Source: Enterococcus faecium (GTDB lineage Bacteria > Bacillota > Bacilli > Lactobacillales > Enterococcaceae). Taken from it: 64,000 bases of DNA. The translations under genes and the position numbers were made by a program. The stretch's first letter is position 1. The number at the start of each line of letters is the position of its first letter. Under the pieces are notes generated by a model that saw only the letters and a program-made list of their open reading frames with translations, made no database searches and was not told the origin of the DNA. Below are positions 1 to 64,000 of this stretch, one piece after another. Location: assembly GCF_029023785.1 (NCBI RefSeq), contig NZ_CP118955.1, positions 432,501 through 496,500 of the forward strand, in the 5' to 3' direction.

Positions 1-394
1 CTTCTAGTGTATGGCTGGCAGCCCAGCCACATTGTGTTTCATTGCTTGCAGGTACTTCAGTAGCTTCAAGAACATCTTTCATTGTTGCTTCAAGAACATC
101 TAAAATGTCTTCGTAGCTTTCATGATTCAATACAGTCAAGTAAAAGCCTGTTTGGCATCCCATTGGAGACCAGTCTACGATGTAATCTGCGTGATTGCGG
201 ATTAGTTCGGCAGTCAAGTGCTCAAGTGAATGTAGACTTGGCATGTCCATGTGTTCTTTATTTGGTTGTTTAAAGCGGACGTCGTATTTAATGATGACAT
301 CGCCATGCGCACCCGTTTTTCGATCAGCTACACGTACATAAGGTGCTTTGACTTTTGTATGGTCAAGATTAAAACTTTCGACATTCATTCTCAT
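1..394 (-). CDS. luxS: S-ribosylhomocysteine lyase LuxS (3' end cut by window)
   Basis: LuxS cleaves S-ribosylhomocysteine to homocysteine and the AI-2 precursor DPD in the activated methyl cycle. The reverse strand reads [15 protein letters not shown] and continues through the [14 protein letters not shown] metal-binding motif (HxxEH) and the [11 protein letters not shown] region with the third metal ligand Cys. About 131 of the usual ~155 residues are present; the C-terminus lies beyond position 1. The start at 394 has an AGGAG 8 nt upstream. Homocysteine made here is the substrate of the neighbouring mccA/mccB pair on the same strand, but a separate promoter-like extended -10 lies in the 170-base gap, so co-transcription is uncertain. 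Confidence 0.95.
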
Positions 395-434
395 TTGTAA
401 GACTCCTATCTGTTTGTTCATTCGTTTTGATGCT

Positions 435-490
435 TTTCACTAAAGAATTATTTAGTGAAATTTACAAAAACGTCTTTCTACTTGATTCTA
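435..490 (-). promoter_or_regulatory. luxS leader: extended -10 and hairpin
   Basis: On the minus strand an extended -10 (TGT followed by TAGAAT, 485-490) lies about 90 nt upstream of luxS. A perfect 10-bp inverted repeat (TTTCACTAAA / TTTAGTGAAA, 435-460, 6-nt loop) would fold in the 5' UTR. No U-run follows, so it is not an intrinsic terminator. No good -35 was found. The rest of 395-564 shows nothing else. Confidence 0.45.
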
Positions 491-564
491 ACACTTATCG
501 TTTCCAAGGTGTAGCAATCTGAAATATTTTTTAGATTTTTCTGCTAAGTCGTTTATTGGGACTT

Positions 565-1722
<1,158 letters not shown>

Positions 1723-2640
1723 CTATAAGTAAATGTTTTTTGATAAATAGCGGTCTGCTGCGTCTGGAAAAATCGTAACGACACGATGACCAGGTGGTAA
1801 ACGACGAATTTCTCTTAATGCTGCTGCAAAAGCCGCACCACTCGAACTTCCAACTAATAGTCCTTGTTCTCGTGCTAACTGCCTAGTATAGTTAAACCCT
1901 TCTACATCAGAGATTGTCTCGATCTGATTGATTGAAAGGGGAGAAAGAAACGGCGGAATGAATTCTACACCGATACCCTCAATTTCGTGAGGGGCTGGAT
2001 CACCACCATTTAACACAGAGCCCTCTGGTTCTACACCGATTATTCGAATGTCGGGATATTTTTCTTTCAAAAAGGTAGAAGTTCCAGCAAAGGTTCCACC
2101 ACTCCCAATTCCTGCTACAAAACTATGGATATTTTCTTTGATTTCATGAAAGATTTCTGGCCCTAACGTATGATAGTAAGCAGCAGGATTATCTTTATTT
2201 TCAAATTGAAGAGGCAGATAGCTGTTTGATATCTCCTCTGCAAGTTTTTTACTTTTGCTGATGGCACCGATGATTCCTTGCTCACTAGGAGAATGGATGA
2301 TCTTTGCTCCCAATGCTTTCATCAATTGTTGTTTTTCTAAGCTAAACTTCTCTGGAACAACAAAAACCGTTCTTAATTTGTATGTGAGTGCGGCCAGAGC
2401 GATCCCAATTCCTGTATTTCCGGCAGTTGGTTCGATGATCGTCGTTTTTTCATTGATTTTTCCTTGGGCAAATCCTTCTTTGATCAAATAACTGCCCAAT
2501 CTATCTTTGATACTTCCTCCAGGATTTAAATATTCTAGTTTTGCATAAATAGCAGAACCTTTAGGCATAGAATAGTGCTGATTGTCAAAGCGATAAAGCG
2601 GTGTGGAACCAATAGCTTCTGTAATTGTCGAGATAATCAT
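1723..2640 (-). CDS. mccA: Cystathionine beta-synthase / cysteine synthase family protein (MccA)
   Basis: A 305-residue fold-type II PLP enzyme of the CysK/CBS family. Seen: EYLNPGGSIKDRL with the PLP lysine, PTAGNTGIG (substrate loop), GIGSGGTFAGT (phosphate loop) and VGSSSGAAF. There is no heme domain or C-terminal CBS pair, so it resembles the short O-acetylserine-dependent bacterial enzymes (Bacillus YrhA/MccA) that condense an activated serine with homocysteine. First gene of the mccA-mccB operon; AGGAGG lies 5 nt before ATG 2640. Transcription must pass an intrinsic terminator (2670-2697) just upstream. A plain O-acetylserine thiol-lyase is the alternative. Confidence 0.88.
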   Translation of the reverse strand: MIISTITEAIGSTPLYRFDNQHYSMPKGSAIYAKLEYLNPGGSIKDRLGSYLIKEGFAQGKINEKTTIIEPTAGNTGIGIALAALTYKLRTVFVVPEKFSLEKQQLMKALGAKIIHSPSEQGIIGAISKSKKLAEEISNSYLPLQFENKDNPAAYYHTLGPEIFHEIKENIHSFVAGIGSGGTFAGTSTFLKEKYPDIRIIGVEPEGSVLNGGDPAPHEIEGIGVEFIPPFLSPLSINQIETISDVEGFNYTRQLAREQGLLVGSSSGAAFAAALREIRRLPPGHRVVTIFPDAADRYLSKNIYL

Positions 2641-2669
2641 GTGGGCCTCCTAAAAAAAGATAATAAAAA

Positions 2670-2697
2670 AAGGAGCTGACTATTAAATCAGCTCCTT
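2670..2697 (-). terminator. Leader (attenuator) terminator upstream of mccA
   Basis: On the minus strand AAGGAGCTGA and TCAGCTCCTT form a perfect 10-bp stem with an 8-nt loop, followed by a T-run. It sits 30 nt before the mccA start and about 55 nt after the stop of the Cys-rich leader peptide, so it is placed to end transcription before the structural genes. The GCTGA of its 5' arm is complementary to TCAGC early in the leader peptide, a possible but weak antiterminator pairing. Confidence 0.85.
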
Positions 2698-2752
2698 GAA
2701 AGACATAGAGAAAAATTGAGTAGATAAAAAGATAAGTTACCTGGTACTCATT

Positions 2753-2848
2753 CTATGAAGGGCAATTAATAGACATGACAAATAGTATGCTGCTTTTATG
2801 CACCATACAACAGCAACGATTCAATTGTTTTTGGTTGCTGACTGTCAT
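2753..2848 (-). CDS. Cys-codon leader peptide of the mccA-mccB operon
   Basis: A 31-codon reading frame starting ATG 2848, with a strong GGAGGG 6 nt upstream, ending TAG at 2753-2755. Residues 11-15 read R-C-C-C-M, with a further Cys at position 29: four Cys and three Met in 31 codons, against about 1% Cys expected. It lies just after a consensus promoter and before an intrinsic terminator ahead of cysteine-forming genes. By analogy with amino-acid leader peptides (his, trp, and the Cys-rich leaders described in actinobacteria), stalling at the Cys run when Cys-tRNA is scarce would alter leader folding. The frame and signals are seen; the mechanism is inferred. Confidence 0.75.
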   Translation of the reverse strand: MTVSNQKQLNRCCCMVHKSSILFVMSINCPS

Positions 2849-2877
2849 GTGTATCCCTCCAAGTAAAATTTTTATTA

Positions 2878-2906
2878 ACGATAGCATGAAAAAAAATAAA
2901 AGTCAA
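2878..2906 (-). promoter_or_regulatory. Promoter of the mccA-mccB leader
   Basis: On the minus strand, TTGACT (-35, 2901-2906), a 17-nt spacer and TATCGT (-10, 2878-2883). The predicted start is near 2871, leaving about 20 nt before the leader-peptide start codon. Confidence 0.65.
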
Positions 2907-3015
2907 AGGCTTGAAAGAAAAAAATATTTCGATAGCATCGTTTACCCGTGTTTATTTTTCTGACAAATAGGCATGAGACCTTAAAAGATAGAGAATACTC
3001 TAGTTTTCTGGCCGG

Positions 3016-3044
3016 TTGTCTGATACAATAAAGTTGATTATGAT
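3016..3044 (+). promoter_or_regulatory. Promoter of efp
   Basis: TTGTCT (3016-3021), a 17-nt spacer and TATGAT (3039-3044), about 23 nt before the efp start. Confidence 0.6.
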
Positions 3045-3067
3045 AAAGAAAAGAAGGAGCAAAAATA

Positions 3068-3631
3068 ATGATCTCAGCAAGTGATTTAAGAGCCGGTATG
3101 ACTTTCGTACAAGACGGCAAACTGATTAAAGTTCTGGATGCAAGCCACCATAAACCTGGTAAAGGAAATACAGTTATGCGTATGAAACTGAAAGATGTCC
3201 GTTCAGGTGCAACATACGACACAACGTTCAGACCAGAAGAAAAATTTGAAAAAGCACATATCGACACAAAACCTGTACAATATTTGTACACGATGGATGA
3301 TACAGCTTTCTTCATGGATTTGGAAACATATGAGCAATATGAAATTCCTGTAGAAACAGTAGAAGAAGAAATGAAATATATCCTAGAAAACATGGAAGTA
3401 AAAATCCAATTTTTCGGTAGCGAAGTCATCGGCGTTCAATTACCAACAACTGTCGTATTACGTGTTGTGGAAACACAACCTTCCATCAAAGGTGCAACAG
3501 TCACTGGTTCAGGTAAGCCAGCGACAATGGAAACTGGCTTAGTAGTCAATGTTCCTGACTTCATCGAAACAGATGAATTGTTGGAAATCAATACAGCAGA
3601 AGGTTCTTATGTAAAACGTGCGTCAAAATAA
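3068..3631 (+). CDS. efp: Translation elongation factor P
   Basis: EF-P binds between the ribosomal P and E sites and rescues ribosomes stalled at polyproline runs. The 187 residues match the usual ~185, with the N-terminal KOW-like domain ([26 protein letters not shown] with the tip lysine loop) and two OB domains ending [38 protein letters not shown] ribosome site precedes ATG. Monocistronic: own promoter upstream and a strong terminator 40 nt downstream. Confidence 0.98.
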
Positions 3632-3671
3632 TTCGCTAACGGATTGATAAGAATTTGAAAACAGAGCTTGA

Positions 3672-3717
3672 CCTCTTGAAAGGCAGATCATCGGATCTGC
3701 CTTTCAAGAGGTTTTTT
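3672..3717 (+). terminator. efp intrinsic terminator
   Basis: An 18-bp perfect stem (3672-3689 with 3694-3711), an ATCG tetraloop, then six T. A strong rho-independent terminator. Confidence 0.95.
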
Positions 3718-3731
3718 GTGGAATCAGCAAA

Positions 3732-3902
3732 TTGAAAAATAAAAAAGTATTTGATTTTATTTATATTTTGAAAGATGAATGGCAAAAGCTAGAGAAAGAA
3801 GAAACTGCACTTATTTATGAAGAAATTGAAATGATTCATAAAATTGAAAATATCCGAACTATTCCGAACTATATTGAAGCGAAAATATTTTTTCATCACT
3901 AA
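3732..3902 (+). pseudogene. Short reading frame or gene remnant, unrecognised
   Basis: A 56-codon frame from TTG 3732 to TAA 3902 encoding a charged, helical-looking peptide rich in Lys/Glu and Ile (for example EKEETALIYEEIEMIHKIE). There is no ribosome binding site and no ATG. I do not recognise it. The coding-like composition suggests a decayed fragment between efp and the lysine operon. Confidence 0.3.
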
Positions 3903-3958
3903 ATAGTGTTGAATTTATGTTTTTATGTATAAATAGCTTCTAATAGTTCGGGTATTTT
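3847..3958. repeat. Large imperfect palindrome with internal hairpin
   Basis: AAAATATCCGAACTATT (3847-3863) pairs over 17 bp, with one G-T wobble, with 3942-3958. The 78-nt interval contains a second hairpin, CACTA-AA-TAGTG (3897-3908), and a tandem copy of TCCGAACTAT. The right arm is followed by GTTTTTAT, so the transcript end could act as a terminator. It overlaps the decayed frame at 3732-3902. Confidence 0.45.
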
Positions 3959-4010
3959 GTTTTTATAACCATTTTTATTCTTATTTTTAAAAAAATATTT
4001 CGAAATATAC

Positions 4011-4039
4011 TAGACAATTCAGAAAATTTTGTTTAATAT
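4011..4039 (+). promoter_or_regulatory. Promoter of the lysine operon
   Basis: TAGACA (4011-4016), a 17-nt spacer and TAATAT (4034-4039). The implied leader is only about 70 nt, too short for a lysine (L-box) riboswitch. Confidence 0.65.
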
Positions 4040-4040
4040 T

Positions 4041-4085
4041 ATTCCAATAAAATTCAAATCTTTATCAAATGAAATTCCAATAAAA
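4041..4085 (+). promoter_or_regulatory. Direct repeats, possible operator of the lysine operon
   Basis: ATTCCAATAAAA occurs exactly at 4041-4052 and 4074-4085. The copies are 33 bp apart (about three helical turns), directly downstream of the -10 and upstream of the lysA ribosome site. Position and phasing suggest a binding site for a repressor, or an RNA element. No known consensus was matched. Confidence 0.4.
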
Positions 4086-4116
4086 ACGGAAAAAAAGTGA
4101 AAAGAGGAATGAAAAA

Positions 4117-5376
4117 ATGACAGAATTGATAATTGGCGGAGTCACAGCAAGCACATTGGCAGAAAAGTATAAGACACCTCTGTATGTGTATGATGAAGAA
4201 AAGATGAGACAAACGATGCTGTCATTCAAGCGAGGCTTTGTATCGAAACGTTTTGATACAAAAGTGCTTTACGCCTCTAAAGCATTCCAAACGATTGAGA
4301 TGCTGCATTTAGTTCGTGAATATGGATTCGGGCTAGATGTTGTCAGTGGTGGGGAAATCTATACCGCTTTGCAAGCTGATTTTCCTAGAGATACTATCTA
4401 CTTCCATGGTAACAACAAGACGCCAGAGGAACTGATCTATGCACTTGAAAATGATTTGTTGCATATTGTTGCCGATAATTTGATGGAAGTTGAATTATTA
4501 GCAGAATTAAGCCAACGCTATTTAAAAAAAATCTGTATCATGCTTCGGTTGAATGTCGGAGTAGAAGCACATACTCATGAATATATCGTCACTGCGCATA
4601 TTGATTCAAAATTCGGCATGAGCTATGAAAGTAAAGAGTGCCAACAAGCCCTTCAGTTGATAAAAGAAAGCAGCTATCTAGAGTTAGAAGGATTTCATGC
4701 TCATATCGGGTCACAAATTTTTGATGTTACTGCTTGGTTAGCTGAAATCGACAAATTGACGAATTACTTAACCGATTTTGACCAACCTCTTTCCTTGAAT
4801 CTTGGCGGAGGGTTTGGGATTCGTTATACACAAAATGATCAGCCGATCCCAGTCGAAGAGGCACTAAAAAAACTGATTGAATATACGGAAGAAGCTTTGG
4901 AAAAACGAAAACTGACCATTCGTCAATTACTGATCGAACCGGGTAGAAGTATTGTTGGAGAAGCTGGTACAACACTATACACGATTGGTTTCATCAAAAA
5001 GACACCACATAAAAAATATTACTTTGTAGATGGCGGGATGACAGATAATATCCGTCCAGCTCTGTATCAGGCAGAATACGATTGTGATTTAGCAGCAAAA
5101 CTGTCGGAAGAAAAAACAGAGAAAGTGACGATTGCAGGAAAAATGTGTGAATCAGGCGATGTGGTAATTAAAGAAGCTTATTTGCCGAAAGCAGAATCGG
5201 GTGATCTTTTAGCTGTTTATTCCACGGGAGCTTATGGATACTCGATGAGCAGCAACTACAATCGAGCGACACGACCAGCAGTTGTTTTTGTCAATAATGG
5301 CCAATCAAGACTGATTGTTCGCAGACAAGCATTTTCTGATCTACTAAGGGGGGAAGTTTCCTATGATCCTTCATAA
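4117..5376 (+). CDS. lysA: Diaminopimelate decarboxylase
   Basis: LysA decarboxylates meso-diaminopimelate to L-lysine, the last pathway step. The 419-residue fold-type III PLP enzyme shows the PLP lysine in LYASKAF (Lys55), HIGSQIFD, the Gly-rich LNLGGGFG phosphate loop, EPGRSIVG and the CESGDV active-site Cys. First gene of the operon. Its 3' end overlaps dapF by 14 nt, so translation is probably coupled. Enterococcal peptidoglycan uses lysine rather than DAP in its stem peptide (established knowledge), so this step also feeds the cell wall. Confidence 0.97.
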   Translation: MTELIIGGVTASTLAEKYKTPLYVYDEEKMRQTMLSFKRGFVSKRFDTKVLYASKAFQTIEMLHLVREYGFGLDVVSGGEIYTALQADFPRDTIYFHGNNKTPEELIYALENDLLHIVADNLMEVELLAELSQRYLKKICIMLRLNVGVEAHTHEYIVTAHIDSKFGMSYESKECQQALQLIKESSYLELEGFHAHIGSQIFDVTAWLAEIDKLTNYLTDFDQPLSLNLGGGFGIRYTQNDQPIPVEEALKKLIEYTEEALEKRKLTIRQLLIEPGRSIVGEAGTTLYTIGFIKKTPHKKYYFVDGGMTDNIRPALYQAEYDCDLAAKLSEEKTEKVTIAGKMCESGDVVIKEAYLPKAESGDLLAVYSTGAYGYSMSSNYNRATRPAVVFVNNGQSRLIVRRQAFSDLLRGEVSYDPS

Positions 5377-6163
5377 ATATAATGGCTGCGGAAATGATTT
5401 TATCTTATTAGATTACGCAGAAGACACAGATTATAGTCAATTAGCCGCTTCTTTATGCACAAAAGAAAAATATGATACAGACGGATTGATCGCCGTAAAA
5501 ATCGATCCGTTGGAAATGATCTATTACAACAAAGATGGCAGCCGCGCGCCGATGTGCGGAAATGGCATTCGCTGTTTTGCTCGATACGTAAATGATCAGA
5601 ACATGATGAATGAACAGGAATTCAACGTAGAGACATTAGCAGGCACAAGAAAAATTACGGTGTTGGATCCCTCACCTTTTTATTGCAGCGTAGATATGGG
5701 AGTGCCAGATGATTCTCCGGAAAAAATCAAAGCTAATCAAACTTATCCAATAAAAAACCAGGAAATAGAGATCAATGGTGAAAAAGTAACGATCACTAGT
5801 TTATTTTTAGGAACGATTCATACCGTTGTTTTTGTTGAAAATGCGCGTGAGGAAGTCTGGAGAAAAAGAGGTGAACTGATCTGTCATCATCCTTTGTTCA
5901 AAGAAAAAACCAATGTCAACTTTGTAGAAGTAGTCAATGAACAAGAATTGATCGTCCGTACCTATGAAAGAGGAGTAGGTTGGACACTTGCTTGCGGTAC
6001 AGGTTGCTGTGCCTCTTATGTGGTTGCTAAGGAAACTGGGAAAATTTCAGCAGATCAGGTAGTTGTTCACTTGGAACAAGGAGACTTGATGATCTCTGGT
6101 GAGGATGCGATACAAATGGCTGGCCCAGCAGTTCATGAATGGACAAGAATATTGGAGGAATGA
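5363..6163 (+). CDS. dapF: Diaminopimelate epimerase
   Basis: DapF interconverts LL- and meso-diaminopimelate by a cofactor-free two-base mechanism. Both catalytic cysteines are visible: Cys65 in MCGNGIRCF and Cys211 in ACGTGCCAS. Length is 266 residues, usual for the family. The start ATG lies inside lysA behind an AAGGGGGGAA ribosome site. The stop overlaps the region of the dapA ribosome site, so translation along the operon appears coupled. Confidence 0.97.
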   Translation: MILHKYNGCGNDFILLDYAEDTDYSQLAASLCTKEKYDTDGLIAVKIDPLEMIYYNKDGSRAPMCGNGIRCFARYVNDQNMMNEQEFNVETLAGTRKITVLDPSPFYCSVDMGVPDDSPEKIKANQTYPIKNQEIEINGEKVTITSLFLGTIHTVVFVENAREEVWRKRGELICHHPLFKEKTNVNFVEVVNEQELIVRTYERGVGWTLACGTGCCASYVVAKETGKISADQVVVHLEQGDLMISGEDAIQMAGPAVHEWTRILEE

Positions 6164-6165
6164 AG

Positions 6166-7047
6166 ATGATAAAAGGTTCGATCGTGGCGCTGATCACGCC
6201 GATGAATGAAGAGGGATCAGTAGATTATGCTGGTTTGGAAAAATTGATCCAATTCCATTTAGATGAACAAACAGATGGATTATTAGTTTTAGGTACAACA
6301 GGAGAATCTTCTACGCTCACACAATCTGAGGAGGAGCAGATCCTTCAACTGACAGTAAAGAAAGTGGCTGGCCGTGTGCCGGTGATTGCAGGAGCTGGAA
6401 CGAATAATACGAAAGAAACGATTGAAAAAGCGAAGCATTTTGCTTCTTTGGGGGCAGACGCACTTTTGGTCATCACCCCTTACTACAACAAAACAAGTGA
6501 TGCAGGACTAGCTGCTCATTTTACAGCAATTGCAGAAGCCTCACCGATTCCGCTTATTTTGTATAATGTTCCTTCTAGAACAGGCATGTCGATTCCAATC
6601 CATGTATTAGTAAATTTAGCAGAACATCCTAATATCATTGGTTTGAAAGAAGCCTCAGGAGATATGGCTTATGTGATGGATGCCGCTCGGTTGATTGGAG
6701 AAGAATTCTTCCTTTACAGTGGAAATGATGATTTGATCCTACCAGTAATGAGTGTAGGAGGAAGCGGTGTAATAAGTGTATGGGCGAATATCCAACCTAA
6801 AATAGTCCATGAATTAGTAAAAGATACGCAGGACGGAAGATGGCAGCAAGCAAAAGAAAAGCAATTAAATGCACTTGAACTGATCCATGCCTTGTTCAGT
6901 GAGACCAATCCTATTCCTGTCAAAGCAGCCATGTCATTATTAGACTTACCTTCCGGACCTCTACGCCTGCCTTTAGTTTCTCTTTCAAAAGAGAAAAAGA
7001 AACAATTAGCTCAGCTTTTGTTAAAAGAAAGGACGGTTGAAAAATGA
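6166..7047 (+). CDS. dapA: 4-hydroxy-tetrahydrodipicolinate synthase
   Basis: DapA condenses pyruvate with aspartate semialdehyde. Class I aldolase-type TIM barrel: LGTTGESSTL near the N-terminus, LYNVPSRTG with the catalytic tyrosine, and IGLKEASGD with the Schiff-base lysine (Lys161). I place the start at ATG 6166 (MIKGSIVALITP, 293 aa), because GGAGG at 6154-6158 is 7 nt away. ATGs at 6139 and 6160 are worse placed. The downstream gene starts 4 nt before its stop. Confidence 0.97.
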   Translation: MIKGSIVALITPMNEEGSVDYAGLEKLIQFHLDEQTDGLLVLGTTGESSTLTQSEEEQILQLTVKKVAGRVPVIAGAGTNNTKETIEKAKHFASLGADALLVITPYYNKTSDAGLAAHFTAIAEASPIPLILYNVPSRTGMSIPIHVLVNLAEHPNIIGLKEASGDMAYVMDAARLIGEEFFLYSGNDDLILPVMSVGGSGVISVWANIQPKIVHELVKDTQDGRWQQAKEKQLNALELIHALFSETNPIPVKAAMSLLDLPSGPLRLPLVSLSKEKKKQLAQLLLKERTVEK

Positions 7048-7760
7048 AAATCGGACTGATTGGCAGTGGACAGATGGGAAATAGAGTCGAAGAAGTTGCA
7101 CAAGAAAGAGGAGATACGGTCCTTCTTTTACGGACGGCACCTAAAGAAGCAACTACGCTTGCTTTTACGGAACTGCCAGAACTGCTTATTGATTTTTCTC
7201 ATCCAGATAATTTAGAGAAAATCCTTTCGTATAGCTTATCATATCAACTTCCGTTAGTCATTGGCACGACAGGTTATACACAATCACAGTTCCAAGAAAT
7301 AAAAGAACATGCCAAACATGTACCTGTGATGTATAGTGCTAATTTTTCGTTCGGCATCATGGTGATGAATCAACTAATCAAGCAAGCAGCTGCAATGTTG
7401 CAAGGCTGGCAGATCGAACTGATTGAAAAACATCATAGTCGTAAAAAAGATGCACCATCTGGTACTGCAAATATGCTGCTTCAAACAATCCAAGAAGTGC
7501 AAAAGCTGCAGCCCGTATACAACTGGCAAGGGAAAAAAAGAGAAGAAAACCAAATTGGTGTACACAGTATTCGTGCAGGTTCTTTACCTGGTGAACATGA
7601 TGTATTGTTTGCTGCTACTGATGAAATATTTACGATCAAACATGAATCTTTTTCTAATCGAATCTTTGCTGCAGGCGCAGTAGAAGCAGCGGACTGGTTG
7701 AAAGATCAGTCACCAGGTTATTACAAATTAGAAGATTTATTAATGGACAAAGGGGTGTAA
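7044..7760 (+). CDS. dapB: 4-hydroxy-tetrahydrodipicolinate reductase
   Basis: DapB reduces hydroxytetrahydrodipicolinate to tetrahydrodipicolinate with NAD(P)H. The Rossmann GSGQMG motif is at the N-terminus, and [15 protein letters not shown], the family signature with catalytic His and substrate-binding Lys, lies near the middle. At 238 residues it is slightly short but complete. It overlaps dapA by 4 nt (ATGA). Confidence 0.97.
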
Positions 7761-7765
7761 AAAAC

Positions 7766-8461
7766 GTGGAAGCTCAAGAAATCATCCGCTACATTCAAAC
7801 GGCATCTAAAAAGACGCCTGTGAAAGTCTATCTGAATGTAACCGAGCCAATCGAATTTAAAGAAAGTAAAGTTTTTGGTGAAGGAAGCAGCTTCGTTGTT
7901 TTTGGTGACTATGAGACGATTGCTCCGGTTTTAGAAGCTGAATCAGAAAAAATCATTGAAATCGAAATCGAAACTGCTGCAAGATACAGCGCAGTTCCTT
8001 TGCTAGATATTAAAAAAATTAATGCTCGTATCGAACCAGGTGCTATTATCAGAGATCAAGTGTCAATCGGCAACAATGCCGTGATCATGATGGGAGCGAT
8101 TATCAATATTGGTGCAGTAATCGGTGAAAACACGATGATTGATATGGGTGCTGTCTTAGGTGGACGAGCGACAGTGGGCAAAAACTGCCATATTGGTGCA
8201 GGAGCTGTCTTAGCAGGTGTGATCGAACCAGCATCGGCCAAACCGGTTATCGTAGAAGACGGCGTACTGGTAGGTGCGAATGCAGTGATTGTTGAAGGTG
8301 TCCATATCGGAAAAGATGCAGTCGTGGCAGCAGGAGCAGTGGTTTTAGAAGATGTGGCAGCAGAAACTGTTGTCGGTGGAATACCTGCACGTGTATTAAA
8401 AATAAGTGATGATCAGACAAAAGAAAATACAGCATTGATTGCTGCGTTACGCGAATTATAG
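7766..8461 (+). CDS. dapH: Tetrahydrodipicolinate N-acetyltransferase
   Basis: DapH (also called DapD) acetylates tetrahydrodipicolinate, committing the pathway to the acetylase branch. The 231-residue protein has an N-terminal alpha/beta part and a left-handed beta-helix built of hexapeptide repeats (for example [20 protein letters not shown], then [15 protein letters not shown]), ending GGIPARVLK. The length and the downstream acetyl-DAP deacetylase gene separate it from the longer succinyltransferases. The start is GTG, 5 nt after dapB, with an AAGGGG ribosome site. Confidence 0.96.
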
Positions 8462-8476
8462 AGGAGATGGAGAAAA

Positions 8477-9478
8477 ATGCGCGAAATAGATACCTGTATT
8501 GTGGGGGCAACCGGATTAGTCGGCCAAACGATGCTCAAAGTGTTAGAAGAATATGATTTTCCAGTAGGACGATTGAAATTATTAGCTTCAAAACGTTCAG
8601 CCGGTAAAGTTTGTGTATTCAAGAAAAAGAAACACACTGTACAGGAATTGACAGAAACTTCATTTGAAGGATATGATTTAGCGCTATTTTCTGCAGGTGC
8701 TTCTGTATCCAAAGAGTTTGCGCCAATCGCACGAAGTCAGGGACTATTTGTCATAGATAATTCCTCAGCATGGCGGGAAGATTCGGATATTCCATTAATC
8801 GTTCCAGAGGTCAATCTGGAAGACTATACATTGAATCGGCTGATTGCAAATCCAAATTGTTCAACCATTCAAGCGGTACTTCCGCTTAAAGCTTTACAAG
8901 AAGCCTTTGGTATCCAGCGAGTCAATTATTCGACCTATCAAGCAGTTTCTGGTTCCGGGCAAAAAGGCATTGAAGATCTTCATCGTACGCAAAATGACGA
9001 GGAACCAGTTTTGTATCCTTATAATATTAGCCAAACGGTGATTCCGGAAATCGATCAGCCTTTGGAAAATGGGTATACAAAAGAAGAACAGAAAATGATA
9101 AATGAGACCCGTAAGATTCTGCATCAGCCTGCTTTGCCAGTATCAGCAACCTGCGTACGTGTGCCAATCGAAAATGGACATGGAGTCTCTGTGGCAGTTC
9201 AACTGCAAAAAGAGTTTACGACGGAAGAAATTAGAGAGTGTCTCAGCCAGTTTCCAGGGATTCAATTAGAAGATGATCTAGCAGCACATAAATATCCGAC
9301 GAGCATTCTTGCTAGAGGAACAGATATGGTTTATGTTGGGAGGATCAGAAAAGACACTTCTTTAGAGAACGGATTGTTGTTCTATACGACTGCCGATAAC
9401 ATACGCAAAGGAGCCGCTGCGAATGCCGTACAGATTGCTGCAGCTTTAATGCAGAAAATAGCGGAGGTGGCAAGATGA
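8477..9478 (+). CDS. asd: Aspartate-semialdehyde dehydrogenase
   Basis: Asd reduces aspartyl phosphate to aspartate semialdehyde with NADPH. Seen: the GATGLVGQT nucleotide motif, SAGASVSKEFAP, IDNSSAWR and the catalytic Cys128 in NPNCSTIQ, plus ENGHGVSV with the His region. 333 residues, complete. It precedes lysC with a 4-nt overlap, so the first two enzymes of the aspartate pathway are made together. Confidence 0.97.
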   Translation: MREIDTCIVGATGLVGQTMLKVLEEYDFPVGRLKLLASKRSAGKVCVFKKKKHTVQELTETSFEGYDLALFSAGASVSKEFAPIARSQGLFVIDNSSAWREDSDIPLIVPEVNLEDYTLNRLIANPNCSTIQAVLPLKALQEAFGIQRVNYSTYQAVSGSGQKGIEDLHRTQNDEEPVLYPYNISQTVIPEIDQPLENGYTKEEQKMINETRKILHQPALPVSATCVRVPIENGHGVSVAVQLQKEFTTEEIRECLSQFPGIQLEDDLAAHKYPTSILARGTDMVYVGRIRKDTSLENGLLFYTTADNIRKGAAANAVQIAAALMQKIAEVAR

Positions 9479-10836
9479 GTAATACGCTGAAAGTAGCGAA
9501 ATTCGGCGGAACATCGATGTCTCATGAAGAGCAATTCAAAAAAGTCCGTACAATTGTTCTTTCAGATCCCAATCGCCAAGTGATCGTTGTTTCTGCTTTA
9601 GGCAAACGTACGTCAGATGATGACAAAGTAACAGACTTACTTTATTTGATTTATGCTTACCTTCAGCATCATGTTGATTGGACACCCCTTTGGAAAAGGA
9701 TTTGTGATCGTTTCATTCAAGTAAGAGATGTTCTTGCCCTGCAGTTACCTATTGAAGATGAACTAGCACGCATACAGAAACAACTGGAAGACGAAAAGAT
9801 AACTGAAGATTATTTAGTAAGTAGAGGTGAATATCTGACTGCTCAACTGATGGCTGAGTATCTTGGTTACCAGTTTATTGACGCAAAAGACCTGATTTTC
9901 TTTGACTATGATGGGAAAATCGATCAGGAAAAAACAGCACAGGAAATCACAAAAGCATTTAAAAGATATCCGAAAATGGTTGTTCCAGGGTTTTACGGGG
10001 CGAACCCTGCAGGAAAAGAAAAATTATTGGGCCGTGGGGGAAGCGACATTACCGGCGCGATACTGGCGAAGATGTTGCAAGCGGAAAGTTATGAGAATTG
10101 GACGGATGTTTCAGGAATCATGATGGCTGATCCGCGAATCATCGATCATCCTAAAATCATCGAGGAAATCTCTTTTAGAGAACTGAGAGAGATGGCTTAT
10201 ATGGGGGCTAACGTTCTTCATGAAGCAGCTGTTTTCCCAGTTCAAGAGGCTGATATCCCCATCCAAATAAAAAATACCAATGATCCTTTCGCTCAAGGGA
10301 CAAAAATATCGAATCACGAAATAGAAAAGGAAAATGGACTGACAGGAATAGCTGGACGCAAGGATTTTCTTTCCATCACTTTATTCAAACGTCATATGTC
10401 CGATGAAATCGGGTTTATCTGGAAAGCAATGAGCATTTTTGCTAAACATGAGATATCAATCGAACATATTCCTTCAGGGATCGACAATATCGGAGTGATC
10501 GTCTCAGCAGAAGCGATTGCCGATAAGTTATTTCTCATCACGAAAGAATTAAAAGAAACACTTGGCGTGGAAGAAATCGTCGTGATCGAAGACTTAGCTT
10601 TGATCTCTGTCGTTGGGGGTCCGCATAAAGAATTGATTGGATTATCTGGGAAAGTGTTATCGATATTGAACAAATTAGAAATTCGCACATCGATCTTATC
10701 ACAAGGAGCACAGGAGTTGAATCTGATCATCGGTGTACCGAATAATCAATATGAAACAGTAGTGAAGGGTATCTATGAAGGGATGGTGAATACGGATGCT
10801 GAAAGAATATCGAATGGCACTCCATCAAATTCCTGA
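9475..10836 (+). CDS. lysC: Aspartate kinase
   Basis: Aspartokinase phosphorylates aspartate, the entry point of the pathway. The 453-residue protein opens with KFGGTSMS (kinase motif), contains GRGGSDITGA and FRELREMAYMGA, and ends with two ACT domains (LFKRHMSDEIGF... and LALISVVGG...), the usual allosteric site for end-product amino acids. Its place in a lysine operon suggests lysine control, which is inference. It overlaps the next gene by 41 nt. Confidence 0.96.
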   Translation: MSNTLKVAKFGGTSMSHEEQFKKVRTIVLSDPNRQVIVVSALGKRTSDDDKVTDLLYLIYAYLQHHVDWTPLWKRICDRFIQVRDVLALQLPIEDELARIQKQLEDEKITEDYLVSRGEYLTAQLMAEYLGYQFIDAKDLIFFDYDGKIDQEKTAQEITKAFKRYPKMVVPGFYGANPAGKEKLLGRGGSDITGAILAKMLQAESYENWTDVSGIMMADPRIIDHPKIIEEISFRELREMAYMGANVLHEAAVFPVQEADIPIQIKNTNDPFAQGTKISNHEIEKENGLTGIAGRKDFLSITLFKRHMSDEIGFIWKAMSIFAKHEISIEHIPSGIDNIGVIVSAEAIADKLFLITKELKETLGVEEIVVIEDLALISVVGGPHKELIGLSGKVLSILNKLEIRTSILSQGAQELNLIIGVPNNQYETVVKGIYEGMVNTDAERISNGTPSNS

Positions 10837-11947
10837 AATCGGGTTTCATGAATTCAAGACAAAAAAATATTTATATGAACAAGTAAAAAACAGCGGGGCC
10901 GTTATCCATGAAATCGGCGAAACAGGACTACTCCTTTATTTTGATAATCAGCAAGAAGAAACGATTGCTTTTCGAACAGATATCGATGCACTGCCAGTCA
11001 AAGAAGAAACGAATCTCTCTTTTGCTTCTAAGCATGAAGGTTATATGCATGCATGTGGTCATGACGGACATATGGCGATGCTTTTAGGGTTGACTGACTT
11101 TATAACTAAACACATTGAGGATCTTATTTATAATGTAGTACTGATCTATCAGCCATCAGAAGAAATTTCCGGTGGCGCACAAAGCGTTATTCAGTCAGGA
11201 TTGTTGGATAAATATGAAGTACAAGCAATATTTGGCTTTCATCTATGGCCTGGACTAGCTAAGGGAGAAGTTTTCTCTCGACCAGGACCTTTGATGGCAC
11301 AAAGCAGTGAAACAGACATTATCATTAAAGGCCAGTCTGCACATATTGCTTCTAGTGAAAAAGGAATCGATAGTCTGGAGGCAGCTGTACGATTTTTGAA
11401 GAATGTTTATGATTTTGACCGGCAATTACCGGCAGAGTGGAATCATCTAATGAAATTTGGCCAAATCCAAGGTGGAACGATCCGAAATGTTTTAGCTGGA
11501 GAAGTTATTGTATCCGGAAGTATCCGTTCTTACAGTTCAGATATGCAAAATTATTTGAAGAGGGGATTAGACCATTTAGCAGAACAGTTTCACTCTACAG
11601 CTACTATTTCTTTTCGCTATAATGACGGCTATCCAGCTGTAATCAACCATAGAGGCTTATATGCAGCACTGTTAGATTCAAACAAACTACATGAATTAGA
11701 TGCTCCAGTTCTTCAAGCCGAAGATTTTGGCATATATACGCAACAATATCCATGTGTATTTTTCTTTTTAGGTGTCGGTGATACCCCTGCTTTACATGAT
11801 CCGACGTTCGATTTTGATATGGATGTTTTAGAAAATGGTGTAGAATGGTACAAAACGATTCTTTTTACAGAAAATCTTCTTGTAAAAATCGATAGCAGTT
11901 CAAAAGAGGAGCGAGTAAATAATGATGAATTTATCCAATCGATTTAG
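10796..11947 (+). CDS. dapL: N-acetyldiaminopimelate deacetylase (M20 peptidase family)
   Basis: Removes acetate from N-acetyl-LL-diaminopimelate. M20D amidohydrolase with RTDIDALPVKEET, HACGHDGHMAML (metal ligands) and YQPSEEISGGA (metal and catalytic Glu), similar to Bacillus YkuR. 383 residues. The start ATG lies 41 nt inside lysC with no good ribosome site, so it probably depends on coupled translation. In other organisms the name dapL is also used for LL-DAP aminotransferase; here it means the deacetylase. A general aminoacylase is the alternative, but the operon makes the role likely. Confidence 0.92.
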   Translation: MLKEYRMALHQIPEIGFHEFKTKKYLYEQVKNSGAVIHEIGETGLLLYFDNQQEETIAFRTDIDALPVKEETNLSFASKHEGYMHACGHDGHMAMLLGLTDFITKHIEDLIYNVVLIYQPSEEISGGAQSVIQSGLLDKYEVQAIFGFHLWPGLAKGEVFSRPGPLMAQSSETDIIIKGQSAHIASSEKGIDSLEAAVRFLKNVYDFDRQLPAEWNHLMKFGQIQGGTIRNVLAGEVIVSGSIRSYSSDMQNYLKRGLDHLAEQFHSTATISFRYNDGYPAVINHRGLYAALLDSNKLHELDAPVLQAEDFGIYTQQYPCVFFFLGVGDTPALHDPTFDFDMDVLENGVEWYKTILFTENLLVKIDSSSKEERVNNDEFIQSI

Positions 11948-13091
11948 TCCTAGGCTTTCTAGAATAGAAGTATCAAAAATACGACAATTCGATCAGCAAA
12001 TATCGTCGATACCAGATGTGATCAAACTCACCCTGGGAGAACCGGATTTTCCAACTCCTGAACATGTCAAGCAAGCAGGAATAGCAGCGATTGAAGAAGA
12101 CTTTTCTCACTATACCGGAATGAGAGGATTAGAGGAACTGCGGGAAGCGGCTTGTATATTTCAGCAACAGCGTTATGGATTAACTTATGATCCGCAAACG
12201 GAAGTTTTGACGACAGTTGGTGCAACGGAAGCGATTGCCTCTGCGTTGTTATCTGTTTTGGAAGAAGGAGACAAGGTTCTTATTCCAGCGCCTGCTTATT
12301 CAGGATATCAGCCATTAGTGGAACTAGCTGGTGCTGAATTGATCCCGATAGATACTTCTGACACAGGGTTTGTCTGTCAGCCGGAACAATTTGAACGAGC
12401 ATTTGAACAATATGGATCAGCTGTCAAAGCAGTCATTTTAAACTATCCTAACAATCCTACTGGGACGACATTGTCTGCAAAACAATTGAAAGCAATCGCT
12501 GAGGTTTTAAAAAAATATCCGGTATTTGTTATAAGTGATGAAGTATATGCTGAATTGACTTATAGTGGAACGCATATGTCCATAGCTACTTATCTTCCAG
12601 AACAAACAATCGTGATAAGCGGGTTATCCAAGTCACATGCGATGACTGGTTGGCGAGTGGGCTTTATTTTTGCTCAAAAAGCCCTTATTGACGAACTAAT
12701 TAAAGTCCATCAATATCTGGTGACTGCCGCTACAACGATGTCGCAAAAAGCTGCGGCTGAAGCGCTAATAAATGGGGTGAAAGATAGCGAGAATATGAAA
12801 GAGCAATATCAAACACGAAGAGACTATCTGGTCCAGCAATTGGCGCCTTTAGGATTTGAAGTGACCCAGCCAAACGGTGCATTTTACTTGTTTTGCAAAC
12901 TCCCAGCTGCCATTCAAACTGACTCTTGGCAGTTTTGTGTAGAATTAGCGGAACAGGCAAAAGTTGCGTGTATCCCAGGAATTGCATTTGGCCCAGAAGG
13001 AGAAGGTTATATCCGGATTTCTTATGCTAGCAGCATGGAAAAATTACATGAGGCCTGCAAACGGATCAAAGACTTTTTAACAGAACAGTGA
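11922..13091 (+). CDS. patA: N-acetyl-LL-diaminopimelate aminotransferase (PatA-like class I/II)
   Basis: Completes the acetylase branch by transaminating N-acetyl-2-amino-6-oxopimelate. A 389-residue fold-type I aminotransferase: LGEPDFPTPEHV, YPNNPTGT, ISDEVYAEL (PLP Asp/Tyr), SGLSKSHAMTGWRVG with the PLP lysine, and a final YIRISYA arginine. The start ATG 11922 follows AGAGGAG and overlaps the deacetylase gene by 26 nt. Last gene of the nine-gene operon, ended by a terminator at 13108-13160. Confidence 0.93.
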   Translation: MMNLSNRFSPRLSRIEVSKIRQFDQQISSIPDVIKLTLGEPDFPTPEHVKQAGIAAIEEDFSHYTGMRGLEELREAACIFQQQRYGLTYDPQTEVLTTVGATEAIASALLSVLEEGDKVLIPAPAYSGYQPLVELAGAELIPIDTSDTGFVCQPEQFERAFEQYGSAVKAVILNYPNNPTGTTLSAKQLKAIAEVLKKYPVFVISDEVYAELTYSGTHMSIATYLPEQTIVISGLSKSHAMTGWRVGFIFAQKALIDELIKVHQYLVTAATTMSQKAAAEALINGVKDSENMKEQYQTRRDYLVQQLAPLGFEVTQPNGAFYLFCKLPAAIQTDSWQFCVELAEQAKVACIPGIAFGPEGEGYIRISYASSMEKLHEACKRIKDFLTEQ

Positions 13092-13107
13092 TTCATAGAT
13101 TTTATCA

Positions 13108-13160
13108 AAAAAACAATCGTTAATTTTGCGGTATATTCTGCAAGGAGACGATTGTTTTTT
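13108..13160 (+). terminator. Terminator of the lysine operon
   Basis: AAAAAACAATCGT (13108-13120) pairs with ACGATTGTTTTTT (13148-13160) around a 27-nt loop containing a small inner stem. Symmetric A/T tracts make it potentially bidirectional. Confidence 0.8.
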
Positions 13161-13265
13161 AAATTTAGTTCAAATGAACGCGTTTCTTTTGATTCATAAC
13201 TAATGTAATGTTAAGTTTAAATTGTTTAGAATGATTTTAAAAGAATATTCAAGGAGGTTTCATCA

Positions 13266-14645
13266 ATGGAAAAAATCAAAGTTGTCATTGTAGGTGCATC
13301 TCATGGAGGGCATCAATCGATCTTGGAACTATTGACACGATACGGTGAAAATGTAGATATCACGCTATTTGAAGCAGGAGACTATATTTCCTTCATGTCA
13401 TGTGGTATGGAGCTGTATTTAGAAGACAAGGTAACAGATGTAAATGATGTACGTAATTTCAGACCAGAAAACTTTCCGCAATCCAATGTTCATATTTTAA
13501 ATAATCACGAAGTAAAAACGATCGATGCCGATAAAAAAACAGTAACGGTTACTAGCGCATCAGATAACGAAACAAAAGAATATCCTTATGACAAATTGAT
13601 TTTGAGTTCTGGTGTCAAACCAAACAATCTGCCAGTACCAGGAGCAGATCTAGAAAATGTCTACTTGATGCGTGGATACAATTGGGCAACCAAAATCAAA
13701 GAAAAATTAAATGATCCGGCTATTAAAAAAATCGCTGTCGTAGGTGCGGGTTACATTGGGATCGAAGCAGCAGAAGCAAGCCGAAAAGCTGGGAAAGAAG
13801 TCGTATTGCTTGATGTGATCGATAGACCTTTAGGCACTTATTTAGATGCTGAGATGACAGATATTTTAGAACAACACCTAAATGAAAACGGTATTGAAGT
13901 TTTGACAAATGCAAAAATCGAAGCTTTTACTGGTAACGGAAAAGTTGAGGCAATCAAAACAAGTGAAAAAGAAATCCCAGCAGATCTAGTCATTCAAGCT
14001 GCCGGTGTGAAGGCAAATACAGAATGGTTAAAAGGGATCGTCGACTTAGATGAACGTGGCTGGATCCAAACAAATGAATACTTGCAAACGAATCTTCCAG
14101 ATGTGTATGCAGTAGGAGATGCTACACTTGCTTATTCTATCCCAGCACGCAAAAAAATGCCGATCGCTTTAGCGACTGTTGCACGTAGAGAAGCACGTTA
14201 TGTAGTAAAACATCTTTTTGAAGAAGTACCAAACAAACCGTTCGGCGGAGTCGTAGGTTCCTCTGCATTAAGTGTCTTTGACTATCATTTTGCAGCAAGC
14301 GGATTGAATAGCTTTACAGCAGCAAAAGCAGGAGTAGATGTACGAGTGTCTTATTATGAAGATACGTTACGACCAAAATATGTACCAGAAGAACAAGGAA
14401 ATCCAAAAGTGTCCATCCAATTATTCTCGGATCCAATGACCCATCAATTGCTAGGAGGAGCAGTATTATCTACCTATGATGTTACAGGTCAAGGAAATGT
14501 ATTGGCACTAGCGATCCAAAACAAACTGACTTTAGAAGAACTAGCAGAAGCTGACTTCTTCTTCCAGCCAGGCTTTGACCGACAATGGAGCATGTTGAAT
14601 CTAGCCGCTCAACAAGCGTTAGGAGAAGAACCATTTGTAGAATAA
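13266..14645 (+). CDS. npr: NADH peroxidase-type flavoprotein (Npr/Nox family)
   Basis: FAD- and NADH-dependent reductase of the peroxidase/oxidase/CoA-disulfide reductase family. Seen: GASHGGHQS, where the His is typical of NADH peroxidase; SFMSCGMELYLE with the redox-active Cys; VVGAGYIGIEAAEA (NAD site); YAVGDATLAY (FAD site); and the ADFFFQPGFDRQW dimer motif. 459 residues, usual length. The SHGG and SCGMxLYLE segments look more like enterococcal NADH peroxidase (H2O2 to water) than like H2O-forming Nox, but this needs assay. AAGGAGG precedes ATG. A repeat module begins 20 nt after the stop. Confidence 0.85.
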   Translation: MEKIKVVIVGASHGGHQSILELLTRYGENVDITLFEAGDYISFMSCGMELYLEDKVTDVNDVRNFRPENFPQSNVHILNNHEVKTIDADKKTVTVTSASDNETKEYPYDKLILSSGVKPNNLPVPGADLENVYLMRGYNWATKIKEKLNDPAIKKIAVVGAGYIGIEAAEASRKAGKEVVLLDVIDRPLGTYLDAEMTDILEQHLNENGIEVLTNAKIEAFTGNGKVEAIKTSEKEIPADLVIQAAGVKANTEWLKGIVDLDERGWIQTNEYLQTNLPDVYAVGDATLAYSIPARKKMPIALATVARREARYVVKHLFEEVPNKPFGGVVGSSALSVFDYHFAASGLNSFTAAKAGVDVRVSYYEDTLRPKYVPEEQGNPKVSIQLFSDPMTHQLLGGAVLSTYDVTGQGNVLALAIQNKLTLEELAEADFFFQPGFDRQWSMLNLAAQQALGEEPFVE

Positions 14646-14665
14646 GAAAACGAAATATTTGAAAA

Positions 14666-14784
14666 GAGGTTGTGAAAAAGCTGCCTTGCATCAAGTAATA
14701 AGAACAGCCAAGTAAAAACAGCTTCTTATGTTTTTAACTTGGCTGGACTTATTACCGCAGATGCAAGCTTTTGAACACCGTTTA
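14666..14784 (+). repeat. 119-bp palindromic repeat module, core type A
   Basis: Starts GAGGTTGTGA 20 nt after the stop of the NADH peroxidase gene and ends GAACACCGTTTA. The interior is a long hairpin with arms containing GCCTTGCATC, AGTAATAAG and CAGCCAAGT and their complements. The same core, slightly diverged, recurs at 43934-44052; the end boxes recur in all copies in this window. Confidence 0.85.
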
Positions 14785-14814
14785 TTTTCAAAAAAGGGAC
14801 TGTGACACGATTTG

Positions 14815-15800
14815 TGTACCGACCCCCAAAAGTTAGACCAAAAAATCTAACTTTTGGAGGTCGGTATTTTTTATGGTTAAATATACTTTTGAACTTAAAT
14901 TAAAGATCGTTCATGATTATTTGGATGGCAAAGGCGATTGGACCGTAAAAATCCAGATCAAGAGATTGAAGCGGAAATGCTTAAAATTCGGGAGAAGCAC
15001 AAGGATTATGGCTGTTTACGGATGACCAATGAACTAAGAAACCGCGGTTTCTCTATCAATAAAAAGAAAGTTCAGCGCTTGATCAAGAAGCTAGGAATAA
15101 AAGTAACGGCATACACGCGTAAATCACGTCGCTACAATTCTTATCGAGGAAAAGTTGGAGCAGTAGCCAAAAATCGGATCCATCGTCGTTTCTACACCAG
15201 TATCTGCCATCAGAAAATCACGACGGATACAACTGAATTTAAATACCATGAAGTGGATGCCAAAGGCATTATCCGTCAAAAGAAATTGTATCTAGATCCT
15301 TTTATGGATATGTTCAATAGTGAGATTTTATCCTATCGTATCTCTGAAAAGCCCAATGCATTAGCGGTAATGGAAGGTTTGGAGGAAGCTATCCAGACCA
15401 CTAACGATTGTCCCTATCGTCGTACGTTTCACTCAGATCAAGGTTGGGCGTATCAAATGAAAGCTTATAGAAACAAATTGAAGGAGTACAAAATCTTTCA
15501 AAGCATGTCTCGGAAAGGGAACTGCTTAGATAATTCACTTATGGAGAATTTTTTTGGCTTATTAAAACAAGAGATTTTTCACGGGAAAGTTTATAACTGT
15601 TTCGAGGAATTAAAATCAGCCATCGATAGCTATATCTATTACTACAATAATGAACGGATAAAACAGAAATTAAACTGGCAAAGTCTCGTCCAATTTCGTA
15701 AAACAACCGTAACGGTTGTGTAAAAATATCATTTTAGAGCATAAAAAAAAGGAGTGGATTTCTCCACTCCAAAAAAGTCTAACTTTTGGGGGTCACTACA
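14815..15800 (+). mobile_element. IS3-family (IS150-like) element with internal deletion
   Basis: Terminal inverted repeats TGTACCGACCCCCAAAAG... and (reverse complement of the right end) TGTAGTGACCCCCAAAAG... bound 986 bp, against the ~1.4-1.5 kb of complete relatives. Inside the left end is a second hairpin (14817-14867), and near the right end an inward-blocking terminator (15751-15770, T-run on the minus strand). The transposase is fused and shortened. No clear 3-4 bp target duplication is visible. Probably immobile by itself, though both ends are intact. Confidence 0.85.
14873..15723 (+). pseudogene. IS3-family transposase OrfAB, internally deleted and out of frame
   Basis: The first 23 codons (MVKYTFELKLKIVHDYLDG) are the start of OrfA with its helix-turn-helix beginning. 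The frame then joins the middle of OrfB and runs to TGA at 15023-15025. In another frame, from about 14938, the OrfB remainder is open for 261 residues: DRKNPDQEIEAEMLKIREKH, YGCLRMTNELRNRG, then the rve catalytic domain with TTDTTEF, FHSDQGWAY and NSLMENFFGLLK (the D-D-E triad). The DNA-binding end is lost, so it should not be active. Confidence 0.85.
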
Positions 15801-15911
15801 GTGTCACAGTCCTTTTTTTAGTAAAAGGATACATTTCTTCCTTGTATATTCCATGCGTGTTCGTGAGAAAGCATATATAATTTAATTAACAGATAGTTAG
15901 GGGGAGAAAAA

Positions 15912-16581
15912 ATGATTTTTTCAATTACAATGAAACTGGTGTTCGGGTTGATCGGTTTATTATTAGTGGTACGTTTGCTTGGGAAGAAATCCATGTCAGA
16001 AATCACACCGTTTGATTTAGTCTATACGCTTGTTTTAGGTGGGATCTTAGAAGAATCAACCTATGATGACAATGTCCATGTAGGGCATGTCCTACATGGA
16101 CATTGCGCTTTGGGCAGTAATGATTTATGGTATCGAACGTATCGTCCAAAAAAATGAAAAGGTCAATCGTTGGGTCAAAGGCGAGCCATCTGTTCTAATC
16201 AAAGACGGCGTCATCAACATGACAGAGTTGACAAATAACCATATCGAGATGGAGCAGTTGCGAGCAATCTTAAGACAGCAAGAATGCTTTTCTCTTGAAA
16301 ATGCCAAACATGTTATCCTAGAGAATGCCGGTCAAATGAGTGTATTGAAAAAATCAGATGAAGACAAAGCTTTATCGATCCTGCTTGTAGATGAAGGGCA
16401 AATTCAGCATAAAGTGCTTCAGTCCAATCAATTGACTGAAGCATGGCTTATGGAGAACTTGAAGAAAGAAGGCTATGCAGATGTAAAACAGCTGATTTAT
16501 GTTGAATGGTCAGAAGAAAAAGGGCTCTACATACTAAATAAAGAAGACGTCATGCATGAATCTTACCGAATAGATGGATAG
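15912..16581 (+). pseudogene. DUF421 (YetF-like) membrane protein gene, frameshifted
   Basis: The first frame (from ATG 15912, GGGGG ribosome site) gives two membrane helices and the family motif LLGKKSMSEITPFDLVYTLVLGGILEEST. It leaves the family sequence near 16085. A second frame (from about 16087) continues with ALWAVMIYGIERI, the cytoplasmic DUF421 domain (KGEPSVLIKDGVIN) and the C-terminus. Joining them gives one normal-length protein if one base is missing near 16085-16095. The break lies in a 36-bp palindrome with 15-bp arms (16070-16105). A point frameshift, a sequencing error or a phase-variable state are all possible. Confidence 0.8.
16070..16105. repeat. Perfect 15-bp-arm palindrome at the frameshift site
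   Basis: CAATGTCCATGTAGG (16070-16084), GCATGT, then CCTACATGGACATTG (16091-16105). It lies within the DUF421 gene at the point where the reading frame changes. Confidence 0.9.
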
Positions 16582-16588
16582 ATAGACA

Positions 16589-16780
16589 GAGGTTGTGAAA
16601 TCAGCGCCTTGGCTTGTTACTCAAAACTAAGCGACTTTTTCACAACCTCTGATATCTAATATACGTTGTTCCAGAAGTTGCTTCTTCGAAAAATAAGCCA
16701 AAATTCCACAAAAATTTAAGAAGCAATTTTCGAAAAATCCTTTCTTATTTTTTGAAGTTGATCACTTCTGTCACAACCTC
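16589..16780. repeat. Two facing repeat modules between DUF421 and yolD-like genes
   Basis: A plus-oriented GAGGTTGTGA starts at 16589, 7 nt after the DUF421 stop, and is cut short; a minus-oriented TTTTTCACAACCTC follows about 60 bp later. From 16780 down to about 16664 lies a complete minus-oriented module (core type C, same core as 43689-43808), whose GAGGTTGTGA begins immediately after the stop codon of the minus-strand yolD-like gene. The whole intergenic space is made of these elements. Confidence 0.8.
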
Positions 16781-17167
16781 TCATGTCACAAACCATTTTT
16801 TTGTTTCCTTTAACTCAATATACCGTACGTCTTCCCACAATATCGGCTGATGGTCAATCATAAAGTAATCTTCATAGGCTTCACCAATGAAGTGCCCTTC
16901 GACCTCATCCAAGAGTCTTCCAAATTCATCTTTTAAATTGAGCTGAATGATTACTGCTTTACGAGATAAAAAGGCTTCTGTCAGTATACTATCGATTTCT
17001 TGCAATGTCATTTGTTGTTTAGGAAGAGGCTGTTTGCGTGCTTCTTCTTCATTTTTTTTGATACCGTTGACTAGTTCTTCCATCGCAAAAGCAGTCCCCC
17101 ATTTTAATCCAAATGGCCGATCTCGATACTCGTTATAGTCAATGAATTTTTTTGCTGTCCGTCTCAT
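16781..17167 (-). CDS. YolD-like protein
   Basis: A 128-residue protein of the YolD-like family: RPFGLKWGTAFAMEELVNGIKKNE in the N-terminal part, then LTEAFLSRKAVIIQLNLKDEFG and a conserved EGHFIGEAYEDYFMIDHQPILWEDVRYIEL. YolD-like genes commonly pair with Y-family polymerase genes, as here; they may help recruit or regulate the polymerase, but the role is not established. ATG 17167 follows GAAGGTGG and lies 29 nt inside the polymerase gene, so translation is coupled and both respond to the same SOS promoter. Confidence 0.85.
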   Translation of the reverse strand: MRRTAKKFIDYNEYRDRPFGLKWGTAFAMEELVNGIKKNEEEARKQPLPKQQMTLQEIDSILTEAFLSRKAVIIQLNLKDEFGRLLDEVEGHFIGEAYEDYFMIDHQPILWEDVRYIELKETKKWFVT

Positions 17168-18521
17168 CTTTTCCACCTTCTAATCCACTCATACCACCTG
17201 CATGCCCGCCAACGAGAGAACTACGTGCGATGGCGCGTCCTCCTTGCAAGAGACTATGCGCATGGATGATTGATTGAAAGCCGTATTTTTTTCTAATCGT
17301 ATCGACAACAAAATCAACTTTCGCTTCATTTATCTGCTTTTCAGGATCTTCAAAAAGGTTAAGCTGTAAACCTGTCGCGTATACGAGGTCGGAACAGTTC
17401 ACGCCTACACGCCGAATATCCTGGTAGTGGTAATGCTGGTGGAAAATGGTCAATAAAGCATCTGCTAGATCTCTGCTAGCATTTGTCGCTTCGATTTTCA
17501 TTTGCTGGTGAAACCCGGTCTTGCCATTTGGATCAAGATAGCCTAAAGAGTATCCTACCCATAAGCTGACTACTTGTGTTTTTGCTGCAGATCGTCTCAA
17601 GCGAGTGCCGACTTGGTCGGCCATTTCTTTGATAACGATCTCGATTTCTTCTCGTCTTGTATAATCTCTATCTAGGATTTGACTATTTCCGATACTTTTT
17701 GATTTTGGTGTATATTCTTGTCCCAAAAAACTTCGATCGATGCCCCAAGCATGGGCATAAAGCTGAGTACCGATGACCCCTAGCTTGCTTTTCAAGTGAT
17801 AATAATCCGCGTGAGCTAAATCATAAACAGAATGTATACCCATTTGTTTCAGACGTTTTGCTGTTCGTTTGCCGATTCCCCAAAAGTCAGTGATATCTGA
17901 GATTTTCCATAACTTTTCTGGTACATCTTCATAACGCCATTCAGCAAACATTTGCTTTCCGTCTTTTGAGCCATTGTCTAAGGCTAGTTTAGCAAGTAGC
18001 GGGTTATCGCCAATTCCTATAGTCGTGTAGATTCCGGTCTGCTCAAACACATCTTTATGGATCAGTTTAGCCATGTCGTACGCATTTGTTTTACCAAAGA
18101 GTGCCATGCTATTTGTTACATCAAGGAAGCTTTCATCGACGGAATAGACATGATGGTTCGCTTCGTCTGCATATTTTTTATAGATAGAATTGATTTCTCT
18201 GTTCTTTTCCATATAATAGGCCATCCTTGGGGCAACAATATATAAATCACTTGGATAGGGGAAGGGAAGATCTCTGGCACGGCTGATATTGGTGATGCCG
18301 TAAGCTTTTTTTGCTGCAGGACTGGAAGCCAAGATTAATCCGCTACCCCGTGTTTCTGTCGAATCGGACGGATAGGACATGACTACTAATTTAGTTGTAA
18401 GGGGATCAAGATCCTTTTCAACGCACTCTACGGAGGCGTAAAAAGATTTGCAGTCAATACATAAAATATCTCTTGAAGGTTCTTTTTCATAAACAAATAC
18501 CGGATTTTGATTCGCCCACAT
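17139..18521 (-). CDS. Y-family DNA polymerase (UvrX/UmuC-like)
   Basis: A translesion polymerase of 460 residues. Seen: CIDCKSFYASVECVEKDLDP (first metal site), MSYPSDSTETRGSGLILASSPAAKKAYG, VYSVDESFLDVT (catalytic Asp-Glu), the FWGIGKRTAKRLKQMGI helix-hairpin-helix and the little-finger domain. The opening and the YolD partner match UvrX/UmuC-type polymerases of Gram-positive bacteria and plasmids rather than DinB/PolIV. ATG 18521 is preferred over an upstream start at 18611 because AGAGGTG is 6 nt upstream. A LexA box overlaps the promoter. Confidence 0.92.
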   Translation of the reverse strand: MWANQNPVFVYEKEPSRDILCIDCKSFYASVECVEKDLDPLTTKLVVMSYPSDSTETRGSGLILASSPAAKKAYGITNISRARDLPFPYPSDLYIVAPRMAYYMEKNREINSIYKKYADEANHHVYSVDESFLDVTNSMALFGKTNAYDMAKLIHKDVFEQTGIYTTIGIGDNPLLAKLALDNGSKDGKQMFAEWRYEDVPEKLWKISDITDFWGIGKRTAKRLKQMGIHSVYDLAHADYYHLKSKLGVIGTQLYAHAWGIDRSFLGQEYTPKSKSIGNSQILDRDYTRREEIEIVIKEMADQVGTRLRRSAAKTQVVSLWVGYSLGYLDPNGKTGFHQQMKIEATNASRDLADALLTIFHQHYHYQDIRRVGVNCSDLVYATGLQLNLFEDPEKQINEAKVDFVVDTIRKKYGFQSIIHAHSLLQGGRAIARSSLVGGHAGGMSGLEGGKDETDSKKIH

Positions 18522-18543
18522 AACAATCACCTCTTCAACACAA

Positions 18544-18572
18544 TTAGAACACACGTTCTCTTTCCGTGTCAA
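18544..18572 (-). promoter_or_regulatory. SOS promoter with LexA (DinR) box
   Basis: On the minus strand TTGACA (18567-18572) is the -35, with a -10 such as TTCTAA or TCTAAT at 17-18 nt spacing. The box GAACGTGTGTTC (18547-18558) fits the Gram-positive LexA consensus GAAC-N4-GTTC and lies between -35 and -10, so bound LexA would block RNA polymerase. Confidence 0.8.
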
Positions 18573-18579
18573 TAAAAAA

Positions 18580-18626
18580 CAGCAATTTTCAAATACGAGC
18601 AAAAGGCTCACATTTGGAAATTGCTG
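18580..18626 (-). terminator. Terminator of the galactose operon
   Basis: CAGCAATTTTCAAAT (18580-18594) pairs with ATTTGGAAATTGCTG (18612-18626). Read on the minus strand, a T-rich tract follows. It lies just upstream of the SOS promoter of the polymerase gene. Confidence 0.8.
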
Positions 18627-18676
18627 AGAGGTTATTTTTATCTATTTGTTTTTAGCTGAGATCGTTGATTTTTTTA

Positions 18677-19864
18677 TCAAACATGAACAGCTTCTGGATC
18701 GATCTTTGTTGTCCCATTTCCAATGTGTGCAACATAAAATTCCGGAGCATAGCCGACAACTTTCATGTATTCATCATAGACATTGTTTTTGAAGGCAGGT
18801 ATATTTTCTTCTTTGACAAGAGCAATCGCACAGCCACCAAATCCAGCTCCTGTCATTCGTGCACCTAAGACACCTTCTTGTTTTTGAGCAGCATCTACTA
18901 GTGTATCTAATTCGATCCCAGTTACTTCATAATCATAGCGAAGAGAGTGGTGAGAATCATTTAACAGTTGACCAAATGCTTCTAAGTTCCCAGCTTCTAA
19001 TTCAGCTTTTGCCTTCAAAGTCCGCTGATTTTCAGAAACGGCATGGCGAGCTCTGCGTATCAATGTATCATCGCCGATTTGGTCAATAGTTGATTCAAAT
19101 TCTTCTTCATCTAAGTCTCCTAAAGAAGAGATAGGCAAAGTTTTTTGCAAACGTGCCAAGGCTTCTTCGCATTCGCTACGGCGTTCATTGTATTTTGAAT
19201 CTGCCAATTCCCGCCGCTTATTCGTATTCATGATGACGATTGCATAACCATCTAGTTTCACTGGAACCATTTCGTATTTCAGCGTATTTGTATCTAATAA
19301 GATTGCATGATCTAGCTCACCGAAGCCGATGGCAAACTGATCCATGATACCTGAATTGACACCGATGAATTCATTTTCTACTTTTTTACCTGTTTGGACT
19401 AGTTCCAAGCGATCTGTTTTTAAATCAAACAGATCTTCTAATACAACACCTACTAATAATTCTAATGAAGCGCTACTGGAAAGTCCTGCACCATTAGGGA
19501 TTGTTCCTTCCACTAACAACTCAAACCCATGATCGATTGAGTGTCCAGCTTCTTTTAATTTAAGGACCATTCCTTTTACGTAATTTGCCCAGTTTGCTTT
19601 TTTATCATATTCTAGCTCATCTAAAGTAAAACTAATGACACCGATATCGTCAAAGTTTGTGGAATAAACTAATATTTTATTATCGTCTCGAGGTGCTGCT
19701 ACACCTTGCGTTCCATAAGTGATGGAAGCGGGGAAGACATGGCCTCCATTGTAATCTGTGTGTTCACCAATCAAATTGATGCGTCCTGGTGAGAAGTATT
19801 GTGTAGTTTTTTTAGGTCCGAATGTTTCGGCAAATTTTGTGTTTAAGCTTCTTTTGATTTCCAT
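18677..19864 (-). CDS. galK: Galactokinase
   Basis: GalK phosphorylates galactose at C1 with ATP. GHMP kinase fold, 395 residues: the PGRINLIGEHTDYNGG signature, EGTIPNGAGLSSSASLE (ATP loop), the catalytic Asp region SGIMDQFAIGFG, and RMTGAGFGGCAIAL. Last gene of a minus-strand operon permease-galM-galK; galT and galE are not in this window. AAGGAA precedes ATG. Confidence 0.97.
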   Translation of the reverse strand: MEIKRSLNTKFAETFGPKKTTQYFSPGRINLIGEHTDYNGGHVFPASITYGTQGVAAPRDDNKILVYSTNFDDIGVISFTLDELEYDKKANWANYVKGMVLKLKEAGHSIDHGFELLVEGTIPNGAGLSSSASLELLVGVVLEDLFDLKTDRLELVQTGKKVENEFIGVNSGIMDQFAIGFGELDHAILLDTNTLKYEMVPVKLDGYAIVIMNTNKRRELADSKYNERRSECEEALARLQKTLPISSLGDLDEEEFESTIDQIGDDTLIRRARHAVSENQRTLKAKAELEAGNLEAFGQLLNDSHHSLRYDYEVTGIELDTLVDAAQKQEGVLGARMTGAGFGGCAIALVKEENIPAFKNNVYDEYMKVVGYAPEFYVAHIGNGTTKIDPEAVHV

Positions 19865-19870
19865 GATGAG

Positions 19871-20902
19871 TTATTCCTTTCTTGTTTTGATTTTGAATTC
19901 TGTCACTGTTTCAAATACTGATCCGGCTTTTAAATGAATCGAACCAAATGCTGAGAAGCGCTCTGCACCTGGAGCTGTTTGAGTCTCAAATGTGATGCCA
20001 CCGTGATGTGCCAGTTTTCGGTTGCGCATTTCTGGTGTTTCTGTGCCGAAATTTGCAGTGAAAATAACCACACTAGAAGCATCTGTAGCAATACCTACTT
20101 GGATTCTTTTATCGGGGCTAGTCAAGCGAGCGGCTTCTTTACCCAAGCCGGTTTCTTTTAAGAAAAATGGATGATCGATTCCGTCAACAAGATTTTTTTG
20201 ATCCAAATCACTAGCAAAAACGGACGCTAATTTTTTAGGTATTTGAAAATCGAAAGCACTTCCTGCAGCATTTTCTTTTACCCCTATAGGAATACTATCT
20301 GTTCGCAAAGGAGCATAAGCTTCGCTATTGAGCCAAAGCTCATGTTGATCGATTGACTGAGAAGCATCTCCCGTCAAGTTGAAGTAAACATGATTTGTCG
20401 GATTGAATAAAGTATCTTGGTCACTGGTGCCGCGAGAGGTCACTCGCCAGATATTATCTTTTGTCAAAGTATAGCGGATTTCCACATCCATTGTACCTGG
20501 AAAACCATGTTCTCCGTCGGGACTTGTAGTAGTAAAAATGACAGAAGCTTCATTTTCGCCATTCAAAATGACATAAGACCATTTTTTTAATTCAAATCCA
20601 GGAGCACCACCATGCAGATTATGTCCAGTTTTTGGATCTGTGGCTAATTGGTAAGTTTTTCCATTGAGAGAAAAGCGGCCATTTTCGATTCTCCCTGCGG
20701 TGCGACCGATAGAAGCACCGATATACGGATCTTTTTCGATATATTCTTCAGCGGTGTCAAATCCCAAAACTAATTCTCGATCATTTGATTTTAAACTGAC
20801 GATTCTAGCACCTAAATCAGAGATAGAAAGTGCTAGCTTGTTTTTGTTCTCCAAGGTTATCAAGTGATAACCTTGGCCAAAATCTTTTTCTGTAATCTTC
20901 AT
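19871..20902 (-). CDS. galM: Aldose 1-epimerase (galactose mutarotase)
   Basis: Interconverts beta- and alpha-D-galactose ahead of galactokinase. The 343-residue beta-sandwich protein shows GRTAGRIENGRF, NLHGGAPGFE (catalytic His region), NPTNHVYFNL (second His) and GGITFETQTAPGAERF, which contains the catalytic Glu. The start is ATG 20902, with AAAGGA 8 nt upstream; a TTG two codons earlier is too close to the ribosome site. Six nt separate it from galK. Confidence 0.96.
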   Translation of the reverse strand: MKITEKDFGQGYHLITLENKNKLALSISDLGARIVSLKSNDRELVLGFDTAEEYIEKDPYIGASIGRTAGRIENGRFSLNGKTYQLATDPKTGHNLHGGAPGFELKKWSYVILNGENEASVIFTTTSPDGEHGFPGTMDVEIRYTLTKDNIWRVTSRGTSDQDTLFNPTNHVYFNLTGDASQSIDQHELWLNSEAYAPLRTDSIPIGVKENAAGSAFDFQIPKKLASVFASDLDQKNLVDGIDHPFFLKETGLGKEAARLTSPDKRIQVGIATDASSVVIFTANFGTETPEMRNRKLAHHGGITFETQTAPGAERFSAFGSIHLKAGSVFETVTEFKIKTRKE

Positions 20903-20917
20903 TTTCAAGATCCTTTC

Positions 20918-22372
20918 TTAATGGGAAGGAACTACTGCATCGTGAAGTTCATCTTCCATTGTATCAGCTGGAGCCAATTTGTTTTCCAATTCCTCAACGA
21001 TTTGTGCATGTTTTTTCTCTGTCAATGTAATCTTCCAAGCAAAAATAATAGCGGAGAAAATCATCAAAGCAGCAGGAGCATAGAATGCATAAGCTTTGAA
21101 AGTCGTTACGCCATGAGCAGTGATATCAGCAGCAGTAGCATTACCAGTCATCCCAGAAGCGATAGCGACAAACCCTACGATCCCGTTAGACAAAGCACCA
21201 GCGATTTTATCTAGTAAAGGGCGAATTGATAGAGTAACAGCTTCGTTACGGATACCATTTTTCCATTGACCATATTCAACAGAGTCTGTGATCGTCATCA
21301 AAGCGGATAAGAAAATCAATTGTTGAGGGAAGTAGAACAATACTAGCCCGATGATAACGATTGGCAAACTTGAACCTGCGATCGTAAAGAAAAAGTAAGA
21401 AGAAATCATCATTGCGATCCCTCCAAGGTAAACGTAGCGACGAGAGATGACGCGTGTAAGCATTGGGAATAGTGGAACAGCTACTAAACCAAGTAAGGCA
21501 GCAACTAGACCAACGATCCAAAATTCAGTTGGTTGGCCAAGTACATATTTGAAGAAGTAGAATAATACGGCAGTTGTTGCTACATTGGCAATCGCATAAG
21601 CGATATAAGCAAGGGCAAGCCACATCAACTGATCATTTTGAGCAACTGCTTTGAACACATCTTTGATCCCAGCTTTTTCATTTTGCTGACGGATCGCAGT
21701 ATCGACTTCTTTTGTGCCCAAGGCAGTGATAATCGCAGTACCGCCTGAAATAACAGCAGCAATCACACCGAACCAGAACCAGCCTGAAGCGCCTTCAATA
21801 TGTTTATGAGTAACAAGATAGGTAAAGAAAGTAACGATAGGGACAACGACTAGAGTAGTACCATTTGCACCTAGAGAAGAGCCGAAACGAGCAAACGTAG
21901 CAAATTTTTCACGTTCCTTTGTTTCCGTACTCAAAGCTGGAATCATTGACCAAAAAGCGATATCCTTAAATGAATAAAAACTATCCAATAAGATGAAAAC
22001 GATTGCAAATAATATGATAAATAAAGTCGTATTATGAGTAGCTAAGCCAAAGAAATTGGTAAAGATTGCTACCAAGAGTACGGAACTAACAACGCCGCCG
22101 ATAACTAACCATGGTTTGAATTTACCGTATTTTGTACGAGTATTATCGATGATGCCACCAATCAAAGGATCAAAAATAATTTCAACTAAGCGGATACCTA
22201 CAACTAAGCTTGTAACTGTAGCAATCATTTTTGCATTCGTTGCCTTATCTGTTCCTGCGAACATCTGGCTTGTCACGAATACCATAAAATAAGTGCTTAA
22301 TGTAACATAGAATGTGTCGTGTCCAAAAGCGCCTAAAGCGTAGGACACACGTTGGATCATTTTGCTTTTCAT
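20918..22372 (-). CDS. GPH-family sugar:cation symporter (probable galactose/galactoside permease)
   Basis: About 12 hydrophobic helices in 484 residues, of the glycoside-pentoside-hexuronide family (MelB/LacS membrane domain): YALGAFGHDTFYVTLSTYFMVFVT at the start, DPLIGGIIDNTRTKYGKFKPW (the family signature loop) and SFKDIAFWSMIPALS. There is no EIIA domain as in LacS. First gene of the galM-galK operon, so galactose or a galactoside is the likely substrate. Start ATG 22372, with AGGAGAGG upstream rather than the more distal 22396. Confidence 0.9.
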   Translation of the reverse strand: MKSKMIQRVSYALGAFGHDTFYVTLSTYFMVFVTSQMFAGTDKATNAKMIATVTSLVVGIRLVEIIFDPLIGGIIDNTRTKYGKFKPWLVIGGVVSSVLLVAIFTNFFGLATHNTTLFIILFAIVFILLDSFYSFKDIAFWSMIPALSTETKEREKFATFARFGSSLGANGTTLVVVPIVTFFTYLVTHKHIEGASGWFWFGVIAAVISGGTAIITALGTKEVDTAIRQQNEKAGIKDVFKAVAQNDQLMWLALAYIAYAIANVATTAVLFYFFKYVLGQPTEFWIVGLVAALLGLVAVPLFPMLTRVISRRYVYLGGIAMMISSYFFFTIAGSSLPIVIIGLVLFYFPQQLIFLSALMTITDSVEYGQWKNGIRNEAVTLSIRPLLDKIAGALSNGIVGFVAIASGMTGNATAADITAHGVTTFKAYAFYAPAALMIFSAIIFAWKITLTEKKHAQIVEELENKLAPADTMEDELHDAVVPSH

Positions 22373-22406
22373 AATCTGTATTCCTCTCCTGTTCAATATA
22401 TAATAC

Positions 22407-22425
22407 TAAGTAAACCGGTTACAAC
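22407..22425 (-). promoter_or_regulatory. cre-like palindromic operator in the galactose divergent region
   Basis: TGTAACCGGTTTAC on the minus strand is near-palindromic and resembles a catabolite-responsive (CcpA) or LacI/GalR-type site, with deviations from the cre consensus at the right end. It lies just upstream of the AT-rich TATTATATATT region that probably holds the -10 of the permease promoter. Confidence 0.45.
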
Positions 22426-22546
22426 GAATAACAAAGATCTTTTAATGACTTAAACTTAACAAGAAATCGCTTCCTTTTTAATATATTTCTGTGACTTTTA
22501 TTTAACTTTTTGTTGCATTATACTAAAGGAGTAAGGAGGGATAGAC

Positions 22547-23452
22547 GTGGAGCAATCGATTTTTTTAAAAAAGGAACATCAACAAGTAGAAAAAGAATTG
22601 TATTTTGATTTTTGTGGTTTCTCTAAAACGATGCCGTTTCATTCTTTTGGTCCTGCTATTCGCAATGATTACATCCTGCATGTCGTGATGGAAGGCAAAG
22701 GATCTTATCATGTGAAAAATCAACAATTCCAATTGAAAAAAGGTGATCTGTTCTTGATTCGTCCAGGAGACTCGACGTTTTACTTATCAGATGGAGAAGA
22801 TCCGTGGATGTATTGCTGGCTTTCATTTGGTGGGAGTGCTGCAGAAGAAATCATTCGGCAGTCGCTTTTCAGAGAAGACCAATACACGATGGTCTCTTCT
22901 GACATACAAAAATATATCGACATTATTTTAGAATGCATGAAAGATACGGAAGAAACCTTGGAAAATGAATTACAGTTAACAGCATTAACCTACCGTTTTT
23001 TATCAGTCCTTTTAAAAGATGGCGGAAAGGTCAGCGGTGGTGTACAAAAGGTTCATTCCTCTTTAGCTGTTGAAACAGTCAAATACATCGAGGCACATTA
23101 TGCTGAAAAATTGTCTGTTGAGGAAATCGCCCAGCATTTAGCGGTCAATCGGAGCCATTTGTCGCGAGTATTCAAAAATCATATGGGTACCAGTATCAAG
23201 GAATATTTGATCGGGGTACGGATCAATCGAGGGGCGTTTCTTCTTTCTCTGACGGATGAATCCGTGGAAAGTATTGCCTATCAAGTAGGGTTCAATAGTC
23301 TAGTCGTATTTAGCCGAATGTTCAAAAAGAGTACCGGAGAAACGGCTACGAACTATCGTAAACGTATGAAAAACGAAAATTTTAAGAATATTGCTTTGGA
23401 TACCTTGAAAAAACAGTTGGAAAAACAAACCGCAGTTTCTTGGACAACCTGA
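22547..23452 (+). CDS. AraC-family transcriptional regulator of galactose/galactoside use
   Basis: A 301-residue regulator with an N-terminal cupin-like sugar-sensing domain (YILHVVMEGKGSYHVKN, LKKGDLFLIRPGDSTFY) and a C-terminal double helix-turn-helix (SVEEIAQHLAVNRSHLSRVFKNHMG, SIAYQVGFNSLVVFSRMFKKSTG). Resembles MsmR/RafR-type activators. Divergent from the permease-galM-galK operon across 174 bp, so it most likely activates it in response to a galactoside (inference). GTG start with a strong AAGGAGGG. Confidence 0.9.
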   Translation: MEQSIFLKKEHQQVEKELYFDFCGFSKTMPFHSFGPAIRNDYILHVVMEGKGSYHVKNQQFQLKKGDLFLIRPGDSTFYLSDGEDPWMYCWLSFGGSAAEEIIRQSLFREDQYTMVSSDIQKYIDIILECMKDTEETLENELQLTALTYRFLSVLLKDGGKVSGGVQKVHSSLAVETVKYIEAHYAEKLSVEEIAQHLAVNRSHLSRVFKNHMGTSIKEYLIGVRINRGAFLLSLTDESVESIAYQVGFNSLVVFSRMFKKSTGETATNYRKRMKNENFKNIALDTLKKQLEKQTAVSWTT

Positions 23453-23542
23453 TTAGTCTGGTTAAAATGACAAGCATCGGCAAAAGAAACTTGTGGCGGT
23501 TATGCTACACTGTAAAGCGAAGACTAAAAAGGAGGAAAAGGG

Positions 23543-24220
23543 ATGCGTACACTTATCATCATTAGCCATCCAACGATCGAAGAATCTTTAAATCAGCAAT
23601 TTTTCAAAGAAGCTTCTGCTGGTTTACCAGCTACTTGGCATCATTTGGAATCAAGTTATCCAGACGGAAAAATAGATATAGAGACTGAACTACAGCTCTT
23701 GGCCCAGCATGATCGGATCATTTTCCAGTTTCCGTTTTACTGGTATAGTTCTCCTGCTCATTTAAAAATTTGGCAAGATAATGTCTTGGAACGAGCAGCA
23801 CATGTATTAAAAGGGAAAGAACTAGGAATCGTATTGACAACAGGTGTGGCGGAAAAAGAATACCAAGCTGGAGGAAAAGAAGAATATACGATTTCCGAAT
23901 TTTTGAGGCCGTATCAGCGAATCGCAAATAAATTCCATATGACCTATCTTCCGCCATTCGTTTTAGCACAATTTATGTATTTATCCCAGGAAAAACGTTG
24001 GGAGAAGCTAATTGCTTATCAGCAGTATCTCTCATTGGAAGGCAAACCATCGCTGACTCAGCGGATTGACTGGTTTATTCAAAGAGTACAGGAAAATCAG
24101 AAAATGCAGGAAGAAGAATCTGAAAAACAAGCATATATCGTAGAAGCACTGACTGAGGCAAAAGAGCAGATCGAAGACTTGACCTTTACACTGCAAGAAA
24201 TGAAAGGAACTTCATTATGA
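23543..24220 (+). CDS. Flavodoxin-fold NAD(P)H:quinone oxidoreductase-like protein
   Basis: A 225-residue protein of the NAD(P)H dehydrogenase (quinone)/modulator of drug activity family (YwrO/KefF-like): IISHPTIEESLNQQF at the FMN site, FQFPFYWYSSPAHLKIWQDNVL (family signature), and VLTTGVAEKEYQAGG. The last ~35 residues are Glu/Lys-rich and probably coiled-coil, longer than usual for the family. Substrate unknown. A small gene overlaps its stop (ATGA). Confidence 0.85.
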   Translation: MRTLIIISHPTIEESLNQQFFKEASAGLPATWHHLESSYPDGKIDIETELQLLAQHDRIIFQFPFYWYSSPAHLKIWQDNVLERAAHVLKGKELGIVLTTGVAEKEYQAGGKEEYTISEFLRPYQRIANKFHMTYLPPFVLAQFMYLSQEKRWEKLIAYQQYLSLEGKPSLTQRIDWFIQRVQENQKMQEEESEKQAYIVEALTEAKEQIEDLTFTLQEMKGTSL

Positions 24221-24387
24221 CAAATGATTGGCTGATCCAACAATTAGATGAATTAAGCGAAAAATCAGAATATCAAGACCGTGCGCTCTTATATGAAATA
24301 AAGAAACTGATGGCTGAGATAGACGAACGAACAATGCAGCTGCAAGGAGAAATCGACGGACAATCTTGGAATCATCTCAACTGGTGA
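24217..24387 (+). CDS. Small protein, unrecognised, coupled to the quinone reductase gene
   Basis: 56 codons from ATG 24217, overlapping the upstream stop by 4 nt, with AAAGGAA 7 nt upstream. Charged and helical (IQQLDELSEKSEYQDRALLY), with a Trp-containing C-terminus. No family recognised. The overlap suggests it is a real partner of the upstream protein, whose own C-terminus looks coiled-coil. Confidence 0.6.
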   Translation: MTNDWLIQQLDELSEKSEYQDRALLYEIKKLMAEIDERTMQLQGEIDGQSWNHLNW

Positions 24388-24500
24388 AATTTTCTTATAA
24401 ATAACAAAGATAAAAATGTGCACAGCGACAATTATTTGCTACAATAAGAATATGAAGCGTTTGATAACGCTATTATACATAAAAATTGGTGGTGAAAAAA

Positions 24501-25397
24501 ATGTATGATGAAAATGAGTGGGGAGAAAATGTTCGGATGACCCGAAGAAGACAGCAAAAACAGGCAGCTCGTAAGCGGATGATCATGATTGGGGCAGCAG
24601 TTGCCGTGTTTTTGATCATAGCAGGAGGAGTTGCGGGTCTATATTTTCATGGAAAAAATTCGTCAGAAGCGAAAAGTACGACCATAACGGAAACAACGAC
24701 AAAGAAAACAGAGACGAAACAAACAAGTGAGTCATCAACTAAAACAAAAGAGACACAAACTTCTGAAGAAAAAACAGCAAATGGTTTGCCAGAGCAACTT
24801 CAAGCAATCGTAAATGATTATTCGAAAAAGATCGAAGAAAAGACGCCTGCATTGATTGAAGAATACCAGACAGAAATTCAGGGAAATCAAGAGGGAATAG
24901 CTGGTTTATCAGCAGTTGCTAACCAAAAAGCACGTGAGCTTCAAGCAATCTCCGACGAAGGGATCAGAAAATTACGTGCAGCGTATCAGGCAGCAGAAAA
25001 TAAAGACGGTGTAGACTTAGATACTTTGATCAATCAATTATCGGCTAATTATACGAATCATGTCGCTAAGATTTCCGATATTTATTTGCAGACTAGCGCC
25101 TCTCTTCAAGCAGAGTCAACAAGCACACAAGACACAACATCTTCTGATTCTGAGACAGCAGAGTCGGTAGAAGCTTCTGAAATGCAAGCTCGAACAACAC
25201 AAGACACAACAGATTCCTCTGAAACTAATACCAACAGCGCGACTTCACAGGCTGCGACAACCGTAGTTTTGGAAGGAGAAGGTCCAAATCAAATAGCCGA
25301 ACGAACTGGCGTACCAGTAGAAACGATCTTGTCGCTGAATGGGATGAGCATGGAGAATTATTTCCTGACTCCCGGTGAGACGCTAAAATTGAATTGA
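24501..25397 (+). CDS. Membrane-anchored LysM-domain protein
   Basis: 298 residues: a basic cytoplasmic N-terminus (RRRQQKQAARKR), one membrane helix (MIMIGAAVAVFLIIAGGVAG), a long Thr/Ser/Glu/Lys-rich low-complexity stretch, a helical middle, a second Ser/Thr-rich linker, and a C-terminal LysM module (VVLEGEGPNQIAERTGVPVE...) ending LTPGETLKLN. Likely an extracytoplasmic peptidoglycan-binding protein of unknown role. Start ATG 24501, with GGTGG upstream, rather than the TTG/GTG codons before it. Confidence 0.8.
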   Translation: MYDENEWGENVRMTRRRQQKQAARKRMIMIGAAVAVFLIIAGGVAGLYFHGKNSSEAKSTTITETTTKKTETKQTSESSTKTKETQTSEEKTANGLPEQLQAIVNDYSKKIEEKTPALIEEYQTEIQGNQEGIAGLSAVANQKARELQAISDEGIRKLRAAYQAAENKDGVDLDTLINQLSANYTNHVAKISDIYLQTSASLQAESTSTQDTTSSDSETAESVEASEMQARTTQDTTDSSETNTNSATSQAATTVVLEGEGPNQIAERTGVPVETILSLNGMSMENYFLTPGETLKLN

Positions 25398-25407
25398 TAA
25401 AAGCAAT

Positions 25408-25452
25408 AAAAAAGAACGAAGCTTCCACTAAGGTGAAGCTTCGTTCTTTTTT
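25408..25452. terminator. Bidirectional terminator between convergent genes
   Basis: An 18-bp perfect stem (25408-25425 with 25435-25452) flanked by A and T tracts. It serves both the LysM gene (+) and the amino acid permease gene (-). Confidence 0.92.
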
Positions 25453-26822
25453 TATTTTCCGGTTCTTTTTTCGCGTACAAAGTAATGGATCGTCATGTAA
25501 AGCAAGAAAACGAGTCCAATAATCAATGAGATTCTCGTTTCAGGATTGATAAACATGAAAATCAATACGATAGCTAAAAAAGCAAGTGTCACATAATTCG
25601 TATAAGGAGATAGTGGCATTTTAAAAGGATGATCATGCATTTTATCTGCGTGCTTCTTTTTGAAGCGAATCTCGCTGATCAAAATCACTACCCAAGGAAC
25701 CATACCAGGCAAAATACTTGAGCTGTATACGAAAACGAAAATATTTTCTGACTGGTTGATGAACATTGGTAGAAGATAATTTAAGATCAGACCAATTAAG
25801 ATTCCACCTGAGATTGCTACGACAGGATAAAAAGGCGCACCGTGACGAGATAGTTTCAGAAATTTTTTAGACATCTTTCCATTTATGGCAAGTGTATAGA
25901 CCATACGACTTGCGCTGAAAATCCCTGAATTGCAACCTGATAATGCCGCTGTAATCACGACAAAATTAATCAGTCCTGCAGCAAATGTAATGCCGACTTT
26001 AGAAAAAGTTTGTACAAAAGGTGAACCAATCTCACTCAATTGATTCCACGGATAGATACTCACAATGATAAAAATAGCACCAATATAAAAAATCAAGATT
26101 CGACCGATAGTGGACTGGACAGCTTCAATGATCGTCTTTTTAGGATTCTCTGCTTCACCAGCAGTCATTCCGATCAGTTCGATTCCTTGATAGGAAGCAA
26201 CAACGATCGATAATGCAAAGAAAAATCCTTTGACGCCTCCAGTGAAGAATCCACCATTTTTCCAAAGATTTGAAATCCCTACTGCCTGACCATGATTACC
26301 AAATCCAAATAAGATTACCCCAAGACCTGCAATGATCATCAAAATGATCGTTATGACTTTGATGATCGAAAACCAAAATTCTAATTCGCCAAACGCCTTG
26401 ACAGAAATAAGATTTGCCAGCATAAGAAACAAGACGACAATGATTCCGGGAATAATTGCCGGCAAATCAGGCCACCAATAATTCATATAAGATCCTACAG
26501 CAATCACTTCACTTATTCCTACGACAATATATTGAAAAATATTACTCCAAGCGGTCAAGTAGCCAGCCACAGGATGGATGTACTCGCTCGCGTAATTTGC
26601 AAAAGAACCAGTCGAAGGATCAACGTAAAGCATTTCGCCTAAAGCACGCATAATCAAATACAAAAAGAATCCTGCAATCGCATAGGCTCCCATCACTGAG
26701 GGCCCTGTCCAACGTATGGTTGAGGAGGCACCCATAAACAGACCGACACCGATCGTTCCACCTAGTGCGATCATTTGGATATGACGGGCACTAAGACTTC
26801 GAGTTAACTTTTTTTCTTCCAT
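25452..26822 (-). CDS. Amino acid permease (APC superfamily, AAT family)
   Basis: 456 residues with about 12 membrane helices. The N-terminal KLTRSLSARHIQMIALGGTIGVGLFMG is the AAT-family signature (unwound GGTIGVG in helix 1); YQGIELIGMTAGEAENPKKT is the helix 6 motif. Substrate not determinable. The promoter region (26823-27059) is shared with the manganese transporter operon and contains a site (26893-26906) like the metalloregulator box in front of efaC. Confidence 0.88.
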   Translation of the reverse strand: MEEKKLTRSLSARHIQMIALGGTIGVGLFMGASSTIRWTGPSVMGAYAIAGFFLYLIMRALGEMLYVDPSTGSFANYASEYIHPVAGYLTAWSNIFQYIVVGISEVIAVGSYMNYWWPDLPAIIPGIIVVLFLMLANLISVKAFGELEFWFSIIKVITIILMIIAGLGVILFGFGNHGQAVGISNLWKNGGFFTGGVKGFFFALSIVVASYQGIELIGMTAGEAENPKKTIIEAVQSTIGRILIFYIGAIFIIVSIYPWNQLSEIGSPFVQTFSKVGITFAAGLINFVVITAALSGCNSGIFSASRMVYTLAINGKMSKKFLKLSRHGAPFYPVVAISGGILIGLILNYLLPMFINQSENIFVFVYSSSILPGMVPWVVILISEIRFKKKHADKMHDHPFKMPLSPYTNYVTLAFLAIVLIFMFINPETRISLIIGLVFLLYMTIHYFVREKRTGK

Positions 26823-26892
26823 ACAAAAACTCCTTTCGTTGTTGAGTCAACAAGAAAAAATAATCAAACGTTTCAACACATGTTTTTCATTA

Positions 26893-26906
26893 TTAGGTTA
26901 GCCTTA
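26893..26906. promoter_or_regulatory. Imperfect DtxR/EfaR-type box near the permease promoter
   Basis: TTAGGTTAGCCTTA, an imperfect inverted repeat (TTAGG / CCTTA) similar to the perfect site at 27031-27044. It lies about 70 nt upstream of the permease start on the other strand. Confidence 0.45.
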
Positions 26907-26985
26907 TTGAACTCTTGATGTGATTCTACAGAAAATTTTCATAAAATGCGAGGAAAATTCGAAAAAAACTTTTTCATCATTCTAC

Positions 26986-27044
26986 TTGAAAATGCTTTCC
27001 ATTTTAGTTAAACTATATTTAAATAAAAAGTTAGGTAAACCTAA
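26986..27044 (+). promoter_or_regulatory. efaCBA promoter and metalloregulator operator
   Basis: TTGAAA (26986-26991), a 17-nt spacer and TAAACT (27009-27014). Downstream, TTAGGTAAACCTAA (27031-27044) is a 6+2+6 perfect palindrome of the DtxR/MntR/EfaR type, positioned to block transcription when Mn(II) is ample. Confidence 0.7.
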
Positions 27045-27059
27045 AAAGGAGTGTAAGAT

Positions 27060-27806
27060 TTGGAACGTACGGCCATTGTAATTCAAGACCTTTCAGCCGC
27101 TTATCAAGGGAAAACTGTTTTGAAAACTATCAACTTGACGATAAATCCACAAAAAATTACCGGTATTATCGGACCAAACGGTGCAGGAAAATCAACATTT
27201 ATGAAATCTTTGCTAGAGTTGATACCAGCTACTACTGGTAAAGTCACCTTTTCTGGACAGCCGGTAAACTCAGTCCGTAAAAAAATAGCCTACGTGGAAC
27301 AGCGAAGTGAATTGGATCTTTCCTTTCCAATTGATGTATTAGGCGTTGTACTTTTAGGAACATATCCATCTTTACGAATTGGACAAAGACCTGGGAAAAA
27401 AGAAAAAGAACGTGCAAGACAAGCTTTGAAAAAAGTAGGGATGGAAGAATATGCCAAAAGACAGATCAGCGAACTATCGGGTGGACAGCTTCAGAGAGTT
27501 TTTATTGCAAGAGCTCTAGCCCAAGGAGCAGAATGGATCTTTTTAGATGAACCATTCGTAGGGATTGATGCGTTAAGTGAACGAAAGATCTTTGACATCT
27601 TGCAGGAATTGAAGAATTCAGGAAAAACGATTTTGATCGTCCATCATGATCTTCATAAAGTAGAAGAATATTTCGATGAGGTTATTCTTTTAAATAAACA
27701 GCTGATCGCTTCCGGTCCAGTACAAGAAGTCTTTACATCGAAGAACCTTCAATTGGCCTATGGTGAGATCATCAGACATTTAGTAAAAGGAGGAGAGAAA
27801 AAATGA
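27060..27806 (+). CDS. efaC: Manganese ABC transporter ATP-binding protein
   Basis: ATPase of the metal ABC transporter family, 248 residues: Walker A GPNGAGKST, Q-loop VEQRSELD, signature LSGGQLQR, Walker B WIFLDEPF and the switch His in VHHDLH. The start is TTG 27060, with AAAAGGAG upstream. Overlaps the permease gene by 4 nt. Order ATPase-permease-lipoprotein equals efaCBA of E. faecalis. Confidence 0.93.
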   Translation: MERTAIVIQDLSAAYQGKTVLKTINLTINPQKITGIIGPNGAGKSTFMKSLLELIPATTGKVTFSGQPVNSVRKKIAYVEQRSELDLSFPIDVLGVVLLGTYPSLRIGQRPGKKEKERARQALKKVGMEEYAKRQISELSGGQLQRVFIARALAQGAEWIFLDEPFVGIDALSERKIFDILQELKNSGKTILIVHHDLHKVEEYFDEVILLNKQLIASGPVQEVFTSKNLQLAYGEIIRHLVKGGEKK

Positions 27807-28642
27807 TCCAATCCTTTATTGATGGATTAATGAATTATCAATTCCTGCAATACGCTTTGGTCACTTCCATGCTTGTAGGACTTGCTTCTGGAGTCATCGG
27901 TTCTTTTATTATTTTACGAGGGATGTCTTTGATGGGAGACGCTATCTCTCACGCAGTTCTTCCAGGTGTAGCCATTTCTTATATGTTTGGTTTTAGTTAC
28001 ATCTTTGGAGCCACTGCTTTTGGGATGCTAACAGCAGCAGTGATTGGTTTCGTGACTCAGCGGAGCCGATTGAAAAATGATACAGCGATTGGAATTGTCT
28101 TTAGCTCCTTTTTTGCATTAGGGATTATCTTGATTTCATATGCCCAGAGTGCGACAGATTTGTATCATATTTTATTTGGGAATGTCTTAGCTGTTAGGGA
28201 AAGCGATTTGTTGCTGACAGCACTCGTTAGTGGAATCGTCTTGATATTTGTCTTTTTCTTTTATAAAGAATTGAAGATCACATCATTCGATCCGACAATG
28301 GCAAAAGCTTATGGGCTGAACACATCGCTGATCCATTATCTTTTGATGTTCTTTTTGACATTAGTGGCTGTAGTCAGTTTACAGACAGTAGGAACAATCT
28401 TGGTGATTGCCATGTTGATCACACCAGCCGCCACGGCTTACTTGCTAACGAACCATTTACTGAAAATGATCATTACAGCTGCAGGAATCGGTATGCTAAG
28501 TGCAGTTGTCGGTGTGTTTTTCAGTTATAGTTACAATTGGCCATCAGGAGCTACGATCGTGTTAGCATGTACCGCATTTTTTATCCTTGCTTTTTTATTT
28601 TCTCCAACAAAAGGAATTTTATTTCAGAAAGGAAGCAGATAG
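27803..28642 (+). CDS. efaB: Manganese ABC transporter permease
   Basis: A 279-residue integral membrane protein of the ABC-3 family with about 8-9 helices: GVIGSFIILRGMSLMGDAISHAVLPG is the conserved segment with the metal-pathway His, and KAYGLN the coupling region. Directly abuts efaA (no spacing) and overlaps efaC (ATGA). Confidence 0.93.
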   Translation: MIQSFIDGLMNYQFLQYALVTSMLVGLASGVIGSFIILRGMSLMGDAISHAVLPGVAISYMFGFSYIFGATAFGMLTAAVIGFVTQRSRLKNDTAIGIVFSSFFALGIILISYAQSATDLYHILFGNVLAVRESDLLLTALVSGIVLIFVFFFYKELKITSFDPTMAKAYGLNTSLIHYLLMFFLTLVAVVSLQTVGTILVIAMLITPAATAYLLTNHLLKMIITAAGIGMLSAVVGVFFSYSYNWPSGATIVLACTAFFILAFLFSPTKGILFQKGSR

Positions 28643-29593
28643 ATGAAAACAAAAAAATCACTCTTTTTAATCTTGGCAGTTAGTTTCTTGGTATTAGCCG
28701 GTTGCGGAAAGCAGGCTTCTGACCAAGCGGATGAAGGAAGTAAAGAAAAGTTGTCAGTCGTGGCTACCAATTCGATCTTGGCGGACATGGCAAAAGAGGT
28801 CGGAACAGATCAAATAGATATCCACAGTATCGTACCAGTCGGAACAGATCCGCATGAATATGAAGTACTACCAGAAGACATCAAAAAGGCAAGTGATGCA
28901 GATGTTATTTTATACAACGGTTTGAATCTTGAAACAGGTAACAGCTGGTTCGATAACTTGATGGAAACGGCTAAAAAAGAAGAAGGAAAAGATTATTTTG
29001 CAGTTAGCAAAAATGTAGAACCTCTTTATTTAACTAGCGGTGAAGAACATACAAAAGCAGATCCCCATGCTTGGCTAGACCTATCTAACGGAATAAAATA
29101 TGTGGAGGAAATCGCACGTATATTCTCTGAAAAAGATGCAGAAAATGCGACACTCTATAAAAAAAATGCAGAAGCATATGTGGAAAAACTAAAAGAATTA
29201 GATACACAAGCGAAGGAAAGTTTTGCTTCTATCGAAGAGAACAAAAAATTATTAGTAACAAGTGAAGGGGCATTCAAGTATTTTTCACGAGCATATGATT
29301 TGCCAGCAGCTTATATATGGGAGATCAATACAGAAAGTCAAGGTACGCCTGATCAAATGAAAGCGATCATTGATCAGATAAGAGCAAAAGAAGTACCGGT
29401 TTTATTCGTGGAAACCAGTGTAGACTCAAGAAGCATGGAACGGGTAGCAAAAGAAACGGGTTTGAAAATCTATGATAAACTGTTCACTGATTCCATAGCA
29501 AAAGAAGGAGAACAAGGAGATTCTTACTATCAGATGATGAAATGGAATATTGAAACGATCCATGAAGGTTTGTCACAAACAAAAGAAAGCTGA
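28643..29593 (+). CDS. efaA: Manganese-binding lipoprotein EfaA
   Basis: Cluster A-I substrate-binding lipoprotein, 316 residues. Signal peptide with lipobox LAGC (Cys21). Metal ligands of the family are visible: His in GTDPHEYE, His in ADPHAWLD, Glu in LVTSEGAFKYF and Asp near FTDSIA. Called endocarditis antigen in enterococci. Delivers Mn(II) to EfaB/EfaC, relevant for the Mn catalase also in this window. Confidence 0.95.
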   Translation: MKTKKSLFLILAVSFLVLAGCGKQASDQADEGSKEKLSVVATNSILADMAKEVGTDQIDIHSIVPVGTDPHEYEVLPEDIKKASDADVILYNGLNLETGNSWFDNLMETAKKEEGKDYFAVSKNVEPLYLTSGEEHTKADPHAWLDLSNGIKYVEEIARIFSEKDAENATLYKKNAEAYVEKLKELDTQAKESFASIEENKKLLVTSEGAFKYFSRAYDLPAAYIWEINTESQGTPDQMKAIIDQIRAKEVPVLFVETSVDSRSMERVAKETGLKIYDKLFTDSIAKEGEQGDSYYQMMKWNIETIHEGLSQTKES

Positions 29594-29597
29594 AAAG

Positions 29598-29635
29598 TGC
29601 AAGGTCTAGCTTGAGGAGCAGACCTTGCATTTTTT
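29598..29635 (+). terminator. efaCBA terminator
   Basis: TGCAAGGTCT / AGACCTTGCA stem (29598-29607, 29620-29629) with a 12-nt loop and a T-run. Confidence 0.9.
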
Positions 29636-29733
29636 ATAAGAGATATGAAAAAAAATTATGCTGTTTTTCGTCGTACAGATACCTTTTTTGAAGAAATTCC
29701 GTTATAGTTAGAGTAAGGAAGGAAGGTGTGGCT

Positions 29734-30486
29734 ATGAATTTTACACGTAAAGATAAATATACGATTAAAGAAGAAGTCTTTCGATTGATCAGCCAGCAGG
29801 AAAATACCGACAAGGATCAAGACCTTCAATTTCTTGAAGCAGAATTAGCTAAATTATTCATAGCAAATCAAAATGAGACAACAGAACCAGATGAAGAGCT
29901 GTACATAGGCAAATGGTTGTTTGATGAATTTCAGCCTTTAGATGAAAATACCGGTATCGGTTATTTTGTGTTCCTTTCTCCAGTCGGCTTCACACCTGGC
30001 GTATTAGTTAAACAAAACGACGAAATAACCGTCAAAGCATGGCCTGCATTATTTTCAGTCATCAAAGCAGAAGGAGTAATCAAAAAGATCCAGTCGGCCT
30101 ATTATAAAAGTCAATTTATTGCCAACAGCAAATTAATGAATATGTTTTATAATCGTCTAGTAGAAATTGCTAGGCCTGGGAAAATCCCGCAAACATTCAC
30201 GTACACACAGCAAAAAAATCTCTATGAAGAAGTATTGTATTCCCGCGATCTGTCTGAGTTTTCGCCATGGGAAGAGGTAAGGCTCCATGAACTGTTAAGT
30301 ACAAAACCAGTTTCATTGAATTTTTTTAATGCATTAGATAACAAAAGAAAATTAATTTCAACAAATTATTGGGAAGTATTTGCTGCAAGAAAAAAATGGA
30401 TGGAAGAAAAGAAGATTGCCGATCAGCAGATCCAGTTTGTCCAGCTGAAAAAAGAAAAACTATATTATGGGTTATACAGCCGTTAA
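29734..30486 (+). CDS. Conserved hypothetical protein upstream of queG
   Basis: A 250-residue soluble protein without signal peptide or membrane helix. N-terminal Glu/Lys-rich helices, then LYIGKWLFDEFQPLDENTGIGYFVFLSPVGFTPGVLV, and a basic C-terminal helix (NYWEVFAARKKWMEEKK). Family not recognised. Start ATG 29734, with GGAAGGAAGG 7 nt upstream, rather than GTG 29728. Located 18 nt before queG, so the two are probably co-transcribed. Confidence 0.75.
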   Translation: MNFTRKDKYTIKEEVFRLISQQENTDKDQDLQFLEAELAKLFIANQNETTEPDEELYIGKWLFDEFQPLDENTGIGYFVFLSPVGFTPGVLVKQNDEITVKAWPALFSVIKAEGVIKKIQSAYYKSQFIANSKLMNMFYNRLVEIARPGKIPQTFTYTQQKNLYEEVLYSRDLSEFSPWEEVRLHELLSTKPVSLNFFNALDNKRKLISTNYWEVFAARKKWMEEKKIADQQIQFVQLKKEKLYYGLYSR

Positions 30487-30504
30487 CAGCAAGCGAGGAA
30501 GACC

Positions 30505-31656
30505 ATGACATTAAAAGAAGAAATCATACAAGAAAGCAAACGATTAGGAATTGACAAAATCGGGTTCACCACGGCGGAACCTTTTGATTCATTAAAAGAA
30601 TCGTTGGAAGAACAAAAAGCAGCTGGCCATACTTCTGGCTTTGAACATCCAAATATCGATGAGCGTCTTTATCCAGAAATGACATTTGATCAGCCGAAAT
30701 CGATCATTTCCATTGCACTTGCGTATCCTACTAGGATCCATGAAGAAGTGCCTAGGGATGAAAAACGCGGGCAGTTTGCTCGTGCTTCTTGGGGGATCGA
30801 TTACCATGATATACTCAGAGACCGTTTGAACCGATTGATCGAATTCATCCAAACAAGAGCAGAAAAATGGCAAAAAGAAGAGGAATGGCGTCTAGCTCCG
30901 CAAGTAGATACTGGAGAACTGATCGATGTCGCTGTAGCACAGCGAGCTGGTTTAGGATTTATTGGACGAAACGGATTGTTGATCACTGAAGAGTTCGGTT
31001 CATTTGTCTATCTTGGTGAGATCGTTACTAATATTGTATTTGAGCCTGATAAACCAGGAGAATTTGGTTGCGGTGACTGTATGCGCTGCGTGACTGCTTG
31101 TCCGACAAAAGCATTGCTTGGTGACGGAAGAATGAATGCCCAGCGATGTTTGTCTTATCAAACTCAGACAAAAGGGATGATGCCGGAAGAATATCGTAAA
31201 AAAATGCGAAATGTCATTTATGGATGTGATATCTGCCAGTTAGTCTGCCCTTACAATCAAGGAAAAGATTTTCATTTTCATGAAGAGATGGAACCAAAAG
31301 TAGACGAAGTATATCCAAAATTAAAGCCAATGCTTTCGATGTCTAATAAAGACTTCAAACAGCAATTTGGGCATTTAGCTGGTTCATGGCGTGGGAAGAA
31401 ACCTTTGCAGAGAAACGCATTGATTGCTTTAGCTAATCTAGGTGATCGAACGGCATTGCCTGAGATTTCAGAATGTTTAACAGATGTCCGCCCTGTCATC
31501 AGAGGAACAGCAGCTTGGGCTATTGGACGTCTAGGAACAAAAGAACCGGAAAAATGGCTTGATGTATTAGATGAAATATTAGCTAAAGAAACAGAAGAAG
31601 TCGTTATAAACGAATTGGAACATGCCCAGAAATTATTGCGGAGAAAGTTAAAATAA
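30505..31656 (+). CDS. queG: Epoxyqueuosine reductase QueG
   Basis: Reduces epoxyqueuosine to queuosine at position 34 of GUN-anticodon tRNAs, using cobalamin and two 4Fe-4S clusters. Seen: the N-terminal DKIGFT cobalamin-binding domain, clusters [12 protein letters not shown] and [11 protein letters not shown], and C-terminal HEAT-like repeats ([30 protein letters not shown]). 383 residues, family length. Confidence 0.96.
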
Positions 31657-31687
31657 AAAAATAGTTAACATTATTCAAAGTTTTTGT

Positions 31688-31720
31688 CCAGTAATTGTTG
31701 TAACAATTACTGGTTTTTTT
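31688..31720 (+). terminator. queG terminator
   Basis: CCAGTAATTGTT / AACAATTACTGG, a 12-bp stem with a 2-nt gap (realistically a slightly larger loop), followed by seven T. The rest of the AT-rich spacer to 32039 holds copies of TGTTACA and TGTCAT-like hexamers that might be WalR-type half-sites, but no clean consensus. Confidence 0.85.
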
Positions 31721-32039
31721 GTATTTTTTACATTTTTTTAAGAGAATTTGATAAAAATCAAAAATTTTTTTGCTTTTTTTTATGGATTATTGCAGTGAAT
31801 GTTACAGAATCTGCGTTTTTCATTCAAAAATAAAAAAACATAGAAAAACGATTACTTTGCTTATACAACAAGGCTTTTATGGTTTTGTATCAAAAAAATA
31901 TTTGTTTAAATGTTACAAATATTAAATAATTCGTTATTTTGTCATTAAATGTCATGTTTCTTTTACCTATGAAATATTTCTAAATGATAAAGTTAATAGC
32001 GTCGAAAGAATAAAAAACGGAGAAAAAAAGGAGTTTAAT

Positions 32040-32648
32040 ATGAATTCATTTAAGAAAATTGTTTTAGGTACAACTTTTGCTGCTGGTGCTACTGCAATGT
32101 TTGTAGGAACTACAAATGCTCACGCTGATGAAGTTTATACAGTAAAATCAGGTGATTCATTATCTAAGATCTCACAAAAATTTGCAGGAGACAACTCAAT
32201 GATCGATGCAATTGCTGAAAAAAATTCGATCGCAAACATCAACCGCATTTATGTTGGTGAACAATTAACAATCCCAACTTCAAATGATTCTTCAGCAACA
32301 ACAGAAAACAAAACAACAGAAAATACAGCATCTACAACTGAAACAGCAACGCAAGAACATACATACGTTGCACCTGTTGAAACAGTTGAAGTAGCTCCTG
32401 CTGCCCCAGCTGCTGCAACAGCGCCAACTTCAAGCTCTGCAAAAGAATGGATCGCACAAAAAGAATCAGGCGGTTCATACACAGCTACTAACGGACGTTA
32501 CATCGGCCGTTATCAATTAGATGCTTCATACTTAAACGGCGACTATTCAGCTGCCAATCAAGAACGTGTAGCAGAACAATATGTAACATCTCGTTATGGT
32601 TCATGGGATGCTGCTAAAACATTCTGGTTAGCAAACGGCTGGTACTAA
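32040..32648 (+). CDS. Secreted LysM protein with Apf/transglycosylase-like C-terminus
   Basis: A 202-residue exported protein: signal peptide ending AHA-DE, one LysM (YTVKSGDSLSKISQKFAGD...IYVGEQLTIP), a Thr/Ala/Pro linker, and a C-terminal domain (KEWIAQKESGGSYTATNGRY, IGRYQL, YVTSRYGSWDAAKTFWLANGWY) like aggregation-promoting factors and lysozyme-fold transglycosylases, with Glu in KESGG as the candidate catalytic acid. Likely a cell wall hydrolase or surface protein. Its long AT-rich upstream region suggests strong or cell-wall-stress-controlled expression (inference). Confidence 0.88.
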   Translation: MNSFKKIVLGTTFAAGATAMFVGTTNAHADEVYTVKSGDSLSKISQKFAGDNSMIDAIAEKNSIANINRIYVGEQLTIPTSNDSSATTENKTTENTASTTETATQEHTYVAPVETVEVAPAAPAAATAPTSSSAKEWIAQKESGGSYTATNGRYIGRYQLDASYLNGDYSAANQERVAEQYVTSRYGSWDAAKTFWLANGWY

Positions 32649-32670
32649 GCCGATAAAAGGAAAATGATGA

Positions 32671-32708
32671 AACCGAGAAACTTGTTTATTCAAGTTCTCG
32701 GTTTTTTT
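32671..32708 (+). terminator. Terminator of the LysM/Apf-like gene
   Basis: AACCGAGAAACTTG / CAAGTTCTCGGTT stem with one bulged A, a 6-nt loop and a T-run. Confidence 0.85.
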
Positions 32709-32815
32709 GTGTGAAAAATAACTCGTTTGCTTCCCACAGCGCAGCAGTACAAATAAAAACTCGAATAATGTATAATAAAGAAAACGTTTTTTTGTTTAGG
32801 GAATGAGGAGGAGCC

Positions 32816-34453
32816 ATGAGTACAAAAGAGAGTCTCGAATTAAACGAAATCACAAGTGGAAATCCACTGTTATCCAGTATTCGATCGATTGTAGAAACGA
32901 CATTTTACGGTAATAATGTTCATGAAGTTTTTGACAGGAAGACAGCTTATCAACTAGCAAAAGGGAGTCCAGGAACGATCATCACAGATTTAACAATCTC
33001 ACATGCTGAAGAACTAGATTTACCAGCTGATGTTAGGACACTAGTATTCAATGATGGAAGCATTGTGGGAAGAACAGCAAGTGCTCGGCGGATCTTTGAG
33101 GACTTAGACAAGGAACAAAGCAAATACGAGAAAATTTTAAGAGAAGCTGTGTATCAAAGTCGCAAGCGCCAGTTTTACCATACAAAAGTAATCGTTGGCC
33201 TATCTGAAGAATTTTCTGTGCAAAGTCATTTGCTGATTCCAGAAGGATTTGAGAACAATTTGTATTCTTATTTGCTGAATTTTCAGCCAGCGAATTCGAA
33301 GATCTTAGAGACTTATCAAAAGTCTGTTTCCTTTGATGAGGGAGATCTTTATATCTTTTGTGATCCCGAATGGACACATGAAACATTTCCAAATGGACTC
33401 ATTTTGTTTGATGCTCTCCATAATACAGCGGCTGTGCTAGGATTACGTTACTTTGGAGAATTAAAAAAAGCGACTTTGACGCTTGCTTGGGCATTGGGAA
33501 ATCGCAATGGCTTTATTGCCTGCCACGGTGGGATGAAACAATATGCTAGTAATGACCAGACCTATACGATGGCTGTATTTGGGTTGTCCGGTTCTGGAAA
33601 ATCAACGATTACCTTAGCAAAACATACGGAAGGTCACTCTGTTTCGATCTTGCATGACGATGCTTTCGTTATTTCTCGAAAAAATGGTTTTGCTACTGCC
33701 TTGGAACCTTCTTACTTTGATAAAACACAAGACTATCCGTCTGATGATCCGGCCATTTCTTCTTTCCTTACTTGTCAGAATGTGGGCGTGACATGTACAA
33801 GTAAAGGAGAAAAAGTCCTAGTAACAGGAGATATACGAAACGGAAATGGGCGGACAGTCAAATCACGTTATGCGACACCCGACCGAGTCGATCATCTTAG
33901 CGAAAAGATCGATGCTGTTTTTTGGATCATGAAAGATGATTCGCTTCCGCCAATTATCAAGATCAATGACCCAGTTTTAGCAGCGTCTTTTGGTGCAACA
34001 TTAGCAACAAAACGATCAGACGCGGAAAATATCACTACAAAAAGACAGCTAGATGAGCTAGTCATTGAACCATTTGCTAATCCTTTCCGTGTCTATCCTC
34101 TTAGGGAAGACTATCAAGCTTTTCGAGAGTTGTTTTTGAAACAGCAAACAGCCTGCTATGTCCTGAATACTGGATATTTCGATGATAAAAAAATCAAACC
34201 TGAAACGACATTGTCAATCGTTGAAAGAATCGTGCAACAAACGGCAGAATTCAAGTCGTTTGGTCCATTTGAAGACATCCACTATTTACCTATACCAGAT
34301 TTTCCTGTTTCTTTTGAGGATACGTCCTATAAAAATCTGGTGAAACAACGACTTGATATTCGTTTACGATTCATTGAAGCTCAGATAGGAAAAGATCTCT
34401 TGCTAGATGAAGCAAAAGAAAGTTTGGAGAATTTGATTCAGAAATTGAACTAA
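32816..34453 (+). CDS. Divergent ATP-type phosphoenolpyruvate carboxykinase homologue
   Basis: 545 residues, the length of ATP-dependent PEPCK (PckA). Seen: GLRYFGELKKATL (metal/substrate Lys region), IACHGGMKQY (metal His region), P-loop GLSGSGKST (256-264), the kinase-2 Asp pair in LHDDAF, and NGRTVKSRYATP. Compared with E. coli PckA the P-loop is SGSGKS instead of SGTGKT and the EHGW segment after the Asp pair is missing. PEPCK activity (oxaloacetate + ATP to PEP) is therefore plausible but not assured. GAGGAGG ribosome site; monocistronic with a terminator. Confidence 0.8.
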   Translation: MSTKESLELNEITSGNPLLSSIRSIVETTFYGNNVHEVFDRKTAYQLAKGSPGTIITDLTISHAEELDLPADVRTLVFNDGSIVGRTASARRIFEDLDKEQSKYEKILREAVYQSRKRQFYHTKVIVGLSEEFSVQSHLLIPEGFENNLYSYLLNFQPANSKILETYQKSVSFDEGDLYIFCDPEWTHETFPNGLILFDALHNTAAVLGLRYFGELKKATLTLAWALGNRNGFIACHGGMKQYASNDQTYTMAVFGLSGSGKSTITLAKHTEGHSVSILHDDAFVISRKNGFATALEPSYFDKTQDYPSDDPAISSFLTCQNVGVTCTSKGEKVLVTGDIRNGNGRTVKSRYATPDRVDHLSEKIDAVFWIMKDDSLPPIIKINDPVLAASFGATLATKRSDAENITTKRQLDELVIEPFANPFRVYPLREDYQAFRELFLKQQTACYVLNTGYFDDKKIKPETTLSIVERIVQQTAEFKSFGPFEDIHYLPIPDFPVSFEDTSYKNLVKQRLDIRLRFIEAQIGKDLLLDEAKESLENLIQKLN

Positions 34454-34456
34454 AAT

Positions 34457-34525
34457 AACAGCTTTTTCAAGAAGTAATCCATGCGCAATATCGCTCGGGA
34501 TCCTTACTTGAAAAAGCTGTTTTTC
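34457..34525. terminator. Terminator between convergent genes
   Basis: AACAGCTTTTTCAAG (34457-34471) pairs with the complementary arm 34507-34521, with a T-run after it and an A-rich stretch before it. Serves the PEPCK-like gene and probably the convergent FAD oxidase gene. Confidence 0.8.
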
Positions 34526-35637
34526 TATGATGGATTTTTCGTAATATAGGTGGAGATGTCCTTTTGATAATCTTCCGTAGACCAATGACCAGTATTTAAG
34601 AAGTTGGCTAATAGATAGCCGATATAAGGACCTGTGGTCAAGCCAGAAGAGCCTAGACCGCTAGCAGCCAGTAAGCTTGGATCATCTGGCAGTACGCCAA
34701 AAAATGGGGAAAAATCTGACGTATAAGCACGGGTACCTACACGGAACTCGTATGGCCAGTTTTTTATCTGATCTGGATCAGTCAAGAACTGTTCTGTACT
34801 CTTAGTCAATCCCTTATAAGCTTCGCTAGTAGGAGCCAAATCCCAGCCTTGATCGTTTTCATGGGTAGCACCTAAAAGGATCTTTCCATCCATGAAAGGA
34901 ATGAAATCAGCTTCTCCGTCAAGCATAGCAACAGGCCAGTCTTGACTCATCTTATAAGATGTCTGAAATGCTAAGAGCTGCCCTTTTTGCGGACGTATAT
35001 CTGCAGCATAGCCTAATTCTTGTAATAAAGGCTTAAGTGCCGGGCCAGGTGTCAAAATTACACGATCAGCTGTGTATTCTCCAAACGGTCCCTTGATGAG
35101 CCAAGAATCGCTCTTCTTATGCAAAGTGACTTTTGCCTGGATCTGCTCCATTTGTTTTTGTGCTAAACGCTGACCAAGATGTTCTAAATATGCTTTTCCA
35201 TCCAGACGACCACCACCACTGATACGCAGTGAAACTGCTGGTTTCAATAACGGAAGTGCTTGAGATGTCTGTTCAGGTGAAAGCCATTCGATGTTTCCAA
35301 TTTCTGGCGCTTCTTCTTTTCGTTTCTCGGCAAGAACAGCCAATTCAGCTAAATCTTTTTCAGGTCGAAGCAAAAGTGTCCCTGATTGTGCGTAAATCGT
35401 TTGATCAAGTTGGAAATCTTTTATAAGTTTAGGGAAAAAAGCAGCGCCGTCTTTAGCCAGACGATACCATTGTTTGTTTCTGCGTTTCGACAACCAAGGG
35501 GAGATAATCCCAGCGCTAGCTTTAGTTGCCTGTCCTGTCCCTTCATCAAATAAAGCAACATTGAATTTTGATGTATCTAAGTAACTGGCTAGGGTCATAC
35601 CAATGATCCCGCCACCGATAATGGCAATTTTTTCCAT
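34525..35637 (-). CDS. FAD-dependent amino acid oxidase/dehydrogenase (DAO family)
   Basis: 370 residues: N-terminal Rossmann IAIIGGGIIGMTLASYLD, KASAGIISPW, PQKGQLLAF, and a C-terminal AASGLGSSGLTTGPYIG FAD segment. Resembles glycine oxidase (ThiO) and D-amino-acid dehydrogenase; the substrate cannot be told. Start ATG 35637, with AAAGGAGG 7 nt upstream, rather than 35661. No thiamine genes nearby. Confidence 0.85.
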   Translation of the reverse strand: MEKIAIIGGGIIGMTLASYLDTSKFNVALFDEGTGQATKASAGIISPWLSKRRNKQWYRLAKDGAAFFPKLIKDFQLDQTIYAQSGTLLLRPEKDLAELAVLAEKRKEEAPEIGNIEWLSPEQTSQALPLLKPAVSLRISGGGRLDGKAYLEHLGQRLAQKQMEQIQAKVTLHKKSDSWLIKGPFGEYTADRVILTPGPALKPLLQELGYAADIRPQKGQLLAFQTSYKMSQDWPVAMLDGEADFIPFMDGKILLGATHENDQGWDLAPTSEAYKGLTKSTEQFLTDPDQIKNWPYEFRVGTRAYTSDFSPFFGVLPDDPSLLAASGLGSSGLTTGPYIGYLLANFLNTGHWSTEDYQKDISTYITKNPS

Positions 35638-35679
35638 AAAAAAGCCTCCTTTTACAAACAACCATTTTCACACAAAAAA

Positions 35680-35702
35680 ACGGCAGATGCAACACCTGCC
35701 GT
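35680..35702 (-). terminator. Terminator of the MFS gene
   Basis: ACGGCAG / CTGCCGT, a 7-bp stem with a 9-nt loop. On the minus strand a run of seven T follows. Confidence 0.85.
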
Positions 35703-35711
35703 ATATGGAAT

Positions 35712-37085
35712 CTACGCTTTTTTAGCAAAGAACAGATAATAGGCGAATCGAGCAAAGCTTACGAGAAGCAACAGCAACAAGACGCCTAATGCTGCTTTTG
35801 ATCCTAATGTAGTAGACACTTCATAGTTATGGGAAGTATGATGCTGGACGTAATTGATAATGACCGCTACTAATGAAGTAGCCACAGCGCCAGAAAACTG
35901 CTGCAAGGTATTGAACATTGCGTTCCCGTCTCCTTGTAGTTCTTCATTCAGTGCATTCATTCCGGTGGTCATCATATTGCTGTAAGATAATCCGATACCG
36001 ATCATATAAAACACATGACAAGCAATCAATACACCCACTGAAGCGTGTCCTATGAGTAGGAATAATGCTAGCCAACCAATCAAAGAAAGAATCAGCCCAG
36101 CAAAAATTGGCTTCTTCGGACCATATTGATCCAGCATTTTCCCGGAAAAAGGAGAAAGCAAAGCACCAACCGCTGCGCCGGGAAGCATCGCTAATCCAGC
36201 GACAAAAGGACTACTTCCTTGAACGATCTGAAGGAAATTCGGCAAGACAAAAGATACACCAAGTAATAAAAACTGATAAACTAAGAAGCCAATCAAAAAC
36301 AAGCGGAATGTTTTATTTGAAAGAATAGACAGTCGGATCAGTGGATGCTCCACTTTTTTACTTCGATAGTAAAAAAGGAACCAGCCAATACCGCCGATGA
36401 TTAAAGCAATCCAGCTGGAAACTGTTCCCAACGTACTCAAAAATGTTAGACTTCCACTAAACAAAAGACAAATTCCTAAAACGCTTATCCAATCCAAATA
36501 ACCACTTTTTTGTACTGCCATCTCGGGAATAGCAAACCAGCCGATAATCAAAGAAAGAATCAAAACGGGCACAAGAAACAGGAAGATATGATTCCATGTA
36601 AAATGTGAAGTCATAATGCCTCCATAAGTGGGGCCAATTGCTGGAGCAATGGCCGTTGTCAAAGTACCGACACCCATCATCGCGCCTCGTCGATTGAGGG
36701 GGGCAAATGTCAAGATAATATGGAACATCAACGGAAGAGCGATACCTGTCGCTGCACCTTGGAGCAATCGACCAAACAATAGGACCATGAAGGTAGGAGA
36801 GAAGAAATCGATCATTATACCTGCCAAGAAAAGCAGATTTGAAGCTAAAAAGAGTTTTTTGAGACTAAAATTGCGATTCAAATAAGTAGACAGCGGAACA
36901 ATGATCGAAATCATCAAAAGATAAATCGTTGTTACCCATTGGACTTGTGCAGTCGTTAAATCAAACTGTCTGATAAGAGTTGGGAAAGTTACATTCATGG
37001 CCGTCTCGATCAATACGCCCGCAAAAGACATCATCCCTGTTGCAATTACTGCAGGTACTAAAAGCAGCTGTTTTTGTTTTGTCAT
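35712..37085 (-). CDS. MFS multidrug efflux transporter (DHA2/EmrB-QacA type)
   Basis: 457 residues with 12-14 predicted helices: QWVTTIYLLMISIIVPLSTYL, GRLLQGAATGIALPLMFHI (motif B), the motif C region APAIGPTYGG, and MNALNEELQGDGNAMFNTLQQFSGA, all typical of the drug:H+ antiporter-2 family. Likely exports toxic compounds. Preceded by a consensus promoter (37204-37233) and a leader terminator (37118-37155), so expression is probably controlled by premature termination. AGAGGTG precedes ATG. Confidence 0.9.
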   Translation of the reverse strand: MTKQKQLLLVPAVIATGMMSFAGVLIETAMNVTFPTLIRQFDLTTAQVQWVTTIYLLMISIIVPLSTYLNRNFSLKKLFLASNLLFLAGIMIDFFSPTFMVLLFGRLLQGAATGIALPLMFHIILTFAPLNRRGAMMGVGTLTTAIAPAIGPTYGGIMTSHFTWNHIFLFLVPVLILSLIIGWFAIPEMAVQKSGYLDWISVLGICLLFSGSLTFLSTLGTVSSWIALIIGGIGWFLFYYRSKKVEHPLIRLSILSNKTFRLFLIGFLVYQFLLLGVSFVLPNFLQIVQGSSPFVAGLAMLPGAAVGALLSPFSGKMLDQYGPKKPIFAGLILSLIGWLALFLLIGHASVGVLIACHVFYMIGIGLSYSNMMTTGMNALNEELQGDGNAMFNTLQQFSGAVATSLVAVIINYVQHHTSHNYEVSTTLGSKAALGVLLLLLLVSFARFAYYLFFAKKA

Positions 37086-37117
37086 TTACATCACCTCTAA
37101 AAAATTTCGTAAAAAAA

Positions 37118-37155
37118 GAGAGTGATTTCTATTATAAAAATAGAAACCGCCTCTC
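37118..37155 (-). terminator. Leader terminator upstream of the MFS efflux gene
   Basis: On the minus strand GAGAG...TTTCTATT and its complement form a two-part stem with an internal loop, a 5-nt apical loop, and a run of seven T (37111-37117), 26 nt before the MFS start. A second small hairpin (ACACG-TTTCGG-CGTGT) lies just upstream. No ATG leader peptide is present in the ~75-nt leader. Confidence 0.75.
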
Positions 37156-37203
37156 TCTCGACACGCCGAAACGTGTTATCTGTACGATTTATTTACTTCA
37201 CTT

Positions 37204-37233
37204 ATTCTAGCACAAACTGAAAAATAGTGTCAA
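37204..37233 (-). promoter_or_regulatory. Promoter of the MFS efflux leader
   Basis: TTGACA (37228-37233), an 18-nt spacer and TAGAAT (37204-37209) on the minus strand. Confidence 0.75.
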
Positions 37234-37305
37234 CACGATTAGCCAAGTCACTCAAAAAGAGGTATGATAATAAATAACTAAATGGAATTTCGCGGAGGAA
37301 GAAAA

Positions 37306-37923
37306 ATGGAAAAAATTGAATGGCGTAAAGACAAGAGCTATAGTATGAAAAAAAGCCCGCAAATACTAGAGGTTCCTAAAAAACCATTCTTTAGCATCAG
37401 AGGGATCGGCGACCCGAATCAGGAAGACTTTAAACGAAGAGTAGCCTGTCTATATGCAGTCAGCTATGCAATACGCATGTCGCCTAAAAAAAATTGGCTG
37501 ATTCCTGATTATCAGATGTATACTGTCTATCCACTGGAAGGACAATGGGGACTGCAAGAAAAGTATTTGCATGAACCAGTGATGAAAAAAGAACATTTTT
37601 CTTATCAATTGATGATCCGACAGCCTGACTTTGTTACAGAAGCGATAGCACAAGAAGCCATTCAGCGTTCTAGCAAACTTCCGGAAGACTTGAAAGAACA
37701 AGTAGTATTCAAAAAGATGGAAGAAGGTCTTTGTGCCCAAATCTTACACGTCGGGCCCTATGCCGAAGAACCTGCAACGTTTGAGAAATTAGAAGCATTC
37801 ATCGCAAAAGAAGGCTATGAAAGAGCTTCTAAAGAACACAAAGAGATTTACATCAGCGATCCAAGAAAATCAGCACCTGAAAAAATGAAGACGATTTTGC
37901 GTGTTAAAATAGAAAAAGGTTAG
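37306..37923 (+). CDS. GyrI-like small-molecule-binding domain protein
   Basis: 205 residues of the GyrI-like/effector-binding superfamily: EVPKKPFFSIRGIGDPN, FKRRVACLYAVSYAIRMSPKK, DYQMYTVYPLEGQWG and GLCAQILHVGPYAEEPATFEKL, a pattern seen in stand-alone GyrI-like proteins. Divergent from the MFS drug exporter, so it may bind or neutralise the same class of compound (inference). Start ATG 37306 with GGAGGAAG. Confidence 0.85.
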   Translation: MEKIEWRKDKSYSMKKSPQILEVPKKPFFSIRGIGDPNQEDFKRRVACLYAVSYAIRMSPKKNWLIPDYQMYTVYPLEGQWGLQEKYLHEPVMKKEHFSYQLMIRQPDFVTEAIAQEAIQRSSKLPEDLKEQVVFKKMEEGLCAQILHVGPYAEEPATFEKLEAFIAKEGYERASKEHKEIYISDPRKSAPEKMKTILRVKIEKG

Positions 37924-38020
37924 CAACCTGAATGAAAACAAAAAATAAAAGTAAAAAATACCAAAATATGAAGAAATATTACTTATCTTTTGCTATAATC
38001 AACATTGAGAGGTGTCTAAT

Positions 38021-38476
38021 ATGAAAAAGAAACAGCGACAAGCACTGATCCGCCAGATCATTACAGAACAACCTATTGGGACACAGGAAGAGCTGCTTGC
38101 GCGGCTGCATGAAGCAGGCGCCGATGTGACTCAAGCAACGATTTCTCGAGACATTCGAGAAATGAAGTTAGTAAAAAGTCAAAATGAAAACAAAATAGTA
38201 CGCTATACATTATTTAACCAGCCATCTGTTTCTTTAAATGAAGAACGTTTGCGTACAGCAATTAGACGCGAGGTTTTGCGTATCCAGTCTGTTCAGTTCA
38301 TGGTTATCGTATTGACTGAACGAAATGGTGCCGATGTGGTAACGAATTGGCTAGATGAAGTGGCTTACCCTGAAGTTGTCGGAACGATGGCCGGTGTAGA
38401 TACATTCATTATTATTTGCCGCTCAGAAGAAGAAGCACAGCGATTTGCAGAAAAGCTGGAAAAAATGAGGGAATAA
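38021..38476 (+). CDS. argR: Arginine repressor family regulator ArgR
   Basis: A 151-residue ArgR/AhrC: N-terminal winged helix with TQATISRDIREMKLVK (recognition helix) and a C-terminal arginine-binding trimer domain ending GTMAGVDTFIIICRSEEEAQRF (the GT-D motif). Start ATG 38021 with GAGAGG; TATAAT at 37994-37999 is a likely -10. Enterococci usually carry several ArgR paralogues, so this may be a specialised one; no arginine genes are adjacent. Confidence 0.92.
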   Translation: MKKKQRQALIRQIITEQPIGTQEELLARLHEAGADVTQATISRDIREMKLVKSQNENKIVRYTLFNQPSVSLNEERLRTAIRREVLRIQSVQFMVIVLTERNGADVVTNWLDEVAYPEVVGTMAGVDTFIIICRSEEEAQRFAEKLEKMRE

Positions 38477-38493
38477 ATGAGGAGGACTTTTAT

Positions 38494-39996
38494 ATGAAAG
38501 ATATGAAAGCGCTGCAAAATGGATCGGATATTCGAGGAATCGCATTACCAGTTGAAGGATATGAAGTAAACTTGACGACAGACATGGTAAAAAAGATCGG
38601 CTGGGGACTAGCAAACTGGATAAAGAAAAAGAAGAAATCAACCGATCCAAATAAAAAATGGACGATTGGGATTGGTCATGACAGTAGGATAAGCGGACCA
38701 GCACTGAAAGAGGCGTTGATCCAAAGTCTGAAAGAACAAGGGATACATGTCATCGATTTCGAATTAGCTACTACGCCTGCTATGTTTATGTCCACTCAAT
38801 TTGAACAGTTCTCGTGCGATGCTGCGGTTATGCTGACTGCTAGCCATCTTCCCTATTATTATAATGGAATAAAATTCTTTACCTCAGAAGGAGGAGCAGA
38901 AAAAGAAGATATTGCTTTTATCCTATCACAGCAGCAAAAAATAAAAAGCGAACAAACTGGAAGCGTAGAAAAAGCAGACCTTTTGACACCTTATGCGCAA
39001 GATTTAGTCACAAAAATTAAAAAGGGGATTGGAACACTAGAAAGCAAACCACTAAATGGTTGGAAAATCATTGTTGATGCCGGAAATGGTGCTGGTGGAT
39101 TCTTTGCTGAAAAAGTATTGAATAGCTTAGGTGCGGATTCAACAGGTTCCCAATTTTTGGAACCAGATGGCCGATTTCCTAATCATATCCCAAATCCTGA
39201 TAATAAAGAAGCGATGGAAAGTATCAAGCAGGCTGTTTTAGCAAATGAAGCAGATCTTGGGATCATTTTCGATACAGATGTGGATCGTTCTGCAGTTGTC
39301 AGTGCTTCTGGAACAGTGATCAATCGAAATAATTTGATCGCAGTATTAAGTACAATCGTATTAAAAGAGCATCCAGGAACAAGAATCGTGACGAATTCCC
39401 CTACTTCTTCTCATCTACAAAGATTCATTGAAGAAAAAGGAGGCATCCAAGTTCGTTATATTTCCGGCTATCGAAATGTAATCAATAAAGCATTAGAACT
39501 TAACCGTCTTGGGAAAGATACACAGCTAGCCATCGAAACAAGCGGACACGCTGCATTCAAGGAAAACTATTTTCTGGATGATGGTGCATATGTCATCGCA
39601 AAGATCCTGATGCTTTTGCCAGAATTAAAAAGAAAAGGTATCACATTAGATGAACAAATCAAAGAGTTGAAACAGCCCGTAGAAGTACAAGAAATCCGAT
39701 TAAAATTGTTCAGCGATGAACCACGCGAACAAGGAAACAAGATATTAGAAGAAATGAAGCGACTGTTGGAAGAAGAAAAAGGGATGAATTTCGACCCGGA
39801 AAATGAAGAAGGTATTCGATATGATCTAGAAGAGCCATACGGAAACGGCTGGTTTTTGATCCGTTTAAGCTTACATGAGCCGTTACTAGTATTACAGATA
39901 GAAAATGATGAATTCGGAAAGAACAAGTTGGCGTTAGTAAAATTAGCAAAATTATTCGGACATTTTTCTGATCTTGAATCATTAACAGCAGAATAA
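38494..39996 (+). CDS. Phosphohexomutase (phosphomannomutase/phosphoglucomutase ManB-like)
   Basis: 500 residues of the alpha-D-phosphohexomutase superfamily: NGSDIRGIAL, catalytic loop TASHLPYYYNGIKF with the phosphoserine (usual TASHNP has Leu here), metal loop DTDVDRS, and sugar loop ETSGHAAF. Converts hexose 6- and 1-phosphates; specificity is not resolvable. Start ATG 38494 with GAGGAGG, 17 nt after argR. Pairing with argR is unexplained. Confidence 0.88.
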   Translation: MKDMKALQNGSDIRGIALPVEGYEVNLTTDMVKKIGWGLANWIKKKKKSTDPNKKWTIGIGHDSRISGPALKEALIQSLKEQGIHVIDFELATTPAMFMSTQFEQFSCDAAVMLTASHLPYYYNGIKFFTSEGGAEKEDIAFILSQQQKIKSEQTGSVEKADLLTPYAQDLVTKIKKGIGTLESKPLNGWKIIVDAGNGAGGFFAEKVLNSLGADSTGSQFLEPDGRFPNHIPNPDNKEAMESIKQAVLANEADLGIIFDTDVDRSAVVSASGTVINRNNLIAVLSTIVLKEHPGTRIVTNSPTSSHLQRFIEEKGGIQVRYISGYRNVINKALELNRLGKDTQLAIETSGHAAFKENYFLDDGAYVIAKILMLLPELKRKGITLDEQIKELKQPVEVQEIRLKLFSDEPREQGNKILEEMKRLLEEEKGMNFDPENEEGIRYDLEEPYGNGWFLIRLSLHEPLLVLQIENDEFGKNKLALVKLAKLFGHFSDLESLTAE

Positions 39997-40090
39997 ACCA
40001 GTCTTTTTGAAAGGCTAGTTGCTTGGACGGCAAAAAAAGTGGTATGGTTAAATCGAGTGCTGGTAGGGAGACCAGCAAAAGGAGGAAAAA

Positions 40091-40297
40091 ATGGTAACGA
40101 ATATGGTTATTTTTTTAACAGTATTGGTTTATGGGGTCAACTTTCTGGTATATATGTATCTTAAAATCAATCATATAAAAGATTATGTAGAAAAGATTGC
40201 TATTTATTTTGGAACAAATATGACGCTGTTGTTCACGAGTAGTATTTTTTTGTTTTTTGGAAAAATAGTAGAAGACGGCATTCTGGTATTCGAATAA
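40091..40297 (+). CDS. Small membrane protein, unrecognised
   Basis: 68 residues with two hydrophobic helices (MVIFLTVLVYGVNFLVYMYL and NMTLLFTSSIFLFFG) joined by a charged loop. A strong AAAGGAGG lies 6 nt before ATG. A 7-bp hairpin (TGCTGGT-AGGGAG-ACCAGCA, 40058-40077) ends directly at the ribosome site. No family recognised. Confidence 0.65.
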   Translation: MVTNMVIFLTVLVYGVNFLVYMYLKINHIKDYVEKIAIYFGTNMTLLFTSSIFLFFGKIVEDGILVFE

Positions 40298-40382
40298 GCA
40301 GAATTTTTGTAGAAAGCGCCTTACTTGTCATACACTATAATTATAGCCAAGTAGCAAATGGTCAATCGAAAGGAGCAGTACA

Positions 40383-40784
40383 ATGAAAAAAGCATACGAA
40401 ACAGCAATGATCAACCATGGCGGGCGCAATGGAGAAGTCGAGGCACCAAATGGCTCGATGCATATGAAAATCACTCCTCCAGGAATCCATGCAGAAGGAA
40501 CAAATCCAGAACAATTATTTGCAGCAGGTTATGCTTCTTGTTTCAATGGGGCGGTACAACATATGATCAAAGAAGCAGGAATGACAGCAGAGTCCACAGT
40601 AAAAGCACGTGTCTCTCTTTATAATTTAGATGATGGCGGCTATCAGATCGGTGTAGTATTAGAAGTGCATATCGATGGCATCAGCGAAGAAGAAGCCCAA
40701 AAAATTGCAGAAGATGCGCATGAATTCTGCCCTTACTCCAAAGCAACTAGAGGAAATATCGATGTAGAAGTAACGATTGTTTAG
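40383..40784 (+). CDS. ohr: Organic hydroperoxide reductase, Ohr/OsmC family
   Basis: A 133-residue thiol peroxidase detoxifying organic hydroperoxides. Redox Cys53 in YASCFNGA and Cys116 in HEFCPYSKATRGN give the Ohr pattern; NPEQLFAAGYASCF is diagnostic. AAAGGAG precedes ATG. Monocistronic with a terminator. No OhrR gene adjacent. Confidence 0.95.
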   Translation: MKKAYETAMINHGGRNGEVEAPNGSMHMKITPPGIHAEGTNPEQLFAAGYASCFNGAVQHMIKEAGMTAESTVKARVSLYNLDDGGYQIGVVLEVHIDGISEEEAQKIAEDAHEFCPYSKATRGNIDVEVTIV

Positions 40785-40801
40785 AAGAATAAAGGAAATC
40801 G

Positions 40802-40848
40802 AACCAGACTAAAAACGTGAAAGGACCGCTTTTTGTCTGGTTTTTTTT
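40802..40848 (+). terminator. ohr terminator
   Basis: AACCAGAC / GTCTGGTT with an inner AAAAAC/CTTTTT extension, and eight T after the stem. Confidence 0.85.
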
Positions 40849-40941
40849 GACAAATAAAGCAGATGATTTGGAGAATAGACAATTATCGGTTATCATATTT
40901 TTGTACCAATCGGTAGGTAAAAAAGAAGCGAGGGAAAAATG

Positions 40942-42270
40942 ATGGAAAAATATCAAAATATTGTGATCGGTTTTGGAAAGGGCGGTAAGACTTTAGCGAA
41001 GGCGTTAGCTTCAAAAGGTGAATCGGTTTTAGTCGTTGAAAAGTCAACACGTATGTATGGCGGAACATGTATCAACATCGGCTGTATTCCTTCTAAATCA
41101 TTGATTTTCAATGGAGAAAGAGGAATCGACTTTACAGAGGCTGTTGCTCGGAAAGAAAAATTGACGGGCATGCTTCGCGCCAAAAATTATCATATGATCA
41201 GCGATGAGGCAACTGGGACAGTGATGGACGGTACAGCACGTTTTCTTTCTAACCATCAAATCGAAGTGACGAATAATGGTGAAAAAGTGATTGTTGAAGG
41301 CGAACGGATTTTCATCAATACTGGTTCTGAACCAATCATTTTACCAATCAAAGGATTGAATACAAGTCGCTACTTGATTGATTCTACGCAAGCGATGGAT
41401 CAGGAACAATTACCGGAAAAATTAGTGATCATCGGGGCTGGATATATTGGCTTGGAATTTGCATCAATGTTCAATGAATACGGATCTAAAGTTGTCGTTC
41501 TTGATGCCCATTCTGAATTTCTTCCACGTGAAGATGAAGATATCGCGCAAATGATTTTAGAAGACATGACAAATGCGGGAATCGAATTCCATCTAGGTGT
41601 ATCTGTAGATCAAGTAGCAGACCAAGAATCAACAGCTGCCGTCACCTTTACAGAAGATGGCCAAGAAGTAACAATCCAAGCGTCAAAAGTTTTGGCTGCA
41701 ACTGGAAGAAAACCAAGTACAGCATCACTTGGATTAGAAAATACAGATGTTAAACTAACAGATCGCGGAGCAATCGCTGTGGATGAATACCTTCGTACAG
41801 ATGCAGACAACATTTGGGCGATTGGAGACGTCAAAGGCGGATTGCAGTTCACTTATATCTCTCTAGATGATTATCGAATCATTATGGATCAGTTGAAGGG
41901 CGAGAATAAACGAACAACGAATAACCGGAAAGCTGTGCCTTACAGTGTATTTATCACTCCGACTTTATCCAATGTAGGTTTAACAGAAAAACAAGCCAAA
42001 GCACAAGGCGTCAATTACAAATTATTCAAGTATATGACAAGCGGTGTCCCTAAAGCACAAGTATTAGAAGATCCTAAAGGTGTATTCAAAGTTTTAGTCG
42101 ACCCTGAAACTGACTTGATTCTAGGGGCAAGTATCTATGCGGAAGATTCTCATGAAGTCATCAACTTGATTTCGCTAGCTATGAATGGAAAACTTCCTTA
42201 TACGTTATTGAGAGATCAAATCTATTCTCATCCGACAATGAGTGAAGCTCTAAATGATGTATTAAAATAA
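40942..42270 (+). CDS. RclA/Har-like flavoprotein disulfide reductase
   Basis: 442 residues, pyridine nucleotide-disulfide oxidoreductase family. The start MEKYQNIVIGFGKGGKTLA and the redox motif MYGGTCINIGCIPSKSL (Cys43, Cys48) closely resemble E. coli RclA and the streptococcal hypothiocyanous acid reductase Har rather than lipoamide dehydrogenase or glutathione reductase (from memory of the families). Also seen: VIIGAGYIGLEFASMF, IWAIGDVKGG, and the HPTMSEAL interface with the catalytic His. Likely protects against HOCl/HOSCN. ATG 40939 is an alternative start one codon earlier. Followed after 21 nt by an isochorismatase-fold gene. Confidence 0.85.
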   Translation: MEKYQNIVIGFGKGGKTLAKALASKGESVLVVEKSTRMYGGTCINIGCIPSKSLIFNGERGIDFTEAVARKEKLTGMLRAKNYHMISDEATGTVMDGTARFLSNHQIEVTNNGEKVIVEGERIFINTGSEPIILPIKGLNTSRYLIDSTQAMDQEQLPEKLVIIGAGYIGLEFASMFNEYGSKVVVLDAHSEFLPREDEDIAQMILEDMTNAGIEFHLGVSVDQVADQESTAAVTFTEDGQEVTIQASKVLAATGRKPSTASLGLENTDVKLTDRGAIAVDEYLRTDADNIWAIGDVKGGLQFTYISLDDYRIIMDQLKGENKRTTNNRKAVPYSVFITPTLSNVGLTEKQAKAQGVNYKLFKYMTSGVPKAQVLEDPKGVFKVLVDPETDLILGASIYAEDSHEVINLISLAMNGKLPYTLLRDQIYSHPTMSEALNDVLK

Positions 42271-42291
42271 ATAACGAATGGAGAATCCACC

Positions 42292-42918
42292 ATGTTCAAT
42301 AATAAAAATACAGCAGTAGTTCTCACTGACCCGCAAGTCGAGTTCTTGAAACCAGCAGGCGGTGGCTTTGGTTTGACAAAAGATATCTTAGAAAAATACA
42401 ATACGATCGAAAATATGATTGAAATGGTAAAACAAGCAAAAGAAAAAGGATACAAACTCTTTATTTCTCCTCATTATTTTTACCCACATGACCATAAATG
42501 GCAATTTGGCGGTGCAGGAGAACATATGATGCTTGAGCAGCAGATGTTTGCTAGAAAAAGTCAATATGAATCAGTGGAAGAAGGTTCAGGAGCCGATTTT
42601 ATCGAAGAATTGAAACCTTATTTGGATGAAAATACGATCATCAGCTCTCCTCATAAAATCTTTGGACCAGAAAGCAATGATTTGGCGCTCCAATTGAGAA
42701 AAAATGGAATCGACACAGTAATTCTTGGTGGAATGAACGGAAACTTGTGTAGCGATTCCCATATGCGTGAATTGATAGAGAGTGGATTCAATGTTGTGGT
42801 AGCGACAGATGCAATTGGTGCTCCTGGCCAAGAAGCAATGGATGCAGCGTTGACGAACTTTGGCTTTATTGCAGATCAAGTGATGACAACAGAGGAAGTA
42901 TTAGAGCAACTATCATAA
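42292..42918 (+). CDS. Isochorismatase-family cysteine hydrolase
   Basis: 208 residues with the family catalytic triad: Asp in VLTDPQVEF, Lys in SSPHKIFGPE, and Cys in GGMNGNLCSDSHMREL. Such proteins include nicotinamidase and uncharacterised hydrolases; the substrate is unknown. Probably co-transcribed with the RclA-like gene upstream. Confidence 0.88.
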   Translation: MFNNKNTAVVLTDPQVEFLKPAGGGFGLTKDILEKYNTIENMIEMVKQAKEKGYKLFISPHYFYPHDHKWQFGGAGEHMMLEQQMFARKSQYESVEEGSGADFIEELKPYLDENTIISSPHKIFGPESNDLALQLRKNGIDTVILGGMNGNLCSDSHMRELIESGFNVVVATDAIGAPGQEAMDAALTNFGFIADQVMTTEEVLEQLS

Positions 42919-42993
42919 GATAGGAATTGCTTTTGTCCTCGCAGTTCTTGAATCAATGAACATCTAGCTATATGAGAACAGTTTTATAGTGAG

Positions 42994-43026
42994 GGCTGTG
43001 TCAGATAATTTGGCACAGTCTTTTTT
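42994..43026 (+). terminator. Terminator after the isochorismatase-family gene
   Basis: GGCTGTGTCA / TGGCACAGTC, a 10-bp stem with wobbles, a 7-nt loop and six T. Confidence 0.8.
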
Positions 43027-43100
43027 AAACGATTAAGAAGAAAAAATGATGAATTTACTGTATAATATAGGACTATGAGAAATGAAAAAGGAGAATATCA

Positions 43101-43682
43101 TTGAAAACAAAGGAAAAGATCTTGGAAGCGACCAAAGATCTTATTTATAAAAAAGGCTATCATGAAACGTCAATCCGAGATATTCTAGCAGCTTCTGATA
43201 CAGGAAAAGGTCAATTTTATTATTACTTTTCTTCAAAAAAAGAAGTTTGTCTAGCGGTGATCCATGCGCATATGGACGTATGGCAGACAGAATTGTTCGA
43301 AGACATCTTAAATGCTGGAAAACAGCCAGAAGAAGCATTAGAAGAAATGTTGGACTGGATTTTCGCTGATCATGAGACACAGATCACTTATCATGGCTGT
43401 CCTGTAGGTAATTTGATTATTGAGTTGAGTACAGTGGATGAAGAATACCGTCTGTTGCTACTAGAATTAGTCAATCAATGGGTCAAGTATACGAAACAAA
43501 ATATCCTGGCACTTTCTGAAGAAAAACTGTCCGATGAAGAAGCAGACCGTCAAGCCAAAGCGTTGATTGCTGAAATCCAGGGAAGTATCTTATTGTTGAA
43601 AGTCACACAGGATCTATCACTACTTAGGCAGAATTTTCAATTGATCAAAGAAAGATTGTTAACTTCGCAAAAGGTTCTTTAA
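43101..43682 (+). CDS. TetR-family transcriptional regulator
   Basis: 193 residues. N-terminal helix-turn-helix KEKILEATKDLIYKKGYHETSIRDILAASDTGKGQFYYYFSSKKEV, followed by a helical ligand domain. The GQFYYYF variant and a later HGCPVGNLIIELS segment resemble the AcuR/NemR-type subgroup that senses electrophiles (inference from motif). The start is TTG with AAAGGAG. It follows the RclA-like/isochorismatase genes after a terminator and may control them. A repeat array begins 6 nt after its stop. Confidence 0.9.
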   Translation: MKTKEKILEATKDLIYKKGYHETSIRDILAASDTGKGQFYYYFSSKKEVCLAVIHAHMDVWQTELFEDILNAGKQPEEALEEMLDWIFADHETQITYHGCPVGNLIIELSTVDEEYRLLLLELVNQWVKYTKQNILALSEEKLSDEEADRQAKALIAEIQGSILLLKVTQDLSLLRQNFQLIKERLLTSQKVL

Positions 43683-43688
43683 TAATTA

Positions 43689-43808
43689 GAGGTTGTGACA
43701 GAAGTGGTCAGCTTCAAGAAATAAGAAGGAATTTACGAAAATTGCTTCTCAAATTTTTGTGAAATTTCGGCTTATTTTTCGAAGAAGCTACTTCTGGAAC
43801 ACCGTGTA
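43689..43808 (+). repeat. Repeat module 1 of 4, core type C
   Basis: GAGGTTGTGA ... GGAACACCGTGTA, 120 bp, with an interior hairpin (ACAGAAGT...ACTTCTG, GCTTC...GAAGC, GAAATTTCG region). Starts 6 nt after the tetR stop. The reverse complement of the same core lies at about 16664-16780. Confidence 0.88.
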
Positions 43809-43811
43809 TTA

Positions 43812-43928
43812 GAGGTTGTGAAATCAGCGCTTTGACCTGAGTATTAGAGAAACAAACGGCAAAATAGTTCCTCATATTTTGCCGTTTTTTGAGCTAATAC
43901 CGAAGGTTAGCTGATTGAACACCGTTTA
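43812..43928 (+). repeat. Repeat module 2 of 4, core type B
   Basis: GAGGTTGTGA ... GAACACCGTTTA, 117 bp. The interior hairpin includes AACGGCAAAATA and TATTTTGCCGTT arms and ATCAGC/GCTGAT. A truncated relative (GAGGTTGTGAAATCAGCGC) occurs at 16589. Confidence 0.88.
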
Positions 43929-43933
43929 GTGGA

Positions 43934-44052
43934 GAGGTTGTGAAAAAGCTGCCCTGCATCAAGTAATAAGAACAGCCAAATAAAAATAGCTGCTCATATT
44001 TTTCGTTTGGTTGGGCTTATTACCGCAGATGCAAGCTTTTGAACACCGTTTA
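43934..44052 (+). repeat. Repeat module 3 of 4, core type A
   Basis: 119 bp, GAGGTTGTGA ... GAACACCGTTTA. The core matches 14666-14784 with scattered changes, several of them inside stems. Confidence 0.88.
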
Positions 44053-44056
44053 CCCA

Positions 44057-44174
44057 GAGGTCGTAAGCCTGCCGTTTCACTCCGAGTCACAAGGAACAAT
44101 TTCAAAAAGCAGCTTCTCATGTTTGTTGAATATTGTGACTTGTGACCGAGGAGTTGGCAGGAGAATACCATTCA
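44057..44174 (+). repeat. Repeat module 4 of 4, diverged boxes, unique core
   Basis: 118 bp from GAGGTCGTAA to GAATACCATTCA (9 of 12 matches to the usual end box). The hairpin core has CCTGCC/GGCAGG, AGTCACAAG/CTTGTGAC and ACAAT/ATTGT arms. A further start-like GAGAGTTTGTCAC follows at about 44178. Confidence 0.7.
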
Positions 44175-44290
44175 CTGGAGAGTTTGTCACTTGTCACAAC
44201 TTTTTTAGTTCTACAAAAATTGAAAGCGTTTTGTTGGTGCGAACTTCTTGTTGCAGTGTATGATAGAAAAAAAGATTGGGAGGGATTAGG

Positions 44291-44866
44291 ATGTGTGGTC
44301 GTTATTTTTTTGATCTAGAGTCAGAGCTCCTTCAGAATTATTATCGAGAAGCCCAGACGAAACAACCGAAGCAGGCAGCAGAATTAGCAGCTGGAGAAGT
44401 TTTTCCGTCAAATCTTGTTGTGACGTTAAGAAAAGAGGAAGAAAACATCCTCACTCCGGAAATCATGAAGTGGGGATTTACCGGATTTAAAAAAGGACAA
44501 TTGATGATTAATGCCCGTGCAGAGACAGTAGAAGAAAAAAAGACCTTTCATCAACCATTTTTGCAAAATCGTTGTGTTTTCCCAATGAGTGGCTTTTATG
44601 AGTGGAATGAAGAAAAAGACAAATTTATGTTTTCAAATAAGGAAAAAATAGTGTATATTGGCGGTTTTTATCGTAGCCATCAGGATGAAAAAATGGCAGA
44701 ATCAATCATAATGACTACTGAACCTAACCGCACAGTCGCACCAATCCATGACCGAATGCCGCTTGTCTTGACTGAAGAACAAATCGAACCTTGGGTAACA
44801 GATATTTCTTTTGCGCGAAAAATCATTACTCAGCAGATGCCTGAATTAGTAATGGAGAAGGTATAA
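44291..44866 (+). CDS. yedK: SOS response-associated peptidase (YedK/HMCES family)
   Basis: SRAP-domain protein, 191 residues, that cross-links to abasic sites in single-stranded DNA. MCGRYFF places the catalytic Cys at position 2 after Met removal, which fixes the start at 44291 (GGGAGGG upstream). Also seen: NARAETVEEKKTF (catalytic Asn), MSGFYEWNEEK with the conserved Glu, and PIHDRMPLVL with the catalytic His. No LexA box was found directly upstream. Confidence 0.95.
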   Translation: MCGRYFFDLESELLQNYYREAQTKQPKQAAELAAGEVFPSNLVVTLRKEEENILTPEIMKWGFTGFKKGQLMINARAETVEEKKTFHQPFLQNRCVFPMSGFYEWNEEKDKFMFSNKEKIVYIGGFYRSHQDEKMAESIIMTTEPNRTVAPIHDRMPLVLTEEQIEPWVTDISFARKIITQQMPELVMEKV

Positions 44867-45024
44867 CATAATCGATTTTTCAAAGAAAGAGCGGCAAAAA
44901 ACGAAAAAGACTTCAGCACAGATCCCAAAAACAAAGAGAACAGAAGAAATGCTCATAAGCTGCATATACTGCATCTATAGGGTCACAGTCGACCTTTCTA
45001 ATGTATAGCTTCTATTTGTTTTTT

Positions 45025-45046
45025 ACTCGTGCTGCGAGTCTTTTTT
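45025..45046 (+). terminator. Probable yedK terminator
   Basis: ACTCG / CGAGT stem with a 5-nt loop and six T, about 160 nt after yedK. The stem is short. The rest of 44867-45070 shows no gene. Confidence 0.45.
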
Positions 45047-45070
45047 ATTTATACCTAACGATGTTTATCA

Positions 45071-45475
45071 TTATGACTCTTTGAATTCTTGGAATCTAAA
45101 ATTCAAAGTTAACGACTGGTTGGCAGTTGTATATTCTCTGAATTTATAGATAAGAGGTTGCCATTTATCCACATTGATATGAGTTGGATCATGTAAAATC
45201 CCTTCTTCTACAAAAATAGCTACGATCTCACGTTCTACAATAGCAAAGTCTTGTCTAGTTGAAATTCGTTGAACCAATGTTTCTATTTGAAGCGGGCATT
45301 CTTTGATCCGAACAGTTGAAACTTCTTCACCTGCTAGTTTCGTGAACTTTCCCAATTGAAATTTGTCAGAGCAAAAGGAATAGCCAGCTTTTTGTTTATA
45401 ATCGGGCATGATAGGATGGCCTGTTGTCTTTGAAATTTTCTCCCAAAGCGTTTTATCTGCAAAATTGAAGGTAGC
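45071..45475 (-). pseudogene. Flavin reductase-like (flavoredoxin family) gene, 5' end missing
   Basis: The open frame reads PPATFNFADKTLWEKISKTTG, then MPDYKQKAGYSFCSDKF...LQIETLVQRI, with EREIVAIFVEEGIL and WQPLIYKFREYT, the C-terminal half of a flavin reductase-like FMN-binding protein. Upstream of the PPAT segment there is an in-frame stop and unrelated sequence, so the N-terminal ~80 residues are gone. The ATG at 45409 is internal to the conserved domain and has no ribosome site. The flanking minus-strand frame ends with a different C-terminus (TLNLWIQKLPKYYS), a second remnant. Confidence 0.65.
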
Positions 45476-45645
45476 GGGGGGTTAGCTATAGTATTTGGGT
45501 AGCTTTTGGATCCATAGGTTCAATGTTTCTTGGATTATTTTTTTAGTTAAAGAAAAAATGAACTGGCTACAATTTATTTCTATTTATATCCAATAAGATA
45601 TACTTTAAACAAAACAATTTTCTAGATAGTTTACAAAGGGGAATT

Positions 45646-45674
45646 TTGCGTTACTTAGTGTTATATAGTATACT
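45646..45674 (+). promoter_or_regulatory. Promoter of the toxin-antitoxin pair
   Basis: TTGCGT (45646-45651), a 17-nt spacer and TATACT (45669-45674). The -10 lies in a short palindromic stretch (GTATAC) that the antitoxin could bind. Confidence 0.6.
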
Positions 45675-45695
45675 TTTATTAAGGGAGTGATGATA

Positions 45696-45926
45696 ATGCT
45701 TGTTACAAAATCTAGATTACAAGGAAGTTCTGTAGTGGTAACTTTACCTTCTGATAACGGAAAGAAACCTTCAGAAAACCAAGAATATATCGTTGTGTAT
45801 TCTGATGATGGAACAATTACGTTAGTTCCAAAAATTGAAGATCCATTTAGTGGTGGGGAAGAGGCCGAGTATTATGAGAAAGACGAATGGGAAGATTTAA
45901 CTCCTGAAGGGAGAGAAATTTTATAG
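45696..45926 (+). CDS. Antitoxin of a PemI/MazE-type pair
   Basis: 76 residues: an N-terminal AbrB/SpoVT-like beta-strand DNA-binding part (MLVTKSRLQGSSVVVTLPSD) and an acidic C-terminal tail (EDPFSGGEEAEYYEKDEWED) that typically wraps the toxin. Start ATG 45696 with AAGGGAG 8 nt upstream. The stop shares one base with the toxin GTG start, giving the usual coupled order antitoxin-toxin. Confidence 0.85.
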   Translation: MLVTKSRLQGSSVVVTLPSDNGKKPSENQEYIVVYSDDGTITLVPKIEDPFSGGEEAEYYEKDEWEDLTPEGREIL

Positions 45927-46267
45927 TGTCAGAAGAAAGAATTTATATTCCTAAAAAAGGTGATATTGTATGGATTGATTTTGATCCCTCCGTAGGAAAA
46001 GAAATTCAAAAAAGACGACCAGGACTAGTCGTCTCTCGTTATGAATTTAACCGTAAAACAATGTTTTCGGTCATATGTCCAATTACTTCCACTATAAAGA
46101 ATTTACCGACACGTTACTCATTACCTGAAGAGCTAGATATAAAAGGACAAGTAATTATTACACAATTAAAATCTCTTGATTTTAAGGAACGAAAACTCAA
46201 AAAAATAGAAAACTTACCATTGCAAGACATGGCTAAAATTGATCAGATTATACAGTATATGTTTTAA
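45926..46267 (+). CDS. PemK/MazF-type endoribonuclease toxin
   Basis: 113 residues of the PemK/MazF fold: KKGDIVWIDFDPSVGKEIQKRRPGLVVSR with the conserved catalytic Arg region, SVICPITSTIKNLPTRY, and GQVIITQLKSLDF. Such toxins cleave mRNA at short motifs; the cleavage site is unknown. GTG start. It is one of the few evidently intact genes in the decayed stretch 45071-48613. Confidence 0.9.
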   Translation: MSEERIYIPKKGDIVWIDFDPSVGKEIQKRRPGLVVSRYEFNRKTMFSVICPITSTIKNLPTRYSLPEELDIKGQVIITQLKSLDFKERKLKKIENLPLQDMAKIDQIIQYMF

Positions 46268-46412
46268 GCATTGTAAGTAAACTCTATAATATTTTTATAT
46301 GCTAAACATAACGAAATTAAAAAAAGGCCAAGTAAATGTCGTTCATTCTACTAGTGTGGTCGATGGCATTAATTTCCGTATCTTAAACTAAAGAATATAT
46401 AGCATTTTAAAC

Positions 46413-46455
46413 GAATGATTGAGGTGATTTCCTCAAGTCATTCGTTTTTTTGTGT
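46413..46455 (+). terminator. Terminator downstream of the toxin-antitoxin region
   Basis: AACGAATGA...TTGAGG and the complementary TCCTCAA...TCATTCGTT form a long stem with a T-run. The gap 46268-47116 otherwise contains only decayed sequence, including a ~45-codon open stretch ending at about 46662 (EKEQLTVLVLKNLNSLDMSN) of unrecognised origin. Confidence 0.75.
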
Positions 46456-47116
46456 CACAAAACTTGTTTTTTCACGACATATCTTAACGTATACGAAAAG
46501 TCGCGACAATACTTTAACAGAAAGAAGAAAAAGAACAACTGACAGTTTTAGTCCTAAAAAATCTAAACTCTTTAGATATGAGTAATGTCATTTTAAACTA
46601 TATCGATGCTCAAAAACGTAAAATTTGGGATCAAGATCTGTCTAGGAAAGAATTTCTATAGTTTAACTGAATAACACAAAAAGGCATATCATGCGACAAG
46701 AAAAACAATGAAAAGAGAAATTTGCCATCACTGGAACATCCATACAGAAATTAGCATAGATTCTGAAAAATCTACCGCTAGTTTTTATTTAGTTGTTCTA
46801 ACGACACCAATACTTGTAATGATCGAAAATGTGCAATTGGGTCAGATAGTGAACCAAAGTAGAATCTCAAAGCGACAATTATGAATGTAAAAGTACCTTT
46901 TATGATTAGTTTATTCTCTAATTGATTACATCCCGTATAATTAATAAAATTACTTTACCGATTACACGATCTTATGTCAGTAGAGCTTTTAGGTACACTA
47001 TCAATACAGTTCATTCCAGTATAATGTAAGGTTTTTTTTATTTTGAGTCACTTTTTGTCAATATTATTATTTACAATACCTTCTATAATAAAAGTTATTT
47101 AAGGAAGTGTCTATGA

Positions 47117-47302
47117 ATGAGTAAAAATTCTAAAGGATTCCTAACCATCTTATTAGCTTTTATAGGGTATATGTTGGTTGGGCTGCTAAAATCATACAGT
47201 AATGAGTTGCTGAATTTTTCAACATTTATTAATGATACATTAGTTCCAAGTTTGTTTTTCATTGTATTTTTTGCTGTTGGTTATTTTATAATAAAGATAT
47301 GA
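47117..47302 (+). CDS. Small two-helix membrane protein
   Basis: 61 residues: hydrophobic LTILLAFIGYMLVGLL, then a polar loop, then LVPSLFFIVFFAVGYFIIKI. AAGGAAG upstream at long spacing. Not recognised. It stands before a decayed secreted-protein frame and could be a leftover of a small peptide or immunity locus (speculative). Confidence 0.5.
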   Translation: MSKNSKGFLTILLAFIGYMLVGLLKSYSNELLNFSTFINDTLVPSLFFIVFFAVGYFIIKI

Positions 47303-47309
47303 TGACTAA

Positions 47310-47677
47310 TTTAGCTCAACTATTCCAGCGTCAGCTGAAGATATTGCAATTCCCGATTCCTTAATCATTTATCTGGATGAGACAGAAAGTGAAGTTGCAA
47401 CAGATGTGCATGTAGTTGAGGATAAAAATGATAGTTTAAAAATTAATAGTTCAGATACTTTACTAAGAGTAAGTCCTATCTTTTCAGCTGTTATTTAGAT
47501 GCAAGTAGCAACTAAGTTAGGTAGTACTCCTGCAATGGATAGGTATTTGTGTGTTCGATATATAAGTGGTCGAAGTATCAAGGTTATGTATACTGGATGG
47601 GAGATAGAAGAGTTAAAAATTGGAGGTCACCGCCACAAATGGAATTTAGATTTAGAGGTACCTTAGATTTGGTATAG
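47310..47677 (+). pseudogene. Decayed secreted-protein gene
   Basis: A first frame resembles the end of a signal peptide and a mature start (FSSTIPASA-EDIAIPDSLII) and runs to TAG 47498. After frame changes, a Trp/Tyr-rich C-terminus (WSKYQGYVYWMGDRRVKNW, ending FRFRGTLDLV) stops at 47677. There is no start codon for the first part. Likely one exported protein broken by frameshifts and loss of its 5' end; family unknown. Confidence 0.5.
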
Positions 47678-47806
47678 TTATTAAACACAAGATGGCCTGG
47701 TTTGTAGGGAAAGTCGAAGAGTATTTTTCCACTTCTGCGCCCCTTTAATTTTTCTAGTAATGCCGTGAATTTGTGATTAATTGGAAATATGAAGAAAGGA
47801 GAGTCT

Positions 47807-48001
47807 ATGAAAACAACACTAGTTCTATTCTATAAAAAGCATCCTTATTTTACACTTCTGATAAATATATTGTTGGCTAGTGTTATCGGGATTTCTGTTG
47901 AATATCTAATAAATAAAGATTTCATAGGTTCTGGTTTTTATACGGCTTTATTTCTTGGACTTCTTGAAGCATTTTCCATTTATAAAAAATCAAAAAAATA
48001 A
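47807..48001 (+). CDS. Small membrane protein, unrecognised
   Basis: 64 residues with two hydrophobic segments (YFTLLINILLASVIGISVEYL and FYTALFLGLLEAFSIY) and a basic C-terminus (KKSKK). Start ATG 47807 with AAAGGAG 6 nt upstream; an ATG 18 nt earlier lacks one. Size and topology are compatible with a bacteriocin immunity-like protein, but no partner is visible. Confidence 0.55.
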   Translation: MKTTLVLFYKKHPYFTLLINILLASVIGISVEYLINKDFIGSGFYTALFLGLLEAFSIYKKSKK

Positions 48002-48159
48002 AATAGATTGCCGTAAGAGATCTTTTTCATTTCATTTTTTTCTGAAAACCCGTTGTTTCTGTCAGTGAAGCAGCGGGTTTTTAGATTTATTGTCTTTAGA
48101 CCTAATTGAGCGCGCCGAGCGATTGAAATACAAAACCACTTGCTATGCGGGTGGAGCAA

Positions 48160-48613
48160 TAAAGGGAAATAGTTTAGCCCGTACAAAGTAGATGTGTAAA
48201 TACCACATTGTATTCACACCAAAGTATAGAAGAAAAATAATTTATAATCAATATCGAGCCAATATTCAGGAGATCATCAAGAGATTGTGCAAATCTAAAA
48301 TATAAATTTGGGTATCGACACTTTTGGGTGGAAGGATACTATGTGACAAAAGTAGGACAAAATGAAGCGACCATCAAAAAGTACATTCAAGAACAAGAAA
48401 AACATGATAGTGCGTTAGATAAGCTGAGTGTACGAGAGTAAGACGATCCTTTTAAGGGCTAAGGAGTAGTACATAAACCTTTTAAGAGGTGGGCAAAACT
48501 GGCAAAGGCAATATGGCTTGAACATAAAATATGAAAGCCAGCGTCTTTAGGCGCTGGCCGGTGATTTGAGCTTATAGCTCTAGAGAAAACCACCCTTTTG
48601 AAGGGTGGTTATG
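48160..48613 (+). mobile_element. IS200/IS605-family element remnant
   Basis: The left part contains the start of TnpA; the right end has two hairpins, GCCAGCG/CGCTGGC (48537-48558) and AACCACCCTT/AAGGGTGGTT (48588-48610), like the subterminal hairpins of IS200-type elements. The interior of the transposase is deleted. Confidence 0.7.
48165..48462 (+). pseudogene. IS200-type TnpA transposase, internally deleted
   Basis: GNSLARTK, a stop, then MCKYHIVFTPKYRRKIIYNQY...QEIIKRLCK matches the N-terminus of IS200 TnpA. After a junction near 48295 another frame gives LKYKFGYRHFWVEGYYV, GQNEATIKKYIQEQEKHD, and ends at a stop, with DPFKG and the original terminal stop beyond (48460-48462). The HUH nuclease motif region is missing and at least two nonsense changes are present, so it is inactive. 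Confidence 0.8.
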
Positions 48614-48684
48614 ATTAATGACTTTAGTCAGTTTTGCTCACAAAGCGTGTGGAACAAAAAACGGGTGTTTCTACGGGTAGATAT

Positions 48685-49515
48685 TTATTTCTTGAATGGA
48701 GGTGTCCCATACATTTTTGGTGTTACTGGTTCTAATTTTGGTGCAGCGCCTTCGATCTTAGGTTCTTTCAACCATTGATATTCGCCTTCGCCATCCAGTG
48801 CTTTGCCACTAGCCCAAGAACCTTCACTACTTTGGTCTCCCTCTGAGAAGTTATAGAAGTCATAAGCAATGTCTTTTCGTTCTTTGTCACGCGGGAAAGT
48901 ACTTGGGACTAAGATTGAACCTTCTTTTTCTTCTAATTCTTTCACTGCACATTCCCATAGATTTTGATGATAGCTATCTCTTGCAAGGAGAACAGACAGC
49001 ATATCTTTTACGCCACGATCATCGATCATTTCGTAAATACGTGCTACTTGAAGTCTTCCTTGTGATTCGGCATTTAAATTAGCTCTAAAGTCTGCTAACA
49101 AGTTGCCACTCGCAATGATATAGGCACCGCTCCATGGATTGCCCACGCTGTCAGCAGGACGAGGTCCTAAGCCAGCTACGATCGCGTGCTGTGGATTCAT
49201 TCCAGAGATAATGGCACCGATTGTTGGATCTTTTTGCATCGCTGCTTCTTGATCTTCAACAGGCGCACCCTCTAATAAACGAGCAACCATTGTCGCCAAC
49301 ATTTCCACGTGGCCGATTTCTTCTGTTGCAATGTCCATCAGCATATCTTTATATTTTTCTTCTCCTCGGCAGCTCCAGCCTTGGAACAGGTACTGCATAG
49401 CTACACTCATCTCGCCATATTGGCCGCCGATCAGCTCCTGCAGATATTTCGCGATTAATGGATTCGGACGATCTGGTTTTGCTTCAAACTGCAATTCTTT
49501 CTGGTGTCTAAACAT
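48685..49515 (-). CDS. Manganese catalase
   Basis: Non-heme dimanganese catalase, 276 residues. Metal ligands of the family fit GQYGEMSVAMQYLFQGW (Glu), ATEEIGHVEMLA (Glu and His), and the later NLNAESQGRL and DSYHQNLWE (Glu and His). Decomposes H2O2 without heme, consistent with a lactic acid bacterium. Start ATG 49515 with AGGAGG 7 nt upstream. Manganese would be supplied by efaCBA. Confidence 0.95.
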   Translation of the reverse strand: MFRHQKELQFEAKPDRPNPLIAKYLQELIGGQYGEMSVAMQYLFQGWSCRGEEKYKDMLMDIATEEIGHVEMLATMVARLLEGAPVEDQEAAMQKDPTIGAIISGMNPQHAIVAGLGPRPADSVGNPWSGAYIIASGNLLADFRANLNAESQGRLQVARIYEMIDDRGVKDMLSVLLARDSYHQNLWECAVKELEEKEGSILVPSTFPRDKERKDIAYDFYNFSEGDQSSEGSWASGKALDGEGEYQWLKEPKIEGAAPKLEPVTPKMYGTPPFKK

Positions 49516-49579
49516 CAAAATTCCTCCTAATCTATTTTTAATACATTCTCATTCTGCTACGAAAGATTAAAAAATTCAA

Positions 49580-49594
49580 AGAAAACGCTTGCGA
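49580..49594. promoter_or_regulatory. cre-like site upstream of the sugar ABC operon
   Basis: Read on the minus strand the 15-mer matches the cre consensus WTGNAANCGNWNNCW at all but one fixed position. It lies between the Mn catalase and sugar ABC genes, so CcpA could repress either. Confidence 0.55.
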
Positions 49595-49685
49595 ATTATA
49601 TAAAGTATTGGTATCATTAATAATTTTTTTAGAATCATACCTTATAAATTGTTATTTTCAGAACAAAATGATATCGTTATATTAA

Positions 49686-49699
49686 AACCGACATCGGTT
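49686..49699. promoter_or_regulatory. LacI-type palindromic operator before the sugar ABC operon
   Basis: AACCGACATCGGTT, a perfect 6+2+6 palindrome with a LacI-family look, 23 nt upstream of the lipoprotein start, next to a TATATTAAAA -10-like stretch. No regulator gene is adjacent in the window. Confidence 0.6.
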
Positions 49700-49722
49700 A
49701 CATTAAAATTTGGAGGTAAAAT

Positions 49723-51057
49723 ATGAAAAAATTATTGTTTACAGGGTTGCTGGCAAGTTCAGCATTGTTTTTATTAGGAGGATGCGGATCAAGTAATGCA
49801 AGCGATGCCAGTTCAAGTGCAGCAAATTCTTCTGAAAAAACAAGTGATGGAAGAAAAAATATTGATTTCTGGTCCTTTTGGGGATCCGGTGCACGAAAAG
49901 AAGCTATCGAAGAAATCATTGAGGATTTCAATCAATCACAAAACGAGATCCATGTAAATTATAAGTATCAGCCATGGGGTGACATCTGGACTAAATCTTT
50001 ATCTGCAATAACAGCTGGAAATGCACCCGATGTTATTGTACAGGACATAAATTCCGTTGCCCAAAGAGCAGAAGCACAGCAAGCAACTAATCTCTCCAAA
50101 TATGTAGAAAAAGACACTTCTAAGGATTTTTATCCGCAGCTTTGGGATACAGTAGAATATGAAGGTGATCCTTATGCGATCCCATTCAATACATATACAC
50201 AAGTCATTTTTTATAATAAAAAGTTATTTAAAGAAGCTGGAATCAGTGAACAAGATCTACCGACAACTTGGGATGAATTAGAAGAAACAGCACGTAAACT
50301 AGATAAAAAAGAAGGAAAAGAATTTACACGCATCGGTTTTTATCCATTATGGAATTTAGGGGCTGATGTATGGGCGCTAAACGCAGATAACGGGACTAGT
50401 TGGTTTGACAAAGATGAAAAAGTCAAGATTGATACTAAAAATAAAGTGGAAGCCTTGGAGTGGATCCAAGACTGGCAAGATTATTATGGGAAAAATACGA
50501 TCAATAAATTAGAAGCCGAATTTGGGTCTGGTGTATCTGATCCATTTATTTCCGGATTAGTAGCCATGCGTGCCCAAAATATCAATTATTACTCTAGTTT
50601 GATGGAAAATGCACCGGATGATTTTGATTTTGGCGTGATGCAGCTCCCAGAAAAAGAAGAAGGTTCAGGCCATTGGTCGTGGGGTGGCGGATTCGTCTTG
50701 GAAGTACCATACGGAGCAAAAGATCCTGAGGCCTCTTATGAATTCATCAAATATCTTTCTTCTCCAGAAGTACAAGAAAAATTCGGCGAAAAAAGTTTTG
50801 ATATCATGGCGAGCAAGACAGCCAATGAGAATTTAGTGAATAATGACAACCTAACGGATAAAGGAAAAATGATCTATCAAATGGCGGACGAAAACTTTAA
50901 AAATACGGTGATCACACCAGTTCCTTTAGATGCTCCGGATTACACGACATTAGTGAATGAACAGATTGACCAGATTCTTTTAGGAACAAAATCACCAAAA
51001 GAAGGATTGGCAGATGCACAAAAAGCAGTAGAAAACTTAGTCAAGCAAAATCAATAA
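49723..51057 (+). CDS. Sugar ABC transporter substrate-binding lipoprotein
   Basis: Carbohydrate-binding protein of the CUT1 class, 444 residues. Signal peptide with lipobox LGGC (Cys21), Ser/Ala-rich linker, then DFWSFWGSGARKEAIEEIIEDFNQS and the family motif GNAPDVIVQDINSVAQ. First of a five-gene set with two permeases, a YesL-like protein and a PAP2 phosphatase. No ATPase here, so a shared MsmK-type ATPase is expected (established for CUT1 systems). Confidence 0.92.
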   Translation: MKKLLFTGLLASSALFLLGGCGSSNASDASSSAANSSEKTSDGRKNIDFWSFWGSGARKEAIEEIIEDFNQSQNEIHVNYKYQPWGDIWTKSLSAITAGNAPDVIVQDINSVAQRAEAQQATNLSKYVEKDTSKDFYPQLWDTVEYEGDPYAIPFNTYTQVIFYNKKLFKEAGISEQDLPTTWDELEETARKLDKKEGKEFTRIGFYPLWNLGADVWALNADNGTSWFDKDEKVKIDTKNKVEALEWIQDWQDYYGKNTINKLEAEFGSGVSDPFISGLVAMRAQNINYYSSLMENAPDDFDFGVMQLPEKEEGSGHWSWGGGFVLEVPYGAKDPEASYEFIKYLSSPEVQEKFGEKSFDIMASKTANENLVNNDNLTDKGKMIYQMADENFKNTVITPVPLDAPDYTTLVNEQIDQILLGTKSPKEGLADAQKAVENLVKQNQ

Positions 51058-51097
51058 TCCATTTTTGACTGTCTAGGTACAGAGGAGGCAAGAAAAT

Positions 51098-52009
51098 TTG
51101 AAGCGTTTATCTATCCGAAAGAAAAAAGAAGCAAGATGGGCCTATTTATTTATCTCGCCTTTTATTATCGGGTTCTTGGTATTTATGCTAGGGCCTATGC
51201 TTTTTTCAGTTATTGGTAGTTTCACCGATTATAATTTGACATCCAAGATGAATTTCATTGGTCTAGCAAATTTCAAAAGAATGTTCGTTCACGATGATTT
51301 ATTTTGGAAATCGTTATACAACACCGTTTATTTCGTCATCTTCAATGTACCGCTGACGACGATTTTCAGTGTGTTTTTAGCCACAGTACTCAATCAAAAA
51401 ATCAAAGGAATCAGTGTATTCCGTACAGCTTTCTATTTACCGGCAGTCTTATCAGGAGTAGCAGTCTACATCTTATGGATGCAGCTGCTTTCTCCATCTG
51501 CAGGATTGATCAACACATTTCTGGGCTGGTTCCATATCCCTGGACCAGCTTGGCTGTTTGATCCACAATGGACGAAACCTGCGTTGATTTTGATGAAAAT
51601 ATGGAGTTCTGGAGGAGCAATGCTACTTTACTTAGCTACATTACAAAATGTTCCTAGATCTTTATATGAATCAGCAGAAATCGATGGAGCAGGCGTTTGG
51701 GGAAAGTTCAAAAGTATTACTTTGCCATTAATCACTCCTATTATTTTTTACGATGTGATCACCTCTACGATCGGTTCTTTCCAAATTTTTCAAGAAGCTT
51801 ATGTCATGACGAAAAATGGAACAGGCGGACCTGCAAATTCTTTGCTTTTTTATAATCTGCATATGTGGAACAAGGCGTTCGTAGCTTTTGATATGGGTTA
51901 TGCGATGGCTATGTCAATGATCCTGTTTCTGATCGTGTTGGTTCTGACGTTTGTCAATTTGAAGCTTGCACCTAAGTGGGTCTATTATTCTGGAGGTGAC
52001 GGCAAATGA
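51098..52009 (+). CDS. Sugar ABC transporter permease (MalF/UgpA type)
   Basis: 303 residues, six helices, the EAA coupling motif ESAEIDGAGVWGKFKSITLPLITP. TTG start with AGAGGAGG upstream. Overlaps the next permease gene by 4 nt. Confidence 0.92.
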   Translation: MKRLSIRKKKEARWAYLFISPFIIGFLVFMLGPMLFSVIGSFTDYNLTSKMNFIGLANFKRMFVHDDLFWKSLYNTVYFVIFNVPLTTIFSVFLATVLNQKIKGISVFRTAFYLPAVLSGVAVYILWMQLLSPSAGLINTFLGWFHIPGPAWLFDPQWTKPALILMKIWSSGGAMLLYLATLQNVPRSLYESAEIDGAGVWGKFKSITLPLITPIIFYDVITSTIGSFQIFQEAYVMTKNGTGGPANSLLFYNLHMWNKAFVAFDMGYAMAMSMILFLIVLVLTFVNLKLAPKWVYYSGGDGK

Positions 52010-52860
52010 TGGATTATTTCAAAAAGACCAGTGTGAATCGGCAAACAAAAAAAATACTAAGTTATGTCCTCATGACAGTAATAGGAATCATTTTGATCAT
52101 TCCATTGCTTTGGATGGTGTTTACTTCATTGAAACCAATGGAAGAAATCGTTCGTTATCCTCCGACCTTTTTCCCAGAAAAAATCGTATGGGAAAACTAT
52201 CTGGATACGATTGCCGCCTTTCCTTTTTGGCGCTATGCAAGAAATACATTATTCATCACTGTGCTAGTAGTGATCGGTAATGTCCTTTCAAATTCTTTTA
52301 TTGCTTATGGATTTGCGAAGCTTGATTTTCCTGGGAAAAAGCTGATGTTTGCTTTGGTTCTTTCTACGATGATGATCCCGGGGTTTGTAACGATGATCCC
52401 TCAATATGTATTATTCTCCAAGATCGGCTGGGTAGGTACTTATTTGCCCCTGATCGTTCCATCGTTCTTCGGCAATGCGTTCAATATATTTCTGATGCGT
52501 CAATTTTACTTATCGATCAATAATGAATTGATCGAAGCTGCTGAAATCGACGGAGCGAATCATTTGTATATTTGGAGTCATTTGATGCTTCCATTGACGA
52601 AACCTGCCTTGATTACCATTGCGATCAATTCCTTCAACGCAGCTTGGAATGATTTCTTAGGTCCTCTGTTATATATCCAAGATCAAGAAAAATACACGTT
52701 ACAGATTGGCTTGCAAGTTTTTCAGAACCAAGCAACGACACAATGGAATTATCTGATGGCAGGAGCAACACTTGTCTTGATCCCGACGATTTTGCTGTTC
52801 TTTTTTGCACAACGTTATTTCATTGAAGGGATGGATTTGACAGGAGGTTCAAAAGGATGA
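52006..52860 (+). CDS. Sugar ABC transporter permease (MalG/UgpE type)
   Basis: 284 residues, six helices, EAA motif EAAEIDGANHLYIWSHLMLPLTKPAL. Partner of the upstream permease. Overlaps the YesL-like gene by 4 nt. Confidence 0.92.
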   Translation: MMDYFKKTSVNRQTKKILSYVLMTVIGIILIIPLLWMVFTSLKPMEEIVRYPPTFFPEKIVWENYLDTIAAFPFWRYARNTLFITVLVVIGNVLSNSFIAYGFAKLDFPGKKLMFALVLSTMMIPGFVTMIPQYVLFSKIGWVGTYLPLIVPSFFGNAFNIFLMRQFYLSINNELIEAAEIDGANHLYIWSHLMLPLTKPALITIAINSFNAAWNDFLGPLLYIQDQEKYTLQIGLQVFQNQATTQWNYLMAGATLVLIPTILLFFFAQRYFIEGMDLTGGSKG

Positions 52861-53474
52861 TGAATCGATCGATTGGTAAAAAAGCCAATGATTATTTCTT
52901 AGAAATCATTGAATGGATTCCACGTCTTATCCATTTACAGCTACTATGGTTCCTGTGCGTCTTGCCTGTTTTCACATTAGGAACTGCAAGTCGAACAGTT
53001 CTGTATATGATTTATCATTACAAAAAAAATGAAGAGAAAAAGCTCGGTTCACTATTCTGGAAAAAGTTTCGTGAGAACTTCTCTCTTTATGGAAAGCAAG
53101 ATAGTTTAGCAAGTGTTTATTTTCTTCTTCTATTGATCGATTATCAGATTTTCCGCTATTGGGGTGGGGGAATTGGCTATACATTGATGTATACTACGTT
53201 GTTTTTGCTTCTATTAAGCGCGCTTCTCTTTAGTTACAAAATCTTGCTTCAACTGGAACAAAAAGAAGCTTCTTGGATTACTGCATTTTTCTTGTTTTTT
53301 AATGATTTCAAAAGCGCGCTTTTCTATTTGGCAGGCACGTTGATCCTTCTTGTCGCATTCTGGTTTGCAGGACCAATCTATTTTGCTTTATTAGGTTTCA
53401 GTTTCTTGTTTTATTTTCAAGTCCTGCTTTTTATCCATCGTACGCAAGAAAAGGTTCTTAAAAAGGAGGAATAA
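52857..53474 (+). CDS. YesL-like (DUF624) membrane protein
   Basis: 205 residues with about five hydrophobic helices; LLWFLCVLPVFTLGTASRTVLYMIYHY is the DUF624 opening. YesL-family genes commonly accompany CUT1 sugar ABC transporters (as in Bacillus yesL-yesO), which fits here. Molecular function unknown. Confidence 0.85.
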   Translation: MMNRSIGKKANDYFLEIIEWIPRLIHLQLLWFLCVLPVFTLGTASRTVLYMIYHYKKNEEKKLGSLFWKKFRENFSLYGKQDSLASVYFLLLLIDYQIFRYWGGGIGYTLMYTTLFLLLLSALLFSYKILLQLEQKEASWITAFFLFFNDFKSALFYLAGTLILLVAFWFAGPIYFALLGFSFLFYFQVLLFIHRTQEKVLKKEE

Positions 53475-53475
53475 C

Positions 53476-53994
53476 ATGTTGCGTTTGATTGCTAAAATCG
53501 ATGATAGTATTATCAACAAGTTCGCCAAGCAACGGAAAACGGATAGTCGAAAAATCAATTTTTTGAAATTTATCAGTAATATCTCTAATGGTGGTTTTAT
53601 TTGGTTACTCCTTGCTGCTGTTTTAGTCTTGATACCTGATACTAGAGAATATGGTCTAGCCATTCTTATCGGCAGTTTGATCTATTTTTTTGTTGGTTTG
53701 CTTTTTATCAAAAAAACGACAAGACGGAAAAGACCTTATGAAAAAAATCGTCGGCTTGTCCTTTACACAAGTAAACCGAAGACTTCTTCTTTTCCTTCAG
53801 GACATACAGCGCTAGCCTTTTTATCAGTAGCTGCGTTGTTCGAATTAAGTCCAGTTGCAGGAATATTAGCCTTTTTATTTGCTTGTTTGATCGCTTATTC
53901 GAGGATTTTTTTACTTTTACATTATCCTACTGACATTTTAGGAGGAGCTATTTTAGGAAGTGTTATTGGCATCCTATGCGCTGCCGTTATCTGA
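53476..53994 (+). CDS. PAP2-family membrane phosphatase
   Basis: 172 residues with several helices and all three PAP2 motifs: KKTTRRKRPYEKN, FPSGHTALAF and SRIFLLLHYPTDILGGA. Probably dephosphorylates undecaprenyl pyrophosphate or another lipid phosphate. One base after the YesL-like gene, with AAAGGAGG overlapping the preceding stop region. Confidence 0.92.
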   Translation: MLRLIAKIDDSIINKFAKQRKTDSRKINFLKFISNISNGGFIWLLLAAVLVLIPDTREYGLAILIGSLIYFFVGLLFIKKTTRRKRPYEKNRRLVLYTSKPKTSSFPSGHTALAFLSVAALFELSPVAGILAFLFACLIAYSRIFLLLHYPTDILGGAILGSVIGILCAAVI

Positions 53995-54006
53995 ATTAAT
54001 TGTACG

Positions 54007-54051
54007 AATAAAGCATGAGTGCGTAAATGCGCATTTGTGCTTTATTTTTTT
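54007..54051 (+). terminator. Terminator of the sugar ABC operon
   Basis: AATAAAGCA / TGCTTTATT stem with an inner ATGCGCAT-containing loop and a T-run. Confidence 0.8.
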
Positions 54052-54117
54052 GTTTCGAGGAAAGCGTAGTTGTTTATTCATTTGTCTTAATAACTTAAGT
54101 TTTGTTAAATGAGAACG

Positions 54118-54162
54118 TTATAAAATTTTATAATTTAATTTTAATAATAAATGTTGTATAAT
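54118..54162 (+). promoter_or_regulatory. Pilus operon promoter region
   Basis: A perfect 16-bp AT palindrome TTATAAAATTTTATAA (54118-54133) immediately precedes TTTAAT (54134-54139), a 17-nt spacer and a consensus TATAAT (54157-54162). The transcript would have an AT-rich 5' UTR of about 120 nt made of TTAAA/AATTA repeats. Confidence 0.55.
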
Positions 54163-54291
54163 TGGTGTTTTTTAACTAAAAAGGATATCATTTGATTTAA
54201 AATTAAAATTAAATTAAATTATAATTAGATGGGCATTGTTTTGTTGATTGTTGTGAAAGAAGACAAATATTTTTGAAAGGAGTATAAGGAT

Positions 54292-57200
54292 GTGAAAGGG
54301 TTAAAATTGAAGCTTTTGCAGTTAGTAACTGTCAGTTTGCTATTTGGACCATATTTCCAGTCAGTCTATCATATGACGACCCTGGATGTAGCTGCTGAGT
54401 CAACAGAAACAAAGGAGGATGAGGTATTCTTAGATGAGGACTATGCAAAAATTGAAGGGAAGTATATTGAAAAAGAAGAAACCCTTGAATGGCATCTGGC
54501 TTTTGAAAAAAAGGAAAGTGCCAATGAAGGTAGAATACGTTTAGCAATCGATGCGGCAGCCGCCGGGATTGGTACCGTAAAAAACGTTCGTGGAACAGGT
54601 CTATCCTCCTATGATGAAGATGGAGAAGACCTAAAAGTCGAGACGATCGATGGTCAAGAATGGTATGTCGGAAAAGTTTATTCAAAAGAAGCAGAAACCG
54701 GCACATTGATTTTTGAAACAGAAAAGATCCCCGATGTGAACGAAGGGGAACTACCTCTTCAAGTGGTGGTTGATGAAAGAATAGATAACCAAGAATTACA
54801 AGAAAATGAAACTGATACAGAAGATTCCGCTGAAATTCAACGTAGCGAAGAAAATGAGATGGAAAAGCTGGACGAACCAATCGTACCCAGCGGTCAAGCA
54901 CTCCAGCGCATTCAACGCCAGTTATTCAACGGTATTTTGGAGCGTCTTGGGCCAACAGCTACGCAAGACCCCTATGAATATATCTATCCTAGCGGAGAAG
55001 TTGAAAACGAACAGCATCGCTACCCGAAATTTACAACGAATGACTATACAAAAGTGTTAGGAAATTGGACACAAAGCAATGAACGCTATCAAGGAGACAA
55101 AGGCTCGCCATATGACGGAGAGAACTTGATCGATGATAGTGATTATACAAACGGGGGAGCGAACTGGCGAAATTACGACTATGCTACTAATAATGGATCA
55201 ACTGCAGGCGAAGAAGATAGAAACGTTCCAGCTCAAACCGTTCAGCTTTGGGGAAATGAACGGAATTTTGAAAACAGTTACTTGGATTATAACGGGGCGT
55301 ACATCAAAAAATGGGTAGAACCTGTTCTGCCAAGCAGCACAGCATCTGATCTACATCCTGAAGATGCAACAACCCTTTACAATGTCTATCTAGATGTCAT
55401 CGGGGGCGAGAAAAAGGAAATCAGTCCAATCGATATCGTTTTTGTTCTAGATAAGTCAGCGAGTATGAGTGAATTAACCGCTGGGACCAATAGTCAAACT
55501 AAAAATGCTGCGTTGATTGAGGCAGTAAACGAAATGAGTAAAGATCTGCTCTCTGACCCGAGTCTGGATATTCGAATCGGTATGGTGAATTTTTACCATA
55601 ATAGTACAGCTATCAATAACCATGAGCAAATCAGTTCGGACATCTTTCCATTGACAAATGATATCAATCGTTTGACGGGAAGTGAGAATACAGCATTAAA
55701 TCGTACACCAATCGGAGGAACTCCGCTTACACTAGGGCTTAAAAATGGCTATGAAACATTGTATAAAGACAATGGCGGAGAAAATAGAAATCCAGAAAAA
55801 ATCCTAATCGTTGTGGGAGATGGGACACCGACCTTCAGTTATGCACCGATTCAGTCAAGTTATCGTACGAGCACTAATGGAGCTTGGAGCAACTGGACTG
55901 TGATGGAAGATAAGATTGCTGAAGATAATGACGTTTTGTTCAGAAATTTTGAGGAGTTTTCTGGGAATACTTCTAATGCAGGGTTTACTCATCCAGTTAC
56001 CTATGCATCTGACTTTAACCGTCCAGAAGATGAAGTAAATGTACACTATCGTTATGGAGAGGTAAAAGAAGGAGATAATAAAGCGACTCACTGGGTTGGT
56101 GATGGTTCTTCTAATAACAATACGAATGGCAGTCCTACTTCGCAAGAAAAGTCATCTGCGATCAACACAGTTGCTTATCATCATTGGCTGAAAAACAAGT
56201 ATCAAGAGAACCCGCCAAGTATCTTCTCCATTGGTTTAGGAATCGATGGAAACGTTAGCGGGAGACAACGACTAGATGCTATTGGACGAAATGTATTGAA
56301 AAATATTGCTGATTTAGAAGAAGATGGCGTAACACCGCGATATTACAATGCGAACAACAAGAATGACATTGTTACAGCCTTGGAGGATATCTCTTCTACC
56401 TTCAAGAGAACGATCCAGCAAGCCACACTTTATGATGAAACTGGTTTTAATGTCTCACCATTTGGAGCTGGCAGATCGGCAGATATTCAGTTTTACCATC
56501 TAGATCCAGGAGAAAACGGCATGAAGTACCAAGAGCCAGAAATATGGGATGAAGAACGTCATGGACAAGCCCCACCAGAAGTAGTGGCGACTCCGACAAC
56601 GTATGTCGGACGGGAAAACCAAGCTTATAAATTTTCTCCGATTTCTTTAGGTGAAGGGGAAATGGTCAGGATCAAGTACCAAGTAAAACTTGATGCGGGA
56701 GCTCAAGACGGAAATTTTTACACAGTGAACAATATGGCCTATATTCAGAACCTGGAGGATTATGAGAATGATATCACTACTGGACGGATGTATTTCCCAT
56801 CTTCTTCCATTCGTTACGAACATAAAGGCCGTAATTTCCAAGTCAGCAAGAAGGGTCAAAATGGCGAGCCGTTGGCTGGAGTCGAATTTGCATTATATGA
56901 CCAAAATCCAGAGAGTGGGGAAGCCGAACCAATCGAAACAAGTAAAACTACCACGGACGGAATAGCGATCTTTGAAACGAAGATGCCGATTTTAGGAGAT
57001 GAAACTGGAGCAGTCAGCGACATATTTTGGATCAGAGAGATCGCTGGACCACCACGTTATCAGTTAGTATATGAGACGTATCAATTCCAAATCAAAAAAT
57101 ATGCAGCCAACGAAGATGAGATGTTAGGTCACTACGAGCTTGTAGATGAATATACATCTGGTTCGAGAGTCGGCGGACCGGAAGGTAAAGATCCGAATTC

Positions 57201-58800
57201 CTATTATGAAGGAGAATATCACAAGCTTTCTGTTGTACAAGAGCCTAACATAGAAGGCACAGAGTATGATGAGTTGTATGTCAAACTGGAAATGCGAAAT
57301 GAATTCAAGCCAATCCACATGAATATCAATAAACTAATTGAAGGCAGTAATATGCCAATCAATGGCGCAGAGTTTGAACTTTATGAAACAGATGGTAACG
57401 GACTGGAAATCGGATATCCAGTAGCGAAAGGGCTTTCTGGTGTGAACGAAGTAGAGGAAGAGAAAGGGAGACTCACGTTCTATTCAGTAGATGAAGACGG
57501 GAAATATGTAATCGTGGATGGTGAGAAAGTTATTCATCCAATCGGAGAGCCAGATTCATTTGTTTATAAGGATAGTGAAGAAACTACCAACTATGCAGAA
57601 TACAAAATCATTGAGAGCCAGAACCCAGAAGGTTTCAAAGAACCTGATGAAAATGACACATGGATCTTGCGACTTTACGATAATGCTATAGGGACTATCC
57701 AACTCAAGCAAACAGGTGAAGAAAATTGGCAATATCTCACGTATACAACAGATGAAGAGGATCGTTTATGGGTAGCATTCACTGCTTACAATACGTTTGA
57801 TTATCGGGAGATCCGAGTTAGAAAATTAGACCATGAAGGCCATACATTAGATGGTGCAGGTTTCGATATCAGGAAAGTGGGGGATTCTTCCTTCCCGCTG
57901 TATCGAGCATACACTGGTAATCCGTTAGAACCAGAAGAATCGAAACGTTTGCCTGGGATCGGATACTTCTATTCTCGTGCCGTAGGAGTAGAAAAGTATG
58001 TCGATTTAAATTACGACCAACCTCTGCATCTGTCTATTGGTGAATATGAGGTCTCGGAATCTGTCGCACCAAATGGGTATCGGCTATCTGATCAAGTGTT
58101 CCAGTTTGCACTGAATGAAGAAGGTAAGTTTATCATTGAAGATACGGTCATCGAAGACGAAACTGCTCCCTTGCCGGAAGGCTATGAAATCATCGATGGT
58201 GTACTACAAGTAACCTTAGAAGATGAACTAGCGCCAATCGATTTGGAACTTTTGAAAATTGACAGTATGAATAGCCGACGTCTTGAAGGCGCAGAATTTT
58301 CAATTGAGAAACAAAATAGTGCAGGAGAGTATGAAATCATCGAGGGAGGCTTGGCACCAGATCCAAACGATTCTTCCCTATTCAATGCTTCAGACTTGTT
58401 GGAAGGGGTCTATCGGATCAAGGAAGTGAAGTCACCTGACAGCTATAGAAAACTTCCAGGTTACTTTATTTTAGAAATTAGTTATCGAGAAGAACCTGAC
58501 ATAGAAAATGATCGGGTAGTTCCAGGAAAAGAAGCGGGTACACTAAAAGTTGAGATTTCGTATTATCCAAACGAAGAAGCAGAGACGCCTGATCTACAGC
58601 AAGAGTTAGAATATGAACTTTTGGAGACAAATCGAATCAGATTACAGCTTAGTGTCGGGAACGATCCTGAAAATCCGTTGCCTGCTACAGGAGGATCCGG
58701 ACGATTATTCTATATCCTGCTTGCTGCATTCTTCATGGCGCTTGCAGGAGCAGCCTATGGTTTGTTTGTCAGACAATCTAAAAAGGAGGGAGCAAGGTAA
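54292..58800 (+). CDS. Pilus tip adhesin: vWA and Cna-B domains, LPATG anchor
   Basis: 1502 residues. N-terminal export signal (GLKLKLLQLVTVSLLF); a linker rich in Glu; a von Willebrand A domain from about 380 with the MIDAS DKSAS (387-391) and a large insertion to about 700; Cna-B-type domains from about 849, 1010, 1174 and 1316 (each with K...GAEF/GVEF and a YxxxE-type end); sortase motif LPATG (1463-1467), a membrane helix and a basic tail. Typical of the tip protein of sortase-assembled pili. It corresponds to one of the fms pilus loci of E. faecium; I cannot say which. GTG start with AAAGGAG 9 nt upstream. Confidence 0.93.
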   Translation: MKGLKLKLLQLVTVSLLFGPYFQSVYHMTTLDVAAESTETKEDEVFLDEDYAKIEGKYIEKEETLEWHLAFEKKESANEGRIRLAIDAAAAGIGTVKNVRGTGLSSYDEDGEDLKVETIDGQEWYVGKVYSKEAETGTLIFETEKIPDVNEGELPLQVVVDERIDNQELQENETDTEDSAEIQRSEENEMEKLDEPIVPSGQALQRIQRQLFNGILERLGPTATQDPYEYIYPSGEVENEQHRYPKFTTNDYTKVLGNWTQSNERYQGDKGSPYDGENLIDDSDYTNGGANWRNYDYATNNGSTAGEEDRNVPAQTVQLWGNERNFENSYLDYNGAYIKKWVEPVLPSSTASDLHPEDATTLYNVYLDVIGGEKKEISPIDIVFVLDKSASMSELTAGTNSQTKNAALIEAVNEMSKDLLSDPSLDIRIGMVNFYHNSTAINNHEQISSDIFPLTNDINRLTGSENTALNRTPIGGTPLTLGLKNGYETLYKDNGGENRNPEKILIVVGDGTPTFSYAPIQSSYRTSTNGAWSNWTVMEDKIAEDNDVLFRNFEEFSGNTSNAGFTHPVTYASDFNRPEDEVNVHYRYGEVKEGDNKATHWVGDGSSNNNTNGSPTSQEKSSAINTVAYHHWLKNKYQENPPSIFSIGLGIDGNVSGRQRLDAIGRNVLKNIADLEEDGVTPRYYNANNKNDIVTALEDISSTFKRTIQQATLYDETGFNVSPFGAGRSADIQFYHLDPGENGMKYQEPEIWDEERHGQAPPEVVATPTTYVGRENQAYKFSPISLGEGEMVRIKYQVKLDAGAQDGNFYTVNNMAYIQNLEDYENDITTGRMYFPSSSIRYEHKGRNFQVSKKGQNGEPLAGVEFALYDQNPESGEAEPIETSKTTTDGIAIFETKMPILGDETGAVSDIFWIREIAGPPRYQLVYETYQFQIKKYAANEDEMLGHYELVDEYTSGSRVGGPEGKDPNSYYEGEYHKLSVVQEPNIEGTEYDELYVKLEMRNEFKPIHMNINKLIEGSNMPINGAEFELYETDGNGLEIGYPVAKGLSGVNEVEEEKGRLTFYSVDEDGKYVIVDGEKVIHPIGEPDSFVYKDSEETTNYAEYKIIESQNPEGFKEPDENDTWILRLYDNAIGTIQLKQTGEENWQYLTYTTDEEDRLWVAFTAYNTFDYREIRVRKLDHEGHTLDGAGFDIRKVGDSSFPLYRAYTGNPLEPEESKRLPGIGYFYSRAVGVEKYVDLNYDQPLHLSIGEYEVSESVAPNGYRLSDQVFQFALNEEGKFIIEDTVIEDETAPLPEGYEIIDGVLQVTLEDELAPIDLELLKIDSMNSRRLEGAEFSIEKQNSAGEYEIIEGGLAPDPNDSSLFNASDLLEGVYRIKEVKSPDSYRKLPGYFILEISYREEPDIENDRVVPGKEAGTLKVEISYYPNEEAETPDLQQELEYELLETNRIRLQLSVGNDPENPLPATGGSGRLFYILLAAFFMALAGAAYGLFVRQSKKEGAR

Positions 58801-60113
58801 TGAAAAAGCTGTTGTGTTTGATGCTTCAATTACTTGTTTTACTACCGCTTGCAGCAGTCCTTCTTCCACAGGCGATGTCGGCAGAAGAATCAGGGGAAGA
58901 TGTCGTGGAATTCGTGTTGCATAAACGGATGATTCGAGATATCGATTATAACGATCAATTTGAATACCATGAAAATGATGGCTTGGCTATCTCTGAGGAA
59001 GCAGGGGAAACAGCAGATATCATTTCACAGACGGTGCCACTAAATGGAGCGACATTTGCCATTTACGACATGACCGATTATTATCATGAAAAAAAAGCTG
59101 CTGAAAACATGACTCCTAAAGAATTCGTCCAGCAAATCGCTGAAACGAACAGAAACAATATCCGTCAGCTAATCACAGAAGAAAGGCTTGTCCAAATAGG
59201 GACTTCGGTAACAACTGGGAAAGATACGGTTGGCGGATTAGGAGACGGGATTGCACGTATCAAAGCACCTAAGAAAAACCAAGATCGGGATGCAGTTTAT
59301 TTGATTTTCGAAGAATCGATTGATCCAGAAGTTGGATTGGATGTTGATATCGATCAGACAGCTATCCCAATTGCTGCTATTTTGCCAATTTATCACCCGA
59401 CAGAATCAAGCGAGGAACTGCAAGAGATTCATATCTATCCTAAAAATGTCGGTTATCTAAGAGATCCATACTTCTTCAAGTATGGACGTCAAAGAGGAAC
59501 AACTGAAAAAGGAAAACCATTAGAAGGTGCTGTTTTTGCTCTATATCAGATGATAGAAGGGGGGAAATATTATTTAGATATGGCTCCTGCTAATGACTTG
59601 AAAAATCAATGGATCAAACCAGCAGACAATGATCCTTTGAATGACAAAAATGTAAGCAAATTCATTTCGGATAAAGAGGGCCTTGTTACGACAGGACAAC
59701 GTTTCTTGCCTTCTGGCACCTATTATTTTGAAGAATTAAAAGGTGTGGAAGGTTACGAGATGGATGAAGCAAGTAAGAGAATCGAGGTCATCATCCCTGA
59801 ATTTTGGGTGGATGCAAAAGGCCAACCACAATATGTAGTAGTTAACGGACAGGAGATGGATGAATTAGAATCCGGGAAAGTTCCAGTCTCTGCCTATGAA
59901 TCCGCAACACCACGTGTTTATAACGAGACCGTAAAAGAAACAACGGACAAACCGAAAGAGCCGAGTGGTCCAAGCAATCCAGGTCAATCAGGAAAATGGT
60001 CCGTATTCCCGCAAACGAATGAAGCAAGAACGTTGATTTCTTTACTAGGAATTCTTTTATTGTTAGGTGCTGTTTTATTAATAAAAAAAGAACGGGGAGA
60101 AAAAAATGAATAA
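58800..60113 (+). CDS. Minor pilin (basal subunit candidate), FPQTN anchor
   Basis: 437 residues: signal peptide (LLCLMLQLLVLLPLAAVLLP...MSA), an N-terminal pilin domain with GATFAIYDMTDYY, IHIYPKN resembling a pilin motif, a Cna-B domain (GKPLEGAVFALYQ) with the FEELKGVEGY E-box-like end, a Pro-rich linker and a non-canonical sortase motif FPQTN (403-407), a helix and a basic tail. FPxTN-type signals and size fit a cell-wall basal pilin. Overlaps the tip gene by one base and the major pilin by 8 nt. Confidence 0.9.
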   Translation: MKKLLCLMLQLLVLLPLAAVLLPQAMSAEESGEDVVEFVLHKRMIRDIDYNDQFEYHENDGLAISEEAGETADIISQTVPLNGATFAIYDMTDYYHEKKAAENMTPKEFVQQIAETNRNNIRQLITEERLVQIGTSVTTGKDTVGGLGDGIARIKAPKKNQDRDAVYLIFEESIDPEVGLDVDIDQTAIPIAAILPIYHPTESSEELQEIHIYPKNVGYLRDPYFFKYGRQRGTTEKGKPLEGAVFALYQMIEGGKYYLDMAPANDLKNQWIKPADNDPLNDKNVSKFISDKEGLVTTGQRFLPSGTYYFEELKGVEGYEMDEASKRIEVIIPEFWVDAKGQPQYVVVNGQEMDELESGKVPVSAYESATPRVYNETVKETTDKPKEPSGPSNPGQSGKWSVFPQTNEARTLISLLGILLLLGAVLLIKKERGEKNE

Positions 60114-61803
60114 AAAAATGATTGTCACGGGAATGAGTGTACTGTTACTCGTTACTGCGGGAATAGGGATTTTCGGGAACGGAAAACTAGTCAAAGCCAA
60201 AGAAGTCGCACAAAAACCAAGTGAAGTGACGATTACATTACACAAAAAAGGTTTCTCATCTGTTCCGGAAGAACGACCGAATAGCGGATTGGTTTCTACG
60301 GATTTTGGTGAAGAAAATATTCCAGGAGTCGATTTTGATTTGTTTGACGTAACGGAAGTATATTACGATTTGATTCGAGATAATCCTTTAACACCGGAAC
60401 GAGAAGACGGTCTTAATTCTGCCGAAGCGATTGAATGGATTCAAAAACGGCACACAGAAAGTTGGTTTTTAAAATATCGACTGACAAGTATTGACAAACA
60501 AACAACGAATGAAGCTGGAGAAGCGGTATTCTCTACCGTCCAAGTGACGGAAGAAGCACCTTCTTCTAGAGATAAAGTCTATCTTTTCTTAGAAACTTAT
60601 TCGCCAGCTCATATTTCCAGAATCGCGTCTCCAATGGTTGTTATGATGCCAGTGATGATGCCTGATATGGTGGATGGCGTGTGGGATGGTTCTACATGGA
60701 AAGACACATACAATACAGATGTGCATTTGTATCCGAAAAACGAAATCAGAGAAGCAGATAAACAGATGAATGTAGAGGAAAGCGACCTTAGACAAGTAAC
60801 GATTATTAATGAAGCTGGAGAACAAGAAACGATTTCTTATATTGATCTAGAAAGAGGAAAAACGGCTTCTTACACGATCACAGCACCTATTCCTTATTTC
60901 ATCGATTCTGTCCTTGAAAACGGAAGCGCTGTTATCAAAAATTACAAAATCACAGATACGCCTACAGTTGGTCTAACTTATTATGATCAGGAAATAGAAG
61001 TGCGAGCCGGCGAGACGATTTTAACAAAAGGACAAGATTATATAGTAGAAGTAGTAAGCAACGGGTTTGTCGTGACGATTTTGACAGAAGAAAATGGAGT
61101 AGCCAAAGTAGATACTTTAGGTAGATTAGCAGATGCACGTGGAGGAGATTTAACGATCACGTATAATTTGAAGGTTTCCACAGAACTAGAAGCGGATGAT
61201 TTCCATAACAACACAGCGGTTATTGAAATCGGACGAAATGATGAATTTGATTATGAAGAAGGAGTAGAGCCGCCAGAGAAAGTCACAACAGGTGGAAGAA
61301 AGTTTGAAAAATATGATGCATCAAGCAGTGAATTGCTTAAAGATGCAAGATTCGAATTGTGGAATGAAGACCGTTCTGAATACGCAATATTTTATAAAGG
61401 GGAGTCGCCTTTAGCTGTTTATGAATCAGGAGCAGATAGAATTGAGTGGGCAACAAGCGGACAAGCAACAGAATTTGTCGCAGATGGAAATGGATACTTT
61501 GAGGTTCAAGGGTTAGATTATGGAACCTATCAAATGAAAGAGACCATGGCGCCAGAAGGTTATGTACTTCCAACAGGTGAGGCAGCCTTTACTGAATTTA
61601 TCATCTCTTATGGAAGCTATAATGAAGAAATTCAGATCGTAGGAGTAGAAAATCCAGGGCCAGAAAGAGTACCGAATATGAAACGCGGGTCACTTCCTGC
61701 TACTGGTGGGAACGGGCTCTTGGCATTCTTACTAATCGGAATAAGTTTGATGATTGGAGCGTACAGCTGGTACCGTAAATCTAAAATGAAGTCTGAAGTA
61801 TAA
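60106..61803 (+). CDS. Major (backbone) pilin, LPATG anchor
   Basis: 565 residues: signal peptide ending near VKAKE; N-terminal D1-like domain; pilin motif VHLYPKNE with the cross-linking Lys211; a middle isopeptide domain (AKVDTLGRLADA region); a C-terminal Cna-B domain with the E-box YQMKETMAPEGY (Glu479); LPATG (530-534), a helix and RKSKMKSEV. The combination pilin motif, E-box and LPXTG marks the shaft subunit polymerised by the class C sortase downstream. Confidence 0.94.
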   Translation: MNKKMIVTGMSVLLLVTAGIGIFGNGKLVKAKEVAQKPSEVTITLHKKGFSSVPEERPNSGLVSTDFGEENIPGVDFDLFDVTEVYYDLIRDNPLTPEREDGLNSAEAIEWIQKRHTESWFLKYRLTSIDKQTTNEAGEAVFSTVQVTEEAPSSRDKVYLFLETYSPAHISRIASPMVVMMPVMMPDMVDGVWDGSTWKDTYNTDVHLYPKNEIREADKQMNVEESDLRQVTIINEAGEQETISYIDLERGKTASYTITAPIPYFIDSVLENGSAVIKNYKITDTPTVGLTYYDQEIEVRAGETILTKGQDYIVEVVSNGFVVTILTEENGVAKVDTLGRLADARGGDLTITYNLKVSTELEADDFHNNTAVIEIGRNDEFDYEEGVEPPEKVTTGGRKFEKYDASSSELLKDARFELWNEDRSEYAIFYKGESPLAVYESGADRIEWATSGQATEFVADGNGYFEVQGLDYGTYQMKETMAPEGYVLPTGEAAFTEFIISYGSYNEEIQIVGVENPGPERVPNMKRGSLPATGGNGLLAFLLIGISLMIGAYSWYRKSKMKSEV

Positions 61804-61817
61804 GCAACAAAAATAAG

Positions 61818-61857
61818 CTGCAGCAATCGGTTTTATAAAGGTTGCTGCAGTTTTTTT
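61818..61857 (+). terminator. Intra-operon terminator between major pilin and sortase
   Basis: CTGCAGCAA / TTGCTGCAG, a 9-bp stem with a 15-nt loop, and seven T. The sortase start is only 20 nt downstream and no new promoter fits in between, so the terminator should reduce sortase relative to pilin transcripts. Confidence 0.88.
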
Positions 61858-61876
61858 AAATAAGAAGGTGAAGAAA

Positions 61877-62770
61877 ATGAAAAAGAAAATAGGTAATAGA
61901 CCTCAAACCCAAATCAGTCTTTTATTACAATTATTTATGGCAGTGATGTTTCTTGCCGGAGCTGCAGTTTTTACATATCCATTTTTAGCAGATGCTCTCA
62001 GCAATTATTTGGATCAAAGAAGGATCGAGAATTATCAAAAGCAGCTTGAACGCGATAAAGAAGAAAAACATGAGCAACAATTAGCAGTGCATGAAAAGAA
62101 AAATCAGACGCTTGCTCATACATCAGTAATCCCAGGAATGGGACAAGTCAAAGATCCTTTTGAGCAAGCGGTTAGAAATGTCCAAAATCCAGGAAAAGAA
62201 TATTACGAACAACATATGATCGGAGCCATCTATATTCCGAAAATCAATGTTAGCTTGCCTTTATTTGATGAAACGAATGATCTTTTGTTAGATAGAGGAG
62301 CGACAGTCCTGCAAGGCACCTCTTTTCCAACTGGAGGAGAGAGTACACATTCCGTGATTACCGCCCATAGCGGTATTGCTGAGAAAAAACTCTTTACGGA
62401 TCTTGAAGAAATGGAGCAAGATGACCGATTCTATCTTGAAGTGTATGGTCGGATGCTCGCTTATGAAGTCGTTGAGAAAATTGTTGTCCTTCCAACAAAA
62501 ACAAATACATTAGCAATTAGAGAAAAGCAGGATCTAGTCACACTTATCACTTGTACACCTTACACCGTGAACACTCACCGATTACTAGTGACAGGAAGAC
62601 GAGTTCCCTTTACAGAAGAAGTCTCTTCAAAGATAGAACAGACAAAAAAATACCATCTTTATCGATTACTTATACTCCTTCTAGGTATATTGCTAGTGCT
62701 AACGCTTTTCGGTTATTGGTGTTATCGAAAATTTAAAAGACAAAAACAACGAAAGAAAAATAACAGATAA
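61877..62770 (+). CDS. Class C (pilus-polymerising) sortase
   Basis: 297 residues: an N-terminal membrane helix (LLLQLFMAVMFLAGAAVFTYPF), a coiled basic segment, the lid motif DPF (93-95) that occludes class C active sites, catalytic His164 in VITAHSG, Cys226 in TLITCTPY and Arg235 in NTHRLLV, and a C-terminal helix. Links pilins via the pilin-motif lysine. Start ATG 61877 with AAGAAGG 8 nt upstream. Last gene of the pilus locus. Confidence 0.95.
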   Translation: MKKKIGNRPQTQISLLLQLFMAVMFLAGAAVFTYPFLADALSNYLDQRRIENYQKQLERDKEEKHEQQLAVHEKKNQTLAHTSVIPGMGQVKDPFEQAVRNVQNPGKEYYEQHMIGAIYIPKINVSLPLFDETNDLLLDRGATVLQGTSFPTGGESTHSVITAHSGIAEKKLFTDLEEMEQDDRFYLEVYGRMLAYEVVEKIVVLPTKTNTLAIREKQDLVTLITCTPYTVNTHRLLVTGRRVPFTEEVSSKIEQTKKYHLYRLLILLLGILLVLTLFGYWCYRKFKRQKQRKKNNR

Positions 62771-62810
62771 TAGACCAATTATTAAGAATAACATAATAAA
62801 TTTAAGCTGC

Positions 62811-62858
62811 TTGGAAGAGACAAACGCGATTAAATCGCATATTTCCAGTTTTTTTTAA
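62811..62858 (+). terminator. Probable terminator after the sortase gene
   Basis: An imperfect CTTGGAA / TTTCCAG stem enclosing GCGATT/AATCGC, followed by seven T. Separates the pilus operon from the two-component genes. Confidence 0.55.
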
Positions 62859-62953
62859 CGTTTGCTAAAATGACATTTTCCAGGTAAGCCAACTTGTTTC
62901 ACAAGGGCTTCTTTGATATTGTAGTAGCAAGAAGAAAGATGGAGGGATTTTTT

Positions 62954-63628
62954 ATGGCAAAAATCATGGTAGTCGAAGACGAAGAGATCATTCGACAATT
63001 GATCATGGAGGAACTTGAGAAATGGCAATTTGAAACCTTTGGAACGACCGATTTCAATCAAGTGTTCTCAGACTTTGAAAGAGAAGAACCACAGCTTGTA
63101 TTACTAGATATTAATCTTCCCGTTTTGGATGGCTATTATTGGTGTCAAAAAATACGTGAAGTATCGAAAGTACCGATCATTTTTATCTCCAGCAGGAATA
63201 CGAATATGGATATGATCATGGCTATGAACATGGGGGCAGATGATTTTGTGACAAAACATTTCCAAATCGATGTACTGATTGCAAAAATCAATGCATTACT
63301 TCGCCGTTCTTACAACTACACAGAATTATCTAGTGAAATGATGAGCCACAATGGCATTACGTTGAATGTTGACAACGGAAGTATGGAAATCAACGGAGAG
63401 ATCATTGATTTGAGCAAAAATGAATATCGTCTATTATTTATTTTGATGAAGCACAATGGAAAGATCTTAAGTCGGGAAAAATTGCTGCGAGCACTGTGGG
63501 ATGACGAACGATTTGTAGATGACAATACATTGACAGTCAACATCAATCGGTTACGCCGAAAAATCGAACAGGCAGGTATCCAAGGATATATCGAAACAAA
63601 AGTAGGACAGGGATATATCGTTCCCTGA
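62954..63628 (+). CDS. OmpR-family response regulator
   Basis: 224 residues: receiver domain with acidic pocket VVEDEE, phosphoacceptor Asp52 in LVLLDINLP, IIFISSRNT and VTKHFQID (the usual Lys), then a winged helix (LSKNEYRLLFILMKHNG, DDNTLTVNINRLRRKIE). The type resembles BceR/GraR regulators paired with short intramembrane-sensing kinases that respond to cell-envelope antibiotics. Start ATG 62954 with GGAGGG. Confidence 0.93.
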   Translation: MAKIMVVEDEEIIRQLIMEELEKWQFETFGTTDFNQVFSDFEREEPQLVLLDINLPVLDGYYWCQKIREVSKVPIIFISSRNTNMDMIMAMNMGADDFVTKHFQIDVLIAKINALLRRSYNYTELSSEMMSHNGITLNVDNGSMEINGEIIDLSKNEYRLLFILMKHNGKILSREKLLRALWDDERFVDDNTLTVNINRLRRKIEQAGIQGYIETKVGQGYIVP

Positions 63629-63645
63629 AAGGATGAGCGGTTAAG

Positions 63646-64000
63646 ATGAATTTTTTTAAATATTTGAAAGATCAGTGGACATTGATCTTGGGATGGCTGT
63701 TTTTTATTGCATTGACGATCTTTGTGATGTGGCTGGCGCCAAACATCAAAGTTGATTTGAGCACAATTGCTTATTTAGCTTTGATTGAGGGCGTCTTTCT
63801 GATTTTTTATCTGCTGGGTGGTTACTTGAGCAAGAGAAGATGGTGGGGAAAATTAGCCGACATACAAAAAACTTCCCCTTTGCAAAATTATTTGAGTGGT
63901 GGGAGGACAGAAGAAGAAAAACTGGTAGAAGAATATATCAATCAGCTGATCCGTGAACACCAAGAAGTAATGCAATCAGCAATCAGTAATCAACAAGACC
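63646..64000 (+). CDS. Intramembrane-sensing histidine kinase (cut by window end)
   Basis: The first 118 codons only: two membrane helices with a very short external loop (LGWLFFIALTIFVMWLAPNI and TIAYLALIEGVFLIFYLLGGYL), then a cytoplasmic stretch leading to where the H-box would be. Layout typical of BceS-like kinases, which sense with a partner ABC transporter. 17 nt after the response regulator. Catalytic domains lie beyond the window. Confidence 0.85.
   Translation, partial: MNFFKYLKDQWTLILGWLFFIALTIFVMWLAPNIKVDLSTIAYLALIEGVFLIFYLLGGYLSKRRWWGKLADIQKTSPLQNYLSGGRTEEEKLVEEYINQLIREHQEVMQSAISNQQD

Follow-up and report, generated by a model that had tools for sequence, protein, structure and literature searches.

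We analysed a window of 64,000 nucleotides from Enterococcus faecium (contig NZ_CP118955.1, positions 432,501 to 496,500), and window positions below count from its first letter. Between a gene for a TetR-family regulator and a gene of the SRAP family lies an array of four tandem modules at 43689-44174. Two further single modules occur elsewhere in the window. The features, with scores from the covariance model R1, are:

43101-43682, + strand: upstream gene, TetR-family regulator (PF00440, E 2.5e-13), with the array in the same sense
43689-43808, + strand: module 1, type E, 120 bp (R1 112.8 bits; fold z -6.9)
43812-43928, + strand: module 2, type A, 117 bp (R1 115.4 bits; fold z -7.0)
43934-44052, + strand: module 3, type B, 119 bp (R1 108.8 bits; fold z -6.3)
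44057-44174, + strand: module 4, type C, 118 bp, diverged 3' end (R1 95.6 bits; fold z -6.1)
44175-44208, + strand: second hairpin, weak and terminator-like with a T-run at its end, likely a remnant (44173-44240 folds at -8.8 kcal/mol)
44291-44866, + strand: downstream gene, SRAP family (PF02586, E 2.8e-37), same sense
14666-14784, + strand: further single module, type B (found with R1)
16660-16780, - strand: further single module, type E, with a fragment adjoining (found with R1)

The modules of 120, 117, 119 and 118 bp are separated by gaps of 3, 5 and 4 bp, and R1 reproduces to the base the lengths and the 3-5 bp spacing given in the initial annotation. Module 1 starts 6 nt past the stop codon of the TetR-family gene, and the SRAP gene begins about 100 bp past the array end.

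Each module is predicted to fold into one long hairpin, as the initial annotation had described, and the predicted architecture is alike in all four. Folding was far stronger than that of dinucleotide shuffles (z -6.1 to -7.0), with 0 of 200 shuffles as good. From the bottom upward, the predicted fold consists of a base stem, an internal loop, further stems and a long apical stem with an 8-nt loop near GCUUCUCA. Modules 1-3 have the predicted base stem GGU[U]GU/ACACC, in which one U is bulged; this stem is weaker in module 4. The earlier claim that the cores are unrelated did not survive alignment. Mean column identity among the four modules is 73%, and besides their ends they share an apical loop, G-Y-T-N-CTCA, at the same position. 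The four modules are diverged types of one family.

Tandem Repeats Finder returned no entry in the window, likely because the units are too different from one another. We rejected a simple tandem repeat on this result and on the divergence of the units into types. A CRISPR array was also rejected, since the whole units form one alignable family and every type recurs elsewhere; the initial annotation had likewise set the array apart from both classes. A search with 4227 Rfam models gave no gathering-score match in the window and none up to E = 1 at 43600-44260, which rejects a known Rfam family.

The initial annotation had asked whether copies exist elsewhere, and they are not confined to this site. 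The pattern GAGGTTGTGA-N(80-110)-GAACACC has 94 matches in the genome and 0 for the reversed control. The 3' end TTGAACACCGTTTA, allowing at most one mismatch, has 160 matches against 1 for its control. A chance origin of the pattern was rejected on these controls. Reading 51 stretches around exact copies plus the window yielded 170 matches, 160 of them near full length, and the main types account for 144 of these 160 (A 45, B 37, C 25, D 19 and E 18). With one double-counted place removed, the stretches read hold 159 near-complete modules in 66 arrays of 1 to 7 modules each, array sizes that may be biased because the stretches were picked for holding an exact copy. Across the Enterococcaceae, R1 matches at E <= 0.01 occur in 83 of 105 genomes, in 79 of the 98 genomes of good quality and in 14 of 17 genera. 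Module counts per genome in this survey, made with stricter filters, are lower bounds (at least 35 where highest).

We next consider where the arrays lie. Using mechanically called ORFs, 55 of the 66 arrays stand in sense directly behind a co-directional ORF. The distance from the stop codon is at most 30 nt in 48 of these 55, with a median of 8 nt. The usual order is a stop codon, an A-rich stretch of 0-20 nt, the modules with spacers of mostly 3-5 nt, and then GTTTA, which is commonly followed by TTCGGAAAAA and a hairpin with a T-run, for example GGGACTGTGACAAGACTTTTGTCACAGTCCC. After 39 of 66 arrays, the 60 nt downstream fold at -12 kcal/mol or better. An ad hoc text pattern for terminator left arms, a rough measure to which we give no weight, was found at 37 of 66 arrays. 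At 14785-14860 in the window, TGTACCGACCCCCAAAAGTTAGACC breaks the terminator hairpin that follows the single module. It resembles an insertion sequence end, and a near-identical string also follows the array of locus L061.

Arrays with two or more modules make up 47 of the 66, and they mostly combine different types. Type repeats within an array number 12, compared with 26.2 (sd 3.5) after shuffling, and 0 of 10000 shuffles were as low. Neighbours of the same type are also rarer than expected (10 of 93 vs 16.7, P = 0.034). Where an array holds two or more modules there is a preferred order: E opens 11 of 14 and C closes 14 of 22; the multi-module orders E-B-A-C and E-B-C-A each recur twice. 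Two one-type runs with like spacers, L046:3503-4352 (four A) and L080:1650-2374 (four D), are unlike the usual mixed arrays and are likely local duplications. Spacers associate more strongly with the module on their left (z 7.9) than with the module on their right (z 2.3). A module was gained or lost together with its 3' spacer at L032/L247 and with its 5' spacer at L057/L249, so that no single unit frame fits.

The fold itself is strongly conserved. We aligned 40 of 63 representatives (80% identity cut, from 293 copies); the 23 left out are chiefly hybrids, degenerate or poorly folding, and the alignment figures therefore describe well-formed modules. Pairs are formed in 94.9% of 1637 cells, compared with 71.2% when shuffled and 42-49% with slid structures. 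The covariation score is 0.647 vs 0.206, and both sides have changed in 34 of 41 pairs. The stems are thus conserved as structures, the covariation that the initial annotation had proposed to look for. Hybrid modules that lack the fold persist.

Of the two strands, the sense strand folds better. Aligned modules have 98 G-U cells and 11 A-C cells on this strand, a bias that keeps its direction (43 to 25) when the fold is predicted from the opposite strand. Folding energy is lower on the sense strand in 39 of 40 modules. Private substitutions are unbiased (A>G plus C>T 47, G>A plus T>C 48), indicating that mutation bias is not the cause of the G-U bias.

Small structured repeats are known from enterococci. 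Efa elements of E. faecalis are described as lying near gene 3' ends, with preliminary mRNA stability data (Petrillo et al. 2006, PMC1590033). Efa-1 is entered with 163 bp, 65 copies and two adjacent stem-loops in a table that also includes bcr1 (Cozzuto et al. 2008, PMC2267715). EFAR is named for Enterococci, with De Gregorio et al. 2009 cited, in a later article (Di Nocera et al. 2013, PMC3733652). As a literature word, EFAR also retrieves what looks like a regulator of the same name.

We searched 150 kb of a named E. faecalis record (NZ_CP143580.1) as three 50-kb stretches, two of which held R1 matches (95.4 and 92.9 bits). This 747-kb record is labelled a plasmid and has chromosome-like genes (nrd, men, feoB and others) adjoining a pheromone-plasmid region. 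Both E. faecalis copies consist of a module and then a second hairpin, about 170 bp in total. The same two-part fold is predicted for the single-module copies L044 and L279; in L037 the second hairpin is retained, but the module folds otherwise. The likeness to Efa-1 thus lies in a length of about 163-170 bp and two adjacent stem-loops, the second hairpin having decayed in the window array. The intergenic position near gene 3' ends is shared with Efa, as the sense arrays behind co-directional ORFs show. EFAR is said to occur in 16 sequence types with variable assembly. It reportedly inserts at stem-loop targets, with most of the target deleted and part of the stem kept at the ends. The many types in variable assembly reported for EFAR fit those seen here, and its stem-loop targets may fit the two terminator sites described below.

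EFAR is very likely the same as Efa or Efa-1. Because named E. faecalis DNA carries the same module and second hairpin, we file the window modules as EFAR-type repeats, which they very likely are, judging by size, two-hairpin build and position. They differ from EFAR/Efa-1 in standing mostly in arrays of at least two, in occurring in E. faecium and in belonging to a family traced through most genera of the Enterococcaceae. The repeat family itself has been in print since 2006-2009. What is new here is the very strong covariation, the sense-strand G-U bias, the mostly different types in a preferred array order, the differences from E. lactis at every site compared and the frequency test of private and shared variants described below. 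Literature searches on the left-end sequence, MITEs, RNA maps and RNA motifs gave no recognised description of the module family, and passages of PMC7724050, PMC10117718, PMC3166299 and PMC2864571 contain none.

We compared this genome with an E. lactis genome (G005), whose matching pieces are 88-98% identical. Within matching flanks, the two genomes differ in the modules present or in their order at every site compared (19 of 19). In at least five cases one of the genomes has a fragment or remnant, and in one case the order alone differs (C-B-A, A-C-B). Empty sites are under-counted, because most G005 stretches were picked for holding modules. The window array E-A-B-C corresponds to D-C in E. 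lactis, with 39 identical bases on the left flank. The single module at 14666-14784 is type B here and type E at the same site in E. lactis, and the type E module at 16660-16780 is matched by a shortened remnant alone. Other sites have E-B-A-C in one species and B-A-C in the other, or A-C opposite an empty site with an unrelated terminator. Differences also exist within the species. Among three usable named E. faecium records, two are the same and one differs by one whole module C; identity to this genome is at least 99.9% over 4 kb in two and 99.7-99.8% over 1.8 and 0.6 kb in the third, and the record lacking or adding the module C has flanks 99.7-99.8% identical. Contig L284 was dropped from this count, as its halves match two different loci. 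The 4,093-bp record NZ_CP066613.1 (L249), labelled an E. faecium "plasmid", matches the L057 locus of this genome at 99.7-99.8% and is apparently a piece of chromosome that was circularised.

Some sites bear on how modules arrive. At a convergent site, A-B-C stands behind one gene here and E-B behind the other gene in E. lactis, on opposite sides of one terminator. The empty sequence AAATAAAGAGACTGTGACAAAAGTCG and the filled sequence AAATAAAGAGGTTGTGACAGAAGTGG align there at the module start, and this alignment indicates that the module 5' end resembles a terminator left arm. The target-insertion comparison comprises two sites. At L078/L236, different terminators lie between the same A-run and T-run; at L035/L243, the module starts exactly on the terminator left arm. 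The plasmid loci L250 (Lactiplantibacillus) and L251 (degenerate) were left out of the empty-site comparison.

The explanation that we favour, and consider probable, is that the array consists of EFAR/Efa-1 units that likely spread as non-autonomous miniature mobile elements, with the folded sense strand recognised by a mobilising machinery. The predicted sense-strand hairpin would be the recognised form, as RNA or as single-stranded DNA. The target of new copies would be the left arm of a terminator hairpin, a sequence similar to the module 5' end GAGGTTGTGACA. Owing to this resemblance, each inserted module would bring a fresh target, and arrays could grow. Losses would occur through slippage between the short constant ends. 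Each of the two readings in the initial annotation, small non-autonomous elements and structured 3' RNA modules, drew support. The repeats occur genome-wide and vary in number and type between sister species, and they lie mostly in sense in 3' UTRs with covarying stems. The accompanying idea of unrelated cores fell away, and the family turned out to be in print already.

Part of the species differences, whose gains and losses are unpolarised, could come from recombination plus loss. A rival account does without any transposition today: the arrays would be of old date, and ectopic gene conversion, slippage at end repeats and DNA transfer between strains would have made them varied. The precision of the differences at the constant ends agrees with it, as does the recurrence of the orders E-B-A-C and E-B-C-A, twice each. 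So does a module that travels with a gene on the plasmid of another genus. BLAST matches to modules occur in plasmid records of Enterococcus, Lactococcus and Lactiplantibacillus, some of these "plasmids" being chromosomal pieces. The one Lactiplantibacillus copy checked (L250:2507-2625, Lactiplantibacillus plantarum plasmid Lp16F) comprises an entire module with its hairpin, placed after the gene for an aspartate-alanine antiporter, a sign of the repeat travelling with genes between genera. However, the occupied site L078 and the empty site L236 with its unrelated native terminator ask for a new insertion or a complete loss, and so does one terminator occupied from opposite sides. We regard an absence of present transposition as unlikely.

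Units might instead be exchanged as folded single-stranded DNA cassettes, with a recombinase swapping whole units at the constant ends by analogy to integron attC sites. Such an account, whose odds overlap with those of the preferred one, would suit a structure that is kept while the sequence drifts, and also the constant ends, the single orientation within arrays and the unit-by-unit differences. The attC core sites are GTTRRRY / RYYYAAC, and by eye the module ends do not fit this consensus. IS200-type transposase genes do not track the family. By hand count, with the origin assumed at coordinate 1 and the terminus half way, 52 of the exact-end copies are co-oriented with replication and 42 are not, no clear bias; relative to the upstream gene, by contrast, the sense orientation holds for 55 of 66 arrays. 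We consider single-stranded DNA cassettes improbable.

Alternatively, the modules may be 3' UTR elements useful to the host, whose hairpins would protect or process the mRNA of each gene and be kept by host selection. Their location in sense, usually no more than 30 nt past a stop codon, the conserved fold and the preliminary mRNA stability data for E. faecalis Efa elements (PMC1590033) all speak for such a role. Taking 202 copies (types A-E) of the two species together, we sorted variants by the number of carriers. Private variants are as frequent in stems as in loops (0.0103 vs 0.0104 per site), and the pair is kept in 61 of 171 stem cells (36%, null 31%). Among variants in 2-5 copies, the pair is kept in 138 of 277 (null 44%) and the stem/loop ratio is 0.65. 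Among variants in at least 6 copies, the pair is kept in 243 of 283 (86%, null 43%) and the ratio falls to 0.42. At a cut-off of 0.93, pairs are kept in 22 of 76 private cases (29%, null 31%) and in 97 of 118 cases shared by at least 6 copies (82%, null 39%). At a cut-off of 0.95 (copies more than 95% like the consensus), 35 private variants lie in stems and 23 in loops (ratio 0.67, P = 0.15), so that stems are hit somewhat less than loops, with 10 of 35 pairs kept.

Redundancy among neighbouring modules was considered as a reason for these unconstrained mutations. Sites with a single module have no extra constraint (pair kept in 17 of 41; stem/loop 0.0236/0.0267), and redundancy was rejected. 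Since private mutations ignore pairing and variants shared by at least 6 copies keep it, selection appears to act on the fold during spread. What the fold seems to be required for is spread, not a function at individual genes. Widely shared variants are also older, so part of the pattern could come from slow selection acting gene by gene.

Constraint at orthologous sites points the opposite way. Modules of the same type at orthologous sites have 42 differences in 1436 stem positions and 48 in 667 loop positions, with 25 of 42 pairs kept, as host selection would have it. This comparison used pairs at least 93% identical, others being dropped, and it takes in common variants because some of the paired copies have been replaced or do not correspond. 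The opposite signal may come from replaced copies carrying common variants. Host-useful elements are hard to square with private mutations that ignore pairing even at single-module sites, with the persistence of non-folding hybrids and with sister species differing in module content or order at all 19 sites. Taking both sides together, we judge a role kept by host selection rather unlikely.

We also looked for a mobiliser. RVT_1 is present in 55 of 105 Enterococcaceae genomes and absent from 10 of 15 genomes of the genus, this genome included; a resident reverse transcriptase as copier was rejected on that absence. Y1_Tnp is present in 70 of 105. Two module-rich genomes, G004 and G010 (at least 35 module matches each), have neither RVT_1 nor Y1_Tnp. 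An IS200-type transposase as mobiliser was rejected because Y1_Tnp is absent from G004 and G010. With neither gene in these two genomes, neither seems needed as a resident gene today. The mobiliser may be a lost or visiting enzyme, or one of another class.

A bolder version would make the modules selfish 3' UTR cassettes whose RNA hairpin is the transposition substrate and for which terminators are landing pads, each landing making the next pad, with copying that needs no resident reverse transcriptase or HUH transposase. We know of no precedent for bacterial mobility by a folded transcript without such resident enzymes, and we think this version unlikely.

Other bacterial repeats offer partial parallels. 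BOX elements of Streptococcus pneumoniae resemble the modules in being small and modular, with structured units that vary in number and lie near genes. Their sequences are not known to match those of the modules; here each unit has the same whole-module fold and diverged types stand side by side. In the Bacillus cereus group, the repeat bcr1 is comparable, being mobile, about 150 bp long and conserved in its RNA-like fold. To our knowledge, bcr1 has no terminator target and no mixed-type arrays. In REP/RAYT and IS200/IS605 systems, a hairpin is recognised as a single strand and non-autonomous copies are numerous. The modules are likewise hairpins in large numbers and likely non-autonomous, but Y1_Tnp genes do not track them and are missing from G004 and G010.

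Although the family is abundant and widely distributed in enterococci, no Rfam model was found to match it and no mobiliser has been found for it. Its fold is kept in the variants that spread and not in private mutations of resident copies. R1 and the frequency test make it testable whether bacterial structured repeats serve the host or themselves. Because arrays differ between species and sometimes strains, they could serve as typing markers. They are also likely to break short-read assemblies.

Two minor observations concern the neighbourhood of the array. Three records named for Listeria phage LM 4-11-1 / LM 4-14-1 (OR846783, OR848536 and OR847454) match parts of window 40000-47000 at 98.6-99.9% and appear to be mislabelled enterococcal chromosomal contigs. 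At window 45687-46267, a small ORF is followed by a PemK/MazF-like toxin gene (PF02452, E 8e-26), likely a type II toxin-antitoxin pair.
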